Origin: an uncultured Porphyromonadaceae bacterium | GTDB taxonomy: Bacteria; Bacteroidota; Bacteroidia; Bacteroidales; Muribaculaceae | Assembly: GCA_947175425.1 (NCBI GenBank) | Contig: CAMWMR010000011.1 | Location: forward strand, 1 to 64,000 | Length of the DNA stretch: 64,000 bases | Direction: 5' to 3' | Shown here: in pieces, positions 1-64,000 of the stretch | Position numbering within the stretch: position 1 is the first letter of the stretch | Layout: each line of letters opens with the position of its first letter | Made by a program: the position numbers and the translations under genes | Notes under the pieces: generated by a model | Databases searched by the model: none | Told to the model about the DNA's origin: nothing | The model's input: the letters and a program-made list of their open reading frames with translations, nothing else

Positions 1-23
1 AAAAGTAGGTAACCGCCCCCTCT

Positions 24-56
24 AAGCCCTCCGGACATCCCGGAGGGCTTTTTTTG
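24..56 (+). terminator. Rho-independent terminator of an upstream gene
   Basis: An 11-bp perfect stem (AAGCCCTCCGG / CCGGAGGGCTT) with a 5-base loop is followed by a run of T. It presumably ends a gene lying left of the window and insulates it from trpS. Confidence 0.85.
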
Positions 57-89
57 TTTCCTATTCTTTACAGTATCGGATTTTTACAC

Positions 90-97
90 TAAATTTG
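90..97 (+). promoter_or_regulatory. Bacteroidota-type -7 promoter element for trpS operon
   Basis: TAAATTTG matches the TAnnTTTG consensus of the Bacteroidota primary sigma factor. It lies about 28 bases before the trpS ATG, giving a short leader. The -33 element is weak (TTTA near position 67). Confidence 0.55.
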
Positions 98-125
98 CAC
101 TTATTATTGACTAATTTTTTGCATC

Positions 126-1199
126 ATGCCTTCTACTGATAAAGAAATAATGCTTAGCGGTATCCGCTCTACCGGCAACCTGCACCTCGGTAACTACTAC
201 GGTGCGCTCCGTAAGTTCGTCGCCGCTCAGGACCATTTCGACTGTAACTTCTTTATTGCCGATTTACATTCTCTCACCACAAACCCCGACCCCGACGCAC
301 TACATGCAAATGTAAAGAGTATTCTTGCCGAATACCTCGCTGCAGGACTCGACCCCGAAAAAAGCACTATCTTCATCCAGAGTGATGTCCCCGAAATATC
401 CGAAATGTATCTCCTCCTAAACATGCACGTAGGTATCGGAGAACTAATGCGCACTGTTTCCTTCAAGGACAAGGCGCGCAAAATGCTCGGCATCGCTCCG
501 TCCGACTCCGAAAGCGATGAAGAAATAGAAAAGCAAATTGTAGGTAACGATACAGGCAAGCGCGTAAATGCCGGACTCCTCACATATCCTACTCTAATGG
601 CTGTCGACATCCTTATCCAAAAGGCTACTAAAGTTCCCGTTGGAAAAGACCAGCTCCAGCATCTTGAGCTTACCCGTCGCTTCGCACGCCGCTTCAACAG
701 TTTCTACGGCGTGGATTTCTTCCCCGAACCAACCGACTTCTCATTCGGTGGAGCACCCGTAAAAGTTCCCGGCCTCGACGGCTCCGGTAAAATGGGTAAG
801 AGCGAAGGCAACTGCATATACCTCATTGATGAACCCAAGGCTCTTCGTAAAAAAGTTATGCGTGCTGTAACCGATGAAGGCCCCACGGCACCCAACTCAC
901 CAATGAGCCAGCCGGTGGAAAACCTCTTCTCTCTCCTCGAACTCACATCCACTCCCGAAGTTGCTACACAATTCCGCAATGCCTATAACGATTGCTCTAT
1001 TCGTTACGGCGACCTCAAAAAACAGCTCGCCGAGGACATCCTTGCCGTAACCACTCCTATCCGCGAGCGCGTTGCCGACATTATGGCCGATGAGGAATAT
1101 CTCCGCAAAGTCGTTGCACGCGGTGCCGAAAAAGCCCGTGAACGTGCCGCGCGCACTCTTGCCGACATGCGTCAAATTATGGGTATACGTAAATTTTAA
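126..1199 (+). CDS. trpS: Tryptophan--tRNA ligase
   Basis: Cytoplasmic class I aminoacyl-tRNA synthetase that charges tRNA-Trp. The ATP-binding HIGH motif appears as HLGN at about residues 20-23, and the KMSKS loop as KMGKS at about 222-226 inside the typical PGLDGSGKMGKSEGN context. Length (357 aa) is slightly above the roughly 330 aa usual for bacterial TrpS, mostly from a short insert near residues 120-145. It is first in a same-strand run with rpoN starting 3 bases after its stop. A promoter-like element lies just upstream, so it probably leads the operon. The ATG start fits the family because the signature begins within 20 residues. Confidence 0.95.
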   Translation: MPSTDKEIMLSGIRSTGNLHLGNYYGALRKFVAAQDHFDCNFFIADLHSLTTNPDPDALHANVKSILAEYLAAGLDPEKSTIFIQSDVPEISEMYLLLNMHVGIGELMRTVSFKDKARKMLGIAPSDSESDEEIEKQIVGNDTGKRVNAGLLTYPTLMAVDILIQKATKVPVGKDQLQHLELTRRFARRFNSFYGVDFFPEPTDFSFGGAPVKVPGLDGSGKMGKSEGNCIYLIDEPKALRKKVMRAVTDEGPTAPNSPMSQPVENLFSLLELTSTPEVATQFRNAYNDCSIRYGDLKKQLAEDILAVTTPIRERVADIMADEEYLRKVVARGAEKARERAARTLADMRQIMGIRKF

Positions 1200-1202
1200 A
1201 AA

Positions 1203-2657
1203 TTGAACAAAAGCTCCGAACATCTTTCTCAGGAGCTGAATCTTAAGCTCCAGCAGCGTCTCAATCCACAAAGCGTGGCTTTGGGGCGCGTGCTTGAGAT
1301 GTCCGTGCCCGAATTCGAGGACGAGGTGCGCCGCGAACTCGATGAAAATCCTGCTCTCGACACCGTCGACAGTAATGACATCCGCGAATCTTCCGATTTC
1401 AACGAAAGTTCCGAACAGCTGCAGCTGGCCGATTACGCCGACCCCGATGACGCTCCGGCCTACCTTCGTAAAGCTTGGAACAGCAGTGTAAACGATGAGT
1501 ATTACGATGCGGCGGCACTCGCCCCGGACGAAGGTTCCGACATGGGCGAGATTCTGCTTCGCCACCTCGCCGATGAAAAGGAATTGTCCGATAGCGATAT
1601 GACAATTGCCGCTCACATAATCGGCAATCTTGATTCAAACGGTTACCTTACCCGCAATCTTGCAGATATTGCCGATGACATAGCCATTAACGACGGCTTT
1701 TATGTGGAACTGTCCGATATACGACGTGTGTTCGAGGAGGTGCGTTCGCTTGAGCCCGCAGGTATAGGCGCGGTGGATTTGCGCGACTGCCTTCTGCTTC
1801 AGCTCGCACGAATGCGACCTACTGTGCAGTCCATAACAGCGCGGGAAATCATTGACAAATATTTCGACCTTTTCTCAAAACTGCATTACGACCGTATTCA
1901 GGCGGCTCTGGGAATCGACAAAGAGGCGCTGGCCGACGCCATAGAGCTCATCCGAACTCTTAATCCAAAGCCTGCCTCGGCATTGGAGACCGGCCGGGGA
2001 GGGGAGCGAATGGAGCACATTGTCCCCGATTTTGTGCTGGACTACGATGTGAGCTCCGACACGTTCACCGTATCGCTTGCGGGAAATATTCCCGAACTTG
2101 CTGTTGAAACAAGCTTCCGCGCTGCCGATGTTCCCTTAAAGGATGTAGAAAAAAACGACCGCCGCAGCGAAGCGCTGGCATTCATAAAACGCAAACGCGA
2201 TGATGCAACCGCTTTTATACGCCTTGTGGAAATGCGCCGGCATACAATGCTTGGCATAGCAAGAGCAATAGTTGCAATTCAGCACAATTTTTTTGTGTCA
2301 GGTGACAAGAGCGAAATCAAGCCTATGATACTCAAGGATATATCGGCCGCTACGGGGCTTGATTTATCGGTAATTTCGCGTGCCACGGCAGGAAAATACA
2401 TTCTCACGCCCCACGGTGTGTATCCGCTGAAGCTGTTCTTTAACGAACGGCCTGATGCCGAAAGCGATGTTTCGGCGCATATGATATTGAAAGTTTTGTC
2501 GGATGCGATAGCCGGCGAAGATAAAAAGTCGCCTTTAAGCGACCGCGAGCTTACGGCGCTGCTTGCCTCCAAGGGTTACGATATAGCGCGGAGAACGGTG
2601 GCCAAATATCGCGAGCGCCTCGGTTTGCCCGTGGCCAGGTTGAGAAAAACTTTGTGA
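1203..2657 (+). CDS. rpoN: RNA polymerase sigma-54 factor
   Basis: Alternative sigma factor recognising -24/-12 promoters and requiring AAA+ activators. The protein shows the Q/L-rich N-terminal activator-interacting region (about residues 8-52, ending in ELDENPAL), the core-binding region, and the C-terminal DNA-binding domain with a perfect RpoN box, ARRTVAKYRE, at about residues 462-471. The start is a TTG. The next in-frame ATG (1297) would delete most of region I, which the family needs, so TTG is preferred. Only 3 bases separate it from trpS, suggesting co-transcription and weak initiation tuned by coupling. No sigma-54 activator is encoded in the window. Confidence 0.95.
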   Translation: MNKSSEHLSQELNLKLQQRLNPQSVALGRVLEMSVPEFEDEVRRELDENPALDTVDSNDIRESSDFNESSEQLQLADYADPDDAPAYLRKAWNSSVNDEYYDAAALAPDEGSDMGEILLRHLADEKELSDSDMTIAAHIIGNLDSNGYLTRNLADIADDIAINDGFYVELSDIRRVFEEVRSLEPAGIGAVDLRDCLLLQLARMRPTVQSITAREIIDKYFDLFSKLHYDRIQAALGIDKEALADAIELIRTLNPKPASALETGRGGERMEHIVPDFVLDYDVSSDTFTVSLAGNIPELAVETSFRAADVPLKDVEKNDRRSEALAFIKRKRDDATAFIRLVEMRRHTMLGIARAIVAIQHNFFVSGDKSEIKPMILKDISAATGLDLSVISRATAGKYILTPHGVYPLKLFFNERPDAESDVSAHMILKVLSDAIAGEDKKSPLSDRELTALLASKGYDIARRTVAKYRERLGLPVARLRKTL

Positions 2658-2692
2658 AATGAGCCAATTTCCGCTTCAGTTGTTGTAAATTT

Positions 2693-3325
2693 ATGAATGC
2701 ACAACAAAAAAAATCGACAATAGCATGGGGATTGGCGCAAACGTTCAGCGTTGTATTTTCCCCGCTTCTTATGCCCACCTACGCCATGTGCGTGGCCTTT
2801 TGGCTTACATATATGCGGGCATTTCCTCTTTCTCCGCGTCTGTGGGCTACGGGAGCTGTATTTTTTCTCACCGCTTTGTGCCCGCTGCTGTTCATTCTTC
2901 TGCTCATAAACAGGGGCAAAGTGAGCGATCTCGACATAACCGACAGGCGCCAGCGTACAGCCCCCTTCCTTGCAACTATACTATGTTACATAGGCGCGGG
3001 ATTAGTTTTAATATTTCTTAACGCTCCGCAATGGCTTTGGATGTTTGTTGCGGGTGCCGTTGTAATAGGAATTTTGTGTCTTTTTATAAGCAAGCGGTGG
3101 AAAATAAGCGCACATTGCGCTGCCGCCGGTGGTTTGACGGCTCTTGTTTTGCAGCTTGCCTTAAACGATGTGCTTGTATCTCCTTTGGCATGGCTTACCG
3201 TAGCTTTTGCCATGTGCGGAGGAGTGGCATGGGCACGATTATATTTGCACAAACACACGATTTTGCAGACGGCGGCAGGAACTTTCCTTGCTTTTGCCGT
3301 TGAAATGATATTTCTTTCCATTTAG
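2693..3325 (+). CDS. PAP2-like integral membrane phosphatase family protein
   Basis: A 210-aa polytopic membrane protein with about six hydrophobic segments. The C-terminal half shows a degenerate PAP2 pattern: SAHCAAAGG near residue 140 (compare PSGH) and ARLYLHKHT followed by QTAAG near residue 181 (compare SRxYLxxHxxxD). The second motif has Q where a catalytic Asp is usual and the first lacks the canonical PSGH, so activity is uncertain. PAP2 enzymes dephosphorylate lipid phosphates such as undecaprenyl pyrophosphate at the membrane. It sits 35 bases after rpoN and 31 before purE in the same orientation. A PAP2-fold protein of unknown substrate is the safest call. Confidence 0.6.
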   Translation: MNAQQKKSTIAWGLAQTFSVVFSPLLMPTYAMCVAFWLTYMRAFPLSPRLWATGAVFFLTALCPLLFILLLINRGKVSDLDITDRRQRTAPFLATILCYIGAGLVLIFLNAPQWLWMFVAGAVVIGILCLFISKRWKISAHCAAAGGLTALVLQLALNDVLVSPLAWLTVAFAMCGGVAWARLYLHKHTILQTAAGTFLAFAVEMIFLSI

Positions 3326-3356
3326 TTCGAAATTCAGCTGTTTAATATCTAAATAA

Positions 3357-3887
3357 ATGACAATGAACCAATCACAGACCTGCCAAGTAAGTATAATAAT
3401 GGGCAGTACGAGCGATCTTCCCGTAATGCGTAAAGCTGCCGATTTTCTGGAGCAGATGCAAATTCCTTTCGAGCTTCGCGCCCTCAGTGCACACCGTACT
3501 CCCGAAGCTGTTGCCGATTTTGCCAAAGGAGCGCAAGCGCGTGGCGTGAAGGTAATAATTGCTGCCGCCGGCATGGCTGCTGCGCTTCCGGGTGTTATTG
3601 CCGCGCTTACCCCGCTGCCTGTGATTGGAGTTCCCGTATCGGCCAGCCTTCAGGGTGTGGACTCGCTGTATTCCATTGTGCAGATGCCTCCGGCTATTCC
3701 TGTGGCTACGGTAGGTATTGACGGAGCCTTGAATGCCGCCGTTCTTGCGGTGCGTATTCTTGCGCTTTCGGATGCCGATGTTGCTGCCCGTTATGAGAAT
3801 TATGTGCGTACATTGTGCGGCAAGGTTGAGAAAGCCGATGCGGAACTTGCGGCTTTATCCGATTACAAATTCAAGACAAATTGCTGA
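3357..3887 (+). CDS. purE: N5-carboxyaminoimidazole ribonucleotide mutase (PurE)
   Basis: Class I PurE converts N5-CAIR to CAIR in de novo purine synthesis. Seen motifs are GSTSDLP (about 16-22), SAHRTP (about 44-49, carrying the catalytic His), AGMAAALPG (about 71-79) and [10 protein letters not shown]. The GGAAHLPG loop of E. coli is GMAAALPG here. From memory this variant also occurs in Bacteroides PurE, so it is not taken as a defect. The stop codon shares its last base with the ATG of ispG (TGATG), indicating translational coupling. A second ATG two codons in could equally be the start. Confidence 0.93.
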
Positions 3888-5467
3888 TGAACAGTAATAA
3901 AAGTGACGGGCGACGCGTATGCACCCCCTCGCATGTCGGCGGAATAGTGATTGGAGCGCCCGCTCCCGTTGTAATCCAGTCGATGACTACTACACCGACT
4001 CTTGATGTGGAAGCCTCGGCTGCTCAGACAATTTCGATAGCAGAAGCCGGGGCAAGCATGGTGCGTCTGACGGCACAGGGAGTGAGTCATGCAGCTGCTT
4101 TGGGCGAAATTCATGCCGAGGTTCGAGCTGCAGGGATTGATGTTCCTCTTGTTGCCGACATCCATTTTAATCCTGCGGCGGCTTTTGAGGCAGCACGTCA
4201 TGTTGAAAAAGTGCGCATCAATCCCGGAAATTTCTTCGATCCCGGGCGTACATTCCGAAAAATGGACTTCACCGACGAGGAGTATGCCGCAGAACTTGAA
4301 AAAATTCGAGAGAAATTTGTGCCTTTTCTTGAGCTTTGCAAGGCCGAGGGGACAGCGCTCCGCATAGGAGTGAACCATGGTTCTTTGAGCGACCGCATAA
4401 TGAGTCGTTTCGGCGACGGTGCAGAAGGAATGGTTGAGTCGGCCTTGGAGTATCTTCGCATATGCCGGGATGAAAATTTCAACGATGTTGTTGTATCCAT
4501 CAAGGCATCGGATGTCTCGGTAATGACTGATACGGTTCGATTGCTTGTTGAGGGTCTTGACGCTGAGGGTATGGCCTATCCGCTGCATTTAGGAGTTACC
4601 GAGGCCGGAAATGCTCTTGAGGGACGTGTAAAATCGGCTGTCGGGATAGGTTCGTTGCTTGCCGACGGCATAGGCGATACCATACGCGTTTCGCTGAGCG
4701 AGGCTCCGGAGAATGAAATTCCTGCAGCAAAGGCTATTGCGGCGCATGCCGAAGAAAATCTCAAGGCCAATGTCGCCTTTGGCACTATACGTCGCAATCG
4801 CAGCATCGGCCGTTTTGAGACAGAAGAAGCTTGCGGAATGGGCGGATTGCTTGATACCGCGGTTTTTTGTGGCGATGTGCCCGAGAGTGAAGATATTCGG
4901 GTGATAGAAGCTTCGAGTCCCGGATGCATTGCCCAAGTACGTAAGGCATTGAAAGACAATACCGACCGACGTCCTGTTATTATAGTGTGCTCATATCCCG
5001 ATATAGATAATCGTGATGAGCTTGTAATGTCTGCTGCAGCCGATTTGGGAGCGCTTCTGCTTGAGGGCTACAGGGACGGAATAGGTGTCCGCAGTCCGCT
5101 GTTGAGCGAAGATGAGGCTGCAGAGCTTTGTCGTACAATAATCCAGGCATGCGGCCTTGCACGTTTCAAGGCCGAAATAGTTGCTTGTCCAGGTTGCGGG
5201 CGCACATTATTTGCTTTGCCTGATGTTCTTGACAAAGTAAAGAGTGAATTCGAGCATCTTCGTCATTTGAAGATAGCCGTTATGGGCTGTATAGTTAACG
5301 GACCCGGTGAAATGGCCGGAGCCAATTACGGATATGTAGGCGCTGCTGCGGGAAAAATAAGTCTTTACCGCGGCATAGACTGCGTTATGAAAAATATACC
5401 TCAGGAAGAAGCTGTTGAACGACTTAAAGAATTGATAAAATCGGACGGTCAATGGGTGGACAAATGA
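3887..5467 (+). CDS. ispG: 4-hydroxy-3-methylbut-2-en-1-yl diphosphate synthase (long-form IspG)
   Basis: Penultimate enzyme of the MEP isoprenoid pathway, converting MEcPP to HMBPP with a [4Fe-4S] cluster. The N-terminal TIM-barrel region begins with TPSHVGGIVIGAPAPVVIQSM. The C-terminal cluster domain has CPGCGRT (about residues 433-439) and MGCIVNGPGEM (about 465), supplying the cysteines and the conserved Glu. At 526 aa it is much longer than E. coli IspG (about 370 aa) because of a central insert of the kind seen in Bacteroidota, chlamydial and plant enzymes. The ORF track begins at a TTG (3881). The ATG at 3887 is preferred because it overlaps the purE stop and needs no extra residues. 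Confidence 0.94.
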   Translation: MNSNKSDGRRVCTPSHVGGIVIGAPAPVVIQSMTTTPTLDVEASAAQTISIAEAGASMVRLTAQGVSHAAALGEIHAEVRAAGIDVPLVADIHFNPAAAFEAARHVEKVRINPGNFFDPGRTFRKMDFTDEEYAAELEKIREKFVPFLELCKAEGTALRIGVNHGSLSDRIMSRFGDGAEGMVESALEYLRICRDENFNDVVVSIKASDVSVMTDTVRLLVEGLDAEGMAYPLHLGVTEAGNALEGRVKSAVGIGSLLADGIGDTIRVSLSEAPENEIPAAKAIAAHAEENLKANVAFGTIRRNRSIGRFETEEACGMGGLLDTAVFCGDVPESEDIRVIEASSPGCIAQVRKALKDNTDRRPVIIVCSYPDIDNRDELVMSAAADLGALLLEGYRDGIGVRSPLLSEDEAAELCRTIIQACGLARFKAEIVACPGCGRTLFALPDVLDKVKSEFEHLRHLKIAVMGCIVNGPGEMAGANYGYVGAAAGKISLYRGIDCVMKNIPQEEAVERLKELIKSDGQWVDK

Positions 5468-6693
5468 TAGAAGAACCGCGCCTGTTGCAACTTGAGGGCG
5501 GTCTGCGGCTTGTATACCTGTACCAGCGCGGAGCACATGCGGGAATATTCGGCATGTCGGTATCGGCCGGAAGCGGGAGCGATCCCGATTCCGGACACGG
5601 GCTTGCGCATCTTGTAGAGCATACGATTTTCAAAGGCACGAACAAGCGCAGTCCGCGACATGTGATAAACCGAATGGAATCGATAGGCGGCGAGCTTAAC
5701 GCATTCACCACCAAAGAAGAAACGACAGTTTATGCCATATTTCCCGGACGAGGCGCGCAACGAGCCGTGGAACTTATTTCCGACCTTGCCATGCATGCCA
5801 AATTTCCCGAGAAAGAGCTTGAAAAAGAGCGTGAGGTGGTTATAGATGAAATCAATTCATATCTTGATTCACCTTCGGAAGCTATTTTTGACGAGCTTGA
5901 GGACATGGTTTTCGCCGGGACGCGATTAGGGCACAATATATTGGGAAATCCGGAAAGTGTACGCGGTCTATGCGGAGAGAACTGTCGTGAATTTTTACGC
6001 AGAAATTATACCCGCAAAGGCAGTGTTTTATTTTATGCCGGTCCGCAAAGCGCTAATGTAGTGGCGAAACTTGTCGAGAAATATTTTGCGGAGCTGCGCG
6101 AGGGAGAGCAGTATGAGCCTGCGGCTGTAACAAGAATGAAAACAGGCGTTTATGACGAACGACGACTCGAAAATCTTCATCAGGCTCACGTGCTGACGGC
6201 TTTTCCTGCGGCGGGATTGTCATCGGAATTACGGTTTTCCGAAAATCTGTTTGCGAATTATATAGGCGGCCCGGGCATGAACTCGGTTCTTAACATAGAA
6301 CTGCGTGAAAAGCGCGGGCTTGTGTATACCGTTGACGTATCGATGGCGCGATTCAGGGAAAGCGGAATGTTCAATATTTATTTCGGGTGTGATTCGGATG
6401 ATGTAGAACGATGCAAAGACTTGTGCCGCAGGGCAGTGGAAGATATTACTGATTGTCCGCCCATAAAGCTTCAGCGTAGGCTCAACGGAGCTATAAAGCA
6501 ATATTTAGGACAGCTTGAGGTGTCGCTTGAGAATAGAGAGAACCGCATTTCCGGAGCCGCTCGGAATGTACTTTTCGGCGGAGCGACCGTATCGCTCGAG
6601 ACAATAAAAGAGCATATACGCAATACAACTATTTCCGATTTTCGCGAGATTGCAGGCAGATACAGTGAACGTTCCGAACTAATAATGAGATGA
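5464..6693 (+). CDS. M16 family zinc metallopeptidase
   Basis: Pitrilysin-family peptidase, single-chain form of about 410 aa. The inverted zinc motif HxxEH is present as HLVEH (residues 49-53) in the context GLAHLVEHTIFKGT. The third zinc ligand is expected in EKEREVVIDEI around residues 122-132. There is no signal peptide, so a cytoplasmic location is likely. Its ATG at 5464 overlaps the ispG stop by 4 bases (ATGA). The ORF-track start at 5452 adds only MGGQ and is considered less likely. It overlaps the downstream lipoprotein gene by 4 bases as well. The substrate is unknown. Confidence 0.88.
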   Translation: MIEEPRLLQLEGGLRLVYLYQRGAHAGIFGMSVSAGSGSDPDSGHGLAHLVEHTIFKGTNKRSPRHVINRMESIGGELNAFTTKEETTVYAIFPGRGAQRAVELISDLAMHAKFPEKELEKEREVVIDEINSYLDSPSEAIFDELEDMVFAGTRLGHNILGNPESVRGLCGENCREFLRRNYTRKGSVLFYAGPQSANVVAKLVEKYFAELREGEQYEPAAVTRMKTGVYDERRLENLHQAHVLTAFPAAGLSSELRFSENLFANYIGGPGMNSVLNIELREKRGLVYTVDVSMARFRESGMFNIYFGCDSDDVERCKDLCRRAVEDITDCPPIKLQRRLNGAIKQYLGQLEVSLENRENRISGAARNVLFGGATVSLETIKEHIRNTTISDFREIAGRYSERSELIMR

Positions 6694-7466
6694 AAATGCA
6701 AAAGACATCCATAGTTATAGCAGCCGGTATTTTATTCTTTTCGGCAGGCTGCGGCCACCACGGCGCAGGGCAGCTTGAAAAGAAACTTGACGAGTTGAGC
6801 AAGCAATTGCCGGACAGTGTAGGCGCTGGTATTGTGCTTGTTTCCATGGAGTATGTTCCGAAGGAAAACAGTGTTGTTTTCACTTACCGCACGGACGAAG
6901 ATATTTATAACATGTCGGAGCTTCAAAGCGGTATGAGTAAGGAATTTGCGGAATATTACTATCATAACTTCGCCGAACGCGAGTTAATGGAGGAAATATT
7001 GAGTGCCGACTGCGGCATAAAACTGATTTTCCGGGGCTCGATAAGCGGTGCACAGAGCAAGCTGAATCTGAGTTGTGAAGAGTTACGAACCGTAGCGTCC
7101 AAGGACCCGCTGACCTTTGACGGAGGCGGCAGTGAAGAGCAGGAGTTAGAGGATATAGTTGCCTTTTCCAATACGCTGTGTCCCGTTGACCTTGACGGTG
7201 AAGACCTTGTGTTAGGCTCTGTGACAATGGAAGATATGTATGTTGTACACAATATAGAGTACAATGACAGCGTGTATAACTTTGCCTCGGCCGATACGGC
7301 AATGCTGGCAGGGAGTCTTCGCCAAAGCCTCACGGAAGAATTTGCGAGTGAAGGCGGGCGCGAGAAAGGCCGCTTGCTCAAGAGTTTGGGTTACGGTATA
7401 AAATACCGTTATTGCGGGCAAGAGAGCACAGATACGCTTGAAATTACAATTAATCAGCCGATATAG
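6690..7466 (+). CDS. Putative lipoprotein with two similar halves, function unknown
   Basis: Not recognised. A short N-terminal hydrophobic segment ends in a lipobox (FFSAGC, Cys21), so it should be a lipid-anchored envelope protein. The mature part appears to contain two copies of one module of about 90 residues: residues near 46-135 and near 165-258 share the order beta-rich start (GIVLVSMEYV / DLVLGSVTMEDMYV), a helical segment with SxMSKEFAEYY / LRQSLTEEFAS, then CGIKLIFRG / YGIKYRYCG. This is judged by eye. The start overlaps the M16 peptidase stop by 4 bases, making it the last gene of the trpS-led run. Confidence 0.7.
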   Translation: MKMQKTSIVIAAGILFFSAGCGHHGAGQLEKKLDELSKQLPDSVGAGIVLVSMEYVPKENSVVFTYRTDEDIYNMSELQSGMSKEFAEYYYHNFAERELMEEILSADCGIKLIFRGSISGAQSKLNLSCEELRTVASKDPLTFDGGGSEEQELEDIVAFSNTLCPVDLDGEDLVLGSVTMEDMYVVHNIEYNDSVYNFASADTAMLAGSLRQSLTEEFASEGGREKGRLLKSLGYGIKYRYCGQESTDTLEITINQPI

Positions 7467-7965
7467 AAGGCCGAGGGTTGCAGCTGAAAATATGCCTGTG
7501 CAGGTTTGTGGGTATCAATGCTGACCTTGCGCTCGGTTCGTGTTCCTATCGGAGCTCCGGCGCAACGTCAAGTTGCTTTCCTCCGGCGAGTGAGAAAAAT
7601 CCGCGCCAGTTGCATCTTCATGGTAAATGACTGCACTATGTTGCTTTGAATTTTGTAGCCCAATCGTTATGCATATTCCGCTGGAAAATGCGTACCGGGT
7701 CATGCTTATCTTCTACAATCATATGCGGCAATATTAGATATTGAACTTAAGAAAAAGCAGTAAGCATCGTGTCTTTCGTGCTTGCAAGCATAGCAACTCG
7801 GCATTGATACCCAAATAGTTAAGATAAAAACTAAATGCTCAGTACCGCTAAGTGCTAAAGAATAGTTAAATCTTAGTCCACAATATGTAATACTACAAAG
7901 CATATCGGCATAAGTCGGTGTGCTTTAATGTGTTAAGACTCGTAAGTGTTAAACTTGGAAGCGGG
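7467..7965. other. ORF-poor intergenic stretch, no gene recognised
   Basis: About 500 bases with only short, unconvincing reading frames. A GC-rich patch (7520-7620) contains a 10-base palindrome CGGAGCTCCG at about 7552 and a small hairpin GCAAC/GTTGC; the rest is AT-rich. No tRNA cloverleaf or terminator with a T-tract was recognised. It may hold decayed mobile or coding sequence, or a non-coding RNA. Confidence 0.4.
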
Positions 7966-7997
7966 TTTGGCGTTGTCGGGAATATTTACTATCTTTG
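7966..7997 (+). promoter_or_regulatory. Promoter of the hipB-hipA operon
   Basis: TTTG at 7966-7969 and TATCTTTG at 7990-7997 match the Bacteroidota -33/-7 consensus with a 20-base spacer. The predicted transcription start lies about 30 bases before the antitoxin ATG. HipB-type antitoxins usually bind operators here, but no clear operator repeat was identified. Confidence 0.65.
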
Positions 7998-8031
7998 TAA
8001 TTGATAATATTTAATCGGTATTTGAGTTGAT

Positions 8032-8394
8032 ATGGGTTATTCAGATAATATGTTATCAGTATTGGAGAGCTTTGCATTGCCTGATGCGGACGATGTGGCT
8101 CGCACTATGGCGGATGACTTTCGCAAGCGACGTGTGGAGCGAGGCCTGACGCGGGAGGCTGTGTCAGAAAAATCGGGTGTGGCACTTGCCAACATAACAC
8201 GGTTCGAGCAGAAAGGACTTATATCACTGAAGAATCTGATACTTCTTGCTCTATCGATGGATTATCTGCATGAAATACGCGACATTTTTGCCGCCCCCAA
8301 GTATTCCACAATGGAGGAACTGACACAGATTCGCAAGAATATCGGCAAGAAGAAAGCATACAAGCGTAAACCCCGAGGCGATGAGGAAGATTGA
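8032..8394 (+). CDS. XRE-family HTH regulator, HipB-like antitoxin
   Basis: A 120-aa protein with a helix-turn-helix of the Xre/Cro type at about residues 28-75 (LTREAVSEKSGVALANITRFEQKG). The tail is basic and probably flexible (KKKAYKRKPRGDEED). It overlaps the downstream HipA-like kinase gene by 14 bases, the usual antitoxin-first arrangement. By analogy with HipB it should neutralise the kinase and autorepress the operon. A good promoter lies upstream. Assignment as antitoxin rests mainly on the neighbour. Confidence 0.85.
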   Translation: MGYSDNMLSVLESFALPDADDVARTMADDFRKRRVERGLTREAVSEKSGVALANITRFEQKGLISLKNLILLALSMDYLHEIRDIFAAPKYSTMEELTQIRKNIGKKKAYKRKPRGDEED

Positions 8395-9502
8395 CCGACT
8401 TTTTGTAAGATACCACGACCGCGAAGTAGGCACTATGTCGCTTACACCCGACAACCGTCTTTGTGTATTTGAATACGACAGGGAATGGCTTGCCGACGGG
8501 TTCAGTATTTCACCGCTGGAGTTGCCGTTGAAACCGGGCCTGTTCATCGCCAAGCCGACACCGTTCAATGGTGATTTCGGGATTTTCGAGGACAGCTTGC
8601 CGGATGGTTACGGACGCTATTTGCTTCATAAGGCTCTGCAACGTGAAGGAATAAATGATTATGACCTTTCAGCACTTGACAGGCTGAGCATTGTCGGCCA
8701 CAGCGGTATGGGCGCATTGACGTATGTGCCTGTATTGAATATTGTTACAGGTGCGGAGGTGGATGATTTTGATATGCTCCAGCAAAAGGCACTGGAGGTG
8801 CTTCGCGAACGACAGGACGACGATGCCGAACTCCTGCTGTTTAACAGCGGTAACAGTGGCGGTGCAAGACCGAAAGCGGTGTTTTCGGACAGTGACGGTC
8901 ACTGGCTTGTGAAATTTCGACATACGTACGATCCAAAGGATATCGGTGAGCAGGAATATATCTACAACGAGACAGCGCGAAAGTGCGGGATAACAGTTCC
9001 TGATTTCAAGCTTGTGAACGGCAAATACTTTGCCTCACGCCGTTTCGACCTGACGCAATCAGGAGAAAGACTTCATACCGCCACCGCCGGCGGACTGCTT
9101 TGCATATCACTTGGTAATCCGATTCTTGACTACAGCAATCTGCTTGCGCTGACGGGTTTCCTGACGCAGAACGCGAATGATGTTGAGGAGATGTTCCGTC
9201 GCATGGTGTTCAACTATCTTACAGACAACAAGGATGACCACTGCAAAAATTTCAGCTTTATAGTGCACCGCGACTCTGTGGGAAAATGGCGCTGGCAGCT
9301 TGCCCCGGCATACGACCTTACACTATGCACGGAAGGATATAACGGCGAACATGCCACATCGGTTAACGGCACGGGATATCCGACAATCTCGGATTTCATA
9401 GCTGTCGGCACCAAGATAAAATTGCCGGAAACAGTATGTCGCAGGATAATAGAAGATGTGGCCGACAATTGCGGCAGTCTGCTCAGGTATCAGCTCAAAT
9501 AG
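8381..9502 (+). CDS. HipA-like serine/threonine kinase toxin
   Basis: Type II toxin kinase of the HipA family; E. coli HipA phosphorylates GltX and induces dormancy. The N-terminal Couple_hipA-like domain spans about residues 1-110. The kinase core follows, with SGNSGGARPKAVF (about 157-169), the catalytic loop DNKDDHCKNFSF (about 282-293) and the metal-binding APAYDLT (about 308-314). The active-site residues look intact. At 373 aa it is shorter than E. coli HipA (440 aa) but within the range of family members. The target tRNA synthetase cannot be inferred. The pair is flanked by ORF-poor DNA, consistent with past acquisition. Confidence 0.88.
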   Translation: MRKIDRLFVRYHDREVGTMSLTPDNRLCVFEYDREWLADGFSISPLELPLKPGLFIAKPTPFNGDFGIFEDSLPDGYGRYLLHKALQREGINDYDLSALDRLSIVGHSGMGALTYVPVLNIVTGAEVDDFDMLQQKALEVLRERQDDDAELLLFNSGNSGGARPKAVFSDSDGHWLVKFRHTYDPKDIGEQEYIYNETARKCGITVPDFKLVNGKYFASRRFDLTQSGERLHTATAGGLLCISLGNPILDYSNLLALTGFLTQNANDVEEMFRRMVFNYLTDNKDDHCKNFSFIVHRDSVGKWRWQLAPAYDLTLCTEGYNGEHATSVNGTGYPTISDFIAVGTKIKLPETVCRRIIEDVADNCGSLLRYQLK

Positions 9503-9620
9503 AATGATTGGCTTTTGGAGCTGTTTTGGTTGTGCGGCAGATTAGCTGGCGGGCAATATTTTTGAGTGTTCTCGGTTAGGGGAGCGGGGTGATAGTGTGA
9601 AAAATTGCAAAACGGGCTAA

Positions 9621-9634
9621 TATAATTAATTATA
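9621..9634. repeat. 14-bp AT palindrome upstream of the serine palmitoyltransferase
   Basis: TATAATTAATTATA is a perfect palindrome lying 5 bases before the TAACTTTG element. It could be an operator for a dimeric regulator or simply AT-rich promoter DNA. Confidence 0.4.
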
Positions 9635-9639
9635 ATGGT

Positions 9640-9647
9640 TAACTTTG
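9640..9647 (+). promoter_or_regulatory. -7 promoter element for serine palmitoyltransferase
   Basis: TAACTTTG matches TAnnTTTG and lies 43 bases before the ATG at 9691. No convincing -33 TTTG is present at the usual spacing, so the upstream palindrome may matter for activity. Confidence 0.5.
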
Positions 9648-9690
9648 CAAATAAAAAACAAGCCTACAGATTCCAATCATTATAAGAAGT

Positions 9691-10875
9691 ATGAAACCCT
9701 TACAGGCCAAATTATCCAAATATACCGCACCTCAGGAAGCGAAGGCGGCCGGTATTTATCCTTATTTCCGCGCCATCTCTTCCGAACAGGACCCGGAAGT
9801 AATTATCAACGGCAAGCGAGTGCTTATGTTCGGTTCCAACTGTTATACCGGTCTTGTAAATGACCCGCGTATCAAGGAAGCGGCCATAGAGGCAACCCGC
9901 AAATACGGCACCGGATGTGCCGGTTCGCCGTTTTTGAACGGCACTCTTGACCTGCACAAGCAGCTTGAGGCCCGTATAGCCGAATATATAGGCAAAGAAG
10001 ACGTAATGATTTATTCCACCGGATTCGGGGTAAATCTTGGAGTAGTTTCAACACTAACCGGTCGTGAGGATTATATACTTTGGGATGATCAGGATCATGC
10101 GTCGATAATCGAGGGACGTCGTCTTTCGTTCTCCAAGTCGTTGAAGTACAAGCACAACGATATGGAGTCGCTTGAGAAACAGCTCAAGAGCTGCGATCCC
10201 GACAAAATCAAGCTCATAGTAACCGACGGCGTTTTCTCGATGGAAGGCGACGTGGCCAATCTGCCTGAAATAGTTCGTCTTGCAAAGCAGTACAATGCGT
10301 CGGTAATGGTTGACGAAGCCCACGCGATAGGCGTATTCGGCGAAGGCGGCCGCGGAGTTTGCAACCACTTTGGTGTTACAGACGATGTGGACCTTATTAT
10401 GGGTACATTCTCGAAATCGTTTGCGTCGCTTGGCGGATTTATAGCTACCGACAAGGAAATTACCAATTATCTTCGTCACCACTCCCGTTCGTACATCTTT
10501 ACGGCGAGCATTACGCCTGCGTCGACAGCTGCAGCGCTTAAGGCCATTGACATAATGATAGAAGAACCGGAACTTCAGGAAAATCTGTGGAAGCTGACCA
10601 ACTTTGCTCTTGAAGGTTTCCGCAGCCGCGGTTTTGAAATCGGCAATACTTCCACCCCGATTATCCCGCTGTATATCCGCGACAATTTCAAGACCTTTGC
10701 CATTACTCATGACTTGCTTGAAGAGGGTATATTTGTAAATCCGGTTGTAAGTCCTGCGGTTGCTCCTCATGACACCTTGATCCGTTTCAGCCTTATGGCT
10801 ACGCATACCCAGGCACAGGTTGAGGAAGCGCTTGAAAAGATAACCAAAGTATTCAAGGCACACGGAATACTGTAA
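9691..10875 (+). CDS. spt: Serine palmitoyltransferase (alpha-oxoamine synthase)
   Basis: PLP enzyme condensing L-serine with a long-chain acyl thioester, the committed step of sphingolipid synthesis, which Bacteroidales use to make membrane dihydroceramides. The whole protein follows the Bacteroides SPT pattern: [63 protein letters not shown], and the PLP-binding lysine at about K242 in [12 protein letters not shown]. Close relatives are KBL and BioF, but the overall match to SPT is clearly better. A rubrerythrin gene follows after 25 bases. An ATG at 9645 in another frame is rejected. Confidence 0.9.
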
Positions 10876-10900
10876 AAATAACCAACAAACAATTCCAGCT

Positions 10901-11452
10901 ATGAAAAAACAATTTATATGCACCAAGTGCGGATATATCCACGAGGGAGAAGAAGCTCCCGAAGTATGTCCGTTGTGCAAGGCTCCGAAGAGCGCATTCC
11001 GCGAATCCAACCCCGAAGAACTTTTGAAATTCGTTACCGAACATGAAGTTGGAGTAGCAAAAGGTTGCGACGAACAGATGATAGCCGACTTGACCGCTCA
11101 TTTCAACGGTGAATGTACAGAAGTTGGTATGTATCTGGCAATGAGCCGTCAGGCCGATCGCGAAGGCTATCCTGAAATTGCGGAAGCTTTCAAGCGTTAT
11201 GCTTTTGAAGAAGCCGAACATGCAGCACGTTTTGCCGAACTGTTGGGCGAATGCGTGTGGGATACTAAAACCAACCTTGAAAAGCGCATGATGGCCGAAG
11301 CCGGCGCGAACGAAGACAAGATGCGTATTGCTCGTCGTGCCAAGGAGTTGAATCTTGACGCAATTCATGACACCGTTCATGAAATGGCGAAGGACGAAGC
11401 TCGTCACGGCCGCGGTTTCTACGGACTTTTCCAGCGCTATTTCGGTAAGTAA
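10901..11452 (+). CDS. Rubrerythrin-like peroxidase with N-terminal rubredoxin domain
   Basis: Non-haem iron protein of anaerobes that reduces hydrogen peroxide. A small rubredoxin-type FeS4 site comes first (CTKCGY at 7-12 and CPLCKAP at 23-29). A ferritin-like di-iron four-helix domain follows from about residue 50, with the ExxH ligand patterns [10 protein letters not shown] and [12 protein letters not shown] plus [13 protein letters not shown]. This domain order is the reverse of classical rubrerythrin, where rubredoxin is C-terminal. It lies 25 bases after spt and is followed by a strong terminator, so the two genes may be co-transcribed. Confidence 0.9.
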
Positions 11453-11470
11453 GCGTAAGTAATCATATAC

Positions 11471-11503
11471 AAAAAGCGGGGGCATTGCCTCCGCTTTTTG
11501 TAT
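11471..11503 (+). terminator. Terminator after the rubrerythrin gene
   Basis: A GC-rich stem (AAAGCGGGGGC / GCCTCCGCTTT, one G-T pair) with a tiny loop, followed by T-rich sequence, lies about 20 bases after the stop codon. Confidence 0.8.
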
Positions 11504-11560
11504 ATGAGGCGGTGTGATTTTTAGTATTAGCCAAATAGCCGGAGCCGGGGATTTTTAACT

Positions 11561-11729
11561 ATAAGTAAGTGTTGAATATTAGTTTATACCATATTCCGGT
11601 AGCCTGTAGGCGATTTTCAACCTTGCTTGTCGGTCACAGAGCTACGGCTATGCTCCCTTCGCACAAGGCCGAAACTCATCCAACATTCAACCAAACTATA
11701 ATATAAACTAATATTCAACACTTACTTAT
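11561..11729. mobile_element. MITE-like element with perfect 28-bp terminal inverted repeats
   Basis: The left end at 11561-11588 begins ATAAGTAAGTGTTGAATATT and the right end at 11702-11729 is its exact reverse complement, ending AATATTCAACACTTACTTAT. The 113-base interior has no ORF. Inspection of the flanks shows no obvious target-site duplication. The size and structure match a miniature inverted-repeat transposable element or a large palindromic intergenic repeat. It separates the rubrerythrin terminator from the promoter of the TPR lipoprotein. No transposase with matching ends is in the window. Confidence 0.6.
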
Positions 11730-11798
11730 GAAATCCGTTCTAAATCTTAACATAAGTCAAAAGTAGACATAGTCTTACAATAAATAGAAATTTTGTGT

Positions 11799-11806
11799 TA
11801 TCTTTG
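11799..11806 (+). promoter_or_regulatory. -7 promoter element of the TPR lipoprotein gene
   Basis: TATCTTTG fits TAnnTTTG and lies 33 bases before the ATG at 11840. The -33 region is weak. Confidence 0.55.
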
Positions 11807-11839
11807 CAAGAGTAAAACCAACATTTTCAAAAAACAGTT

Positions 11840-13525
11840 ATGAATCGCAAACTTTGCTATGTTGTCGCTGCGGGCTTAGTGCTGACAGTGAGCTCCTGCG
11901 GAAAGAAATTGGGTCAATTTTCGTCCGATTACTTTACCGCCGACCCCAATCCCCTTGAAGTAGTGGGAACTAACGTTCCCGGTCGCGTAAGTGCGAAGAT
12001 TCCCGCCAAGTTCTTTGTGAAGAATGCGGAAGTGACAGTAACACCGACGCTTGTATTCAACGGAAAGGAAGTGACATCGCAGGCATACTCGTTCCAGGGC
12101 GAGAAGGTACGCGGCAACAATCCGGTAATTTCGTACGAATACGGCGGCACGCAGACCATTCCCGTAAACTTTGTGTATGAACCTGAAATGGCAAAGAGCG
12201 AGCTTATGCTTGATTTTGCCGTAACCCAGGGCAACAAGCGTTATGTACTTCCTCGCGTAAAGGTAGCCGACGGAGTAGTGGCCACCGCCGCATTTGCCGA
12301 TGCAGCCGGTGTTAAACCCGCACTTGCCGCCGACGCTTTCCAGCGCATTATCAATGAGAAGTATGCGGCTGATATTATGTTCCTTATCAATCAGGCAAAT
12401 ATCCGCGCCGGCCAGCTCAAGACCGATGCAATGGCCGAGCTTCAGCGTGAAATCATAGCTGCAAACGGCGATACCTCGCGCGTGCTTCAGGAAATTAACA
12501 TTTCGTCGTATGCTTCGCCCGACGGTGGTGTTAAGCTGAACGAACGTCTTGCTTCCGACCGTGAAAAGAATACCAAAGATTACATGAGCAAGCAGCTGAA
12601 GAAGGATAAAATTACCGAATTCGGCGAACTTACCGCTCAGTTCACCGCACAGGACTGGGAAGGTTTCCAGAAGCTTGTAGCACAGAGCAATATCCAGGAT
12701 AAAGACCTTATTCTGAGCGTGCTTTCGATGTACAAAGATCCCGAACAGCGCGAACGTGAAATCCGCAATCTGTCGAGCGTATTCGAACAGCTTGCCGACC
12801 AGATTCTTCCCCGTCTGCGTTACTCTCGCATTACAGCTTCTATTGACGTGATTGGCAAGAGCGACTCGGAAATCAAGGCACTTCTTGCAAGCGATCCCAG
12901 CAAGCTCAGCGTTGAAGAAATTCTGTATGCCGCTACACTGACCGACAACAACGGCGAACGTCTGCGCATCTACGACCAGGCCGCCCGTCTTTATCCGAAT
13001 GACTACCGTACATGGAATGACCTTGGTATGGCTCAGTACATTGACGGTGATTACGATGCCGCCAAGCGTTCGTTCCAGAAGGCAGCAAGCATGGGCAATA
13101 ATCCCGAGCCTCAGATGAACCTCGGTTTGATTGAGATGCTTAACGGCAACTACAACAAGGCAAACCAGTACTTTGGCAGCGCTGCAGGCGTTGAAGAACT
13201 TGGCGATGCACTTGGCGTATACTACCTGAAGCAGGGCGACGCCGCTGCCGCCGTTAAGGCTTTTGGCAATACAAAGAGCAACAATGCAGCTCTTGCCCAG
13301 ATTCTTACCAAGGATTATTCCAAAGCAAAGAGCACACTTGCAGGTATTGACAACCCCAATGCTGTAACATACTACCTGATGGCAGTTCTGGGCGCACGTA
13401 CCAATAACGAATCGATGCTTAACACCAATCTTCGTCAGGCAGTTCGCATGGACAGCAGCCTTGCCGGCCGTGCGCTGAATGACCTCGAATTCAAGAATTA
13501 CAATCTTTCGAAGGCGCTGAACTAA
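11840..13525 (+). CDS. Tetratricopeptide-repeat lipoprotein with OmpA-like segment
   Basis: A 561-aa envelope protein. The lipobox VSSC (Cys20) ends a short signal sequence. Residues about 30-180 are beta-rich and unrecognised. A segment near 225-265 (SSYASPDGGVKLNERLASDREKN) resembles the peptidoglycan-binding OmpA C-terminal motif, where a sugar-like D..G followed by N..L...R is typical. At least two TPR units lie around 370-440 (DYRTWNDLGMAQYIDGDYDAAKRSF, then PQMNLGLIEMLNGNYNKANQYF). It is monocistronic, with its own promoter and terminator. A scaffold role at the outer membrane or peptidoglycan interface is an inference from domains. Confidence 0.75.
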   Translation: MNRKLCYVVAAGLVLTVSSCGKKLGQFSSDYFTADPNPLEVVGTNVPGRVSAKIPAKFFVKNAEVTVTPTLVFNGKEVTSQAYSFQGEKVRGNNPVISYEYGGTQTIPVNFVYEPEMAKSELMLDFAVTQGNKRYVLPRVKVADGVVATAAFADAAGVKPALAADAFQRIINEKYAADIMFLINQANIRAGQLKTDAMAELQREIIAANGDTSRVLQEINISSYASPDGGVKLNERLASDREKNTKDYMSKQLKKDKITEFGELTAQFTAQDWEGFQKLVAQSNIQDKDLILSVLSMYKDPEQREREIRNLSSVFEQLADQILPRLRYSRITASIDVIGKSDSEIKALLASDPSKLSVEEILYAATLTDNNGERLRIYDQAARLYPNDYRTWNDLGMAQYIDGDYDAAKRSFQKAASMGNNPEPQMNLGLIEMLNGNYNKANQYFGSAAGVEELGDALGVYYLKQGDAAAAVKAFGNTKSNNAALAQILTKDYSKAKSTLAGIDNPNAVTYYLMAVLGARTNNESMLNTNLRQAVRMDSSLAGRALNDLEFKNYNLSKALN

Positions 13526-13584
13526 GCTGTTGCTAAGCTTAGGAAAAGATAATTTGCGAGCTGCGAGGCTTGCAGAATGAAAAG

Positions 13585-13619
13585 AAGTCGTGTTCCATTC
13601 GTGGAGCACGACTTTTTTT
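13585..13619 (+). terminator. Terminator after the TPR lipoprotein
   Basis: A 12-bp stem (AAGTCGTGTTCC / GGAGCACGACTT, with one G-T pair) is followed by seven T residues. Confidence 0.85.
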
Positions 13620-13734
13620 AACGAGTGTTAATTTGCAAGGGCACAGAGTTGGTTATGAGGTGTTTGGAACGGGATGTGAAATGTTAAATGCAAAAATTTT
13701 GCGTTTATGTATTGACAAACGCAAATTTATGTTG

Positions 13735-13742
13735 TAACTTTG
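13735..13742 (+). promoter_or_regulatory. -7 promoter element of the orphan gene
   Basis: TAACTTTG with a TTGAC at 13712-13716 about 20 bases upstream. An imperfect inverted repeat (AAATTTTGCGTTT / AAACGCAAATTT) covers the -33 region and may be an operator. Confidence 0.6.
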
Positions 13743-13750
13743 CGGTGTGA

Positions 13751-13817
13751 GAGTTGAAGAGTTCAACTTTTGAAGTAAGGGCTGAGGGGCCTGAACTGAT
13801 GTGGGGAGTTCGCTCCC
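13751..13817 (+). promoter_or_regulatory. Structured 5' leader with two hairpins
   Basis: The predicted leader of about 130 bases between promoter and ATG has two compact hairpins. AGTTGAA-GAG-TTCAACT spans 13752-13768. GGGAG-TTCG-CTCCC, with the very stable UUCG tetraloop, spans 13804-13817. This suggests RNA-level control or transcript stabilisation of the following gene. No known riboswitch class is recognised. Confidence 0.45.
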
Positions 13818-13879
13818 AAGGTGCAAAATTTTTATCAAATTTCAAATTCATTTATCCATTAATTCAAATTCAAATTGCC

Positions 13880-14533
13880 ATGAACAGAAAATATGCTGAT
13901 TTTATTCCGGGACGTCAACTTAACGAGCAGGAGCTCAAGTTTATAACTGCCGCAGAACGTGCGCGAAAGAGTCCGGGAGGAGGTAGAATCGTTATAGCTC
14001 CGAAGAAGGGTGTGGATTATACGCGAACGATTCTCGAGTATTTAAACTATGTGTACAAGCATGTGTATCCGAGCGTTATAAATCAATATAACGGGGCTGA
14101 CTTGTGCGTGATTGCGGATAATTTAAAGGATCCTGCGATGCAGTATTGTCGCAGAAGGTTTCGGTGTCGATATTCGACTCCACGCAGCCTGTACGGCTGT
14201 CGTGGCGGTACGTTCAATGTTATTTGGATTCGTACCACGGAGTGGAATTTCTATTGGCTGCGAGTGGCCTGCGAGGCTATTCACTTAGAGAATGCCGTGA
14301 TTATTATTCAGCTGATACGTCCGTGTCATCAAGTGCCGGATTATTACCGTCCGTTTGAGGATTATTTGCCGAAGGTGCGTAAGCGTGCGATGAGTTCGCC
14401 TCCGCCTTTGCCTCCGGAGTTTTTGGAGGCTTATTGGGAGGTCAACAGGTACGAAGACCTGTATTTGGAGGATATTTTGTTTGAACTAAGTATTTACGAG
14501 CGGAAGCGAGGGCTCAGAGCTTTTCTCCGTTAA
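13880..14533 (+). CDS. Orphan protein of unknown function
   Basis: Not recognised. The predicted product is 217 aa, starting MNRKYADFIPGRQLNEQEL. The ORF track opens at 13754, but that would put the coding start inside the structured leader and add a low-quality N-terminus. The ATG at 13880 follows AT-rich leader DNA as in neighbouring genes. There is no signal peptide or membrane segment. The middle (about 90-150) is Cys/Arg/Trp-rich and the C-terminal part is acidic with a proline run (PPPLPPEF). Other frames are also partly open across 14110-14360, so a compensated frameshift cannot be excluded. It is immediately followed by a short inverted-repeat element. Confidence 0.5.
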   Translation: MNRKYADFIPGRQLNEQELKFITAAERARKSPGGGRIVIAPKKGVDYTRTILEYLNYVYKHVYPSVINQYNGADLCVIADNLKDPAMQYCRRRFRCRYSTPRSLYGCRGGTFNVIWIRTTEWNFYWLRVACEAIHLENAVIIIQLIRPCHQVPDYYRPFEDYLPKVRKRAMSSPPPLPPEFLEAYWEVNRYEDLYLEDILFELSIYERKRGLRAFLR

Positions 14534-14639
14534 GGAGTGTGTTTGAGCCAATCTTTAGAAGTCTTTTCGGCCTGATTTTAGCTTTCAGTCTCGAAAATTC
14601 ATTCTCAATCTTGATATTATTTTAATTCAAACACACTCC
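14534..14639. repeat. 106-bp segment bounded by perfect 13-bp inverted repeats
   Basis: GGAGTGTGTTTGA (14534-14546) is repeated in exact inverted form at 14627-14639. The left copy starts directly after the orphan gene's stop codon. The interior is AT-rich. Read on the minus strand it gives an open, basic peptide running up to the repeat, so it could be the end of a decayed insertion sequence or a tiny MITE. It lacks a terminal T-run, so it is not a typical terminator. Confidence 0.45.
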
Positions 14640-14960
14640 GCGGTAGCTGCCACCGCGCCTCGTTTGGGGTTAAGCAGCGAAGAGTACATTGACATTGTGG
14701 GTTAAGAGAGAACGTAGTGTTTGCAAGTTGTATGCACCCGGGTGTATACCTACATGAGAGGCGACGCTCTTGGGAAAATGGGTTTTGACGGCACTCACAA
14801 AATAATAAATTTACATTTGTTGCTTTGTTTTCGTCGGTATATTCTTGCAAAATAAATTTTGCCGAATATTCCTCCTCAAACCAGCTCCAAATATATTTGT
14901 ATTTTGCCTGTTGGCCGGCTCAAGAAAAAAGACAATATATTTTATTTGCTCTCAACTTAT
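14640..14960. other. Intergenic stretch without a recognised gene
   Basis: About 320 bases between the inverted-repeat segment and the DPP IV promoter. Only short ORFs occur, and none has a signature. The sequence changes from mixed GC to AT-rich toward the promoter. Confidence 0.4.
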
Positions 14961-14963
14961 TCG

Positions 14964-15018
14964 TAACTTTGCAGTGATATTGATTGAATTGATATCGATT
15001 GGAATTGATTGAATTGAT
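14964..15018 (+). promoter_or_regulatory. DPP IV operon promoter and repeated leader
   Basis: TAACTTTG at 14964-14971 fits the -7 consensus. The leader that follows contains ATTGATTGAATTGAT twice (14979-14993 and 15004-15018) at a 25-base period. The ATG is at 15028. The repeats may bind a regulator or reflect slippage. Confidence 0.5.
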
Positions 15019-15027
15019 TTAGACTGT

Positions 15028-17229
15028 ATGAAATTACGATATGCAATAGTTGCCTTGTCGGCTTTGATGAGTGTTGGAGTTAGTGGTGCTTTGCCTATGC
15101 GCAATGCAGCCGTTGGTGAGCTTAGTCAGTATACTGCTCCGATGACAACACCGCGCAGTGTTGATTTGGTTTTTATGCCTGACGGAAAGCGCTATGTGAG
15201 CAAGAGTGCTGACGGTCGCGAGCTTGTTATAAGCGATATTGCGAGCGGTAAGGAGACAGAGGTGCTTGTATCGCTTGACCGTACGCGAGAAACTACGTTG
15301 CCGGATTTTGACGGTTTTGCGCTGAGTCCGGACGCGAGCAAGGTTTTGCTATGGCGTAACAGCGAGCCGGTATACCGGCGGTCGTTTACGGCGGAGTACT
15401 ATGTTTACGAGGTTCGTTCGCGCTTGCTTAAGCCGTTGTCGGTGAATCATCCCCGGCAGATGAATGCGTTGTTTTCGCCCGATTCGCGAATGGTAGCTTT
15501 TGTTTCGGAGGGTAATATCTATGTTGCGAAGCTTGATTACGGGACGGAAGTAGCCGTTACGGAAGATGCAGCAGCGGGCAAGATTATCAACGGCAGTACT
15601 GACTGGACCTATGAGGAGGAATTCGGTGTTACATCGTTGATGACGTGGGCACCCGACAATCTGACATTGTGCTACGTGCGGTTTGACGAGAGCGCCGTTC
15701 CGAGCTATACGCTGCCAATTTACGAGGGCACTTGCGACCGCAAAGAGGCGTACAGCCTTTATCCGGGCGTAATGAGCTACAAGTATCCTGTTGCGGGCGA
15801 GGTGAACTCGAAAGTGAGTGTGCACAGCTACGATGTAGAGACCCGCAAGACCAAGGCTATAGAGTTTCCCGGAGGTGCGCCTTACTATATTCCGAGGATA
15901 GAATACGGCCCGAAGGAAAGTATGCTAATGGTGAGCACGTTGAATCGCGACCAGAATGTTTTTGAGCTGTTCAGTGTGAATCCGAAATCGACCGTTGCGC
16001 GTTCGATTTATACAGACAAGTCGAGTGCGTGGATAGAAGAGGATTGCTATTCGGGTCTTTGCTTTTATGAAAATTCGTTTGTTGTAGCCTCGAGCGAGAG
16101 CGGTTTTATGCGTTACAGCGAGTATTCGTATGCCGGCGCCAAGCTTAAAGATATAAGCAAGGGCGATGCCGATGCAACGGCTTACTACGGCCGCGATGCG
16201 CAGGGTAATTACTACTATCAGGCAGCGTCGCCCCGCGCGATGGACAGAACCGTCTATAAGCTTGATGCGAAGGGTAATACCGTTGCCGTTAGCCTTGAAG
16301 AGGGTACTTCGGCCGCAGTTCTTGCTCCCGGCGGCGAGAGCATGTTGCTGAGCTACAACAATACTGTTACGCCTCCGGTTTACAAGCTTTGCAAGACTAA
16401 CGGAAAGGAAATAAGGACACTTGAGGATAATGCCGACTATGCCTCGCGCACCAAAGGCCTTGTGGCCGCGAAAGAATTCTTTACCATGCAGGGCGAAGAC
16501 GGCGTAAGTCTTAACGGCTACATAATCAAGCCATTCGGTTTTGACAGCGGGAAGAAATATCCTGTAATCATGAGCCAGTACAGCGGTCCCGGCTCGCAGC
16601 AGGTGCTCGACAAATGGGTGCTTGACTGGGAAAGCTACTATGCAAAGCAGGGATTTGTTGTTGTTTGCGTAGACGGCAGGGGTACCGGAGGCCGCGGCAC
16701 TGCATTCAGGACTTCGGTATACAAGAATCTGGGACATTATGAGACAATAGACCAGATTTCGGCGGCCCGTTATGTATCGCGTCTGCCGTATGTTAATGCT
16801 TCGCAGATAGGTATTTACGGCTGGAGCTTCGGCGGTTACGAAGCGCTGATGTGCGCGTCGGCTGACAATTCGCCTTATGCCGCCGCCGTGAGTGTTGCTC
16901 CCGTAACCGACTGGCGCTATTATGATACTGTTTATACCGAGCGCTTTATGCTGACACCGCAGCAGAACGAGAGCGGTTATAACAGTTCGTCGGCAATAGG
17001 GCGTGCGCTTCATCTCTCGTGTCCGTTGCTTGTGATGTACGGCACTTCGGACGATAATGTTCATCCTGCCAACTCGCTGCAGTATGTAAGCACACTCCAG
17101 AGTGCGGGAATTCTGTGCGATATGTTTGTTTTCCCGAATATGAACCACAGCATAAACGGTTGCAATGCCCGAGCAGTTGTGTATGCCCGAATGCTTGAGT
17201 TCTTTAAAGACAAGCTTGGAGTGAAATGA
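15028..17229 (+). CDS. Dipeptidyl peptidase IV (S9B prolyl peptidase)
   Basis: Exported serine exopeptidase releasing X-Pro or X-Ala dipeptides; such enzymes support protein foraging in gut Bacteroidales. A signal peptide covers about residues 1-20. The beta-propeller domain carries the DPP IV hallmark DWTYEEEFGV (D192, Glu pair near 196-197) that binds the substrate amino terminus. The alpha/beta-hydrolase domain has the nucleophile in GWSFGGYE (S600), the acid in GTSDDNVH (D675) and the base in NMNHSING (H707). At 733 aa it has full family length. The downstream membrane protein gene overlaps its stop by 4 bases. Confidence 0.93.
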   Translation: MKLRYAIVALSALMSVGVSGALPMRNAAVGELSQYTAPMTTPRSVDLVFMPDGKRYVSKSADGRELVISDIASGKETEVLVSLDRTRETTLPDFDGFALSPDASKVLLWRNSEPVYRRSFTAEYYVYEVRSRLLKPLSVNHPRQMNALFSPDSRMVAFVSEGNIYVAKLDYGTEVAVTEDAAAGKIINGSTDWTYEEEFGVTSLMTWAPDNLTLCYVRFDESAVPSYTLPIYEGTCDRKEAYSLYPGVMSYKYPVAGEVNSKVSVHSYDVETRKTKAIEFPGGAPYYIPRIEYGPKESMLMVSTLNRDQNVFELFSVNPKSTVARSIYTDKSSAWIEEDCYSGLCFYENSFVVASSESGFMRYSEYSYAGAKLKDISKGDADATAYYGRDAQGNYYYQAASPRAMDRTVYKLDAKGNTVAVSLEEGTSAAVLAPGGESMLLSYNNTVTPPVYKLCKTNGKEIRTLEDNADYASRTKGLVAAKEFFTMQGEDGVSLNGYIIKPFGFDSGKKYPVIMSQYSGPGSQQVLDKWVLDWESYYAKQGFVVVCVDGRGTGGRGTAFRTSVYKNLGHYETIDQISAARYVSRLPYVNASQIGIYGWSFGGYEALMCASADNSPYAAAVSVAPVTDWRYYDTVYTERFMLTPQQNESGYNSSSAIGRALHLSCPLLVMYGTSDDNVHPANSLQYVSTLQSAGILCDMFVFPNMNHSINGCNARAVVYARMLEFFKDKLGVK

Positions 17230-18566
17230 GCAGTGCGGCAGAAGACAAGGAATTGCGGCAGCGCCCCGATGTTGTGCTGCGCGTGCTTTGGCGTAACTGG
17301 GCAATAGCTTTCGGCGCGATAGTGCTGCCGATAGTATTGGGCAGTTTTATTCCGAAGGTATGGCTTCCGTTTATAGTTCTTGCCGAGGTGTGGGGCTTGG
17401 GCGTGAGCATGCGTTCGCGGATTACGGAGAGTGTGAGTTCTTGCTCACTGATAATAATGCTTGCAATGCGCTCGCTTGCAGTGACGGCGATAGCAATGGC
17501 CGGCGTAGTTATACTCTGCACCGACTGGCTTGTGCCGACTGTTATACATTTGAAAGTCTATAACAGCGAGATACCTTTTATAGCATGTCTGATATCGTTT
17601 CCCGTTTGTGCCATATTCAGTTTGATATCGCTATATGGAGGCGGTTCCGAGCGTTATTTCCGGCGCTGCCAGCAGCGTCACGGCTACTATGCGGGCGACA
17701 ATATAGTTGCGACGCTATACTTCAGGGAGTCGCGTTACCAGGCCTTGATACTGCTTGTTCTGTCGCTTTTGCTTGGTGGAGTTGAATACTGGTACTATTT
17801 TACCCGTTATATCAACTCGAATCTTAATACCCCCGACCGTTTCTTTTTCAATTATATGCCGCTTGCGATATATTTGCTGTCGCTGTTTTTTATGGAAGGA
17901 CGTTACGGCGGATTGCGGCGGCTGTACGGCGATTTGGCAAAGAATTCGGGCATAGACCGAACTCATACACTTGTGCGTTACCTTGTATTTTGCGGCGACG
18001 AGCTTCTTTTAAAGGAGAATGCGGGCATGCAGTGGGATACACCTGTCCAGCTAAAGTTGGGGCGTACGCAGAGCATTGGCGAGCGCCAGGCGCGGACGAT
18101 GTTTGCCGAGCATACCGAGCTTGAGGAATTCGGGATGCGTTATTGCTTTACGAACAGCGGATTTATTCACGGAATCAATGTGTTGCATTATGCCGTGTTT
18201 ATAAATCCCGAGCAGAAGAGCCTTTTCCCGGGCGAAGATGTGTGGTTCAATGCCTATATGCTCGACCGCGGTCTTGCCGAGAATATGCTTGCGCCGATAC
18301 TTGCGAACGAGCTTTTCAGGATTCATACCATAACGATGGCGTGGAAGACTTACGACCGCAAGGGCAAGCGTCTATATCCTGTCCGTCATTACCGTCCGAC
18401 GTTCCGTTTCCGTGATTTGCAGAAGTGGGATGTCGATTACGATGACGAGAGCTGGTTTGCAATAGCGAGCAATAACGAGGACAGGCGTTTTTATCGTTTG
18501 CGGAAGTTCTGGGACAAAGTTACCGGTGTAGCCGATAAAAAGCAGACAGATGAGGCGGGGCAGTAA
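17226..18566 (+). CDS. Multi-pass membrane protein of unknown function
   Basis: Not recognised. The 446-aa product has about six hydrophobic segments in two groups, roughly residues 24-110 (three or four) and 115-135 plus 175-235. A hydrophilic C-terminal half of about 210 residues probably faces the cytoplasm, with motifs such as WDTPVQLKLGRTQSIGERQARTMFAEH. It overlaps dpp4 by 4 bases and miaA by 17, so it is embedded in a coupled operon. No enzymatic signature is evident. Confidence 0.7.
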   Translation: MSSAAEDKELRQRPDVVLRVLWRNWAIAFGAIVLPIVLGSFIPKVWLPFIVLAEVWGLGVSMRSRITESVSSCSLIIMLAMRSLAVTAIAMAGVVILCTDWLVPTVIHLKVYNSEIPFIACLISFPVCAIFSLISLYGGGSERYFRRCQQRHGYYAGDNIVATLYFRESRYQALILLVLSLLLGGVEYWYYFTRYINSNLNTPDRFFFNYMPLAIYLLSLFFMEGRYGGLRRLYGDLAKNSGIDRTHTLVRYLVFCGDELLLKENAGMQWDTPVQLKLGRTQSIGERQARTMFAEHTELEEFGMRYCFTNSGFIHGINVLHYAVFINPEQKSLFPGEDVWFNAYMLDRGLAENMLAPILANELFRIHTITMAWKTYDRKGKRLYPVRHYRPTFRFRDLQKWDVDYDDESWFAIASNNEDRRFYRLRKFWDKVTGVADKKQTDEAGQ

Positions 18567-19479
18567 GCGACTTGTAGCAGTTGTAGGGCCTACGGCTTGC
18601 GGAAAGACTCGCAGAGGTGTTTTGCTTGCGCGAGCTTTTGACGGCGAGATTGTGAGCGCCGACTCCCGTCAGGTTTACAGCGGCATGGATGTCGGGACCG
18701 GCAAGGATTTGTGTGATTACGGCGATGATGTTGCGTATCACATGATTGACGTTGTCCCGGCGGGTTACAGGTATAATCTTTACGAATATCTGCGTGATGC
18801 CCGTGCGGCGCTTGATGATATTGCAGTGCGAGGGAAGCAAGCGATAGTAGTCGGTGGTACGGGTCTTTATGTAGAGTCGTTGCTCAAAGGTATTTATTTG
18901 CCGGAAGTTCCGGAGAATCCCGGTTTGCGGGATGAGCTTCGCGGGAAAAGTATAGAAGAACTTACGGCTATACTTGCGTCGATGAAGCGGTTGCATAATA
19001 CAACCGATGTTGACACAGCGCAGCGTGCAATACGCGCTATTGAAATTGAGCGTTATTATGCCGAACATCCCGCGGAGGCGGCCTTGGCACGAAATCCTCG
19101 ACCGCTCGATGCCGTTGTTGTTGGTATAGATGTTCCTCGCGATGTTCGTCGTGAGCTTATAAGCCAAAGAATGCGCCGGCGCTTTGATTCGGAGGATATG
19201 CTTGCCGAGGTTGAAGGCTTGTTGTCGTCGGGAGTTTCGGCAGAAGATTTGTTGTACTACGGGCTTGAGTATAAGTTTTTGACATTGTATTTGACCGGCG
19301 CGATGAGCCGAGCGGAAATGGAAAACGGGCTTGAAACGGCAATTCATCAGTTTGCGAAGCGCCAGATGACGTGGTTCCGCGGCATGGAGCGCAGAGGCTA
19401 TACAATTCATTGGTTACGGTGGGATATGGACGATGATTCGTTTGTTGCTGCCGTTACGGATTTGCTTGGCGATGAATAG
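18550..19479 (+). CDS. miaA: tRNA dimethylallyltransferase
   Basis: Transfers a dimethylallyl group to A37 of tRNAs that read UNN codons. The P-loop GPTACGKT spans about residues 13-20, followed by the family motif SADSRQVYSGMDVGTGK and the substrate-binding VVGGTGLYVESLLKG. At 309 aa it has normal length. It begins inside the end of the membrane protein gene (17-base overlap), and the next gene's ATG overlaps its own stop region. Its substrate DMAPP derives from the MEP pathway, which includes ispG in this window. Confidence 0.94.
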   Translation: MRRGSKRLVAVVGPTACGKTRRGVLLARAFDGEIVSADSRQVYSGMDVGTGKDLCDYGDDVAYHMIDVVPAGYRYNLYEYLRDARAALDDIAVRGKQAIVVGGTGLYVESLLKGIYLPEVPENPGLRDELRGKSIEELTAILASMKRLHNTTDVDTAQRAIRAIEIERYYAEHPAEAALARNPRPLDAVVVGIDVPRDVRRELISQRMRRRFDSEDMLAEVEGLLSSGVSAEDLLYYGLEYKFLTLYLTGAMSRAEMENGLETAIHQFAKRQMTWFRGMERRGYTIHWLRWDMDDDSFVAAVTDLLGDE

Positions 19480-20374
19480 GTTTTTACTGTGGATTCTGTT
19501 TGTTGGCGCATGTTTTTGCAGTGCGGCACAGGAATTTGCGGTGCTTGAACGCGGAGTTGATTTTGTTAATTACCATGTGCGTGTTAAGGCGGCCTCGCGC
19601 GGAGCATCGGTTCTGAGCTTGTATTGGAATTATTCGGATTCGGGCAATTACCGATGTGCGCGGGTTTTTATTCCTTCGGCAATTGATGCGGATAAAAGCG
19701 GGGGAGCGCTGTTGAAATGTGTTTTAGGGGAGCTTCGCAATGGAGATTATGTTGCGGGCGAGGAGTTTCGCGGTTCGGTTGCTTATGTTCCGGGTAGTGC
19801 GGAGGTTTCGGCAGTTCTTAAGTATGCCGATTGCATGGGCGTTCTTGAAATAGGCAGTCGCGGAGCCGAAATGAGTGTTCCTGTTGAGTTTGACGGTTCT
19901 GTTGGCGGCAGTATTGGCGCCGGGCTTGAGGGACGCGGCGAAATTGTGCGTAATACGCTGTTGAACCGATATATAGAGCCGGCAGCCGTGTCGCAGTTCG
20001 GGAATGACGATGAGCTTGAGGAATATATTGCTGCTTCGGACGACAAGCGGGAGGCCGTGTGGGAATATATGGATCGCGATTTCAAGAATGCCTCGGTTAG
20101 CTATGAGCCGGGCGTGCTTGCGAGTGTGAGCGACGGAGCCGGCGGTTATGTGCTTGTGGCGGTTGAAGAGGGCGCGTCACCACTTTTAGAGAAGGGACGG
20201 ATGTATCCTACAGTTTTTGAGAATAATTTTGATTTGCGCTGGCATACTGCCGACGGTCGCGTGATAGAGCGCGAGTCGAATGCCACTTTTGAGCTTGAAG
20301 ATAATGTTCTGCGGTTGAGTTTTCCGGCCGAGAACGCTACGATTCGTTTCCGTCGTCGGGTATTGTGCCGGTGA
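19472..20374 (+). CDS. Secreted protein of unknown function
   Basis: Not recognised. From the ATG at 19472 the product is 300 aa with a clean signal peptide (MNRFLLWILFVGACFCSAAQ). The ORF-track start (19433) lies inside miaA and spoils the signal, so it is rejected. The rest is beta-rich with many Gly/Ser/acidic residues and no catalytic motif seen. It overlaps miaA by 8 bases. Its 3' end overlaps the convergent PepSY-like lipoprotein gene by 38 bases. Confidence 0.65.
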   Translation: MNRFLLWILFVGACFCSAAQEFAVLERGVDFVNYHVRVKAASRGASVLSLYWNYSDSGNYRCARVFIPSAIDADKSGGALLKCVLGELRNGDYVAGEEFRGSVAYVPGSAEVSAVLKYADCMGVLEIGSRGAEMSVPVEFDGSVGGSIGAGLEGRGEIVRNTLLNRYIEPAAVSQFGNDDELEEYIAASDDKREAVWEYMDRDFKNASVSYEPGVLASVSDGAGGYVLVAVEEGASPLLEKGRMYPTVFENNFDLRWHTADGRVIERESNATFELEDNVLRLSFPAENATIRFRRRVLCR

Positions 20375-20855
20375 GTTTGCCGGTAATTACATCGTAGGAA
20401 ACGCTTGTGTCGATTAGTTCGGCGGTGTATGAATCGTTTTTGTTATCGGTGTTGTGGTTAATGCTGAAAACTGCGTCGAGACGTTCGGTTTCCTGGAGAT
20501 AGTTGTAAAGAGCCGGCGGGAGTTGGTCGAACAGCATAACCTGAGGCAGCGGCATACCGTATCCGTCGACTGTTATCCAGTTGTAGTTGTTGTTGAATGT
20601 CATTCCCGGGCCGTTCTCGATTCTGAGGTGATAAGTCTGATCCGAGTGCGAGAAACTTTGCAAACGCGACATAGGGTAGTAGTTGTTCACAAATTCGGCA
20701 ATTTCGCCGGGAACTTCGTTCCAGAGGTCGGCGTTATCACAAGAGGCCGGCATAATCCACATAGCGCAAGCGAGGAGAATCATGTTAATGATACGTAACA
20801 CGGGGCAGCAGCGAATGAGGTTTGCGGAATTGTGAGGCGTATATTTATTTTTCAT
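20337..20855 (-). CDS. PepSY-like putative lipoprotein
   Basis: A 172-aa exported protein. A hydrophobic stretch ends in the lipobox MPASC. The mature domain has the pattern EIAEFVNNYYP...LRIENGPGMTFNNNYNWITVDGYG...LPPALYNYL, typical of the PepSY-like (DUF2874, beta-lactamase-inhibitor-like) small periplasmic proteins of Bacteroidales. Only one copy of the domain is present, and these proteins more often have two. Translation may start at a Met further inside (MILLACAMW). It is convergent with, and overlaps, the upstream-strand secreted protein. Confidence 0.6.
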   Translation of the reverse strand: MKNKYTPHNSANLIRCCPVLRIINMILLACAMWIMPASCDNADLWNEVPGEIAEFVNNYYPMSRLQSFSHSDQTYHLRIENGPGMTFNNNYNWITVDGYGMPLPQVMLFDQLPPALYNYLQETERLDAVFSINHNTDNKNDSYTAELIDTSVSYDVITGKLTGTIPDDGNES

Positions 20856-20974
20856 AAGTTTGAGCTAAATTATATTTTTGTAACACGGAACGGTATGGCA
20901 AAGTTCGCAAGCGAAATAAGAATAATAAGGTTTAAAAAAAGGCATTGCAAAGGTGTAATTAAAGAAAAATTTCG

Positions 20975-20982
20975 TAAATTTG
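20975..20982 (+). promoter_or_regulatory. -7 promoter element of enolase
   Basis: TAAATTTG fits the TAnnTTTG consensus and sits 66 bases before the enolase ATG. The -33 match is weak. Confidence 0.55.
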
Positions 20983-21014
20983 CAGCGTAAAAACTCAGGT
21001 TTCGCAAATTGTAA

Positions 21015-22355
<1,341 letters not shown>

Positions 22356-22394
22356 TAACCGTATAACCGGTTTTCGGAAACAAATAGTAAAAAG

Positions 22395-22429
22395 AACATC
22401 CGTCCGAGTACATTCGGGCGGATGTTTTT
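22395..22429 (+). terminator. Terminator after enolase
   Basis: A stem of about 13 bp (AACATCCGTCCGA / TTCGGGCGGATGTT, nearly perfect) is followed by a T-run. Confidence 0.85.
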
Positions 22430-22473
22430 GCGTTTTTTAGAGTATAAGTGTTGTGCGCTAAAGTGTTTTTAGT

Positions 22474-22481
22474 TAACTTTG
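22474..22481 (+). promoter_or_regulatory. -7 promoter element of the GH13 gene
   Basis: TAACTTTG with TTG at 22451-22453 about 20 bases upstream. The predicted leader is about 65 bases. Confidence 0.55.
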
Positions 22482-22553
22482 TAGCGTGTCAAGCGAATGT
22501 AATTATATAAAGAGATTGTATCACCTTAACCTATTATCAACAGAACGTTTTCA

Positions 22554-25322
22554 ATGAAAAAATTCCTGTTATTGTTATTAGTGGCAGTGACGAGTATTTG
22601 TGCGGGCGCGCAAATAGTTACTACGAGTCCCTCGCCCTTGCTTGAAAGCAGCGATAATGTAGTGCTGACTTTCAATGCCGCGTCTCCCTTGTGCAACGGA
22701 GCATTAAAAAATCTTGCATCAACGACGGCTTTGTATGCCCATATCGGAGTAATTACCAACCGCAGTACCGGTGATTCCGACTGGAAGTATACCGTTTGCC
22801 CGTGGCCCGAAAGCGGGAATCTGTCGAGTGCGAATACCGACAAGAACCGTCTGACTTATGTATCGGCCAATACCTATACACTTGAGCTTGGTTCGCTTCG
22901 CGGCTATTTCGGGCTTACCGACCCCACCGAGTATATTCAGAAGATTGCAATTGTTTTCCGTAATGCCGATGGCTCGAAGGAGTGCAAGACAAGCAGCGGC
23001 GGCGATATTTTTGTGAATGTTACTTACGACGGTTTTGCCATAGAACTCGGCTGCGACCACAGCGACCGTATATTATCGGGAACTACTACGGTGAATTTCA
23101 CCGTTGAGGCAACAAAGGCTTGTAACATGAGCCTTTCGGTAAATGGAACCGATGTCGCAAGTGTAACGAACACTACCCGTCTGACCTCGCCTTACACTTT
23201 CTCGGAAGTTGGTACATACACCGTAACCGCCACCAGCGTTTACGAAGGTGTAACTTACAGCGAAAGCATGGAGTTCAGCTATCCTGCACCCTCGCAGAAC
23301 AAGAATTATCCCGGCGGAGTTCCCCGTCAAGGCGCAGTGAAGAACAGCGACGGAACTGTAACTTTCTGCCTTGCCGCTCCGGGCAAATCGAGTGTTGTGA
23401 TTGTAGGCTCGTGGGACGATTATGCCGTTCTCGATTCCAATTTAATGAATTATCAGGATTACGAGGGTAACCGCTATTTCTGGATAACAGTTGCCGGGCT
23501 GGCGAATGATGTTTACTATCCTTATTATTATATAGTTGACGATACCTACAAGGTTGCCGACCCTTATGCGCATCTTGTGCTTGACTGCTACAGCGACAGC
23601 AGCCTTCGTAATTCCGTTTGGATGACTCGCCCGAAGTATCCGTCGGACAAATTGAGCAATGTAATGCTTGCCGTTTATCGCGGTGATTTGGACGATTATG
23701 AATTCAGTGATTTTACAATTCCCGATCACGGTAATCTGGTTATTTACGAGCTTTTGCTCCGCGATTTCACCGGTTATAACGGCTTGTCCAACGGCTGGGG
23801 AACGGTAAAGGCTGCCAAGGAAAAGATTCCTTATATTAAGGCTATGGGCTTCAATGCCATTGAGCTGTTGCCAATAATGGAGTTCAACGGCAACAATTCG
23901 TGGGGTTATAACACGAATTTCTATATGGCTCCCGATAAGGCGTACGGTTCTCCGACCGATTATAAAGATTTTATAGAAGCCTGTCATCAGGAGGGTATAG
24001 CCGTAATACTTGATATTGTGTTCAATCAGAGCGACGGCTTGCATCCCTGGTATCAGATGTATCCTATCGAGAGCAACCCGTTCTACAACAAGACAGCACC
24101 TCATTCGTACAGCGTACTGAACGACTGGAAGCAGGACAACGAGCTTGTGCAGCAGCAGTGGACCGACGCGCTTAAGTACTGGATGGAGGCTTACAATGTG
24201 GACGGTTTCCGCTTTGACCTTGTAAAAGGCCTTGGCGACAATGGCAGCTACGGCGCCGGAACCGAGGCTTACAACCAGAGCCGCGTGGACCGCATGAAGC
24301 GCTTGCATGCAGTGATAAAGAGTGTGAAGCCCAACGGTATCCATATTAACGAAAATCTTGCCGGCGCGACAGAAGAGAAAGCCATGGGCGAGGACGGGCA
24401 GCTGAACTGGGCAAATGTAAACGATGCCTCCTGCCAGTTTGCCATGGGCTGGGACGACGGTGGCAATAACCTGCAGCGTTTCCTGTCGACAAGCGACAGC
24501 GCCCGTCCCTGGGGTACTACCGTATCGTATGCCGAGAGTCACGACGAACAGCGCATGGGCTTCAAGTGCGAGACTTACGGCGCCGGCGATGTTCCCACCG
24601 ACGAATTGACCCGCTACCGCCGTCTTGGCACTCTTGCCGCGCAGATGCTTCTTACTCCCGGCCCGAAAATGGTGTGGCAGTTCGGTGAACTGGGCGACTC
24701 GCAGGATGCCAAGAATAAGGACGGCAGCAATAATACCGATCCCAAAATGGTTGACTGGCGTTGGCTCGACGACCCCTACAAGAGTTATTTGATGCAGACT
24801 TACGGTGCATTAATCAATCTGCGAATGGATAATCCCGAACTTGTTGCACAGAGTGCGTCGTTCTCGTCGGAGAGCCTTGCGCTTAAGTTCAACCGTCAGC
24901 GTTCAATGGTGCTTAAGGCCGGTAACAAGGAGGTTGTGGCGTTTATCAATCCGTCGTTAACCGATGATATTACAGTAAATGTAACATCATCTATCCTGAC
25001 AAGCGCCAACGCCAAGCTTGTATGGGCTTCTCAAGAGTTTACCCCCGAGCTGTCGGGCAACGGTACATCGCTTAGCGTGAATGTTCCGGCAGGCTGCTTC
25101 GCCGTGTTTGCAACTAATACCATTGCATCGGTTTCTCAGCCCGGCGCGGCTTCTTCGGATGTCCGCGTTTACGGAGGCTACGGATGTATTCGTATAGAAG
25201 GCGAGTACAGCAATGTTGTGGTATCGGACCTGAGCGGACGCTGCTATCCGACACTTGATGTGGCTCCGGGTCTGTACATTGTAAATGTCGACGGCCATGT
25301 AGCCAAAGTCGTTGTAAAATGA
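22554..25322 (+). CDS. Secreted GH13 alpha-amylase-family enzyme with T9SS-type tail
   Basis: Glycoside hydrolase acting on alpha-glucans. After a signal peptide (about 1-20) come N-terminal beta-sandwich modules and a CBM48-like domain around residues 255-340 (CLAAPGKSSVVIVGSWDDY). The GH13 barrel has its catalytic nucleophile in GFRFDLVKG (D555), the acid/base in INENLAG (E600) and the stabiliser in ESHDEQR (D664). The last 60 or so residues end in GLYIVNVDGHVAKVVVK, resembling a T9SS type A sorting domain, so surface or extracellular location is inferred. Pullulanase-like debranching is possible because of the CBM48-GH13 layout. It is not within a Sus-type locus. Confidence 0.85.
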   Translation: MKKFLLLLLVAVTSICAGAQIVTTSPSPLLESSDNVVLTFNAASPLCNGALKNLASTTALYAHIGVITNRSTGDSDWKYTVCPWPESGNLSSANTDKNRLTYVSANTYTLELGSLRGYFGLTDPTEYIQKIAIVFRNADGSKECKTSSGGDIFVNVTYDGFAIELGCDHSDRILSGTTTVNFTVEATKACNMSLSVNGTDVASVTNTTRLTSPYTFSEVGTYTVTATSVYEGVTYSESMEFSYPAPSQNKNYPGGVPRQGAVKNSDGTVTFCLAAPGKSSVVIVGSWDDYAVLDSNLMNYQDYEGNRYFWITVAGLANDVYYPYYYIVDDTYKVADPYAHLVLDCYSDSSLRNSVWMTRPKYPSDKLSNVMLAVYRGDLDDYEFSDFTIPDHGNLVIYELLLRDFTGYNGLSNGWGTVKAAKEKIPYIKAMGFNAIELLPIMEFNGNNSWGYNTNFYMAPDKAYGSPTDYKDFIEACHQEGIAVILDIVFNQSDGLHPWYQMYPIESNPFYNKTAPHSYSVLNDWKQDNELVQQQWTDALKYWMEAYNVDGFRFDLVKGLGDNGSYGAGTEAYNQSRVDRMKRLHAVIKSVKPNGIHINENLAGATEEKAMGEDGQLNWANVNDASCQFAMGWDDGGNNLQRFLSTSDSARPWGTTVSYAESHDEQRMGFKCETYGAGDVPTDELTRYRRLGTLAAQMLLTPGPKMVWQFGELGDSQDAKNKDGSNNTDPKMVDWRWLDDPYKSYLMQTYGALINLRMDNPELVAQSASFSSESLALKFNRQRSMVLKAGNKEVVAFINPSLTDDITVNVTSSILTSANAKLVWASQEFTPELSGNGTSLSVNVPAGCFAVFATNTIASVSQPGAASSDVRVYGGYGCIRIEGEYSNVVVSDLSGRCYPTLDVAPGLYIVNVDGHVAKVVVK

Positions 25323-25338
25323 TATTACTGTATTGAAC

Positions 25339-25375
25339 AAATGGCGCTCTCTTTAACCGGTGAGCGCCATTTTTA
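25339..25375 (+). terminator. Terminator between GH13 and esterase genes
   Basis: A perfect 11-bp stem (AAATGGCGCTC / GAGCGCCATTT) with a T-rich 3' side. The T-tract merges into the 15-base tandem repeat. Confidence 0.75.
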
Positions 25376-25400
25376 TAAACAACTATTTTATAAACAACTA
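25371..25400 (+). repeat. Perfect 15-bp tandem duplication abutting the esterase start codon
   Basis: TTTTATAAACAACTA occurs twice back to back, and the last A of the second copy is the first base of the ATG at 25400. The duplicated unit also includes part of the terminator T-tract. Copy-number change here would alter leader length. Confidence 0.85.
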
Positions 25401-26683
25401 TGAAAATGAAATTTGCGTTGATGATTCTTGCGGCATTTGTGCTGCATGCAAGCGCTTTTGCCGGACGGCCTACGGATGTGTATGATATTAAAGTATCGCC
25501 CTCGTCGGGTTCGTGGACAGCTGCTGTAGGCGAGAAAGTTAAATTCGATATTGTTGTAACGGAATCGAATGTGCCTGTTAAAGCCGGCGTAATCAAATAC
25601 GAAATCGGCGCCGACCTTATGGAACCTGCTATTTCAGGCGAGACCAAGCTGAAGAACGGCAGAGCTGTTGTTGACGGCGGAACGATGAAGGTGCCCGGAT
25701 TTTTGCGATGCAAAGCTACTTATGACAACGGCACCAAATACACTGCCATGGGTACAATAGGCTTTGAGCCTGAAAAGATTAAGGCAGTTACAGAGTTTCC
25801 CTCGGATTTCGAGCAATACTGGAAAAGCAATGTGGAACAGGCTCGCAAGACCGAGCTGACACCGCGGGTGACACTCATTCCCGAAAAGTGTACCGACAAG
25901 GCGCTGGCCTATCAGGTATCGTTTTGCTGCGGTTCGCCTCAGCGTCGGTTCTATGCAATGCTTGCCGTTCCCAAAGCTGCGGGGCAGTATCCGGCGGTTG
26001 TGCGTTTTCCCGGCGCGGGTGTTTATGCAATCGACGCTCCTACAGGTCTTGCCGAGCAGGGTGTTATAGCAATGGCTTTCGGTATTCACGGTATTCCCAA
26101 CAATCTTGATGCGGGCATTTACCGCGATCTCGACGGAGGTGCTTTGCGCGCTTATCCTACAATGAATCTTCACGATCGTGAGCAGTATTATTATAAAAAT
26201 GTTATTCTTGGCGCTGTGCGGGCGCTTGATTATGTACAGACTCTGCCCGAGTTCAATGGAAAACTTGCGGTGTTTGGAGGTAGCCAGGGCGGTTTCCTTG
26301 CCATTGCTGCAGCGGCTTTGCACGATGACGTGCAATTTGTAGTTGCCAATTTCCCTGCAATGAGCGACCTTGCCGGTTATGCGCATGGCCGTGCGGGAGG
26401 CTGGCCACATATATTCAAGTCTGAGGCTAACCGTACCGCCGAAATTATGAATAATATGAGTTACTTCGATACGGTGAATTTTGCGCGATTGGTAAAAGCT
26501 CCGGGGTATTACGCATTAGGGTTCAACGATTTGACATGCGCTCCGACAACAACTTATGCAGTATATAATGCTATAGCAGCTCCCAAAACGCTATACGTTG
26601 CACCGCTTGCCGGACATTACACGCTATCGGAGCAGAGTGCTGCCGAAAATGCCGCCCTGCTCGAAGCCCTCGGTTGCAAGTAG
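25400..26683 (+). CDS. CE7-type acetyl (xylan) esterase / cephalosporin-C deacetylase family, secreted
   Basis: Alpha/beta hydrolase removing acetyl groups from sugars. A signal peptide (about 1-21, ending ASAFAG) suggests periplasmic or surface location. An extra N-terminal beta domain (about 25-130) precedes the hydrolase domain. Catalytic residues are the nucleophile in FGGSQGG (S295), the acid in FNDLTCAPTT (D377) and the His in LAGHYTLSEQ (H406), all in CE7-like contexts. It follows the GH13 gene on the same strand but with a terminator and tandem repeat between them. The natural substrate is not evident. Confidence 0.85.
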   Translation: MKMKFALMILAAFVLHASAFAGRPTDVYDIKVSPSSGSWTAAVGEKVKFDIVVTESNVPVKAGVIKYEIGADLMEPAISGETKLKNGRAVVDGGTMKVPGFLRCKATYDNGTKYTAMGTIGFEPEKIKAVTEFPSDFEQYWKSNVEQARKTELTPRVTLIPEKCTDKALAYQVSFCCGSPQRRFYAMLAVPKAAGQYPAVVRFPGAGVYAIDAPTGLAEQGVIAMAFGIHGIPNNLDAGIYRDLDGGALRAYPTMNLHDREQYYYKNVILGAVRALDYVQTLPEFNGKLAVFGGSQGGFLAIAAAALHDDVQFVVANFPAMSDLAGYAHGRAGGWPHIFKSEANRTAEIMNNMSYFDTVNFARLVKAPGYYALGFNDLTCAPTTTYAVYNAIAAPKTLYVAPLAGHYTLSEQSAAENAALLEALGCK

Positions 26684-26710
26684 GATTTAATTTCGGTGAT
26701 TATAAAAAGT

Positions 26711-26744
26711 AAGGAGCCCCGGCGAATTTTCACCGGGGCTCCTT
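26711..26744. terminator. Bidirectional terminator between convergent genes
   Basis: A perfect 12-bp stem (AAGGAGCCCCGG / CCGGGGCTCCTT) with A-rich left and T-rich right flanks. It serves the esterase (+) and the end of the amidase operon (-). Confidence 0.85.
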
Positions 26745-26762
26745 TTCAGATTATGATTAGAG

Positions 26763-29201
26763 TTATTGAACGGCAATCCTCAGAGTATGAGCAGGCTTGT
26801 CTTGGCAGGATATGCGCAGTAAGTATATTCCTGCGGGATGTCCTGCAACGCTAATCTTGTTGGTGTTTTCGGCAAGGGCTACGCATGCGCCGGCGGCATT
26901 GATAAGCTCGAGACGGTTGATTGTTCCGGGAGCTTTAACGGTAACAATGTCGGAGGCGGGATTTGGTGTTGCTTCGTACATTGCGTTGTCGGCGGGAGTG
27001 ATTGCAACAGCACCGCTGCCGTTGATGCGGCGGGTTATGTTGTCGATGCTGAAGCTTCCCTGCTGAGTGACGGGGCTGTTTGTCTGTACAAGTCGAATGC
27101 CTGTCAGGAGGTAGGGGAATCCTTCCTCAAGCATGTCGAGCGTTTCTTCCTTGTACTGCCATCCACGGTAATCCATAAGGCCGAAGGAAACATATTTCAC
27201 ATCGGTACCCGAGGTGAGTATGGCGAGAACTTCGTGTGAGCTGAAGTCGCCGTTGATGTGGATTCCGAGTTTGTCGCCGTGATTGAAAATTTTATCGTTT
27301 GCGAGATAGTTCCAAGTAATGTCGCCGCCACGGAAGTCGGTAAACTTATAAGTAAGTTTAGTGCCGTAGCTGCCGAGCAGGTGTTCGGTTGAGCGAATAG
27401 CACCGGGCAGAGTAGATCCAATGCCGGTGGTTTTTTCGGGGTCGTAAGCGAACATTACATCGGTGCCTTCAAAAGTTTCGATAACTTCGGCATCCCCGGC
27501 TTCGGTGGAAACATCGGTAGCGGTGAACTTCATGACAATGTCTTCGCCCATGGGCAGGTTCTCGCGGTCGCGGAGTTCCGAGCCGAGAGTGAGCGAGTAG
27601 GTTTCGCCGGGAGTGAGCTTGCTTGCGAGAGCATAAATAATGTTTCCGAATCCGTTTCCAAGACGGTTGTAGAGTGTGCTGCGCGAGCTAACGGTAACGG
27701 CAGCGCCCTTTGAGTCGGTAATGGCGATGTTTTTGTAAATTGTGGTTGCGTCGACAGCATTATCGAAACGGAATTCGATTTTAGGCGAGTCGAAGTGAAC
27801 TTCGCCACCGTCGACAGGGAAACATTCGGTCATTTCCAGACGGTTTCGGTTTTGAGTTGTGAACTCGAAGGAGAGTTCATTCTCAAGGTTGGGATTCTGA
27901 CAGTAGGGGTCGGGATGACGAGCCTCTTTTCCGACGGTCACTTTATAGTGCGTATCGCGGGCAAGCGACAGATTGGGAGTGAAAGTTGCTTTGTGGTAAG
28001 AATCGGAATAGGTGAAGTATCCTTCAACGTCGGGTTCTATTTTGAAAGCTTTTTCAAAGGATTCCACATCGATGTCGGTGTTGAACTCGAAAGAAATGAC
28101 GTTGGAGCAGCTTATAGGCTCGTCGTTTTCCACTTTGGGGCCGTAAGCAACTATTTCGAGGGGGAATTCGCGTTTGAGGCTCATGCCGAACTCGGTGTAA
28201 GTAACTTCGTTGGCGGTAACAGTTACGTCCTGTTCCTCGGTGTAATAGTTATTTGTGGAAGTGCGTACTTTGTAGTTTCCGGGAGCAACGTTACGGAAAA
28301 CGAACACGCCGTTGTACATGTTGTCGGTGGTGCGTTTCTGCACGAGGTTTCCGTTCATGTCGAGCAGTTCAACGTAAGCGCCGTTCAGGGGAGCGAGTTT
28401 ATCGCGGCCGAGCATGGAGAAGTTGGCCGGCATAACGTATTCGCGGAGGTTGTGGTTGTCGTATACCACACCGGCAACGTTTCCGTTCACAAAGCGATCC
28501 TCGGTGTTATAGAATTCCATGATACCGCGAACAAAGTGCCATGCTTCGAGCCACCACATGTCGTCGTTCATGAGTCGGTGAGCTTCGGGGCGGTATTCGT
28601 GCATGGAGCCTTCCGAGAGAAGTCCCACAACGTAGAGAGTGCGCAGAACTCCCAGTCCGCCCGACCACATGTTTTTATAGAAAGTGAGGTCGCCGGCAAT
28701 ATACTCGGTGTTGCGCGACCATACGGGGAGCTGATTGGAGTGGAGCTGTTGCCAAATTATTTTGCTGAGAGTAATGTTTTCTTCGTAACGGGGTACGCCC
28801 TCGGTTTCCTCACGGTATAGCATGAGGGGGTAGTTCACATTCTCGCCGGCGTTTGAGTGGATTGAGAAGAACAGGTCCACATCCAGTTTGTTAGCTTCGG
28901 CAGCAATACCCGAGAGGGAGCGGTCGTCGGCCTGGGTGTTCTTGGTGCGCGACAGATAGGGTGTTGCACCGAGTGAGTCGAGGATGTGGTACATGTGCAA
29001 TCCTTTGTAGAGGTTACTTTTGGATTCCCAATAACCGTTTGAGTCGTTGCTGGCAAAAGGATAAATGCGGATTGGGCGGTCGTCGGAAGTGTATCCGCCG
29101 TGTCCGGGATTTATGTATATTTTGAGGTCGCTCATTTTTTTCGCCTCGGCCGCGCCTACTGCAGCTGCAAAGGCAAGCAGAAAAATAAGAATTCGTTTCA
29201 T
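26763..29201 (-). CDS. Secreted N-acetylmuramoyl-L-alanine amidase, copy 1, with T9SS-type tail
   Basis: Zinc amidase of the Amidase_3 family, cleaving the bond between MurNAc and the stem peptide. A signal peptide (1-20) is followed at once by the catalytic domain: zinc ligands in NPGHGG (H34), YWESKSN (E59) and FSIHSNA (H115), and the catalytic Glu in LLSEGSMHEY (E197). Then come a carboxypeptidase-regulatory-like beta domain (about 240-330), two Ig-like (Big_5-type) domains and another beta module. The final ~70 residues (ATPNPASDIVTV...AGIYLLRI) resemble a T9SS type A sorting domain. At 812 aa it is far larger than housekeeping AmiC-type enzymes. It is last in the five-gene operon and overlaps the propeller gene by 4 bases. 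Confidence 0.85.
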   Translation of the reverse strand: MKRILIFLLAFAAAVGAAEAKKMSDLKIYINPGHGGYTSDDRPIRIYPFASNDSNGYWESKSNLYKGLHMYHILDSLGATPYLSRTKNTQADDRSLSGIAAEANKLDVDLFFSIHSNAGENVNYPLMLYREETEGVPRYEENITLSKIIWQQLHSNQLPVWSRNTEYIAGDLTFYKNMWSGGLGVLRTLYVVGLLSEGSMHEYRPEAHRLMNDDMWWLEAWHFVRGIMEFYNTEDRFVNGNVAGVVYDNHNLREYVMPANFSMLGRDKLAPLNGAYVELLDMNGNLVQKRTTDNMYNGVFVFRNVAPGNYKVRTSTNNYYTEEQDVTVTANEVTYTEFGMSLKREFPLEIVAYGPKVENDEPISCSNVISFEFNTDIDVESFEKAFKIEPDVEGYFTYSDSYHKATFTPNLSLARDTHYKVTVGKEARHPDPYCQNPNLENELSFEFTTQNRNRLEMTECFPVDGGEVHFDSPKIEFRFDNAVDATTIYKNIAITDSKGAAVTVSSRSTLYNRLGNGFGNIIYALASKLTPGETYSLTLGSELRDRENLPMGEDIVMKFTATDVSTEAGDAEVIETFEGTDVMFAYDPEKTTGIGSTLPGAIRSTEHLLGSYGTKLTYKFTDFRGGDITWNYLANDKIFNHGDKLGIHINGDFSSHEVLAILTSGTDVKYVSFGLMDYRGWQYKEETLDMLEEGFPYLLTGIRLVQTNSPVTQQGSFSIDNITRRINGSGAVAITPADNAMYEATPNPASDIVTVKAPGTINRLELINAAGACVALAENTNKISVAGHPAGIYLLRISCQDKPAHTLRIAVQ

Positions 29202-30025
29202 CGGTCGTTGAGGTTTAGAATGAACATGTTACCGTTAATGTCGGAGAAAATTACGGTACCGGTTTCGGAAGCCGTAGCCTCGCCCACGAGCATATCGTCG
29301 TCGGTTAGCTGAGTTGTTTCGCCGGTACGTGTATCTACCATAACGAGTTTTGAGCTGAGGACAACATAACCGTCGTCGTAAGTAACCACGGCAATTATTT
29401 TGTCTTTTCCGGCCCAGGAAGTGAAATCGCCCTTGGGAAGCAGTTTTTTTGCGTTGTTACCGTCGGCATCACAAACGAATACTCCCTGGAAGGGTTCGGA
29501 GAATAGTAGCTGACCTTCGGACGAGAGGGTAGCCCACAGGTATGAGTGACTGTCGGCAACCGGGCGGATTCGTTTTTCCACACCGTTTCGACGGACGCAA
29601 ATGTCCTGATAGTCGGCCACGGCATAGTCGGCAGCTCCGAGCGCGGCAATGTTTACATGTTCGCGGGTAGCCTTGGCGAGCTGACGGTGTTTTCCGCTTT
29701 GTATGTTGAAGGCACGGACATCGCGGTAAAGCAGGCCGTCGCGCATTTCGGCAGTGCGGTAGTAGATTGTACGGCTGTCGGTAGAGAACACGGGTTCGAA
29801 GCCGGCAGAAGCAGCTTCGTCGATTTCGCTGACAGTGCCGTCGGTCATTGAGTATGCCTTAAGTCCGCGGTGATTGTCGGAAGAAAAGAGCAAAGTTTTT
29901 CCGTCGGGACTGAGCACGGGATGATGAGCGCCTGCAGGCAGAGCGAGTGGCGCATAAGGCAAGCCCGCGTAAGCCCCGAAAGCGAGGCTTAACGCGGCTG
30001 CTATAGAAAGCAGGTGTTTTTTCAT
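29198..30025 (-). CDS. Exported TolB-like beta-propeller protein, copy 1
   Basis: 275 aa with a signal peptide (about 1-20) and repeated WD40/TolB-like blades, for example HHPVLSPDGKTLLFSSD and EPVFSTDSRTIYYRT. There are no catalytic residues, so a binding or scaffold role is likely. Unlike its enzyme neighbours it lacks a C-terminal sorting domain and ends directly after a blade, so it may remain periplasmic. It overlaps the amidase copy 1 start by 4 bases, implying equal synthesis. It is clearly similar to the copy 2 protein at 32446-33348. Confidence 0.75.
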   Translation of the reverse strand: MKKHLLSIAAALSLAFGAYAGLPYAPLALPAGAHHPVLSPDGKTLLFSSDNHRGLKAYSMTDGTVSEIDEAASAGFEPVFSTDSRTIYYRTAEMRDGLLYRDVRAFNIQSGKHRQLAKATREHVNIAALGAADYAVADYQDICVRRNGVEKRIRPVADSHSYLWATLSSEGQLLFSEPFQGVFVCDADGNNAKKLLPKGDFTSWAGKDKIIAVVTYDDGYVVLSSKLVMVDTRTGETTQLTDDDMLVGEATASETGTVIFSDINGNMFILNLNDR

Positions 30026-30030
30026 GTTTA

Positions 30031-32433
30031 TTAATGAACAATTATTACGCGGTGAGCGCTTGTACCGTTTGCATTGGTAACAAGGGCAATGTAGTGTCCG
30101 TTGGCAATAGCGGAAACATTGAGGACGTTACCTCCGGCTTTGGCAACTTTGCGGCCGTCCATGTCGATGAGTTCCACCGATTCGATTATGCCGTCGGCAT
30201 TTGCAACGAGATATTCGGAAGCCGGGTTGGGGGAGATTGTAACGGTGTTGTCGGTAACGAGCGAAGAAACGCCTGCACCTTCGGCAATTTCAATGCGGTC
30301 GATTCCGAATGTACCGCTTCCGCTGATTTGAGATTTGTTCTGCACAAGTTTCACGCCTTCGAAAGTGTACTCGTCGGTACCTTCGAGAGCTTCGAGCGAA
30401 ACAACAAGATGTTTCCAGCCGAGGTAGTCGAGGTCGGCTACGTGTACGTAGCTTTGGGCGATGGGCGAGCTGAAGAGGAGGTAGAGCGAGTTGCCGGAGA
30501 GGTCGCCGTTGACGTGAACGGAGATTTTTTGATCGCGGGTAACTTTTGCTGGTTCTTCGGCCGAGTTGTCCCAAAGGATTTCGCCACCTTCGTTTCCGTC
30601 GAACGCATAGGTGTAGTTAACGGCTGTGCCGAACAGAGCGGTTTTGGTGTCGAGGGCAACCGACTGGGAAGTTACGTTTTGCGACTGTTCTTCGTTATAA
30701 GCGAAAACGGTTGCATCGGTCATTTCATCGATAACGAGACCGGCTTCGTGAGCAGATGCGTCGCATGCGGTGAAGAAGAGTTCAACTCCGTTCTGGAGAG
30801 TGAGGCCGTCGCGGTCGGCGAAATCTTTGGAAATTTCGAGGCGGTAGGTCTGTCCGGGAACGAGGTCTTTCAGCACGGGAATCTTAACGAAACCGAAGGG
30901 GCTTGTGCTTGAGTCGAAACGAGCGTTGCGGGTGTCGAGAGTTACGGCTGCGCCTGTTTCATCGTAGAGTTTGATTTGTTTGAGAACCTGGCTTGTTGCG
31001 GGACGTTTGTCGCTGCGCACTTCGATTGTGGGCTTGGTGTAGTGTACCATTGCATCCTGAGCGGGGGATATTGCAATCACCTGCAGGAAGTTGCGGTCGG
31101 TAGTCTTGAACTGCAACGAGAAAGGTTCTTCCATTTTGGTACCGCCTCCGTGAGCAGCTTCGGTTGAAATAGTAACCGTGTAGAGCGTGTTGGTAGCGTA
31201 GGGAGCGGTGGGGGTGAAAATCATGCGATAGTTGAGGTCCTCCCAGGTGAAAGTACCTTCGGCAGCGGGTTCAATGGAGAAAGCTTTTTCGGTAAGCTCG
31301 GTGTCCATGTCCCAGTTGAAGTCAATAACAATGGGAGCGTTGCAAAGAACTGCTTCCTCGCCTTCTTTCCATTCGGGGCTTGCGGCGAGCACCTGCGGGG
31401 GAGTGTTGCGAACTTTGTTGAGCTTGAAGTTTGCGTATGTCACTTCGTCGGCCTTTACCTCAACGGTTCTTTCGTCGGCGTAGTGGGATTCCACGTTGGT
31501 CTTGATAGTGTAGGTGCCGGGTTCAAGGTTCTTGAAGGCATATACACCGTTGGTATTGACGGTTTCGGTAGTGTAGGTGTCGATGAGTGTTCCGGAAGCG
31601 TCGTAGAGTTCAACCTTGGCAGTCTGGATTGTTGCCAGGAGGTCGTCGCCATACATGATGTAGCTGCCCGAGCGGGGGAAGCGAACGTCGTTGAGACGAC
31701 CGAAAATGTGACCCTTGTCGGTGCCTTCCACCTGAAAATATTCATCGATTGCGCGGCGGAAGTGATATGCCTCGAGCCAACAGAAATCCTTGTTCATAAG
31801 GCGGTATGCCTCGGGGATATAATCGTGGAACGAGCCTTCTGAGAGCATGCCTGTTACAGTCAGGCCGCGGAGTACGCCCAGGCCGGAAGTTCCCCAGCTT
31901 TTATAGAAGGACCAGTCGCCGCGGAGGTTGAGTGCGGTAGATGTCCACCAGGTAACTTCGTTTTCGAGGAGGTGCTTGTTGAGGATTCCTGCCACAACTT
32001 TGTCCTCGGGTTTAACGGGCTGGTCGTCGTATCCGCGATAAAGCATGAGGGGGAAGTTTCGGCGAGCCGAAGTACCTGTTGCGTTGGAGTGTATTGAGAA
32101 GAAAATGTCGGCCTGGGATTTGTTTGCAAGGCTTACGATTGTGCTCAAAGGCAGGTCGTCGGCGGTTGTGTTTGTAACACGCGACATTTCCACGGTGTAT
32201 CCTTTTGCCTGGAGCTGTTCGCGGAGTGCGAGGCCTTTGTCGAGGTTCGAGTTCGATTCCCAGTAACCGTTGGGGTCGCCCGATTTGTAGGGTTCGATTA
32301 CCACGTTACGGTCGTCGCTGTCGTGTCCGCCGTGTCCGGGATTAATGTAAACTTTGAGGTCGGAAGCGTTACCTGCCAAGGCGCCGATAGAGCCCGCGCC
32401 GGCAATCAGGAGGCTTAAAATTTGCTTTTTCAT
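30031..32433 (-). CDS. Secreted N-acetylmuramoyl-L-alanine amidase, copy 2, with T9SS-type tail
   Basis: Paralogue of the copy 1 amidase with the same layout: signal peptide, Amidase_3 domain (H34, E59, H115 at identical positions; catalytic Glu in MLSEGSFHDY, E199), a regulatory-like beta domain, Ig-like domains, and a sorting-type tail beginning ISPNPASEYLVAN. Identity is high in the catalytic domain and lower in the Ig-like region by eye, suggesting an old duplication with diverged binding modules. It lies 12 bases after propeller copy 2 and 5 bases before propeller copy 1. Both copies look catalytically complete. Confidence 0.85.
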   Translation of the reverse strand: MKKQILSLLIAGAGSIGALAGNASDLKVYINPGHGGHDSDDRNVVIEPYKSGDPNGYWESNSNLDKGLALREQLQAKGYTVEMSRVTNTTADDLPLSTIVSLANKSQADIFFSIHSNATGTSARRNFPLMLYRGYDDQPVKPEDKVVAGILNKHLLENEVTWWTSTALNLRGDWSFYKSWGTSGLGVLRGLTVTGMLSEGSFHDYIPEAYRLMNKDFCWLEAYHFRRAIDEYFQVEGTDKGHIFGRLNDVRFPRSGSYIMYGDDLLATIQTAKVELYDASGTLIDTYTTETVNTNGVYAFKNLEPGTYTIKTNVESHYADERTVEVKADEVTYANFKLNKVRNTPPQVLAASPEWKEGEEAVLCNAPIVIDFNWDMDTELTEKAFSIEPAAEGTFTWEDLNYRMIFTPTAPYATNTLYTVTISTEAAHGGGTKMEEPFSLQFKTTDRNFLQVIAISPAQDAMVHYTKPTIEVRSDKRPATSQVLKQIKLYDETGAAVTLDTRNARFDSSTSPFGFVKIPVLKDLVPGQTYRLEISKDFADRDGLTLQNGVELFFTACDASAHEAGLVIDEMTDATVFAYNEEQSQNVTSQSVALDTKTALFGTAVNYTYAFDGNEGGEILWDNSAEEPAKVTRDQKISVHVNGDLSGNSLYLLFSSPIAQSYVHVADLDYLGWKHLVVSLEALEGTDEYTFEGVKLVQNKSQISGSGTFGIDRIEIAEGAGVSSLVTDNTVTISPNPASEYLVANADGIIESVELIDMDGRKVAKAGGNVLNVSAIANGHYIALVTNANGTSAHRVIIVH

Positions 32434-32445
32434 TGTCAGAGCGGA

Positions 32446-33348
32446 TTAACGGTTAATAAGATTAACAGACATTTCAAAGAGACGGCCGTCGATAGTGTTG
32501 TACACAATCTTGCCGGCTTCAAATGAAGCTGTAGGGAACATTGTCATGCTTTCGGGACGGGTAATTTCCTGAATTTCGGAACCGTCGGCTTTGAGCATTA
32601 CTATTTGCGAAGAGCTGTACTGGTGTCCGTCGTCGGTGGCTTTCATGGCAACAACGGTGTTGTTTCCGAACCACACGGGAGCTTCGTAGTTGCCGAGGTC
32701 GGCAATAATATTTCCGTTGAGGTCGCAAATCACAATTCCGTGACCTGCGGCAACGAACATCACCTTAGTACCGTCGGGCGAAAGCGATTCCCACAGGTAT
32801 CCTGCGTAGGATTCAACGGGGGAGTATGCTTTTTCAACACCGTTTACAGTTATATATAAGGAGGAGCCTTCGGTGCGCACACCTGTTTGCACTTTTTTGC
32901 CGAAAGCTTTGCGTACGCCGTTGAATCGGGTTTCCATGCCACCTTTTGTGAGTTCGGGACGCTGGATGAAGCGGGCCGATTCACCGATTTTGGAGTTCGC
33001 TCCCTGTGCAATGTTGTAGCTGTGGAGCTGGCGCATTTGGCGGCCGTTGCTGTCGGGTGTCTGCGAAATGTAAATCACTTCGGCTCCGTCGGGGGTAAAA
33101 CGAGCGTCGAAACCGGCACGTTCCAGGTCGCATACAAGCGAAGTTGCGCCCGATTCAAAGTCGTAGATGCGCAGGTTGGAGTAGTCGGCGTTGGAGAACA
33201 GCAGTTTGTTTCCGTCGGGGCTTAGAACGGGGTTGTACAGATTGCTCTGTACACCGGCCAGAATAGGAGTGGCTTTGCCGGTTTCGGCAATGCGTGCACT
33301 CATGCCCATGCCTGAGGCGAGAGCTGCAAGTAACAGAAGTCGTTTCAT
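32446..33348 (-). CDS. Exported TolB-like beta-propeller protein, copy 2
   Basis: 300 aa with an N-terminal signal and propeller blades such as YNPVLSPDGNKLLFSNAD, DARFTPDGAEVIYIS and WESLSPDGTKVMFVAAGHG. It is paralogous to the copy 1 protein but has an insert around residues 110-160 (RPELTKGGMETRFNGVRKAFGKK). There is no sorting domain and no catalytic motif. It is placed between the glycosidase gene (19-base gap) and amidase copy 2 (12-base gap), so each amidase is preceded by its own propeller. Confidence 0.75.
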   Translation of the reverse strand: MKRLLLLAALASGMGMSARIAETGKATPILAGVQSNLYNPVLSPDGNKLLFSNADYSNLRIYDFESGATSLVCDLERAGFDARFTPDGAEVIYISQTPDSNGRQMRQLHSYNIAQGANSKIGESARFIQRPELTKGGMETRFNGVRKAFGKKVQTGVRTEGSSLYITVNGVEKAYSPVESYAGYLWESLSPDGTKVMFVAAGHGIVICDLNGNIIADLGNYEAPVWFGNNTVVAMKATDDGHQYSSSQIVMLKADGSEIQEITRPESMTMFPTASFEAGKIVYNTIDGRLFEMSVNLINR

Positions 33349-33367
33349 AAGGATAATTATGGTTTAG

Positions 33368-35908
33368 TTATTTTACAATCAGTATGGCGGCGCTTGCACC
33401 TTCGTTGGAGTTAATGTTCACCACGTAGGCACCGGGAGTTGCGGGAGCGGGGAGAACAACTGTTTCGGCGTCCATTCCGGCGTATTTTGCAACGAGAGCT
33501 CCTGCGGGGGAGTATATGTCGATGCTTTGAATGTCGGTGGCATGAACGGTGAAGCATGTTCCTGCGGCTACAGGGTTGGGAGTTATTGAAACTTTGCCTT
33601 TTTCGGCAGTGGCGGTGTTGAGTTCAACCGACGACTGGTAGTTGTCGTAACGGGCGTAGAGGCGATGCAGCTGTACGGTGCCTTGTCCGGAGCCTGCTTC
33701 GGGGTAAAGGCGGATGTTGGAGATACTTACGGGGTAGGTAGATATTTTGGAAGTTTCGCCAACGAGGCTAATGGGTATTTCCACATTGTGTTTGGTAGCG
33801 GCGGCGAAGTTAGGCTCGGTTTCGTGCTTGATTGTTTTGTAGCTTGTACGAGTAGCTTCGGGAGTGTGGATATCGGCCGAAATGTGGGTGAGGTTTACAG
33901 CGGGTTCAAATTCAAAGAAGATGTTATCGGGGAGGCTGTAGAAAACTGTGCCTGTAGCGATAGTGATGTAGGGAGTTTTAGATGAGCCGTATGTGAAAGT
34001 TACAACACCTTCGGGCGAGAGGCTTACGTTAGAAACACCGGTTCCTTTGGCAGTCCATTCGCTAAGGTTTTCGTGAGCCATTTCGGCGGCATTTGCAATT
34101 TCTACGGTAACTTCGGTGCTTTCGGTTATATCGCCGATTTTGGCTGTAATGGTAGTTTTACCTTCTTTGAGGCCGCGGAGAACGCCTTGTGCGTCGATGC
34201 TTACAATGTCGGTGTCGTCGATAATCCATTCAAAGTCGGCGGGGTTGTAGGAGTAAACTTTGTCGCCGATAGTGGCGGATATTTCGATGGGATATTCGCG
34301 AGTGCCGTCGATGAGCAGAGGTTTCACTGCCATAACCGGCTGAGTGGCTGCAACGGTGAGTTCGATGTCGATGCTGACTTCGCCGACAGTTGCTGTGAGT
34401 TTGCCTGTTACGGCATTTTTGCCGGCGGTGAAGGAATTTCCGTCGCAAGTGCCGAGTTCGGGGTCGCAGGAGAGTGTGAAGTCGCGGAAATCGTAGCTGA
34501 TAACGGCGCCGTATTTGTTATATGCAATTACAGTGGGCGAGAAAGTTCCGTAAGCGGGAGCTGTGAGGGACATTTCTTCGAACGCGAGGGCTGCAACTTC
34601 CGAAGCTTCGGGAGTGTCTTCGGGAGCGGTGTTATATACCAGCCAGCCGTTTGCCACGGCGCGGGGAGTACCTTCGGTTGTGCGGTTTTCAATGCGGTCG
34701 GTAATAAACATTTCGGCGGAACCTCCTGCGTCGAAGTTAGCCATGTTGGAGCATCCGAGCCAACGGGCGAATTCGCACATTTTTGCAGTGTTGCATCCTG
34801 CCGATGTTCCGTATACGGGGTCGGTTGATTTGTCGATAACAACAATGTAGAGGGTTTTTCCGTCGGCCGAGCAGCCGTAACCGGTGCGGGAGTAAACCTG
34901 CGAGTTGTAGGTTTCGTTTGAGTTGTGTGCTGTGAGTTCGCCGTTACGCATAACGAGCGCGTTACCGCCTACAGCCTGCTCAACGAGGGGAGTGATTTCG
35001 TTTTCGCTTCCGGGGTTGTAGGTCCAGGAGTATTTCATTACGAGTTTGTCGCCTTCGGCCAAAGCTGCCATAACTTCGCGGTACGGGCCGCGGCCTACAA
35101 GGGCGAGGTCGTGGTTTCCGAGCATTCCGTTACCTGCATCGGTGCGCACTTCCTTGACGATGAATTCAATGTCGCGGCCGCTGTTCCAGTCTTCGCCTTC
35201 GGCAAAGTCAAGAATAACTTCGGTAGCATCTCCCGGGGCGTCGAATTCATATTTGCCGCTTACAATTTTAATGGGCATAAATTCGCGAGCCGAGCCATAG
35301 TAGCGGTTATACATGCAAAGCTCGTCGGTGTGTATGCCTTTGTTGCACTGGTGTACTTCGAGAGTGCCGATTTTACTGTTTGTAACGGCAATTGAAGAAG
35401 TACAGTAGTCGATATATGCTGTTTTGTCGTAGGACATTGAAACTACGCCGGTACGCATAGTGCCGCCGTCCCACTGGTCGCGGTTCTGGTTCGATTCGGT
35501 AACAATAACGCCGTTACGCACGCTTGCGTTACGGGTGGTTCCGGTGTATGTTTTTTCTTCGGGCTGAGTTGCCACCACCCAGAAGTTGGCGTTGGCACCG
35601 GCAACGGCACGGTGTCCTTCCGACGACTGGCGTTTTGCCGCATTTACAAGGAGTTCGGTTCCTTTGGCCGACTCGTTGGCAACAGTTGTTTCAATGCGGT
35701 TGTAGGGATTGTTCAAATCCACTTTCACCACGTTGATATTAAGGGGATAATCGGGCAGTCGATAGCGCAGATGTGTAATGCCGGGGCCGATTTGCCGGTC
35801 GATTTTACATTCCACTTCGTAATCCTTGCCTTCGAGGTTTACGGTTTCGGCCATGGAGCTAAAGCTGAAAAACGCCACAGCTCCGCAAGCGAGTAAAAGT
35901 TTATTCAT
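33368..35908 (-). CDS. Secreted phosphodiester glycosidase (NAGPA domain) with Ig-like modules and T9SS-type tail
   Basis: The NAGPA family is named for the human enzyme that removes GlcNAc from GlcNAc-1-phosphodiester. Signatures are RTGYGCSADGKTLYIVVID (around residue 345), CEFARWLGCSNMANFDAGGSAEMF (around 380-400) and TPRAVANGWLVYN. A signal peptide (about 1-20) precedes, and a large N-terminal domain of about 300 residues belongs to the same fold region. Bacterial Ig-like (Big_2) repeats lie at about 440-610, then a beta module and a sorting-type tail starting ITPNPVAAGTCF. It is the first gene of the operon. Wall polymers or glycans linked by sugar-1-phosphodiesters are plausible targets; the actual substrate is unknown. 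Confidence 0.82.
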   Translation of the reverse strand: MNKLLLACGAVAFFSFSSMAETVNLEGKDYEVECKIDRQIGPGITHLRYRLPDYPLNINVVKVDLNNPYNRIETTVANESAKGTELLVNAAKRQSSEGHRAVAGANANFWVVATQPEEKTYTGTTRNASVRNGVIVTESNQNRDQWDGGTMRTGVVSMSYDKTAYIDYCTSSIAVTNSKIGTLEVHQCNKGIHTDELCMYNRYYGSAREFMPIKIVSGKYEFDAPGDATEVILDFAEGEDWNSGRDIEFIVKEVRTDAGNGMLGNHDLALVGRGPYREVMAALAEGDKLVMKYSWTYNPGSENEITPLVEQAVGGNALVMRNGELTAHNSNETYNSQVYSRTGYGCSADGKTLYIVVIDKSTDPVYGTSAGCNTAKMCEFARWLGCSNMANFDAGGSAEMFITDRIENRTTEGTPRAVANGWLVYNTAPEDTPEASEVAALAFEEMSLTAPAYGTFSPTVIAYNKYGAVISYDFRDFTLSCDPELGTCDGNSFTAGKNAVTGKLTATVGEVSIDIELTVAATQPVMAVKPLLIDGTREYPIEISATIGDKVYSYNPADFEWIIDDTDIVSIDAQGVLRGLKEGKTTITAKIGDITESTEVTVEIANAAEMAHENLSEWTAKGTGVSNVSLSPEGVVTFTYGSSKTPYITIATGTVFYSLPDNIFFEFEPAVNLTHISADIHTPEATRTSYKTIKHETEPNFAAATKHNVEIPISLVGETSKISTYPVSISNIRLYPEAGSGQGTVQLHRLYARYDNYQSSVELNTATAEKGKVSITPNPVAAGTCFTVHATDIQSIDIYSPAGALVAKYAGMDAETVVLPAPATPGAYVVNINSNEGASAAILIVK

Positions 35909-35969
35909 AAATCGGTATCAGATTATAAGTTCAAAAAAGTTGTTTTACGATTGGCGGAATTGTCCAAGA

Positions 35970-35977
35970 CAAAGGTA
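35970..35977 (-). promoter_or_regulatory. -7 promoter element of the five-gene secreted hydrolase operon
   Basis: On the minus strand TACCTTTG matches TAnnTTTG, about 60 bases before the glycosidase ATG. A TTTG lies about 23 bases further upstream. The divergent LRR gene has its own element in the same 280-base gap. Confidence 0.5.
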
Positions 35978-36114
35978 GATTAAAAATCTGTAATATATAT
36001 CAAAAGTATGTTAAAAAGAGTGTAAGTAATTAAAATGTGTATTATACTTGCCCTAAAGGAGGGTGTTATACGTTAAAAATATAGTTTAAGTGTTGCTCTC
36101 TATAAAAAATTTTG

Positions 36115-36122
36115 TACATTTG
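36115..36122 (+). promoter_or_regulatory. -7 promoter element of the LRR protein gene
   Basis: TACATTTG fits TAnnTTTG, with TTG at 36093-36095 about 19 bases upstream. The leader is about 60 bases. Confidence 0.6.
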
Positions 36123-36188
36123 CACAGTCTCAATAATCCGCGCAATTATCACATTGAAATCTTAAACCATATACCTTAATATCATTTT

Positions 36189-39100
36189 ATGAACAAGTCT
36201 ACTTATCGTCTTTCCGGCCTTGTTGCAGGAGCGGCATTCGCTCTCTGTTTTGGACTGGGAACCGGAAGTGCCTCGGCACAGACATTTATGCACGAAGGTC
36301 TTGTGTATAAAGCATCCGGAAACAAACTCACTCTACAGGCTGCTACCGTAAATCCTGAGAACGGTACTGCACCCGGAGAATACTCGGGTTCGTATGTAAT
36401 TCCCGAGGAAATACCTTACAATGGCAAAACCTATATTGTAACCAGTGTAGGCACTGTATTCAAGTCCAATGCCAAGCTTGTATCGCTTGAAATGCCCTCT
36501 ACAATCACATCGCTCAGCCGCGGTGCTTTTGCCGATTGTACAGGTCTGGAATCGGTGAAACTGCCTTCAGCAATGACAGCTCTTCCCAGCGATGGTTTTG
36601 CCCGATGCAGTGCGCTTAAGGAAATTTCCATTCCGGGCACAATTGCCAAGGCCGACGGCGGAAATACTTTCAAGGATTGTACCTCGTTGGAAAAAATTAC
36701 CTTTGAGGAAGGTGCGACTCCGCTGCTTATCAAGCTTGCTTTGTTCACCGAGCTTCCCTCGAGCCTTAAGGAAGTGTATATCTATCGCGACCTCGACAAC
36801 TCTACTGTTGCCATGGCCGATAAACCTTTCCGTGCAAGCACAAGTCTTGAAAAAGTTGTTTTGGGCGATAAGGTAACAGCTCTTCCCGCCAGCTTCTTCG
36901 AAAACTGTACTGCTCTTAAGGACGTTACAATCGGTGCCGGTCTCGAAACAATAGGAACTTCGGCTCTTTCAAACACCGCTATCACCGAAATCGTACTTCC
37001 CGACGCTCTCAAAACCATTACCGCATCGGCTTTTGCAGGCGACAAGAGTCTTGTTAAAGTTACTATGGGTAAACTGGTGAAGACAATCGAAAGTATGGCT
37101 TTCCGTAACACCGGTGTTACAGAAATCAACTTCTCCGATTCTCTTACCACTATCGGCGACATGGCTTTCCAGAACTCAGGCCTCGCAGGTACTCTCACAC
37201 TTCCCGAAGCGCTCAAGAAACTCGGCTCGCAGGCGTTTGCCGCCAACACCGGTCTTACAGAAGTTGTTTTGGGCGACTCGCTTGCAACTGTAGGCGACGG
37301 TCCTTTCATGGCTTGTCCCGAAATTTCCAAGTATACCGTTGCTGCCGACAACCGTTATTTTGCCAATGAAGCAGCCGGCCGTTATGTAACCGACAAAGAC
37401 GGCAAAGTACTTTACTTCTACGCTCCCAAAGCCGCAGGCAACGCTCTCGCACTCGGTGTAACCGAAATCAAGCCTTATGCATGCTACGGTGCCACCGCTC
37501 TTGAAAATGTTGATATTCCTTCCTGCGCCACATTCGGTGACTACGCTTTTGCAAGCTCAGGCATCAAATCTCTTACCGTTAAAGGTTCGGTTGGCCGTTA
37601 TGTTGCACAGAACTGTCCCGAACTCACTGCAGTGAATATTCAGACAACCGAAGTTCCCATCGGTATTGTTGCCGGTTGCGAAAAACTTACATCTGTAACA
37701 CTTCCCGAAGCTGTGACAGTTGTTAAATCGGAAGCTTTCAAAGGCACCTCTGCTCTCAAAGAACTTAACCTCGGCAGCTGCCTCGCAATTATTGAATCCG
37801 GCGCGTTCGACAACGCCGCAGTTGAAACTCTCAGCGTAGGTTCCACTTATCCTGCCGTAATGCCCGACGGTGTATTCACCGAAGCACATGCAAACATCAC
37901 CGTAAAAGTTCCCGTCGACCTCGTTGACGCTTACAAAGCCGCTCCCGGCTGGAGCATGCTCAAGATTGCCGGCGATGCCAACATCGTAGCCGGCGGCGCC
38001 GACATGGGTATGCCCGCAGGTCTTTACTACGCAGGTGAAGACGGAATGCTCCACTGTGTATATTCCGACGGCGAAAGCGACACCTACGACGTTGGCGGCG
38101 TTCCCCACACTTTCCAGCTTGTAGAATACAGCAACCGTATTTACGGTGCCTGCGCCGGTGAAAAATTCGTTTACTCGGCTACCGGTGCTGTCGACGGCGA
38201 CGGTAAACTGTTCTATATCTCCAAAGTTGGCGGCAATATTTTCCAGGCTGTCGTTCTCGACAACACCGGCAATAACGCCTATATGGACCCCTTCGGCCTC
38301 TACATCTATGGCGAAGACCTCTATGTAAACGACCGTAACGTTTGTCTGCGCAAAATTCCCGCAAGCGCAATTTCACTTCCCCAGGACTATCCCTCTTGGA
38401 TGGAAAACAACTGGATGGCTTTCTACAACACCGAATGGACCTATGGCTGTATCAAAGCCGGTTTTGCAATCACTACTGCTGCCGATACTCAGGAACCTCT
38501 CTACTGGCTCGGCATGAAGTATAACGGCTATGGTATTTTCCGTTTCCGCGAAGGTAACATCGGTACCGGCGCAGGCGACCTCGCCGGCCCCCGTCCCACC
38601 GACCGTTCTCTGTTCACTCAGTTCACCCCCATTATCACCACTTTCAATGTTGACGAACCCAACGGACACCTCTATATGTATGTAGTACGCATGGGCGACC
38701 TCAATGTGGAAAATCCTGTTAAGTGCGGTCTCTACCGTGTAAACATCGCCGATGTTGAAGCCAACTCCGACGCTTCTTCGTTCTGGGATTACAACCCCGT
38801 ACTCATCGACGGTGCTCCCGTAATCTACGAAGGCAACACCGAGTACGTTGGTATTCCTCAGCTCGCTATCGACAGCAAGGGCGAATACATGTACTGGTGC
38901 TACCGTACACCTTCGGAAGAAAGCATTGAAACAATCGAAGGCTATACCGTTGCACAGCAGGAATCCAACAACCGTTTCCACTGGGCCGACAAGTACGACG
39001 CCACCAACCCCCGTCATCAGGACGGTATCAAGCGTATCAAACTCGGCGAGGCCAATCCCGAAGTTGAAACAGTTGTTCCCGGTGTTCGCGGTTACGGCGT

Positions 39101-39368
39101 TGTAGCTGTAAACTACGAAGGCTCCACACGTCCCGAAGGCGGTGTTTCCGCAATTGTAGGCGCTCAGGCCAAACTCGCTCACATTGCCAACGGTACAGTA
39201 GTTGCCGATACCGACCTCCGTCTTGAAGTTTACACAACAGCCGGTCTGCTTGTTGCAGTTGAAAATCTTGCTGCAGGCGAAACTTTCGCAGCCGACCTCG
39301 AAGCCGGTGTTTACGTAGCTGTTGCCAATGCTGCAGGTGAAACTCAGGTTCTCAAATTCGTGAAATAA
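36189..39368 (+). CDS. BspA-like leucine-rich-repeat surface protein with T9SS-type tail
   Basis: 1059 aa. After a signal peptide (about 1-30, ending ASAQ) there are many BspA-type LRR_5 units to about residue 600, with the recurring pattern AFxxCTxLxxVxLPxxLxxIxxxAF. A distinct domain of about 400 residues follows (FVYSATGAVDGDGKLFYISK, RFREGNIGTGAGDL), which looks beta-propeller-like but is not assigned. The end (EAGVYVAVANAAGETQVLKFVK) resembles a T9SS type A sorting domain. BspA-like proteins bind host matrix or other bacteria; that role is inferred here. It is divergent from the hydrolase operon and monocistronic. Confidence 0.8.
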   Translation: MNKSTYRLSGLVAGAAFALCFGLGTGSASAQTFMHEGLVYKASGNKLTLQAATVNPENGTAPGEYSGSYVIPEEIPYNGKTYIVTSVGTVFKSNAKLVSLEMPSTITSLSRGAFADCTGLESVKLPSAMTALPSDGFARCSALKEISIPGTIAKADGGNTFKDCTSLEKITFEEGATPLLIKLALFTELPSSLKEVYIYRDLDNSTVAMADKPFRASTSLEKVVLGDKVTALPASFFENCTALKDVTIGAGLETIGTSALSNTAITEIVLPDALKTITASAFAGDKSLVKVTMGKLVKTIESMAFRNTGVTEINFSDSLTTIGDMAFQNSGLAGTLTLPEALKKLGSQAFAANTGLTEVVLGDSLATVGDGPFMACPEISKYTVAADNRYFANEAAGRYVTDKDGKVLYFYAPKAAGNALALGVTEIKPYACYGATALENVDIPSCATFGDYAFASSGIKSLTVKGSVGRYVAQNCPELTAVNIQTTEVPIGIVAGCEKLTSVTLPEAVTVVKSEAFKGTSALKELNLGSCLAIIESGAFDNAAVETLSVGSTYPAVMPDGVFTEAHANITVKVPVDLVDAYKAAPGWSMLKIAGDANIVAGGADMGMPAGLYYAGEDGMLHCVYSDGESDTYDVGGVPHTFQLVEYSNRIYGACAGEKFVYSATGAVDGDGKLFYISKVGGNIFQAVVLDNTGNNAYMDPFGLYIYGEDLYVNDRNVCLRKIPASAISLPQDYPSWMENNWMAFYNTEWTYGCIKAGFAITTAADTQEPLYWLGMKYNGYGIFRFREGNIGTGAGDLAGPRPTDRSLFTQFTPIITTFNVDEPNGHLYMYVVRMGDLNVENPVKCGLYRVNIADVEANSDASSFWDYNPVLIDGAPVIYEGNTEYVGIPQLAIDSKGEYMYWCYRTPSEESIETIEGYTVAQQESNNRFHWADKYDATNPRHQDGIKRIKLGEANPEVETVVPGVRGYGVVAVNYEGSTRPEGGVSAIVGAQAKLAHIANGTVVADTDLRLEVYTTAGLLVAVENLAAGETFAADLEAGVYVAVANAAGETQVLKFVK

Positions 39369-39385
39369 TATCACAATTTATATTC

Positions 39386-39424
39386 AAGCGCCGTCCGCCA
39401 TGTGTGTGACGGCGCTTTTTTTAT
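39386..39424 (+). terminator. Terminator after the LRR protein gene
   Basis: A perfect 10-bp stem (AAGCGCCGTC / GACGGCGCTT) is followed by a long T-run. Confidence 0.88.
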
Positions 39425-39508
39425 GTTTTTCAGCATAATGTGAACCGCGGGCCGTTATTATTGCTTATATTTGAAAAAAGTTACATTTATATGCAAGTAT
39501 AGAGCCGG

Positions 39509-41077
39509 ATGTATTCTATGAAAATAGCATTACCACCTCGTCGCGACGGTGCTCCTGCGGGTAATTTGGAACTATCGTCGGATCAATCGCTTCTTATTGT
39601 CGGTGCCAACGGTGCCGGTAAAACCCGTTTCACTCATAATATAATGGAGAGTATGGGCGAGACGGCCTATCCGTTGTCGGCGCTCGATGCGCTGTACGGA
39701 CGTCGGCGAGGCGGAGAACTTCCTCCGGTTCTTGCCCGGAGGCTGGCGGGTGGAGCAGCGGCTTTGCCGGCCGATGCTACAGTACTCGAGCTTTTTCTTT
39801 GGCAGCTTATGCACGATGAAATGTTGAATCTCATAGGCTATAAACTTGCGTTGGCCGATAAAAAGCAGGCACAGCTAAAGCGTACGCGGCTTGATGCGGT
39901 TATCGAACTGTGGCAGGATGTTTTTCCGGGAAACCGCGTACTTATTGACAGTGGTAAAATTGTTTTTGCACGCGGCATGGATGCCTCTACATATTCCTCG
40001 GTTCGGCTTTCCGACGGCGAACGTGCCGTGTTGTACTATGCCGCAGCTGTAAGTTATGCACCGCACAATTCGGTTATTTTTGTGGACAGCCCCGAAATAT
40101 TTTTGCACCCGTCGCTCACTGCATCGCTGTGGAACCGGCTGGAGGCTTCGCGTCCCGATTGCTGTTTCTGCTATACTACTCACGACACCGAGTTTACTTC
40201 GTCGCGCAACGGAGCTCCTGTAATATGGGTGCGCGATTACGATTCGGCTGCCAAGGCTTGGGATTACGATATTCTTCCGCCGCAAACCGGAATTTCCAAC
40301 GAGTTGTATATAACCTTGATAGGTGCCCGCAAGCCTGTTTTGTTCATTGAGGGCGACAGCGAACGAAGCATCGATGCAAAACTTTATCCGCTTATTTTCC
40401 CCGATTTTACCGTTCGCTCGCTCGGCAGTTGCAATAAGGTTATCGAAGCCACGCGCACTTTCAACGATTTGTCGGGCTTCCATAAAATGGATTCTTTCGG
40501 CATTGTGGATCGCGACCGCCGTGACGATGCCGAAGTGGCATATCTTCGCCGCAAGCGCATAATGGTTCCCGATGTCGCCGAAATTGAGAATATGCTTTTG
40601 CTTGAGGATGTTGTAAAGGCAGTTGCCGCATCCACCGGGCACGATGGCGAGCGTATTTTTTCGCGTGTGCGAAAAACTATAATCAATCTTTTTGCCGGCG
40701 ATTTGCATCAGCAGGCGCTCCAGCATACACGCCACAGGGTCAAGCGAACGATAGAGTACCGTGTCGATGCCCGTTTCACCGATATCGGCAACATGGAAGA
40801 GCACCTTGGCGGATTGCTTGGCGAAATTAATCCGCGAAAGATTTACGAGGCGTTCTGCCGCGAGTTCCGCGCTTACGTAGAGGCTCGCGATTATAATGCC
40901 ATTCTGCGTGTGTTCAATCAAAAATCCATGCTTTCGTCGTGCAATGTGGCCAATATGTGCGGCTTTAAGAATAAGGAAAAATATATAGAAGCCGTGGTGA
41001 GGCTTTTGCGTCAAAACCATACCACGGCTCAAAGTATACGTGCGGCAGTGCGCCGCTGCCTGTCGTTTACAGATTGA
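39509..41077 (+). CDS. AAA ATPase-DUF4435 fusion protein (PARIS/OLD-like defence candidate)
   Basis: 522 aa, cytoplasmic. The N-terminal ABC/SMC-type ATPase domain has a Walker A GANGAGKT (32-39), a signature-like LSDGERAVLYY (about 167-177) and a Walker B VIFVDSPEIFLHPS (about 189-202). The C-terminal DUF4435 domain starts near 270 with VLFIEGDSERS (E281) and GIVDRDRRDD (about 331-340), an acidic pattern resembling TOPRIM. PARIS anti-phage systems consist of an AAA ATPase (AriA) and a DUF4435 TOPRIM protein (AriB), and single-chain fusions are known to me. The gene is alone on its strand; its end overlaps the restored bcp gene. Domain call is good; the defence role is inferred. Confidence 0.7.
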   Translation: MYSMKIALPPRRDGAPAGNLELSSDQSLLIVGANGAGKTRFTHNIMESMGETAYPLSALDALYGRRRGGELPPVLARRLAGGAAALPADATVLELFLWQLMHDEMLNLIGYKLALADKKQAQLKRTRLDAVIELWQDVFPGNRVLIDSGKIVFARGMDASTYSSVRLSDGERAVLYYAAAVSYAPHNSVIFVDSPEIFLHPSLTASLWNRLEASRPDCCFCYTTHDTEFTSSRNGAPVIWVRDYDSAAKAWDYDILPPQTGISNELYITLIGARKPVLFIEGDSERSIDAKLYPLIFPDFTVRSLGSCNKVIEATRTFNDLSGFHKMDSFGIVDRDRRDDAEVAYLRRKRIMVPDVAEIENMLLLEDVVKAVAASTGHDGERIFSRVRKTIINLFAGDLHQQALQHTRHRVKRTIEYRVDARFTDIGNMEEHLGGLLGEINPRKIYEAFCREFRAYVEARDYNAILRVFNQKSMLSSCNVANMCGFKNKEKYIEAVVRLLRQNHTTAQSIRAAVRRCLSFTD

Positions 41078-41518
41078 GCAGCTGCTCGGCGTGAATCTTT
41101 GTTTTTATCTGTTTCGGGCCAAGAATATTGGTAATAGTGCCGTCGGGCGCTATTATGAATGTTGTGCGCAAAGTACCCATGTATTTGCGTCCGTACATGC
41201 TTTTTCGGCCCATACACCCATTTGTTCAACGAGTTTGTGTTCCGTATCGGCAATAAGCGGAAACGGCAGTTGATTTTTCTCGGCGAATTTGATGTGTGAG
41301 GCTGCCGGGTCCACGCTTACGCCTATAACCTGATAGCCGGCGGCGAGGAGTTGACTGTAGCCGTCGCGCAGGCTGCAGGCCTGTGCGGTGCAGCCCGAGG
41401 TATTGTCCTTGGGGTAGAAATAGAGTGCTATTTTTTTGCCGGGAAATTGGCTTAGACGCACTTCGTTGCCGTGGGCGTCGGTCCCGAGAAAGTCGGGAAC
41501 TTTATCTCCGATATTCAT
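41067..41518 (-). pseudogene. bcp: Thiol peroxidase (Bcp/peroxiredoxin Q), broken by a one-base deletion
   Basis: The intact first part (MNIGDKVPDF, peroxidatic C43 and resolving C48 in SGCTAQAC, VIGVSVDP) is a normal atypical 2-Cys peroxiredoxin that reduces alkyl and hydrogen peroxides. After GVWAEK the frame shifts and stops at 41153 (121 aa). Adding one base to the T5 run at 41201-41205 (A5 on the coding strand) restores SMYGRKYMGTLRTTFIIAPDGT and a tail ending HAEQLLNL at 41067, giving about 150 aa, the family length. The deletion may be genuine, a sequencing error in a homopolymer, or corrected by slippage. The restored gene overlaps the convergent ATPase gene by 11 bases. Confidence 0.85.
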
Positions 41519-41543
41519 ATTTCAGTTGGTGTTATTGTTTTTA

Positions 41544-41551
41544 CAAAGGTA
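41544..41551 (-). promoter_or_regulatory. -7 promoter element of bcp
   Basis: TACCTTTG on the minus strand, 26 bases before the bcp ATG. It is intact even though the gene is frameshifted. Confidence 0.55.
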
Positions 41552-41564
41552 ATAAAAGTTTATG

Positions 41565-41598
41565 AAAAAAGCCCGCGCCTATGGGGTATGGCGCGGGC
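41565..41598 (-). terminator. GC-rich minus-strand terminator between pepO and bcp
   Basis: A perfect 9-bp stem (GCCCGCGCC / GGCGCGGGC) followed, in minus-strand reading, by six T residues. It would stop any read-through from the pepO operon just before bcp transcription begins. Confidence 0.75.
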
Positions 41599-41693
41599 GA
41601 TATAAAAGGCGCTGTGTTGTCATCGGGCTTTTTTAATGAAGCCAGAAAAATGCCTCCTATGCTTGTATAACATGCGGGGCGGAATATTGTTCA

Positions 41694-41740
41694 CAAAAAA
41701 TAAATGACGATTGGAATTTAAGGTTTCCAACCGTCATTTA
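41694..41740 (-). terminator. Terminator directly after the pepO gene
   Basis: A long imperfect stem (TAAATGACG.TTGGAA / TTCCAA.CGTCATTTA) with a T-tract on its minus-strand 3' side lies about 20 bases beyond the pepO stop codon. Confidence 0.7.
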
Positions 41741-41759
41741 TTATAATGTCAATAGCGGT

Positions 41760-43778
41760 TTACCAAATTATTACGCGTTCCTCTTCGGGGCGGAACATGG
41801 GGTCGCCTTCCTGAATTTCGAAAGCTTCGAAGAAGGGCTCGATGTTGCGGAGGGTTGCGTTAACGCGCCAGCGACCGAGGGAGTGGGGGTCGTTCTGGGT
41901 GCGGGAAAGAATTTCTGCGTCGCGGATGTTGGCAGCCCACACGTTAGCGTAACCGAGGTAGAAACGCTGGTCGGGAGTCATGCCGTCGATAACGGGACCT
42001 TCCTTGCCGTTGAGCGAGTTGAGGTATGCTGTGCGAGAAACACGGAGACCGCCCTGGTCGGCAATGTTTTCACCGAGAGTGAGATGTCCGTTGGCGAAAG
42101 TGCCGGGAAGAACTTCAATAGCGTCGAACTGTGCGGCGAGTTTTTCGGCAAGAGCGTTGAAAGCTTCGGCGTCCTCATCGGTCCACCAGTTGGAGAAGTT
42201 TCCGTCCTTGTCGAACTGACGTCCCTGGTCATCGAAACCGTGAGTCATTTCGTGGCCGATAACAACACCGATAGCACCGTAGTTTACAGCATCGTCGGCT
42301 TCGGGATCGAAGAAAGGAGCCTGGAGAATGCCGGCGGGGAAGCAAATTTCGTTGGTGGTGGGGTTGTAGTAAGCGTTCACGGTCTGAGGACTCATGTGCC
42401 AGCGGGCGCGGTCAACAGGTTTGCCGTAATCGGAATTGTTATAATCCTGATTGAAGTTTATGGCTTTCTGCACGTTGGTCCAGTAGGGGAGTTCGGGGTC
42501 GATGTCGAGCTTGGAATAGTCGCGCCATGTGTCGGGATAACCGATTTTTACAGTGAAGGCGGCGAGTTTTTCCTTAGCACGTGCTTTTGTGGTGTCGCTC
42601 ATCCATGTGAGGTTGTCGATGTGCTGTCCGAGAGCTTCCTGAAGGTTGCCTACGAGCGCAAGCATTTTTTCTTTGGAAGAAGCGGGGAAATATTTTTCGA
42701 CATAGAGTTCGCCGAGAGCTTCGCCGAGGAATCCGTTGGGGATTGAGAGCGCTCTTTTCCAGCGGGGCTGCTGTTCTTCCACGCCCGACATAACCTGCTG
42801 AAGAGCAAAGTTGGCGTTGATGAAGTCGTCGCTGAGGAAGGGTGCGGCGTTGGAAACATAGGATGCGGTGAGGTAGTCGCGCAGAGCTTGTTCGTTTGTA
42901 TTGGAAAGTGTTTTGGCAACGAAACCGTAGTAGTCGGGTTGTCCAACTATTACAGTGTCAACGTCGAGACCCTGGTTTGCGAAGTAACGTTTGAGGTCGA
43001 TTTGGGGATATTTGGCCACAAGGTCGGCAACGGCAGTGGGGTTGTACTGAGCTTCGATGTTGCGGAGCTGTGTACGGGTCATCTGCTTCTGAGCTAGCGC
43101 TGTTTCAATGTCCATCACGTTTTTGGTGAGGCGTGCGGCAGCAGCGTCATCGTATCCGATGAGTTTTGCAAGTGTGGTGAGGTAGGTTTTGTAGGCTTCG
43201 CGAATTTTAGCGGCGTTTTCGGTGTTGTCGGTGTAATAGTCGCGGTCGCCGAGTCCGAGTCCGCTCTGGCTCCAGTACATTGTGTTCATGTCGGCGTTTG
43301 CGAGGTCGGCTTCGACACCGGTGCCGAAGAATACGTCCACACCGGGAATAGAGGTCATGATGTCGACGAGGCTGTCGCGTGTAGCGCCGGCAATTCGTGC
43401 GAGGTCGGCCTGCAGGGGAGCTGCGCCCTCGTTGTTAAGGCGAAGGCTGTCCATGCCGAGGTTGAAAAGGTCGGCCACTTTCTGAGCGTTAGTGCCTTTT
43501 TCGTGTTCGGTGGCAGCAAGTGTATCAACGAGTTCGCGCACCTGTTCGCGAGTTGTTTCACCAAGAACGTCGAAAGTGCCGAAACGGCTGTACTCGGGTT
43601 TGAGGGGGTTGGCTTTCATCCAGCCACCGCATGCGTATTCGTAGAAATCGTCTTTGGGCGATACCGAAGTGTCGAGATTGGCAGTGTCGATACCTTTGCC
43701 GTTTTCTTTTGAGCTGCATGCAGCCAGGCTTGCCGCAATGGCAATAGTGCCGGCGAGGAAAATTCTGCTTGTTTTCAT
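41760..43778 (-). CDS. pepO: M13 family zinc metallopeptidase (PepO-like), lipoprotein
   Basis: Neprilysin-family endopeptidase acting on short peptides in the envelope. A signal peptide ends in a lipobox (SLAACSS, about Cys21). The zinc motif HExxH appears as GHEMTHGFDDQG (about residue 512), and the third ligand with the catalytic Asp as ENIADQGGL (about 572). NAYYNPTTNEICFPAGILQ is the conserved upstream substrate-binding segment. At 672 aa it has full family length. It is the last gene of the typA-led run, 8 bases after the ABC-F gene. Confidence 0.92.
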   Translation of the reverse strand: MKTSRIFLAGTIAIAASLAACSSKENGKGIDTANLDTSVSPKDDFYEYACGGWMKANPLKPEYSRFGTFDVLGETTREQVRELVDTLAATEHEKGTNAQKVADLFNLGMDSLRLNNEGAAPLQADLARIAGATRDSLVDIMTSIPGVDVFFGTGVEADLANADMNTMYWSQSGLGLGDRDYYTDNTENAAKIREAYKTYLTTLAKLIGYDDAAAARLTKNVMDIETALAQKQMTRTQLRNIEAQYNPTAVADLVAKYPQIDLKRYFANQGLDVDTVIVGQPDYYGFVAKTLSNTNEQALRDYLTASYVSNAAPFLSDDFINANFALQQVMSGVEEQQPRWKRALSIPNGFLGEALGELYVEKYFPASSKEKMLALVGNLQEALGQHIDNLTWMSDTTKARAKEKLAAFTVKIGYPDTWRDYSKLDIDPELPYWTNVQKAINFNQDYNNSDYGKPVDRARWHMSPQTVNAYYNPTTNEICFPAGILQAPFFDPEADDAVNYGAIGVVIGHEMTHGFDDQGRQFDKDGNFSNWWTDEDAEAFNALAEKLAAQFDAIEVLPGTFANGHLTLGENIADQGGLRVSRTAYLNSLNGKEGPVIDGMTPDQRFYLGYANVWAANIRDAEILSRTQNDPHSLGRWRVNATLRNIEPFFEAFEIQEGDPMFRPEEERVIIW

Positions 43779-43786
43779 TAGCTTTT

Positions 43787-45745
43787 TTATTTGGAGTATT
43801 TTTCTTTGAGTTCGTCAAGTTCGAGCTGGGCGAGTTCCCACATGCTCATGGCGTTTTCCAGTTCTTTAGTGGCGTTCACGTGGTCGGTGAAAATGTCGGG
43901 ATCGACGTTCCCTGCGGCGATTTTCGATTCAATGGAAGCGAGGTCGTTTTCTTTTTCGGCCACGTTGTTCTCGGCATCTTCCACTTTCTTGGCAGCTCTC
44001 TTTAGAGCTTTGTCGCGTTCGCGTTGCTCGGCATAGGAGAGTTTGCGGTCGGGCTCGGTTTGCAGTGGAGCGTCCTTCTTTTGTTGTGTTGCACCGGTTT
44101 TCTGTTGCGCGGGTGCGGCTTCCAGCTCGCGCAGCGATGCCATGCGTTTCTTTTCCAGGAATTCGTAAATGCCGCCCAAGCATTCTTTAACGGCACCTCC
44201 ACCGAATTCGTAAACTTTTTCAACAAGGCCGTCGAGAAATTCACGGTCGTGGCTCACTACAATCACAGTGCCGTCGAAGTCGCGGATAGCCTGCTTGAGG
44301 ATATCCTTCGTTTTCATGTCGAGGTGATTGGTGGGCTCGTCGAGGATAAGCAGGTTTACGGGTTCGAGCAGAAGCCGAATCATTGCAAGACGCGTTTTTT
44401 CACCGCCGGAGAGTACTTTTACTTTTTTGTCGGAAGCCTCTCCGCCGAACATGAATGCTCCGAGGATGTCGCGGATTTTTGTTCGTATGTCGCCCACGGC
44501 TACGTGGTCAATTGTATCGAACACGGTTAGTTCGCCGTCGAGGAGCTGTGCCTGGTTCTGGGCGAAATATCCGATTTTCACGTTGTGTCCCAGCCGCAGG
44601 TCGCCGGTGAAAGGAATTTCACCCATTATACATTTTACGAGCGTGGATTTACCTTCGCCGTTTTTGCCAACAAAGGCCACTTTTTCGCCTCGTCTGAGAG
44701 TAAATGTCGCGTGGTCGAAAACCTGATGATTGCCATAGGCCTTGCCTACGTCCTCAAGGATAAGAGGAAAATCGCCCGAGCGGGGAGCCGGGGGGAAACG
44801 GAGGCTGAGGTGCGAGTTGTCGACTTCGTCGACTTCGATACGTTCAATTTTGGCGAGCTGTTTTATTCGGCTTTGTACTTGCACCGATTTAGTGGCTTTG
44901 TAGCGGAAGCGTTCAATAAATTCCTCGGTGTCGGCAATCTGCTTCTGCTGATTGCGGTATGCCCGCATCTGCTGCTCTATACGTTCGGCTCTGAGTGCAA
45001 CGAATTTCGAGTAGTTTACGGAGTAGTCGTAAATTTTTCCCAACGAAATTTCTATTGTTCGGTTGGTAACGTTGTCGATGAAAGCGCGGTCGTGGCTAAC
45101 GAGCATTACGGCCTTGGCTTTTGTTGCCAAAAAATTCTCGAGCCACTGAATGGATTCTATATCCAAATGGTTGGTAGGTTCGTCGAGCAACAGCACGTCG
45201 GGGCGTTGAAGCAGAAGTTTTGCCAGCTCGATACGCATTCGCCAGCCGCCGCTGAATTCGCTTGTGGAACGAGAGAAATCGGAGCGCACGAAACCGAGAC
45301 CGAGCAAGGTTTTCTCCATTTCGGCCTCGCAGTTCTCGCCGGATGCAAGTGCGAGCTGCTCGGTGAGTGTTGTAACCTTGTCGATGAGGGCGTGGTATTC
45401 GGCAGAGTCGTAATCGGTCCGTTCGGCAAGTTCGGCGCTGTAGCGGTCGAGCGTATGTTGCATTTCGCTGATGTGGGCGAATACTTTTCGCACTTCTTCG
45501 GCAACGGTAAGGGTATCGGTCAGCACCATTTGCTGCGGTAGATAGCCGATAGTAATGTCGGGCGGCGCGGCAACGCTTCCGGAGGAGGGAGCCTGGAGCC
45601 CGGCAATTATTTTGAGCATAGTACTTTTCCCGGCACCGTTTTTACCCACAAGAGCAATTTTGTCCTTTGGGTTTATAACGTAGTTTATGTTGTCGAAAAG
45701 TACTTGCGAGGAGAACTCGACGGAAAGATTGTTGACAGAAATCAT
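43787..45745 (-). CDS. ABC-F family ATPase
   Basis: Soluble protein with two ABC domains and no membrane segment. These factors act on ribosomes (translation rescue or antibiotic protection). Walker A motifs are GKNGAGKST (about 34-42) and GKNGEGKST (about 355-363), each with a signature (FSGGWRMR, LSGGEKTRL) and a Walker B (LLLDEPTNHLD, LILDEPTNHLD). A linker rich in basic and Gln residues lies near 245-300, and a charged coiled-coil tail spans about 540-650. The subfamily resembles Uup/YdiF. It lies 16 bases after cdaA. Confidence 0.9.
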   Translation of the reverse strand: MISVNNLSVEFSSQVLFDNINYVINPKDKIALVGKNGAGKSTMLKIIAGLQAPSSGSVAAPPDITIGYLPQQMVLTDTLTVAEEVRKVFAHISEMQHTLDRYSAELAERTDYDSAEYHALIDKVTTLTEQLALASGENCEAEMEKTLLGLGFVRSDFSRSTSEFSGGWRMRIELAKLLLQRPDVLLLDEPTNHLDIESIQWLENFLATKAKAVMLVSHDRAFIDNVTNRTIEISLGKIYDYSVNYSKFVALRAERIEQQMRAYRNQQKQIADTEEFIERFRYKATKSVQVQSRIKQLAKIERIEVDEVDNSHLSLRFPPAPRSGDFPLILEDVGKAYGNHQVFDHATFTLRRGEKVAFVGKNGEGKSTLVKCIMGEIPFTGDLRLGHNVKIGYFAQNQAQLLDGELTVFDTIDHVAVGDIRTKIRDILGAFMFGGEASDKKVKVLSGGEKTRLAMIRLLLEPVNLLILDEPTNHLDMKTKDILKQAIRDFDGTVIVVSHDREFLDGLVEKVYEFGGGAVKECLGGIYEFLEKKRMASLRELEAAPAQQKTGATQQKKDAPLQTEPDRKLSYAEQRERDKALKRAAKKVEDAENNVAEKENDLASIESKIAAGNVDPDIFTDHVNATKELENAMSMWELAQLELDELKEKYSK

Positions 45746-45761
45746 GAGTGCGTTACAATAG

Positions 45762-46544
45762 CTATTTAGCTGCCGTAATGGCTATGGCGTTGAGCCTGTG
45801 TTCAAGTTCGGTAGTGCTGAGGCGAGTTGAAAGTTTGCCGCGGTGAGCGATTGAAATGTTGCCGGTTTCTTCGGAAACCACAATTGCAACTGCATCGGTG
45901 GCCTGCGCAATGCCAAGGGCGGAGCGATGACGCAGCCCGAGCGAACGGGGAACATCGCTGTCGTGGCTTACGGGAAGAATGCATCCTGCAGCCTCAAGCC
46001 TGTTGCCGGCAATAATGAGGGCGCCGTCGTGCAAGGGTGAGTTCTTGAAGAATATGTTTTCGATGAGGCGCGTGTTAATGTTTGCGTCTATAATGTCGCC
46101 TGTTCTGGCATAGTGCTCCAACGGAATGGATTGCTCAATTACTATCAAAGCCCCGGTTTTGCTTTTGGACATGCTCATGCAGGCATAAACCACAGGCATA
46201 ACCCACGAGAGGGCATCGGTTTCCATGTTGTCTTTTCCATGGTGAAAAAGTTTGCGCAGGAATTGCCAGCGACGGTTGGAACCTAATTCCACAAGAAAGC
46301 GCTTTATCGGTTCCTGGAAAAGAATGACGAGGATTATAAGCCCTATCGCCATGAAACGGTCCAGAATGGTACCGATGAGCCGCATGTTGAAGATTTCGGA
46401 TGCAAGCGCCCAAACGACAATAAAGGACAGCACACCGTAGAAAATGTTTATTGTTCCCGATTCTTTCATCATGCGGTAGATGTAGAACAGGAGCAACGCG
46501 AACAGGAGAATGTCGATAATGTCTTTTATTCCGAAGTCGAACAT
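45762..46544 (-). CDS. cdaA: Diadenylate cyclase (c-di-AMP synthase)
   Basis: Makes the second messenger c-di-AMP from two ATP. Three N-terminal membrane helices (about residues 8-80) are followed by a DAC domain with the DGA motif (SPLHDGALIIAG, about 170-181) and the RHR motif (GLRHRSALGIAQ, about 200-211). Its start overlaps folP by 19 bases. No CdaR-like regulator is encoded here. c-di-AMP controls potassium and turgor homeostasis in other bacteria; targets in this organism are unknown. Confidence 0.93.
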   Translation of the reverse strand: MFDFGIKDIIDILLFALLLFYIYRMMKESGTINIFYGVLSFIVVWALASEIFNMRLIGTILDRFMAIGLIILVILFQEPIKRFLVELGSNRRWQFLRKLFHHGKDNMETDALSWVMPVVYACMSMSKSKTGALIVIEQSIPLEHYARTGDIIDANINTRLIENIFFKNSPLHDGALIIAGNRLEAAGCILPVSHDSDVPRSLGLRHRSALGIAQATDAVAIVVSEETGNISIAHRGKLSTRLSTTELEHRLNAIAITAAK

Positions 46545-47395
46545 GGAGTCGCGTTTTTAAGGGCTTGTATAATGCGAATGCTTTGGGCTGCTTCAAGAGG
46601 GTCGTGTACGCGCAGAATGGCCGCCCCTCGCTCCACGGCAAGAGCGCCGAGGACGGCAGTGGGGGTAAGAGCGTCGTCGGCGTTTATTCCGAGCAGGCGC
46701 GTTAACATGGATTTGCGCGAAACACCAACAAGAACGGGCTTGCCGAGAATATCGTTGAACAGATTCAATCCGGCCATAAGCGCGTAATTCTGCTCAAGTG
46801 TCTTGGCGAATCCGAAGCCGGGGTCGACAATTATGTCGGCTACGCCGGCTTCCTCCAGCCTGTAGATTTTTCGGCTGAGTTCGCCGATTACATCGGTTAC
46901 AACGTTATTGTACTGCGTGAGCTGCTGCATGGTTGCGGGGGTACCGCGCATGTGCATGAGTATATAAGGTACGCGCAGGCGTGCGACGGTTTCGAACATA
47001 CGGCAGTCCAAGTCGCCGCCGGAGATGTCGTTGATTATGTCGGCGCCGGCGTCAATGGCCGCTTCGGCAACGGAGGCCCGGAATGTGTCAACCGATATCG
47101 GGACGTCCGTTCCCACAGCCTTGCGGACGATTCGAACGGCCTTGCACAATTGCTCGCGCTCCACGGCTTCGGGAACATCGGCTGCTCCGGGCCGAGACGA
47201 GTATGCGCCGATGTCGAGCATGTCGGCGCCGTTCTCAATCATTGATATCGCGCGGGAGGCAATATCGGCTCCTTCCACGCGGGATGCTGCGTAGAAGGAG
47301 TCGGTGGTAGCGTTGATGATACCCATCACGGCCGTGCAGTCGTATTCGACAATACGACCGTTCAACGACAGGCTGAAGGGTTTCATCGTTTTCAT
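46526..47395 (-). CDS. folP: Dihydropteroate synthase
   Basis: Condenses pABA with dihydropterin pyrophosphate in folate synthesis; the sulfonamide target. Motifs include MGIINATTDSFYAASR (about 23-38), IPISVDTFRASVAEAA-like segment, GADIINDISGG, VDPGFGFAKT and GVSRKSMLTRLLG. Normal length (289 aa). It starts 1 base after typA ends and overlaps cdaA by 19 bases, so translation of the two is probably coupled. Confidence 0.95.
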   Translation of the reverse strand: MKTMKPFSLSLNGRIVEYDCTAVMGIINATTDSFYAASRVEGADIASRAISMIENGADMLDIGAYSSRPGAADVPEAVEREQLCKAVRIVRKAVGTDVPISVDTFRASVAEAAIDAGADIINDISGGDLDCRMFETVARLRVPYILMHMRGTPATMQQLTQYNNVVTDVIGELSRKIYRLEEAGVADIIVDPGFGFAKTLEQNYALMAGLNLFNDILGKPVLVGVSRKSMLTRLLGINADDALTPTAVLGALAVERGAAILRVHDPLEAAQSIRIIQALKNATPCSTSE

Positions 47396-47396
47396 A

Positions 47397-49193
<1,797 letters not shown>

Positions 49194-49225
49194 ACTCTAT
49201 TGGAGATTAGGCTTGTTTTAAGCTG

Positions 49226-49233
49226 CAAAGTTA
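49226..49233 (-). promoter_or_regulatory. -7 promoter element of the typA operon
   Basis: TAACTTTG on the minus strand, 32 bases before the typA ATG. Confidence 0.55.
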
Positions 49234-49265
49234 GCGAAAAAATAGCAAAAAAGCTTGTTTGGCCG

Positions 49266-49904
49266 TTAAAAATTGGCGAGCAGAGTGTCGAGCGACAGTT
49301 TTTTAAAGCTGTCGATAACCACATGAGCTTTGTCGGCGAGCGAGTGTCGCGGATTTGTTGTTGCCAGAGCCACAACGTGTGCGCCTGCATCACGACCGGC
49401 CGATAAACCTGCGAAGGAATCTTCGAAAACGATGCATTCCTCCGGTGCCGCTCCGAGTTTTTCGGCGGCCTTAAGATAGCATTCGGGATGCGGTTTGGAT
49501 TTGGTTACGTCGGCATCGGTGACAACCACTTTGAACATGGCGGCAAATTCGGGCCTGGCGTTGAACAACTGCTTCATTTTAGCTTCGTTGCTGCTTGTTA
49601 CTATAGCCGCAGGGATGTTGTTCTTTTTGAGTTCGGCAAGAAAATCCATAACACCGTCGAAAAGCGGATATTCCATTCGCTTTTCACTCTCCTTTAGCAT
49701 ATTGCATATTTTTTCCTGAGTCTCTTTTTCGGGAAAATATGCAGAAAGGATACCATGCAGAGTGGAGCCTTTTATTTTTATTGCGAAATTCTCGATTCCT
49801 GTGGGGAAATGTGATTCTATTTCGCTCCATATCCGGGTGTAGGCCGGTTCGGTGTCGATTAGCACGCCGTCGAGGTCGAAAAGCGCAGCAGCAGGTTTTT
49901 TCAT
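49266..49904 (-). CDS. HAD-superfamily hydrolase (beta-phosphoglucomutase-like)
   Basis: 212 aa, cytoplasmic. HAD motif I is FDLDGVLIDTE (about 9-19), motif II VTSSNEAKM, and motif IV VFEDSFAGLSAGRDAG. A helical cap domain lies between motifs I and II, as in phosphoglucomutase or sugar-phosphate phosphatases. The exact substrate cannot be told. Its start overlaps the yigZ-like gene by 4 bases, at the end of the cyd cluster. Confidence 0.88.
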   Translation of the reverse strand: MKKPAAALFDLDGVLIDTEPAYTRIWSEIESHFPTGIENFAIKIKGSTLHGILSAYFPEKETQEKICNMLKESEKRMEYPLFDGVMDFLAELKKNNIPAAIVTSSNEAKMKQLFNARPEFAAMFKVVVTDADVTKSKPHPECYLKAAEKLGAAPEECIVFEDSFAGLSAGRDAGAHVVALATTNPRHSLADKAHVVIDSFKKLSLDTLLANF

Positions 49905-50497
49905 GTTGTAATGGAAACGCCGTCAATATCCTCAAGCCGTTTGCGCAGAGCTTCCAGCTCATCGCAGGGTGCGCTGAGGGTCATTGAGCAAGTATTGTTG
50001 AATGATTGGGATACTATGTCGGCTATGCCGCTTTTTGCAAGCTTCATAACCTGATTCATTGCTAAATAGGGAAAAACAAAGTCGATAGTGCCGCATTGTC
50101 TGCGCTCCACAATCTCGGCATTTTCAATGGCGAGACGGGCAGCCTCGCGATATGCGGCGATGAGCCCCGATGTACCAAGCTTTATGCCTCCGAAGTAGCG
50201 GACGACGACAATGAGAATGTCGGTGAGATTGAACGAGTTGATTTGTCCCAAAATGGGCTTGCCTGCTGTTCCGGAAGGTTCTCCGTTATCGGAACTGAGG
50301 AATTCGTTGCGTTCCACACCAAGCATATATGCCCAGCAGACATGCCGTGCATCGTAGAATTTTTTTTGATATGCGGCAATATTAGCCTTTGCCTCGTCGG
50401 CAGATTTTACCGGCAAGGCAAAGGCATGGAATTTGCTCATTTTTTCGCGGAGGTAACCCTCGGCGGGAGCTGTTATAGTGCGGAACGAATCGGCCAT
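49901..50497 (-). CDS. YigZ/IMPACT family protein
   Basis: 198 aa. The family signature is clear: DNGEPSGTAGKPILGQI followed by VVRYFGGIKLGTSGLIAAYREA. Eukaryotic IMPACT regulates Gcn2; the bacterial role is poorly known but may relate to ribosome or protein turnover. Its ATG overlaps the cydB stop by 1 base (TAATG) and its own stop overlaps the HAD gene by 4 bases. Confidence 0.9.
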   Translation of the reverse strand: MADSFRTITAPAEGYLREKMSKFHAFALPVKSADEAKANIAAYQKKFYDARHVCWAYMLGVERNEFLSSDNGEPSGTAGKPILGQINSFNLTDILIVVVRYFGGIKLGTSGLIAAYREAARLAIENAEIVERRQCGTIDFVFPYLAMNQVMKLAKSGIADIVSQSFNNTCSMTLSAPCDELEALRKRLEDIDGVSITT

Positions 50498-51636
50498 TAA
50501 TATTTGTGATGTTCACTTTCCAGCTCTTTTTCGGTGAGCTGAACAGCATTCATTTTGGACCAAACATATACTATGTAGGCCAAGACAAAGGGCACAAGTA
50601 TGGAAACAATGCTCATTGTTTTGAGAGTAAACAACGAGGAAGAGCTGTTAGCGAGAGTAAGCGATGAGGCGGGGTCGAGAGTAGAGGGTAGGTAAGCAGT
50701 GCCTGCGTATCCTGCAATGCAGAACAGTACTATCACCACTGCCGACGCACCTGTTCCGCTGAACCATATTCCGGCGCGTGATTTGGTGAAAGCACCTGTG
50801 AATATGCCGTAGAGGGCAGCCACAACGCCTGCAAGAAGCAGAACGGCAAGCCACCACATATTCAGCAGGTTGTGAAGGTAAATATAATCCTCGGCCACGA
50901 TATTGCCCTGAGCATCGGCGCGATAGCCGCCCGAGAGCAGCAGAACAACAAGGAAAGCAACGAAAAGAACGGCAAAAATGAGACCGTTTACAAGCACTTT
51001 TTTACGCATGCGTGCTATAAAAGCATCCTCATCGCCGATATTGTTAATAAAATAGAGTGCCGCCATTGTTCGGGCAAGGAAGAAAACGGCGAAGCCGAGA
51101 AGCAGATTTTTCCAGCAAAGCATGGCTTCCAGGCCGTGCGACGAAGCCCACTGCGAAATAACGGGATTGCCCGGCTCAAGAATGTTGGCCTTCTGCACGG
51201 TGAACGCTCCTCCGAAGAAGAACATTCCAACAGCCACTCCAAGCATTACGCAACCGAACAAGCCGTTGAACATGAGGAATGAATCGTAGGTGCGGGTTCC
51301 GTAAACATTTCCTTTTTTACGACGGAACTCATAGCTTACGGCCTGCAGAACAAAGCTGAACAGGATGAGCATCCACAACCAGTAAGCACCCCCAAAACTT
51401 GTGCTGTAGAACAGCGGGAAAGAGGCGAAGAAAGCTCCGCCGAAAACAACGAGTGTGGTAAACGTAAATTCCCATTTGCGGCCAAGCGAGTTTACCATGA
51501 GCTGACGTTCGCTGTCGCTTGCCTTGCAGTAGAGCATCGACTGTCCGCCCTGTACAAAGAGCAGAAAAACGAGAGCTGCGCCTAAAACAGCAATAAGCAG
51601 CCACCAATAGGCTTGTAGTAATTCGAGAGTTTCCAT
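50497..51636 (-). CDS. cydB: Cytochrome bd ubiquinol oxidase subunit II
   Basis: Membrane subunit of the bd-type oxygen reductase with about eight or nine hydrophobic helices. Family patterns include LQAYWWLLIAVLGAALVFLLF-type N-terminus, YCKASDSERQLMVNSLGRKWEF, YWLWMLILFSFVLQAVSYEFR and TLKTMSIVSILVPFVLAYIVYVW. Normal length for a Bacteroidota CydB (379 aa). It starts 3 bases after cydA ends. The complex gives strict anaerobes high-affinity oxygen removal and nanaerobic respiration. Confidence 0.94.
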   Translation of the reverse strand: METLELLQAYWWLLIAVLGAALVFLLFVQGGQSMLYCKASDSERQLMVNSLGRKWEFTFTTLVVFGGAFFASFPLFYSTSFGGAYWLWMLILFSFVLQAVSYEFRRKKGNVYGTRTYDSFLMFNGLFGCVMLGVAVGMFFFGGAFTVQKANILEPGNPVISQWASSHGLEAMLCWKNLLLGFAVFFLARTMAALYFINNIGDEDAFIARMRKKVLVNGLIFAVLFVAFLVVLLLSGGYRADAQGNIVAEDYIYLHNLLNMWWLAVLLLAGVVAALYGIFTGAFTKSRAGIWFSGTGASAVVIVLFCIAGYAGTAYLPSTLDPASSLTLANSSSSLFTLKTMSIVSILVPFVLAYIVYVWSKMNAVQLTEKELESEHHKY

Positions 51637-51639
51637 AGA

Positions 51640-53202
51640 TCAGCGGGTTTTTTCAATATCGGTTTTAGACGCGTTGGAAATATATCGCAGCATAATGCTT
51701 ACTTCGGCAATGAGCAGCGCGGTGAATATTACGGCGAAGAGCCAGAAAGTGAACTGTACCGAATCGGATTGAATGCTGCTTATTGCGGCATTGGTGGGCA
51801 TGAGGTCCTGAATCACCCAAGGCTGACGTCCGACTTCGGCTACAATCCATCCTGCCTGGCTGCATATCCATACCAGAACAATGGAGAAAATGCCAATGAT
51901 GTGCAGCCATGATTTTTCGAGAACGTTTGTTTTGCAATAGCTTGCAAAGAGCATGAGCAGCAGCACGGCAAAAAGGAGTCCGCCCACGGCAACCATTATG
52001 TGGAAGGCATAGAAAGTTGTCGCTACCGGGGGCACGGCGTCTTCGGGTTTTTCAAGATAGCCGTAACCGAAGTAGGGGAAGTTCTCTTTTATTTCCTTTT
52101 CGGCGGCAATAATTGCGTTGGAGTCGTTTGCTTCGAGTGCTTTTGAATAATCGGCAAGAGCTGTACGAGCTTTGCGACCGAGCGCCATTTTGTCGGCATA
52201 GCTGAGTCCGTATACGGTGTCGCCCTCGGCAGTAATGGAGCGTCCGGCGATGAGGTCGTTTATACCGGGAACAAAATGTTCGCCGTCGGCATAAATGAGA
52301 TACGACAGTCCTTTTGGAATGTCGATGCTGAACAGCATAGGGTCGTCGGGAGTCTGCTCGGGATTGCTTTTGAGAACGGCAACACCTATGAGGTCGGCGC
52401 CTACGCTGCCTTGGTAAAGACCTTCCATTGCAGCGAGTTTCATGGGTTGTACGCGGGAAACCTCAACAGCCGAGCCGTGGCCTGTGAAAAGAGTGAGAAG
52501 CATACCTGCAAGACCAACCCACGCACCTATTTTAAGCGAGCTTTTTGCGGCCGAAATATTGCGTTTGCGCCACAGCAGCCAGCTGCTTACGCCGATAACG
52601 AAAATTCCGGCGAGAGTCCACCCGCTGAAAACGGCATGGAAAAACTTGTTTATAGCAACCGGGCTGAGTGCCACGGCAAAAAAGTCGGTCATTACATTGC
52701 GCATCTGGGCCGGGTCGAATTCCATTCCCACAGGGTACTGCATCCATGCGTTTGCCACAAGAATCCAAAGAGCCGACAGGGAAACGCCAAGAGCTGTGAG
52801 CCATGTGGATGCAAGGTGAAAACCTTTGCTCACTTTGTTCCAGCCAAAGAACATAACGGCCACAAATGTAGCCTCCATAAAGAAAGCCACGATGCCTTCA
52901 ATGGCAAGCGGCGCGCCGAAAATGTCGCCGACAAACCAGCTGTAGTTGGACCAGTTGGTACCGAATTCAAATTCGAGAATGAGACCCGTGGCAACCCCGC
53001 AGGCGAAGTTTATGCCGAAAAGCGACATCCAGAATTTTGTGAGTCCTTTCCAACGTTCATTACCGGTGCGGTAGTAAATTGTTTCCATAATTGCCACAAT
53101 TACGGAAAGTCCCAGAGTGAGTGGTACAAACAGCCAATGATACATGGCTGTGAGCGCGAATTGCGCCCTCGACCAATCGACCACTTCAATCAGTTCGTTC
53201 AT
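51640..53202 (-). CDS. cydA: Cytochrome bd ubiquinol oxidase subunit I
   Basis: Haem-bearing subunit. Residues about 1-60 include RAQFALTAMYHWLFVPLTLGLS with the haem ligand His. GRQPWVIQ (in AEVGRQPWVIQDLM) is the conserved quinol-site/haem b motif. The extended Q-loop of about 150 residues (around 265-395, with FPYFGYGYLEKP) makes it a long-loop type. 520 aa. It lies 24 bases after the DUF4492 gene and 3 before cydB. Confidence 0.95.
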   Translation of the reverse strand: MNELIEVVDWSRAQFALTAMYHWLFVPLTLGLSVIVAIMETIYYRTGNERWKGLTKFWMSLFGINFACGVATGLILEFEFGTNWSNYSWFVGDIFGAPLAIEGIVAFFMEATFVAVMFFGWNKVSKGFHLASTWLTALGVSLSALWILVANAWMQYPVGMEFDPAQMRNVMTDFFAVALSPVAINKFFHAVFSGWTLAGIFVIGVSSWLLWRKRNISAAKSSLKIGAWVGLAGMLLTLFTGHGSAVEVSRVQPMKLAAMEGLYQGSVGADLIGVAVLKSNPEQTPDDPMLFSIDIPKGLSYLIYADGEHFVPGINDLIAGRSITAEGDTVYGLSYADKMALGRKARTALADYSKALEANDSNAIIAAEKEIKENFPYFGYGYLEKPEDAVPPVATTFYAFHIMVAVGGLLFAVLLLMLFASYCKTNVLEKSWLHIIGIFSIVLVWICSQAGWIVAEVGRQPWVIQDLMPTNAAISSIQSDSVQFTFWLFAVIFTALLIAEVSIMLRYISNASKTDIEKTR

Positions 53203-53226
53203 AGTTTCAAGGTTTAAGGAGATTAT

Positions 53227-53433
53227 TTATTCAATTAGCGCCGAGCGTACAGCGCTTGCGCGTTCGGCGTCGGTATTGTAGTTGCTCGCAAGTATATCGG
53301 GGAAAAAGAACAGCTTGAGGACGGCAAAGAAAATAACGAGCTTAATAATTATTATAAGCCACAAAGAGCGTCCGAGCTTCATGTTGCGGAAGCCGTCGAC
53401 GTACAAGTCAAGCGCTTTCCCAAAAAAATTCAT
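53227..53433 (-). CDS. DUF4492 small membrane protein upstream of cydA
   Basis: 68 aa with one membrane helix (about residues 22-45, SLWLIIIIKLVIFFAVLKLFF core). The N-terminus MNFFGKALDLYVDGFRNMKLGRSLW is typical of DUF4492, which from memory commonly sits directly before cydA in Bacteroidota and Campylobacterota. It is probably a small accessory subunit or assembly factor of the bd oxidase, comparable to CydX/CydH elsewhere (inference). Start overlaps the yitT-like gene by 4 bases. Confidence 0.85.
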   Translation of the reverse strand: MNFFGKALDLYVDGFRNMKLGRSLWLIIIIKLVIFFAVLKLFFFPDILASNYNTDAERASAVRSALIE

Positions 53434-54371
53434 TCTGCGAGTTCTGCCGGTGTTTTATGATGTTTTTCGGCGCCTTTGTCATGGTGCTGGTCGGGCAGTT
53501 TCATCTTCACTTTCAGTTCGTCGAAGCCTTGACCATAAACACCGTTCACGTTTGCCTGCGTTATGAAGGCATCGGAATCGATGCTTTTGATTATTCGGGA
53601 AATAGTAACCGATTCAATTTTACGGCACATAACAAGCAGCACTTTCACTTCCTGCTTTGAGTACCACCCCATGCCGGTGAGCACGGTGCATCCGCGCTTG
53701 GCCTCATTGTTTATGGCAGTGGCAATTTCCTGCCATTTTTTAGAGAAAATGGTGAACTGCACGGCCTGACGGTTGGTGTTCACAATCATATCGGCGCAGT
53801 ACGACGAAAGCACAAGCACCACAAGGCCGCATACAACCTTATCTATTTGATGAAAAAGGAGATAGGACGATGAAATGATGAACACGTCGGTGTAAATCAT
53901 TGTACGGCCGATACTTACGTTTGTGCGCTTGTTCACCATAGCGGCAACAATGTCGGTACCCCCGCTTGAGCCGTTGTGTGTAAAAGCTATTCCAACTCCC
54001 ATGCCAGCCATGATACCGCCGATAACGATGTTCATGAAAGGCTCGTTTGTGAATCCTTCGGCGAACAATGGCTGGAAAATACCCACGAAAACCGAAATCA
54101 TGGTTGCTCCGTAAATTGTTCCGAGCACGAATTTTTTACCCACCACCTTATAGGCTATTGCCAGCAGAAGCAAATTGAGGGCATACTGTGTTATTGCCAC
54201 CGGTACTCCCAAAGTGAGGTAAACAATGGTACCTATACCGGCGAGACCGCCGATAACCACCTTTTGCGGGAGGATAAAACCACAAAAACCGAGGGCATAC
54301 AAAGCCATGCCGAGGGTTATGAAAAAGTAGTCGCGGGATGTGCGCCAGAGATTTAAGTTGTTTATCGTCAT
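53430..54371 (-). CDS. YitT family membrane protein (DUF161-DUF2179)
   Basis: 313 aa. An N-terminal membrane domain has about six helices (residues 20-205) with the family motif TLGMALYALGFCGFILPQKVVIGGLAGIG and FTHNGSSGGTDIVAAMVNKRTN. A C-terminal soluble DUF2179 domain (about 215-300) includes RGCTVLTGMGWYSKQEVKVLLVM and DSDAFITQANVNGVYGQGFD. Function is unknown, with transport suspected. It appears to be the first gene of the cluster running into DUF4492-cydAB. Confidence 0.9.
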   Translation of the reverse strand: MTINNLNLWRTSRDYFFITLGMALYALGFCGFILPQKVVIGGLAGIGTIVYLTLGVPVAITQYALNLLLLAIAYKVVGKKFVLGTIYGATMISVFVGIFQPLFAEGFTNEPFMNIVIGGIMAGMGVGIAFTHNGSSGGTDIVAAMVNKRTNVSIGRTMIYTDVFIISSSYLLFHQIDKVVCGLVVLVLSSYCADMIVNTNRQAVQFTIFSKKWQEIATAINNEAKRGCTVLTGMGWYSKQEVKVLLVMCRKIESVTISRIIKSIDSDAFITQANVNGVYGQGFDELKVKMKLPDQHHDKGAEKHHKTPAELAE

Positions 54372-54393
54372 CGAACCTATATTTATAACGAGG

Positions 54394-54401
54394 CAAAGTT
54401 A
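54394..54401 (-). promoter_or_regulatory. -7 promoter element of the yitT-cydAB cluster
   Basis: TAACTTTG on the minus strand, 22 bases before the yitT-like ATG. Confidence 0.5.
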
Positions 54402-54543
54402 AGCAAAAAATCGCATTTTCATGCCGACGGTGCAATATTTTTACTTTGCGCCTATAAAACCTGTTTTCGGGATGAATATCGTTTGCCGAGAACAAAGCAT
54501 CCCCTCGGCTTGTTTTATACTTATAAACATTAAAGCTCGCGTT

Positions 54544-55173
54544 ATGGAAAAAATTACTACCGGATTCTTTACTGCTGTTGCCGTTTTGGGCGCATTGGCA
54601 TGTGTGTCGTCGTGTTCAAAAAACGACCCCATTGCGGGTACATGGCAGGGCGCTCCCGAAAGAATAGCACATCTTGACGATGCAAGCGATGTTTCGTCGG
54701 TTCTTACTTTCGATTTTTCCCCTTCCATCACTTCAAAGTCGGCCGGTACGGGGACAGTGCTTGCTTCGGCGGTAATTGAGGTTCAGCAACCTGTTGTAGG
54801 GGGTGTGGGTGTAGACAATGCCTATGCCGCCAATGTAACGGCAACAGCTTCGGTGAGCGGTACTTATGCGCTTGCCGAAGGTGAAGATAACGATTATCTG
54901 CTTGTATTCGACCCGTCGACGCTGAAGGTAACGGTAGATCCCTCAGGGGTAGTTTTTGCCGAAAATGTAATAACAGGCATGCAGCAGCCTCAGGTCGATT
55001 CCCTTACCGCAGTTACTGTTGAGCGTTGGCGTATGTTGCTTACGCCTGCAGTACGCGAGCAGTTCTACCGCTACCGCTCAATCGATGATGTGAAAGTGCA
55101 TCACGGTTCAATGATGTCGTGCGAGGTGGACGACAAGGACTTGACTTTCCGCCGTACAGGCGTACCCGATTAA
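54544..55173 (+). CDS. Small lipoprotein of unknown function (lipocalin-like)
   Basis: 209 aa from the ATG at 54544. The signal has a lipobox (CVSSCSK, about Cys23). The first mature segment, DPIAGTWQGAPERI, followed by beta-rich sequence (TLTFDFSPS-like strands, SVSGTYAL, WRMLLTP), resembles lipocalin-like (DUF4923/lipocalin_5) Bacteroidales lipoproteins, but the match is weak. The ORF-track start at 54421 adds a Cys-rich N-terminus with no signal and overlaps the promoter region, so it is rejected. It is divergent from yitT and convergent with dnaG (4-base overlap). Confidence 0.6.
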   Translation: MEKITTGFFTAVAVLGALACVSSCSKNDPIAGTWQGAPERIAHLDDASDVSSVLTFDFSPSITSKSAGTGTVLASAVIEVQQPVVGGVGVDNAYAANVTATASVSGTYALAEGEDNDYLLVFDPSTLKVTVDPSGVVFAENVITGMQQPQVDSLTAVTVERWRMLLTPAVREQFYRYRSIDDVKVHHGSMMSCEVDDKDLTFRRTGVPD

Positions 55174-57362
55174 CGTTGGGTTGGAAGAATTATGCGCTCG
55201 CCGAGAAGCTTGCCGAGTTCTTTCTGATATTCTTTCCAATAAGCTATATCCTGCATTATGGCCATGGTCTCGTCGGGCATGTCGGGGGCTATGGCCATAA
55301 GACGTTTGTTTAATTCTTTGAGGGTTTGTGTTATTATAGCCCCTTTAAGTTCAAAAATTGCGCGTTTTACAAGGTGCGGTATCTGCTCGAGTTCACTTGG
55401 TTCGTTACCTTGTTTTGTATAAATTTTTGAAAGTGAGTATCGTTCTATTGCGAGTTCGGAAGCTGTTGTGCGCACAGCGTCGTCGATTGAGTTTATGAGT
55501 CTCGACTGTCCGTAAGTCATGTCGAATTCATTAATGGCTTCCAGGCGATAAGCCGCACATTTTTCCTGCAAAAGTTTTTCCGCTTTTTCGAGGCTCTCGA
55601 TAGTTTGCAGTTCGTTTCGCGCTTTTTGCCTTTCGTCTTCTTCCATTCGGGCGCATTCCTGTTCAATTTCCTGCAGGCGCATGTTGCGGTGTTCCTCCCA
55701 TTGTCCGTTTCGGATTTCGCGCAATGCTTCCATGGTGGCGGCAAAGGGTGGATAGGTGAAGCGCAGTTCTTCCATTTGCATGGTAGCGTCTATTACATCG
55801 AAGACCGTTGAGCTTATAATCTCGCCGTTTTCGTCTGCGTGGTCGAAACTGTAGATAAGGCCGTAGCGCACAATGTAACGCATGAGCATCTCTTCGTAGG
55901 GCTTCAGCAGATTTACATCCAGCTGTATAAGCGGAGCGTCGGAGCTTTCGGTCGGTTCCGTTTTTTCCTCGCTTTCTTTTTCTATGTCGGCTATGCTTGC
56001 TCCGGCTTCGTTGCGGCGGCGTTGTTTTTCGTCCTCTTCGTAACGGCGAGTGATGAAAATATTGAGCTGTTTCACAAGGACTTCCTCCGAAACGCTCATC
56101 ATGCGCGAGCATTGGGCGATGTATTCCTGTCGCTTTACAGGCTCGTCCACGTAGGCCACGCTTTCCAACACCTTGTTAATTACCTTTGCTTTTGCCGTGG
56201 GATCGTCGGGGTTGACTTCGCGCATAAGTATTTCGGTCATGAAAGCGATGATATCGCGTTCGTTATCGGTGAAATACTTTTCCACTTCCTCGGCCGAGTG
56301 GTTTTGAGCGAAAGAATCGGGGTCGTCGCCCTCGGGCAGAAGCAGTGTCTTTACGTTGAATTTAGCCGCCAGAAGCATGTTGATGCCTCGCAAAGAGGCT
56401 TTTATGCCGGCAGCGTCGGAGTCGTAGATAAGCGTGACATTATCGGTAAAGCGACGTATAATGCGTATCTGCTCGTCGGTAAGAGCGGTTCCCGAAGAGG
56501 CCACAACGTTCTCTATTCCGGCCTGGTGGAGCGAAATAACATCCATGTATCCTTCCACCATTATACATTTGTCCTTTCGGCCAATTGCCGAGCGCGACTG
56601 GAAGAGTCCGTACAGTTCGTTCTTTTTATGATAGATAACTGACTCGGGCGAGTTTACGTATTTTGCAATTTTTTTGTCGCTGCTCATTGTTCGGCCGCCG
56701 AAACCCACCACGCGTCCCGAGAGGGTGTGGATGGGATATATTACGCGTCCGCGGAAACGGTCGTAGGTGTATTGGCGCCCTTCGCGTTCTGCTGAAATCA
56801 CAAGCCCTGTTTCAACCAGGTTCTCGGTAGCAAAACCGGCTTGAGAGGCAGCGTCAAGCAGTGCTGTAGGTTTGTCGAGCGAGTAGCCGAGATGAAAGCG
56901 CTCAATCATTTTTTGAGAAATGCCTCGGCGCATGAAATAGGGCATTGCGAATGCTTGCCCGTCGTCGGATGCCAGATTGTTCTTGAAGTGTTCCAGCGCA
57001 AAAGCGTTTGCGGCATATAGTGCCTCGCGCTTGCTCTCGGCACGGCGTTCTTCGTCGCTGAGTTCGCGCTCAACAATTTCAATATTGTATTTGCGGGCAA
57101 GATAGCGCAGCGCTTCCTGGAAGTTCAGCTGCTCGTGCTCCATTATGAAATTGACAGGTCCGCCTCCTTTTCCGCAACTGAAGCATTTGCATATGTTTCG
57201 TGCTCGGTTTACGTGGAACGAAGGCGTGCGGTCGTTGTGGAAGGGGCATAAGCCTTTGAAATTAGCGCCACTGCGGCGTAATTTCACAAAGTCGCTCACG
57301 ACATCCACAATGTCGGCTGCATCGAGGATGCGCTGAACTGTTTCCTGATCTATTCTTGGCAT
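55170..57362 (-). CDS. dnaG: DNA primase
   Basis: Synthesises RNA primers at the replication fork. The N-terminal CHC2 zinc finger is seen in CPFHNDRTPSFHV and CKCFSCGKGG (about residues 39-68). The TOPRIM catalytic core has IMVEGYMDVISLHQAG (about 265-280) and LIYDSDAAGIKA (about 310). The C-terminal region, which binds the helicase, is long and charged. 730 aa is typical for the Bacteroidota enzyme. It has its own promoter and 69 bases separate it from the upstream Ntn-hydrolase region. Confidence 0.95.
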   Translation of the reverse strand: MPRIDQETVQRILDAADIVDVVSDFVKLRRSGANFKGLCPFHNDRTPSFHVNRARNICKCFSCGKGGGPVNFIMEHEQLNFQEALRYLARKYNIEIVERELSDEERRAESKREALYAANAFALEHFKNNLASDDGQAFAMPYFMRRGISQKMIERFHLGYSLDKPTALLDAASQAGFATENLVETGLVISAEREGRQYTYDRFRGRVIYPIHTLSGRVVGFGGRTMSSDKKIAKYVNSPESVIYHKKNELYGLFQSRSAIGRKDKCIMVEGYMDVISLHQAGIENVVASSGTALTDEQIRIIRRFTDNVTLIYDSDAAGIKASLRGINMLLAAKFNVKTLLLPEGDDPDSFAQNHSAEEVEKYFTDNERDIIAFMTEILMREVNPDDPTAKAKVINKVLESVAYVDEPVKRQEYIAQCSRMMSVSEEVLVKQLNIFITRRYEEDEKQRRRNEAGASIADIEKESEEKTEPTESSDAPLIQLDVNLLKPYEEMLMRYIVRYGLIYSFDHADENGEIISSTVFDVIDATMQMEELRFTYPPFAATMEALREIRNGQWEEHRNMRLQEIEQECARMEEDERQKARNELQTIESLEKAEKLLQEKCAAYRLEAINEFDMTYGQSRLINSIDDAVRTTASELAIERYSLSKIYTKQGNEPSELEQIPHLVKRAIFELKGAIITQTLKELNKRLMAIAPDMPDETMAIMQDIAYWKEYQKELGKLLGERIILPTQR

Positions 57363-57366
57363 AATG

Positions 57367-57374
57367 CAAAATTA
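57367..57374 (-). promoter_or_regulatory. -7 promoter element of dnaG
   Basis: TAATTTTG on the minus strand, right before the dnaG ATG (4 bases). Transcription from it would give a nearly leaderless mRNA, so the real start may be elsewhere. Confidence 0.35.
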
Positions 57375-57431
57375 GTGCAAAAGGGAGCCAAAAGCAAGCC
57401 TTCCGCACTAATTTTTGTTTATTGCCGCTTA

Positions 57432-58472
57432 TCACCACATGGGAGTGAAGCCTTGGGATTTTTCCAGATATTTGTTGGCGCAACCTGTAATATCGCTGTG
57501 GCGCGATGTGTCCAGCTTAAGGATAGGTGAGCCGGGTTTCAGCATAAGGTGCGACATATCAATCCAGAAGTATCCCGTGCTTGCCGCGGGGCGGAAGTAG
57601 TATTTGCTTCCGGCAGCATCGGATATGCTTGTCCATTGTGTTGAGGAAACATTGGGCTCGCCTTCAATAAGATAACCGTAAGGTACGCTTACGGTTCCCA
57701 TAATGCTGTTGATAGCTGCAAAGGCCTGTGGATATTCGAGGTCGGTGGGCACGTGGCGGATAAAGAATTGAGCGCGGACGTAGCGGTCGGCACTGCGTAC
57801 TGTTCCGGGAAGCATGTTTACACCGCCCACGGCTTCCCAATAGTTCTCGATAGCTTCCATTTGAGGATGTTCGGGGTCGTTTGTAAGTACCTGAAGATCG
57901 CGTCCCTGATACAATTTAAGCTGTCCGTCGACAAATTCCATAAGCAGCGTGTCGCCCGTACGGTCGGTCAAGGCCCAGTGGAGTGTGGATGTTGTTCCTT
58001 TGTCGAAAGTGGCGCCGGAAATTACAAAAGAGTTCGTTTGCAACCATTGGTATACTTCTTCTACGGTTGCAAAATTATCGAGGAAGTAGCTGATGAATAC
58101 CGACATGCTCATAACCGGAGTATCGCCGTCGGAAGCTGTGGCGGTAGGATATACGGCAGTTTTGCAGAACAGACCGTTCATTACGAGTCCGGCTTCGTTC
58201 ATGCCTTCGGTAACACCGCCGTCGTATCCCACGGCAATAGTGCTTGCATATTTCGATGTCCATTTGAGAATGGAGCCGGAAGTCATGCTTTGTCGGCTCA
58301 CTCCCTGAGGATATACATATATATTTGTGGGAATCGGCGTGCGCCAGTCCAGTGTACGGCCAACCATAACGAGGCCTGTATCGCCTAAATAAACAACGCG
58401 GGAGCAGGCGTCGGCACCTGTCCGGGCAAGGAGTCCGCATACTCCAAGCATAATGTACTTGAGAATTTTCAT
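57432..58472 (-). CDS. Choloylglycine-hydrolase-family Ntn hydrolase, exported
   Basis: 346 aa. A signal peptide (about 1-22, ending GADA) is followed exactly by the nucleophile Cys23, which signal cleavage would expose. Family residues follow: R and D in GRTLDW, Asn in NEAGLVMNGLF, the oxyanion Asn in LTNDPEHPQ, and Arg in SADRYVRAQF. The family includes bile salt hydrolases and penicillin V acylases. NDP instead of the NSP often seen in BSH, together with the short binding loops, leaves the substrate open; N-acyl amides or amino acid conjugates are alternatives. It stands alone between dnaG and an MBOAT gene. Confidence 0.82.
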   Translation of the reverse strand: MKILKYIMLGVCGLLARTGADACSRVVYLGDTGLVMVGRTLDWRTPIPTNIYVYPQGVSRQSMTSGSILKWTSKYASTIAVGYDGGVTEGMNEAGLVMNGLFCKTAVYPTATASDGDTPVMSMSVFISYFLDNFATVEEVYQWLQTNSFVISGATFDKGTTSTLHWALTDRTGDTLLMEFVDGQLKLYQGRDLQVLTNDPEHPQMEAIENYWEAVGGVNMLPGTVRSADRYVRAQFFIRHVPTDLEYPQAFAAINSIMGTVSVPYGYLIEGEPNVSSTQWTSISDAAGSKYYFRPAASTGYFWIDMSHLMLKPGSPILKLDTSRHSDITGCANKYLEKSQGFTPMW

Positions 58473-58543
58473 AGTCCTTAATTATTATGTGTCCGACAGC
58501 AGAAACTGCCATATACATAATAACCTTGCGGACAGGATATTGT

Positions 58544-60022
58544 TCAGTACTGCAGGTAAATAAACGGAACGAGTTCGCTTTGGCGTGTCTGTACAACGAG
58601 GAATAGTATTGCCGTGAGCAGAACTGCCTGCCATACAAGAGGCATGGCAATATATGCCTGCGATGCGTTAGCGGTCCATGAGCGAGGCGTCATGTGTGCT
58701 ATATATCCCATTGCGGCAGCAAGTACAATGAGCATATAGCCCTCGATGAACTGTGGCGCGACGGAAATGTGGAAGTTTGTGGCTATCTGGGTGAAAATGT
58801 CGCCGGCCACCTGAGGTGTGGGCGCTCTGAAGAATGTGAAGCCGAGTACGATAAGAGCAAAAGTAATGACAATGTTTGCGGCTTTTACTTCGGGGCGTCC
58901 TTTCATGAATTCAGGCAATTTCCACACTCGTTTTATTGCCTTGTGAAGGATGAGGAGCAGGCCGTGATAGGCGCCCCAGAGTATGTACATCCATGAGGCT
59001 CCGTGCCACAAACCACCGATTAGCATGGTGAGGAACTGGTTTAGATAGGCGCGTGCGCGGCCTTTGCGGTTGCCGCCGAGGGGGATGTATATGTAGTCGC
59101 GCAGCCATGTGGAAAGCGATATGTGCCAGCGGCGCCAGAATTCGGTGGGACTTTGCGATTTGAAAGGTGCCGCAAAATTATCCTTGAAGCGGTAGCCGAG
59201 AATAAGAGCAAGACCTATAGCCATGTCGGAGTAGCCGGAGAAATCGCAGTATAGCTGGATTGTGAAGCCTATGCATCCCATGAGGCATTCGAAGCCGGAG
59301 TATAGCATGGGATTGTCGAAGATGCGGTCCACGAAGTTTCCGCTGATGTAGTCGGCAATGACAACCTTTTTAACAAGGCCAATCATTACAAGGAAAAGCC
59401 CTTCGGAAATCATTGCTTTGCTTGCAACCGGGTTTTGCTTTATCTGCGGGAGCATATCTTTTGCCCTTACAACGGGGCCGGCAAGCAATGGCGGAAAAAA
59501 GGTGAGGAAAAAAGCATAGTGCAGGAAGTTACGGCACGGTTGCATAAGCCCCCGGTATAAATCCACAATGTAGCTTATGGAGCGGAATGTGAAAAAGGAT
59601 ATTCCTGCGGGAAGTATCACTGCCTCGAAATTGAACCCCGGGGATACAATGCTTGCCAAAGCACTGAACAGCAGTCCGAAATATTTGAAATATACGAGCA
59701 TGCCGACATTGATTAGCACGTTGACGGCAACAATGCCGCGGCGCACGGCGTCGGCTTTTGTCACTCCCATGAGCAAGCCCAGGAGATAGTCCGATACACA
59801 TACGCCACACAACAGCAGTGTGCACGCTCCGCTGTTTTTGTAATAGAAGTAGAGCGAGAATGCTGTTACAAGCAGCATTTTCACGGTGTTTCTGCCGTTA
59901 ACAAGCTGGTAAACGAGCATGAACAGTGTGAAAAGTATAAGGAAAAGTCCGGAGTTGAAAAACAGCGGGCTTGCCGGGTCGTAGGAGAGGAGGGTGGAGA
60001 GACGAGAAAAGAGTTCTTGCAT
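58544..60022 (-). CDS. MBOAT family O-acyltransferase (AlgI-like)
   Basis: 492 aa with about 11-12 membrane helices. Acyl transfer across the membrane onto an extracellular polysaccharide or wall polymer is typical. Motifs include LPAGISFFTFRSISYIVDLYRG (about 133-154), YCDFSGYSDMAIGLALILGYRF, FWRRWHISLSTWLRDYIYIPLGGNRKG and the catalytic His in GGLWHGASWMYILWG. AlgI/DltB-type proteins normally pair with a periplasmic SGNH or AlgX/DltD-type partner, but none is adjacent in this window. Confidence 0.9.
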   Translation of the reverse strand: MQELFSRLSTLLSYDPASPLFFNSGLFLILFTLFMLVYQLVNGRNTVKMLLVTAFSLYFYYKNSGACTLLLCGVCVSDYLLGLLMGVTKADAVRRGIVAVNVLINVGMLVYFKYFGLLFSALASIVSPGFNFEAVILPAGISFFTFRSISYIVDLYRGLMQPCRNFLHYAFFLTFFPPLLAGPVVRAKDMLPQIKQNPVASKAMISEGLFLVMIGLVKKVVIADYISGNFVDRIFDNPMLYSGFECLMGCIGFTIQLYCDFSGYSDMAIGLALILGYRFKDNFAAPFKSQSPTEFWRRWHISLSTWLRDYIYIPLGGNRKGRARAYLNQFLTMLIGGLWHGASWMYILWGAYHGLLLILHKAIKRVWKLPEFMKGRPEVKAANIVITFALIVLGFTFFRAPTPQVAGDIFTQIATNFHISVAPQFIEGYMLIVLAAAMGYIAHMTPRSWTANASQAYIAMPLVWQAVLLTAILFLVVQTRQSELVPFIYLQY

Positions 60023-60042
60023 TATCGGAGGCGATTAGCGAA

Positions 60043-60075
60043 CTTGTGCCGCCGGCGAACCACCGGCAGCACAAG
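60043..60075 (-). terminator. Hairpin between valS and the MBOAT gene
   Basis: A 13-bp stem with one mismatch (CTTGTGCTGCCGG / CCGGCGGCACAAG on the minus strand). There is no T-run, so it may be a processing or attenuation hairpin rather than a strong terminator. Confidence 0.45.
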
Positions 60076-60100
60076 CGCTTATATTACATATGTGGGGACA

Positions 60101-62788
60101 TTATTTAGAGAGAGCGGCCAATGATGCGCGCAAAGCTTCCAGCTTGGCGTCGGCATCGGCAAGTTTCTTGCGCTCGCCGTCGACAACCGCCTGCGGGGCG
60201 TTGTTGACGAATCGCTCGTTGGAAAGTTTTTTCTCTACCGAGGCGCGGAATCCGACGAGGTAGTCGATTTCTTTGTTTATGCGCTGCAGCTCGGCTTCGA
60301 TATCAAGGCTTTCGCTCTGCGGAACGTTGAATTCCAAAGCTCCCACCATGAAGCTGTTTGCCGCGTTGTCCTTTTCGGCGTCGGTGACAACCTCGGAGAG
60401 ATTTGCCAGTTTGGCGCAGAAAGCAGCAGTGTCGTTGTCGAGTTTGCCGAGAACCATGAGTCGCAGAGCTTCCTTGGGCGGAATGTTTTTGCGGGCACGG
60501 ACGCCGCGGACGCCGTTTACAATTTCCTGAGCCATTTCCATTTTTGCAAGAATGTCGTTGTCGGGAGCACCGGCTTCGGGCATGGATGCGTACATAATGG
60601 ATTCGCCGTTGGCACGGCTTGCGAGGTTCTGCCACAACTCTTCGGTAATGAAAGGCATGAAGGGGTGGAGCAGACGGAGCAAGGCGTCAAAGAACTCTTC
60701 GGATTCGCGATAGCTTACGGCATCGATAGGTGTGCCGTAGGCGGGTTTGATGAGTTCGAGATACCAGGCCGAGAAGTCGTCGCGGAACAGGCGGTATACG
60801 GTCATGAGAGCCTCGCTGATGCGGAATTTGCCAAAGAGGTCGTCTATTTCGGCAACAGCTGCATTGAGTTTGGAACGGAACCACTTGGCGGCAAGTGCGT
60901 TTACTTTGGGCTGTTCTGCTTTTTCATCGATTTGCCAGCCGCGTACAAGGCGATAGGCGTTCCATATTTTGTTGCAGAAGTTTCGGCCCTGTTCAACGAG
61001 TTTGTCGTCGTACATAATGTCGTTGCCGGCAGGAGCTGCGAGCATCAGACCCATGCGCACACCATCGGCACCGTATTTTTCGATTAGGTCGAGCGGGTCG
61101 GGCGAGTTGCCGAGGCTCTTGGACATTTTGCGGCCAATGGAGTCGCGCACAATGCCGGTGAAGTATACGTTGTTGAAAGGCTGCTTGCCGACGTATTCAT
61201 ATCCGGCCATAATCATGCGTGCAACCCAGAAGAAGATAATATCGGGGCCGGTTACAAGAGTGGATGTCGGATAATAGTAGTTAATCTCTTCGTTGCCGGG
61301 ATTGTTGATTCCGTCGAACAGCGTTACAGGCCACAGCCAGGACGAGAACCAGGTGTCGAGCGCATCGGGATCCTGACGAAGGTCGGATGCCTGCATGTCG
61401 GGATTTCCGCTTTCTTTGCGCGCGAGTTCAAGAGCTTCTTCGGCAGTGAGCGCCACAACGTATTTTTCCTCGTCTTCGGGTCCGTAGAAATATGCGGGAA
61501 TGCGATGACCCCACCACAGCTGGCGGCTTATACACCAGTCTTTTATATTTTCGAGCCAGACACGGTAGGTGTTTTTGTATTTTTCGGGAACAAAGCGGAT
61601 AATGTCGTCCATTACGGGAGCGAGGCTTTCCTTTGCAAAGTGTTCCATTTTTACAAACCACTGCAGTGACAGACGGGGTTCGATGGGAACTTTTGTGCGT
61701 TCGCTCAAACCGATGTTGTTGGTATAATCCTCAACTTTTTCGAGCAATCCGGCGGCTTTGAGGTCCTCGACAATGGCTTTGCGGACATCGAAGCGATCCA
61801 TGCCTATATACATTCCGGCGGCTTCCGATACTGTGCCGTCCTCGTTGAATATGTCAATAACCTCAAGATTATGAGTCTGCCCCAGTGCGTAGTCATTTTT
61901 ATCGTGTGCCGGAGTTACCTTGAGGCAGCCGGTACCGAATTCAATGTCCACGTAGCGGTCTTCGATAACCGGAATAACGCGGTTCACCAAAGGAACAATA
62001 ACCTTGTGCCCCTTGAGCCATGTGTTTTTGGGGTCCTTTGGATTGATGCACATTGCGGTATCGCCCATTATTGTTTCGGGACGTGTTGTGGCTACAACTG
62101 CATAGCGGCGACCTTTTTCGTCGGTGTGTACCACGCAGCCTTCGGGAACTTCTTGTCCGGCCTTGTCGTCGGCAAGATAATAGCGGAGGTAGTAGAGTTT
62201 GGATTGTTCTTCGACAAAGAAAACTTCGTCGTCGCTGAGCGCAGTGCGGTTTTGGGGATCCCAGTTAACCATGCGCAGGCCGCGATAGATGAGTCCTTTG
62301 TTGTAAAGGTCTACGAACACTTTGTTAACGCTCTCGGAGCGCAGTTCGTCCATTGTAAAGGCGGTGCGGTCCCAATCGCAGGAAGCGCCGAGTTTGCGGA
62401 GTTGCTGCAGGATAATGCCGCCGTGTTTTTCGGTCCATGCCCATGCGTGCTTGAGGAATTCCTCGCGGGTGAGGTCGGTTTTGCGTATTCCCTCGGCGGC
62501 AAGTTTGGCAATAACCTTTGTTTCGGTGGAAATGGAGGCGTGGTCGGTACCGGGAACCCACAACGCATTTTTACCTTGCATACGTGCGCGACGTACAAGA
62601 ATGTCCTGAATGGTGTTGTTGAGCATGTGGCCCATGTGCAGCACGCCGGTCACGTTTGGCGGGGGAATCACAATTGTGTACGGTTCGCGTGCGTCGGGTT
62701 CGGAGTGAAACAGCTTGTGCTCAAGCCAATAGGCGTACCAACGTTCTTCTACGTCGGACGGTTGATATGTCTGGGGTAAATCTTTCAT
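60101..62788 (-). CDS. valS: Valine--tRNA ligase
   Basis: Class I synthetase charging tRNA-Val, with CP1 editing domain. HIGH appears as HMGHML near residue 54, in [21 protein letters not shown] appears as [13 protein letters not shown] near 548. The anticodon-binding domain and a C-terminal coiled-coil arm (about 825-890, with alternating KKL...[12 protein letters not shown]) are present. 895 aa is full length. Divergent from the MATE transporter gene. Confidence 0.97.
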
Positions 62789-62811
62789 TATCGAGCGGTT
62801 TTTAATGGCTG

Positions 62812-62819
62812 CAAAATTA
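62812..62819 (-). promoter_or_regulatory. -7 promoter element of valS
   Basis: TAATTTTG on the minus strand, 23 bases before the valS ATG. Confidence 0.5.
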
Positions 62820-62832
62820 GTGAAAATTTATG

Positions 62833-62865
62833 TTTTGCGCAAGCGCTCATTTTTAAGTAATTTTG
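62833..62865 (+). promoter_or_regulatory. Promoter of the MATE transporter gene
   Basis: TTTG at 62833-62836 and TAATTTTG at 62858-62865 with 21 bases between them; the ATG follows 8 bases later. The short leader is unusual but the -33/-7 pair is good. Confidence 0.5.
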
Positions 62866-62873
62866 CATCAGCA

Positions 62874-64000
62874 ATGGCAAATATAGAGCAAATACGCAAT
62901 GGTGAAGAGCTGTCGTTCCGCAGCCGTGTGGCGCTGACGGCCAAACTGTCGGTGCCGGCCATTATGGCGCAGCTGTCGACAATACTGATGCAATACATTG
63001 ATGCTTCAATGGTAGGACGGCTCGGCCCAGAACCCGCCGCTTCGGTAGGACTTATGAACAGCAGTCTGTGGATGTTTTGGGGAGTTTGCTCCATGCTTAC
63101 TATGGGCTTTTCGGTGCAGGTGGCGCACCGTCTTGGCGCGAAGGATAATTCCGGTGCCCGCGCGGTGCTGAGGCAGGGCATAGTGTCGTGTGTAATTGCA
63201 GGTACGCTTATGGCTCTGCTCGGAGCTGCCATAGCTTTCCCGCTGCCGCATTGGCTCGGCGGACATGACGGCATATGCCACGGTGCCGCGATATATTTTC
63301 TGATATTCGTATCGGCTTTGCCTGTTCTTATTCTTAACTACCTTGCGGGCGGCATGCTGCGCTGTGCCGGAAACATGAAAATTCCGGGACTTCTGAGTGT
63401 GCTCATGTGCGTGCTCGATGTAGTTTTCAATTTCTTTCTTATTTTCCCGCACCGGAATGTTGTGCTTATGTGCATGCCTTTGGAAATGCCGGGCGCAGGA
63501 CTTGGAATTACCGGTGCGGCTCTTGGCACTGTTGCCGCCGAGTGTGTGTGCACGTTTATATTGCTGTGGTATCTATGTCGGCGTCAGCGGGATTTGGAGT
63601 TGCGTGGCGCCGAGGCTCGCAAAAGCTACCGTCCGACACGTCTGGTATTGCGGCGCGCCGCCAAAATAGCCGTGCCGATGACTTTTGAGCACATTGTTTT
63701 TTGCGGCGCACAAATTATGATAACCGTAATTGTTGCTCCCCTTGGAGTTGTTGCCATAGCCGCCAATGCTTTTGCTGTAACGGCCGAAAGTTTGTGCTAC
63801 ATGCCCGGCTTTGGTATCGGCGAAGCGGCCACGGCTCTTTGCGGCCAGGCTTACGGTGCAAGCCGCTACGACCTTGTGCGCGGATTCGCGCATCTTACAA
63901 CCGCTTTGGGTATAGTTGTAATGAGTATTATGGGAGTGGCAATGTATTTTGCCGCCGATTTAATGATGGGAATAATGAGTCCTGATCCGGCGGTGACTGC
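62874..64000 (+). CDS. MATE family efflux transporter, partial (C-terminus beyond window)
   Basis: Not in the ORF track because it is open at the right edge. I translated it by hand: ATG at 62874 and no stop through 64000, at least 375 aa. Features are an N-terminal segment KLSVPAIMAQLSTILMQYIDASMVGRLGPE, TMGFSVQVAHRLGAKDNSGA and ALCGQAYGASRYDLVRGF, the two equivalent MATE repeats, in a chain with about ten helices in view. MATE proteins export drugs or metabolites using Na+ or H+. The substrate is unknown. Confidence 0.9.
   Translation, partial: MANIEQIRNGEELSFRSRVALTAKLSVPAIMAQLSTILMQYIDASMVGRLGPEPAASVGLMNSSLWMFWGVCSMLTMGFSVQVAHRLGAKDNSGARAVLRQGIVSCVIAGTLMALLGAAIAFPLPHWLGGHDGICHGAAIYFLIFVSALPVLILNYLAGGMLRCAGNMKIPGLLSVLMCVLDVVFNFFLIFPHRNVVLMCMPLEMPGAGLGITGAALGTVAAECVCTFILLWYLCRRQRDLELRGAEARKSYRPTRLVLRRAAKIAVPMTFEHIVFCGAQIMITVIVAPLGVVAIAANAFAVTAESLCYMPGFGIGEAATALCGQAYGASRYDLVRGFAHLTTALGIVVMSIMGVAMYFAADLMMGIMSPDPAVT

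Follow-up and report, generated by a model that had tools for sequence, protein, structure and literature searches.

In the window analysed here, i.e., the whole stretch of 64,000 nucleotides, five open reading frames lie on the minus strand in the 5' to 3' order NAGPA, propeller, amidase, propeller, amidase (Table 1). An earlier interpretation that was made from the letters alone (hereafter the sequence-only reading) had described a tightly spaced five-gene operon, and open reading frames, strand, and gaps (19, 12, 5, and -4 bp in operon order) were as described. An intrinsic-terminator-like hairpin, which begins 19 bp past the last stop, ends the operon, and a search for such minus-strand hairpins inside the operon found none. 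Signal peptides were assigned to all five proteins by eye. The five genes form a genuine operon for exported enzymes that cut cell walls.

Table 1. Positions of the operon genes, their mapped domains, and neighbouring features in the window
Feature	Position	Strand	Description	Basis
Gene 1	33368..35908	(-)	NAGPA-type phosphodiester glycosidase, 846 aa	Pfam/NCBIfam profiles
Gene 1, NAGPA domain	35047-34634
Gene 1, T9SS-type tail	33586-33392
Gene 2, PROP1	32446..33348	(-)	propeller 1, 300 aa, six-bladed TolB-like, signal peptide, without T9SS tail	Pfam, AlphaFold2
Gene 3, AMI1	30031..32433	(-)	amidase 1, 800 aa	Pfam/NCBIfam profiles
AMI1, Amidase_3 domain	32352-31792
AMI1, T9SS tail	30237-30040
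Gene 4, PROP2	29198..30025	(-)	propeller 2, 275 aa, signal peptide, without T9SS tail
Gene 5, AMI2	26763..29201	(-)	amidase 2, 812 aa; 4-bp overlap with gene 4
AMI2, Amidase_3 domain	from 29120
AMI2, T9SS tail	26969-26769
Intrinsic-terminator-like hairpin	26711..26744	(-)	15 bp stem, 10 G-C pairs, T-rich tail; ends operon
BspA-type surface protein	36189-39368		divergent from operon
AAA_21 + DUF4435 ATPase	39509-41077		522 aa
AhpC/TSA peroxiredoxin ORF	41153-41518		121 aa

Enzymes and propellers of the operon

Both amidases (AMI) contain an Amidase_3 domain (PF01520; 1.5e-15 and 1.4e-7) with scores of 58.1 and 32.1 bits that exceed the curated cut-off of 27. The zinc ligands H34, E59, and H115 and the catalytic E199 of AMI1 are invariant across 55 family members, in agreement with the complete zinc sites that had been noted from the sequence. 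The amidases also bear SdrD_B, CarboxypepD_reg, and Big_5 domains according to Pfam, with SdrD_B-like and Big_5 domains in AMI1 and Big_5 in AMI2 too. Solved structures that match the amidase part include PDB entries of AmiC2, CwlV, CwlD:GerS, LytH:ActH, and AmiB:EnvC. Gene 1 matches the NAGPA family (PF09992) at 2.5e-16 and 60.8 bits, above the curated cut-off of 25, and additionally has a Big_2 domain.

The two propellers (PROP) both matched PD40 in Pfam, and no specific Pfam or NCBIfam family for them emerged from the profile searches; PROP2 is 28-31% identical to PROP1. The AlphaFold2 model of PROP1 (pLDDT 94.2, pTM 0.90) has an N-terminal helix at residues 2-15 and a strand pattern that reads as six blades, and its best solved-structure match is TolB (E 3.8e-10, TM 0.54). 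We rejected an assignment to TolB proper on account of the TIGR02800 score (34.9 bits as compared to a cut-off of 343) and the amidase context. Phage proteins were likewise rejected, as there was no PHROG match.

The neighbouring BspA-type leucine-rich-repeat surface protein has a weak T9SS tail match (16.6-21.6 bits). The architecture of the ATPase beyond it recalls defence-associated ATPases, and the peroxiredoxin ORF stops at position 107 of the 124-position profile and is possibly frameshifted or truncated.

Conservation of the gene order and of the propeller-amidase pair

The sequence-only reading had staked its operon on an order that is kept outside this strain, and the order NAGPA-(NAGPA)-PROP-AMI-PROP-AMI recurs in nine other genomes (loci L077-L082, L095, L138, and L084, where NAGPA is cut by the contig edge). 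A cluster limited to one strain is rejected by its occurrence in these genomes. Background synteny was rejected as the cause of the kept order because the flanks differ: only three of the 67 flanking ORFs of the nine five-gene loci match window ORFs, namely a truncated NAGPA of the cluster, a partial match of 31%, and a tRNA synthetase gene that lies ~25 kb off in the window. Given its recurrence in nine other genomes with differing flanks, the five-gene order is far above chance. The shorter order NAGPA-PROP-AMI is found in other Bacteroidales families (L038, L039, L116, L117, L120, L121, and L131), and the window locus corresponds to this unit plus a second, duplicated PROP-AMI pair.

The core of the cluster is a two-gene propeller-amidase unit that is spread across Bacteroidota. 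In the genus of the window, 58 of 60 PROP genes are located directly upstream of a family amidase. The sequence-only reading, which took the propellers for possible substrate-binding or chaperone subunits, underrated them: they are no loose accessories. Among the 49 genomes of this genus, 13 have PROP and AMI, 33 have neither, three have only a lone amidase of ~900 aa, and none has PROP only. The genome of the window itself encodes five pairs: two belong to the window, and contigs C23, C25, and C29 carry a single pair apiece. In a phylum sample of 297 genomes across Bacteroidota, PROP was present in 47 genomes with 65 hits, 46 of which are followed on the same strand by AMI at a distance of 2-149 bp. 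A further 16 hits are without a family AMI downstream within 3 kb, and the gene order is reversed, by coordinates, in G644, G672, and G550. Amidase hits without a propeller are mostly short proteins (open frames of 330-380 aa). In an initial set of amidase relatives from further Bacteroidales families (loci L038-L045 and L047), each one with enough upstream sequence on its contig has a propeller gene immediately before it. Cultured hosts with adjacent PROP and AMI are Mariniphaga anaerophila DSM 26910 and Bacteroides salyersiae DSM 18765. Separately, contig C47 (L029:9119-11953) carries a 944-aa T9SS-type amidase relative that lacks a propeller and follows TonB-receptor and SusD genes; congeneric genomes without the propeller module also have lone amidases of about this size.

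Distances in the propeller and amidase trees, compared for 92 adjacent pairs and 17 fusions, are correlated with r = 0.871, as compared to 0.128 for the best of 500 permutations. Within 25 two-unit loci, the true pairing gave r = 0.886, and random within-locus swaps gave a mean of 0.476 and a maximum of 0.658. Correlation and swap result together show that the pair duplicated as a unit and that each propeller tracks its own amidase. One-to-one pairing, co-duplication, and co-evolution, together with fusions and the tail-less state of PROP, are shown by the sequences.

In the 17 full fusions, which derive mainly from rumen-type Muribaculaceae MAGs, the whole propeller and the amidase domain reside in one ORF of ~645 aa. 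Six loci (L122, L124, L125, L130, L137, and L147) encode a half-propeller that is fused N-terminally to the amidase and spans profile positions ~153-160 to 301; several of them are labelled Paludibacteraceae and some adjoin NAGPA. What the half-propellers retain is blades 4-6, and it is these blades that are best conserved among free propellers. Such a reduced propeller, possibly with four blades, would be an unusual structure. In every fusion, the propeller makes up the N-terminal part. Of the full fusions, L141 was scanned with Pfam and lacks a T9SS tail, and this version is predicted not to be exported via T9SS; the half-fusion scanned (L124, e.g., L124:9299-12379) retains the tail. The AlphaFold2 model of a natural 643-aa fusion (pLDDT 90.9, pTM 0.90) suggests, by its global pTM score, that the fused propeller and amidase domains adopt one defined arrangement, since undefined placement of domains of ~290 and ~320 residues would cap pTM near one half.

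Within the cluster, NAGPA is the optional member, and it is the propellers that accompany the amidases most constantly. Most PROP-AMI pairs lack NAGPA, and most of the six NAGPA genes in the genome of the window do not adjoin amidases. Both observations also weigh against a dedicated system for attack on Gram-positive walls, in which NAGPA would cut the GlcNAc-1-phosphate bond that links wall teichoic acid to MurNAc, after which the amidases would remove the peptides. The substrates of the NAGPA family, alpha-GlcNAc-1-phosphodiesters, are chemically similar to the linkage unit of teichoic acid, and such a system would fit surface export and the recurrent NAGPA-PROP-AMI order. Going by the NAGPA family name alone, a teichoic-acid or other sugar-phosphate target is plausible. 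However, the sole literature link is the co-occurrence of the NAGPA domain in wall-targeting Bacillota proteins (PMC12419801), beyond which no link from NAGPA to the wall was found in the open-access literature searched. We regard a system dedicated to Gram-positive walls as unlikely.

Predicted surface export and the probable role of the propeller

Sorting-type C-terminal tails had been proposed for all three enzymes from the sequence. In the HMM check with the type A sorting domain (TIGR04183, cut-off 23), this held for both amidases, with 54.1 bits for AMI1 and 42.3 bits for AMI2, and proved borderline for gene 1, whose putative T9SS tail scores 22.8 bits as protein and 27.1 bits in the genome DNA scan. 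Across homologs, T9SS tails are present in 50 of 55 AMI, 31 of 41 NAGPA, and 0 of 61 PROP. The PorU sortase (NF033707) was detected above cut-off in the genome of the window (G000) and in eight of nine other module-bearing genomes, including Bacteroides salyersiae and Mariniphaga anaerophila, the sole genome without a match being one of 1.9 Mb. In view of T9SS tails and PorU, the enzymes should reach the surface, and the tail-less free propeller is without a known route there. This asymmetry of tails between enzyme and propeller is the main mechanistic puzzle of the system. Independently thereof, the genome of L141 (G786) has five PorU-type sortase genes on contigs C35 and C17, four of which are close together on one contig, and more than one PorU-type match was also found in the genome of the window.

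Export bears directly on whether the operon serves ordinary self-remodelling, with amidases and glycosidase that recycle the cell's own wall or split it at division. In many bacteria, septum splitting is the work of Amidase_3 enzymes, and the tail-less full fusion would stay in the periplasm, where the own wall could be its substrate. Yet the T9SS tails direct the enzymes beyond the outer membrane, the genome of the window has other Amidase_3 genes (e.g., on contigs C43 and C23), both genes are missing in 33 of the 49 genus genomes, and PROP is present in only 47 of the 297 phylum genomes. We consider self-remodelling very unlikely. Essential division amidases in particular are disfavoured by the patchy distribution, with the module in 13 of 49 genus genomes. 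Taken together with surface export, this distribution makes action on foreign or shed peptidoglycan more likely than an essential part in division of the cell itself.

Our overall explanation, to which we give somewhat more credence than doubt, is a phylum-wide PROP-AMI module with the propeller as cofactor of a T9SS-exported amidase. PROP very probably binds the catalytic domain of its cognate AMI in the periplasm, and pairing, co-evolution, and fusions speak for such binding. It is reasonably probable that PROP acts as a dedicated cofactor in the folding, stabilisation, or activation of AMI. AMI would then be exported by T9SS to the cell surface, where it would strip stem peptides from peptidoglycan outside the own sacculus, i.e., from shed fragments or the walls of neighbours. 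In Bacteroidales, the module may have recruited surface glycan enzymes, namely NAGPA and in some loci a GHL10/DigH-type hydrolase, with stripped or decorated glycan as their presumed substrate. In 23 loci, a BadF/NagK-like sugar kinase of ~280 aa is encoded downstream of the amidase (e.g., L038:10990-11829), often followed by a golvesin-C protein of ~1000 aa. A link of this kinase to the salvage of peptidoglycan sugars is possible, at gaps well over 100 bp and with a weak profile match.

For the propeller, an activator or stabiliser is most likely the best reading, with a guard during periplasmic transit as its leading rival. Such an inhibitor or immunity-type guard would block the folded amidase in the periplasm, protect the own sacculus, and stay behind at T9SS export, comparable to an immunity protein or to the N-terminal inhibitory prodomain of gingipains. 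A guard would fit a protein that has a signal peptide and none of the T9SS tails carried by nearly all amidases, that is encoded immediately upstream of its enzyme in strict one-to-one manner and co-duplicates with it, and that is N-terminal whenever fused. On the other hand, the fusions put guard and enzyme in one chain, which in the L124 form retains the T9SS tail, and PROP is conserved across the phylum without the diversification of immunity genes. In addition, PMC8496864 reviews known Amidase_3 partners, and these activate their enzymes. A guard is a tentative alternative that we hold to be rather unlikely. The tail-less state of PROP fits an inhibitor or immunity role equally as an activator, and the fusions lean towards a permanent cofactor, although an N-terminal autoinhibitory prodomain would look alike. 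That exported amidases are either licensed, or held inactive in T9SS transit, by a dedicated periplasmic TolB-like propeller is a proposal for which we see the balance as even.

In an alternative closer to the sequence-only reading, the propeller would serve in substrate binding or targeting and keep peptidoglycan or a surface glycan in place for the amidase. Propellers of the TolB-like and WD40 types act as binding platforms in general, and carbohydrate-binding modules likewise join enzymes by fusion. However, one-to-one co-evolution is unneeded for a binding subunit, PROP without a T9SS tail would not follow the exported amidase, and the amidases already bear SdrD_B, CarboxypepD_reg, and Big_5 domains of their own, which makes a binding subunit distinctly unlikely.

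Comparison with known amidase-partner systems

The GerS protein of Clostridioides difficile allosterically activates CwlD and promotes its zinc binding (PMC8496864). CwlD:GerS likewise combines an Amidase_3 enzyme with a dedicated secreted partner, and its structure (PDB 7rag) matches the amidase part. GerS, however, comes from a spore former and is a lipoprotein whose fold is unrelated, whereas the partner here is a six-bladed propeller, adjacent or fused, and unlike CwlD, the amidase carries a T9SS export tail. EnvC, NlpD, ActS, and ActH license other Amidase_3 enzymes (PMC8496864). AmiA/B/C with EnvC/NlpD/ActS in E. coli and LytH with ActH in S. aureus thus also represent Amidase_3 under partner control, and PDB 8c0j and 7tj4 match the amidase part, but these partners are LytM-domain proteins or a membrane protein, not propellers. 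Among the Pfam/NCBIfam matches of PROP there was no family that would indicate homology to the LytM proteins EnvC/NlpD, to GerS, or to ActH.

The closest fold and profile for PROP is TolB of the Tol-Pal system. Unlike TolB, PROP adjoins amidases and, at the length of PROP1, is too short for the TolB N-terminal domain. Gene 1 shares its catalytic domain with the DUF2233/NAGPA proteins (solved structure 3ohg; human uncovering enzyme), as compared to which it adds Ig-like domains, a T9SS-type tail, and the operon link to PROP-AMI. DigH of E. coli is a periplasmic lipoprotein of the GHL10 family. It degrades the denuded glycan that amidases have stripped (PMC12288456). A GHL10 hydrolase, possibly a DigH-like enzyme for denuded glycan, is encoded between NAGPA and PROP in L040 (L040:5326-8160), and L126, L136, L144, and L148 have homologs that fall into the same BLAST cluster; unlike DigH, the L148 homolog has a near-cut-off T9SS tail. 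Such a GHL10/DigH-type gene is absent from the operon of the window.

The sequence-only reading knew of no described system with this five-gene set, and we, too, found none in the open-access literature searched, nor a propeller partner of an amidase. T9SS bacteria must pass folded wall-cutting enzymes through their own periplasm, and the literature searched gave no answer as to how the sacculus is spared during this export. With a dedicated propeller for each such amidase, this question becomes open to direct testing. If our proposal is true, a new fold class would join the few amidase regulators, there would be an answer to how a bacterium with T9SS moves such an enzyme across its own wall, and it would become easier to approach how Bacteroidota of the gut and the environment attack the walls of other bacteria or scavenge them. 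The enzyme families are each known, and the pairing of an exported amidase with a propeller is apparently undescribed. What is new here as compared to the known amidase-partner systems is the fold of the partner and the context of export.
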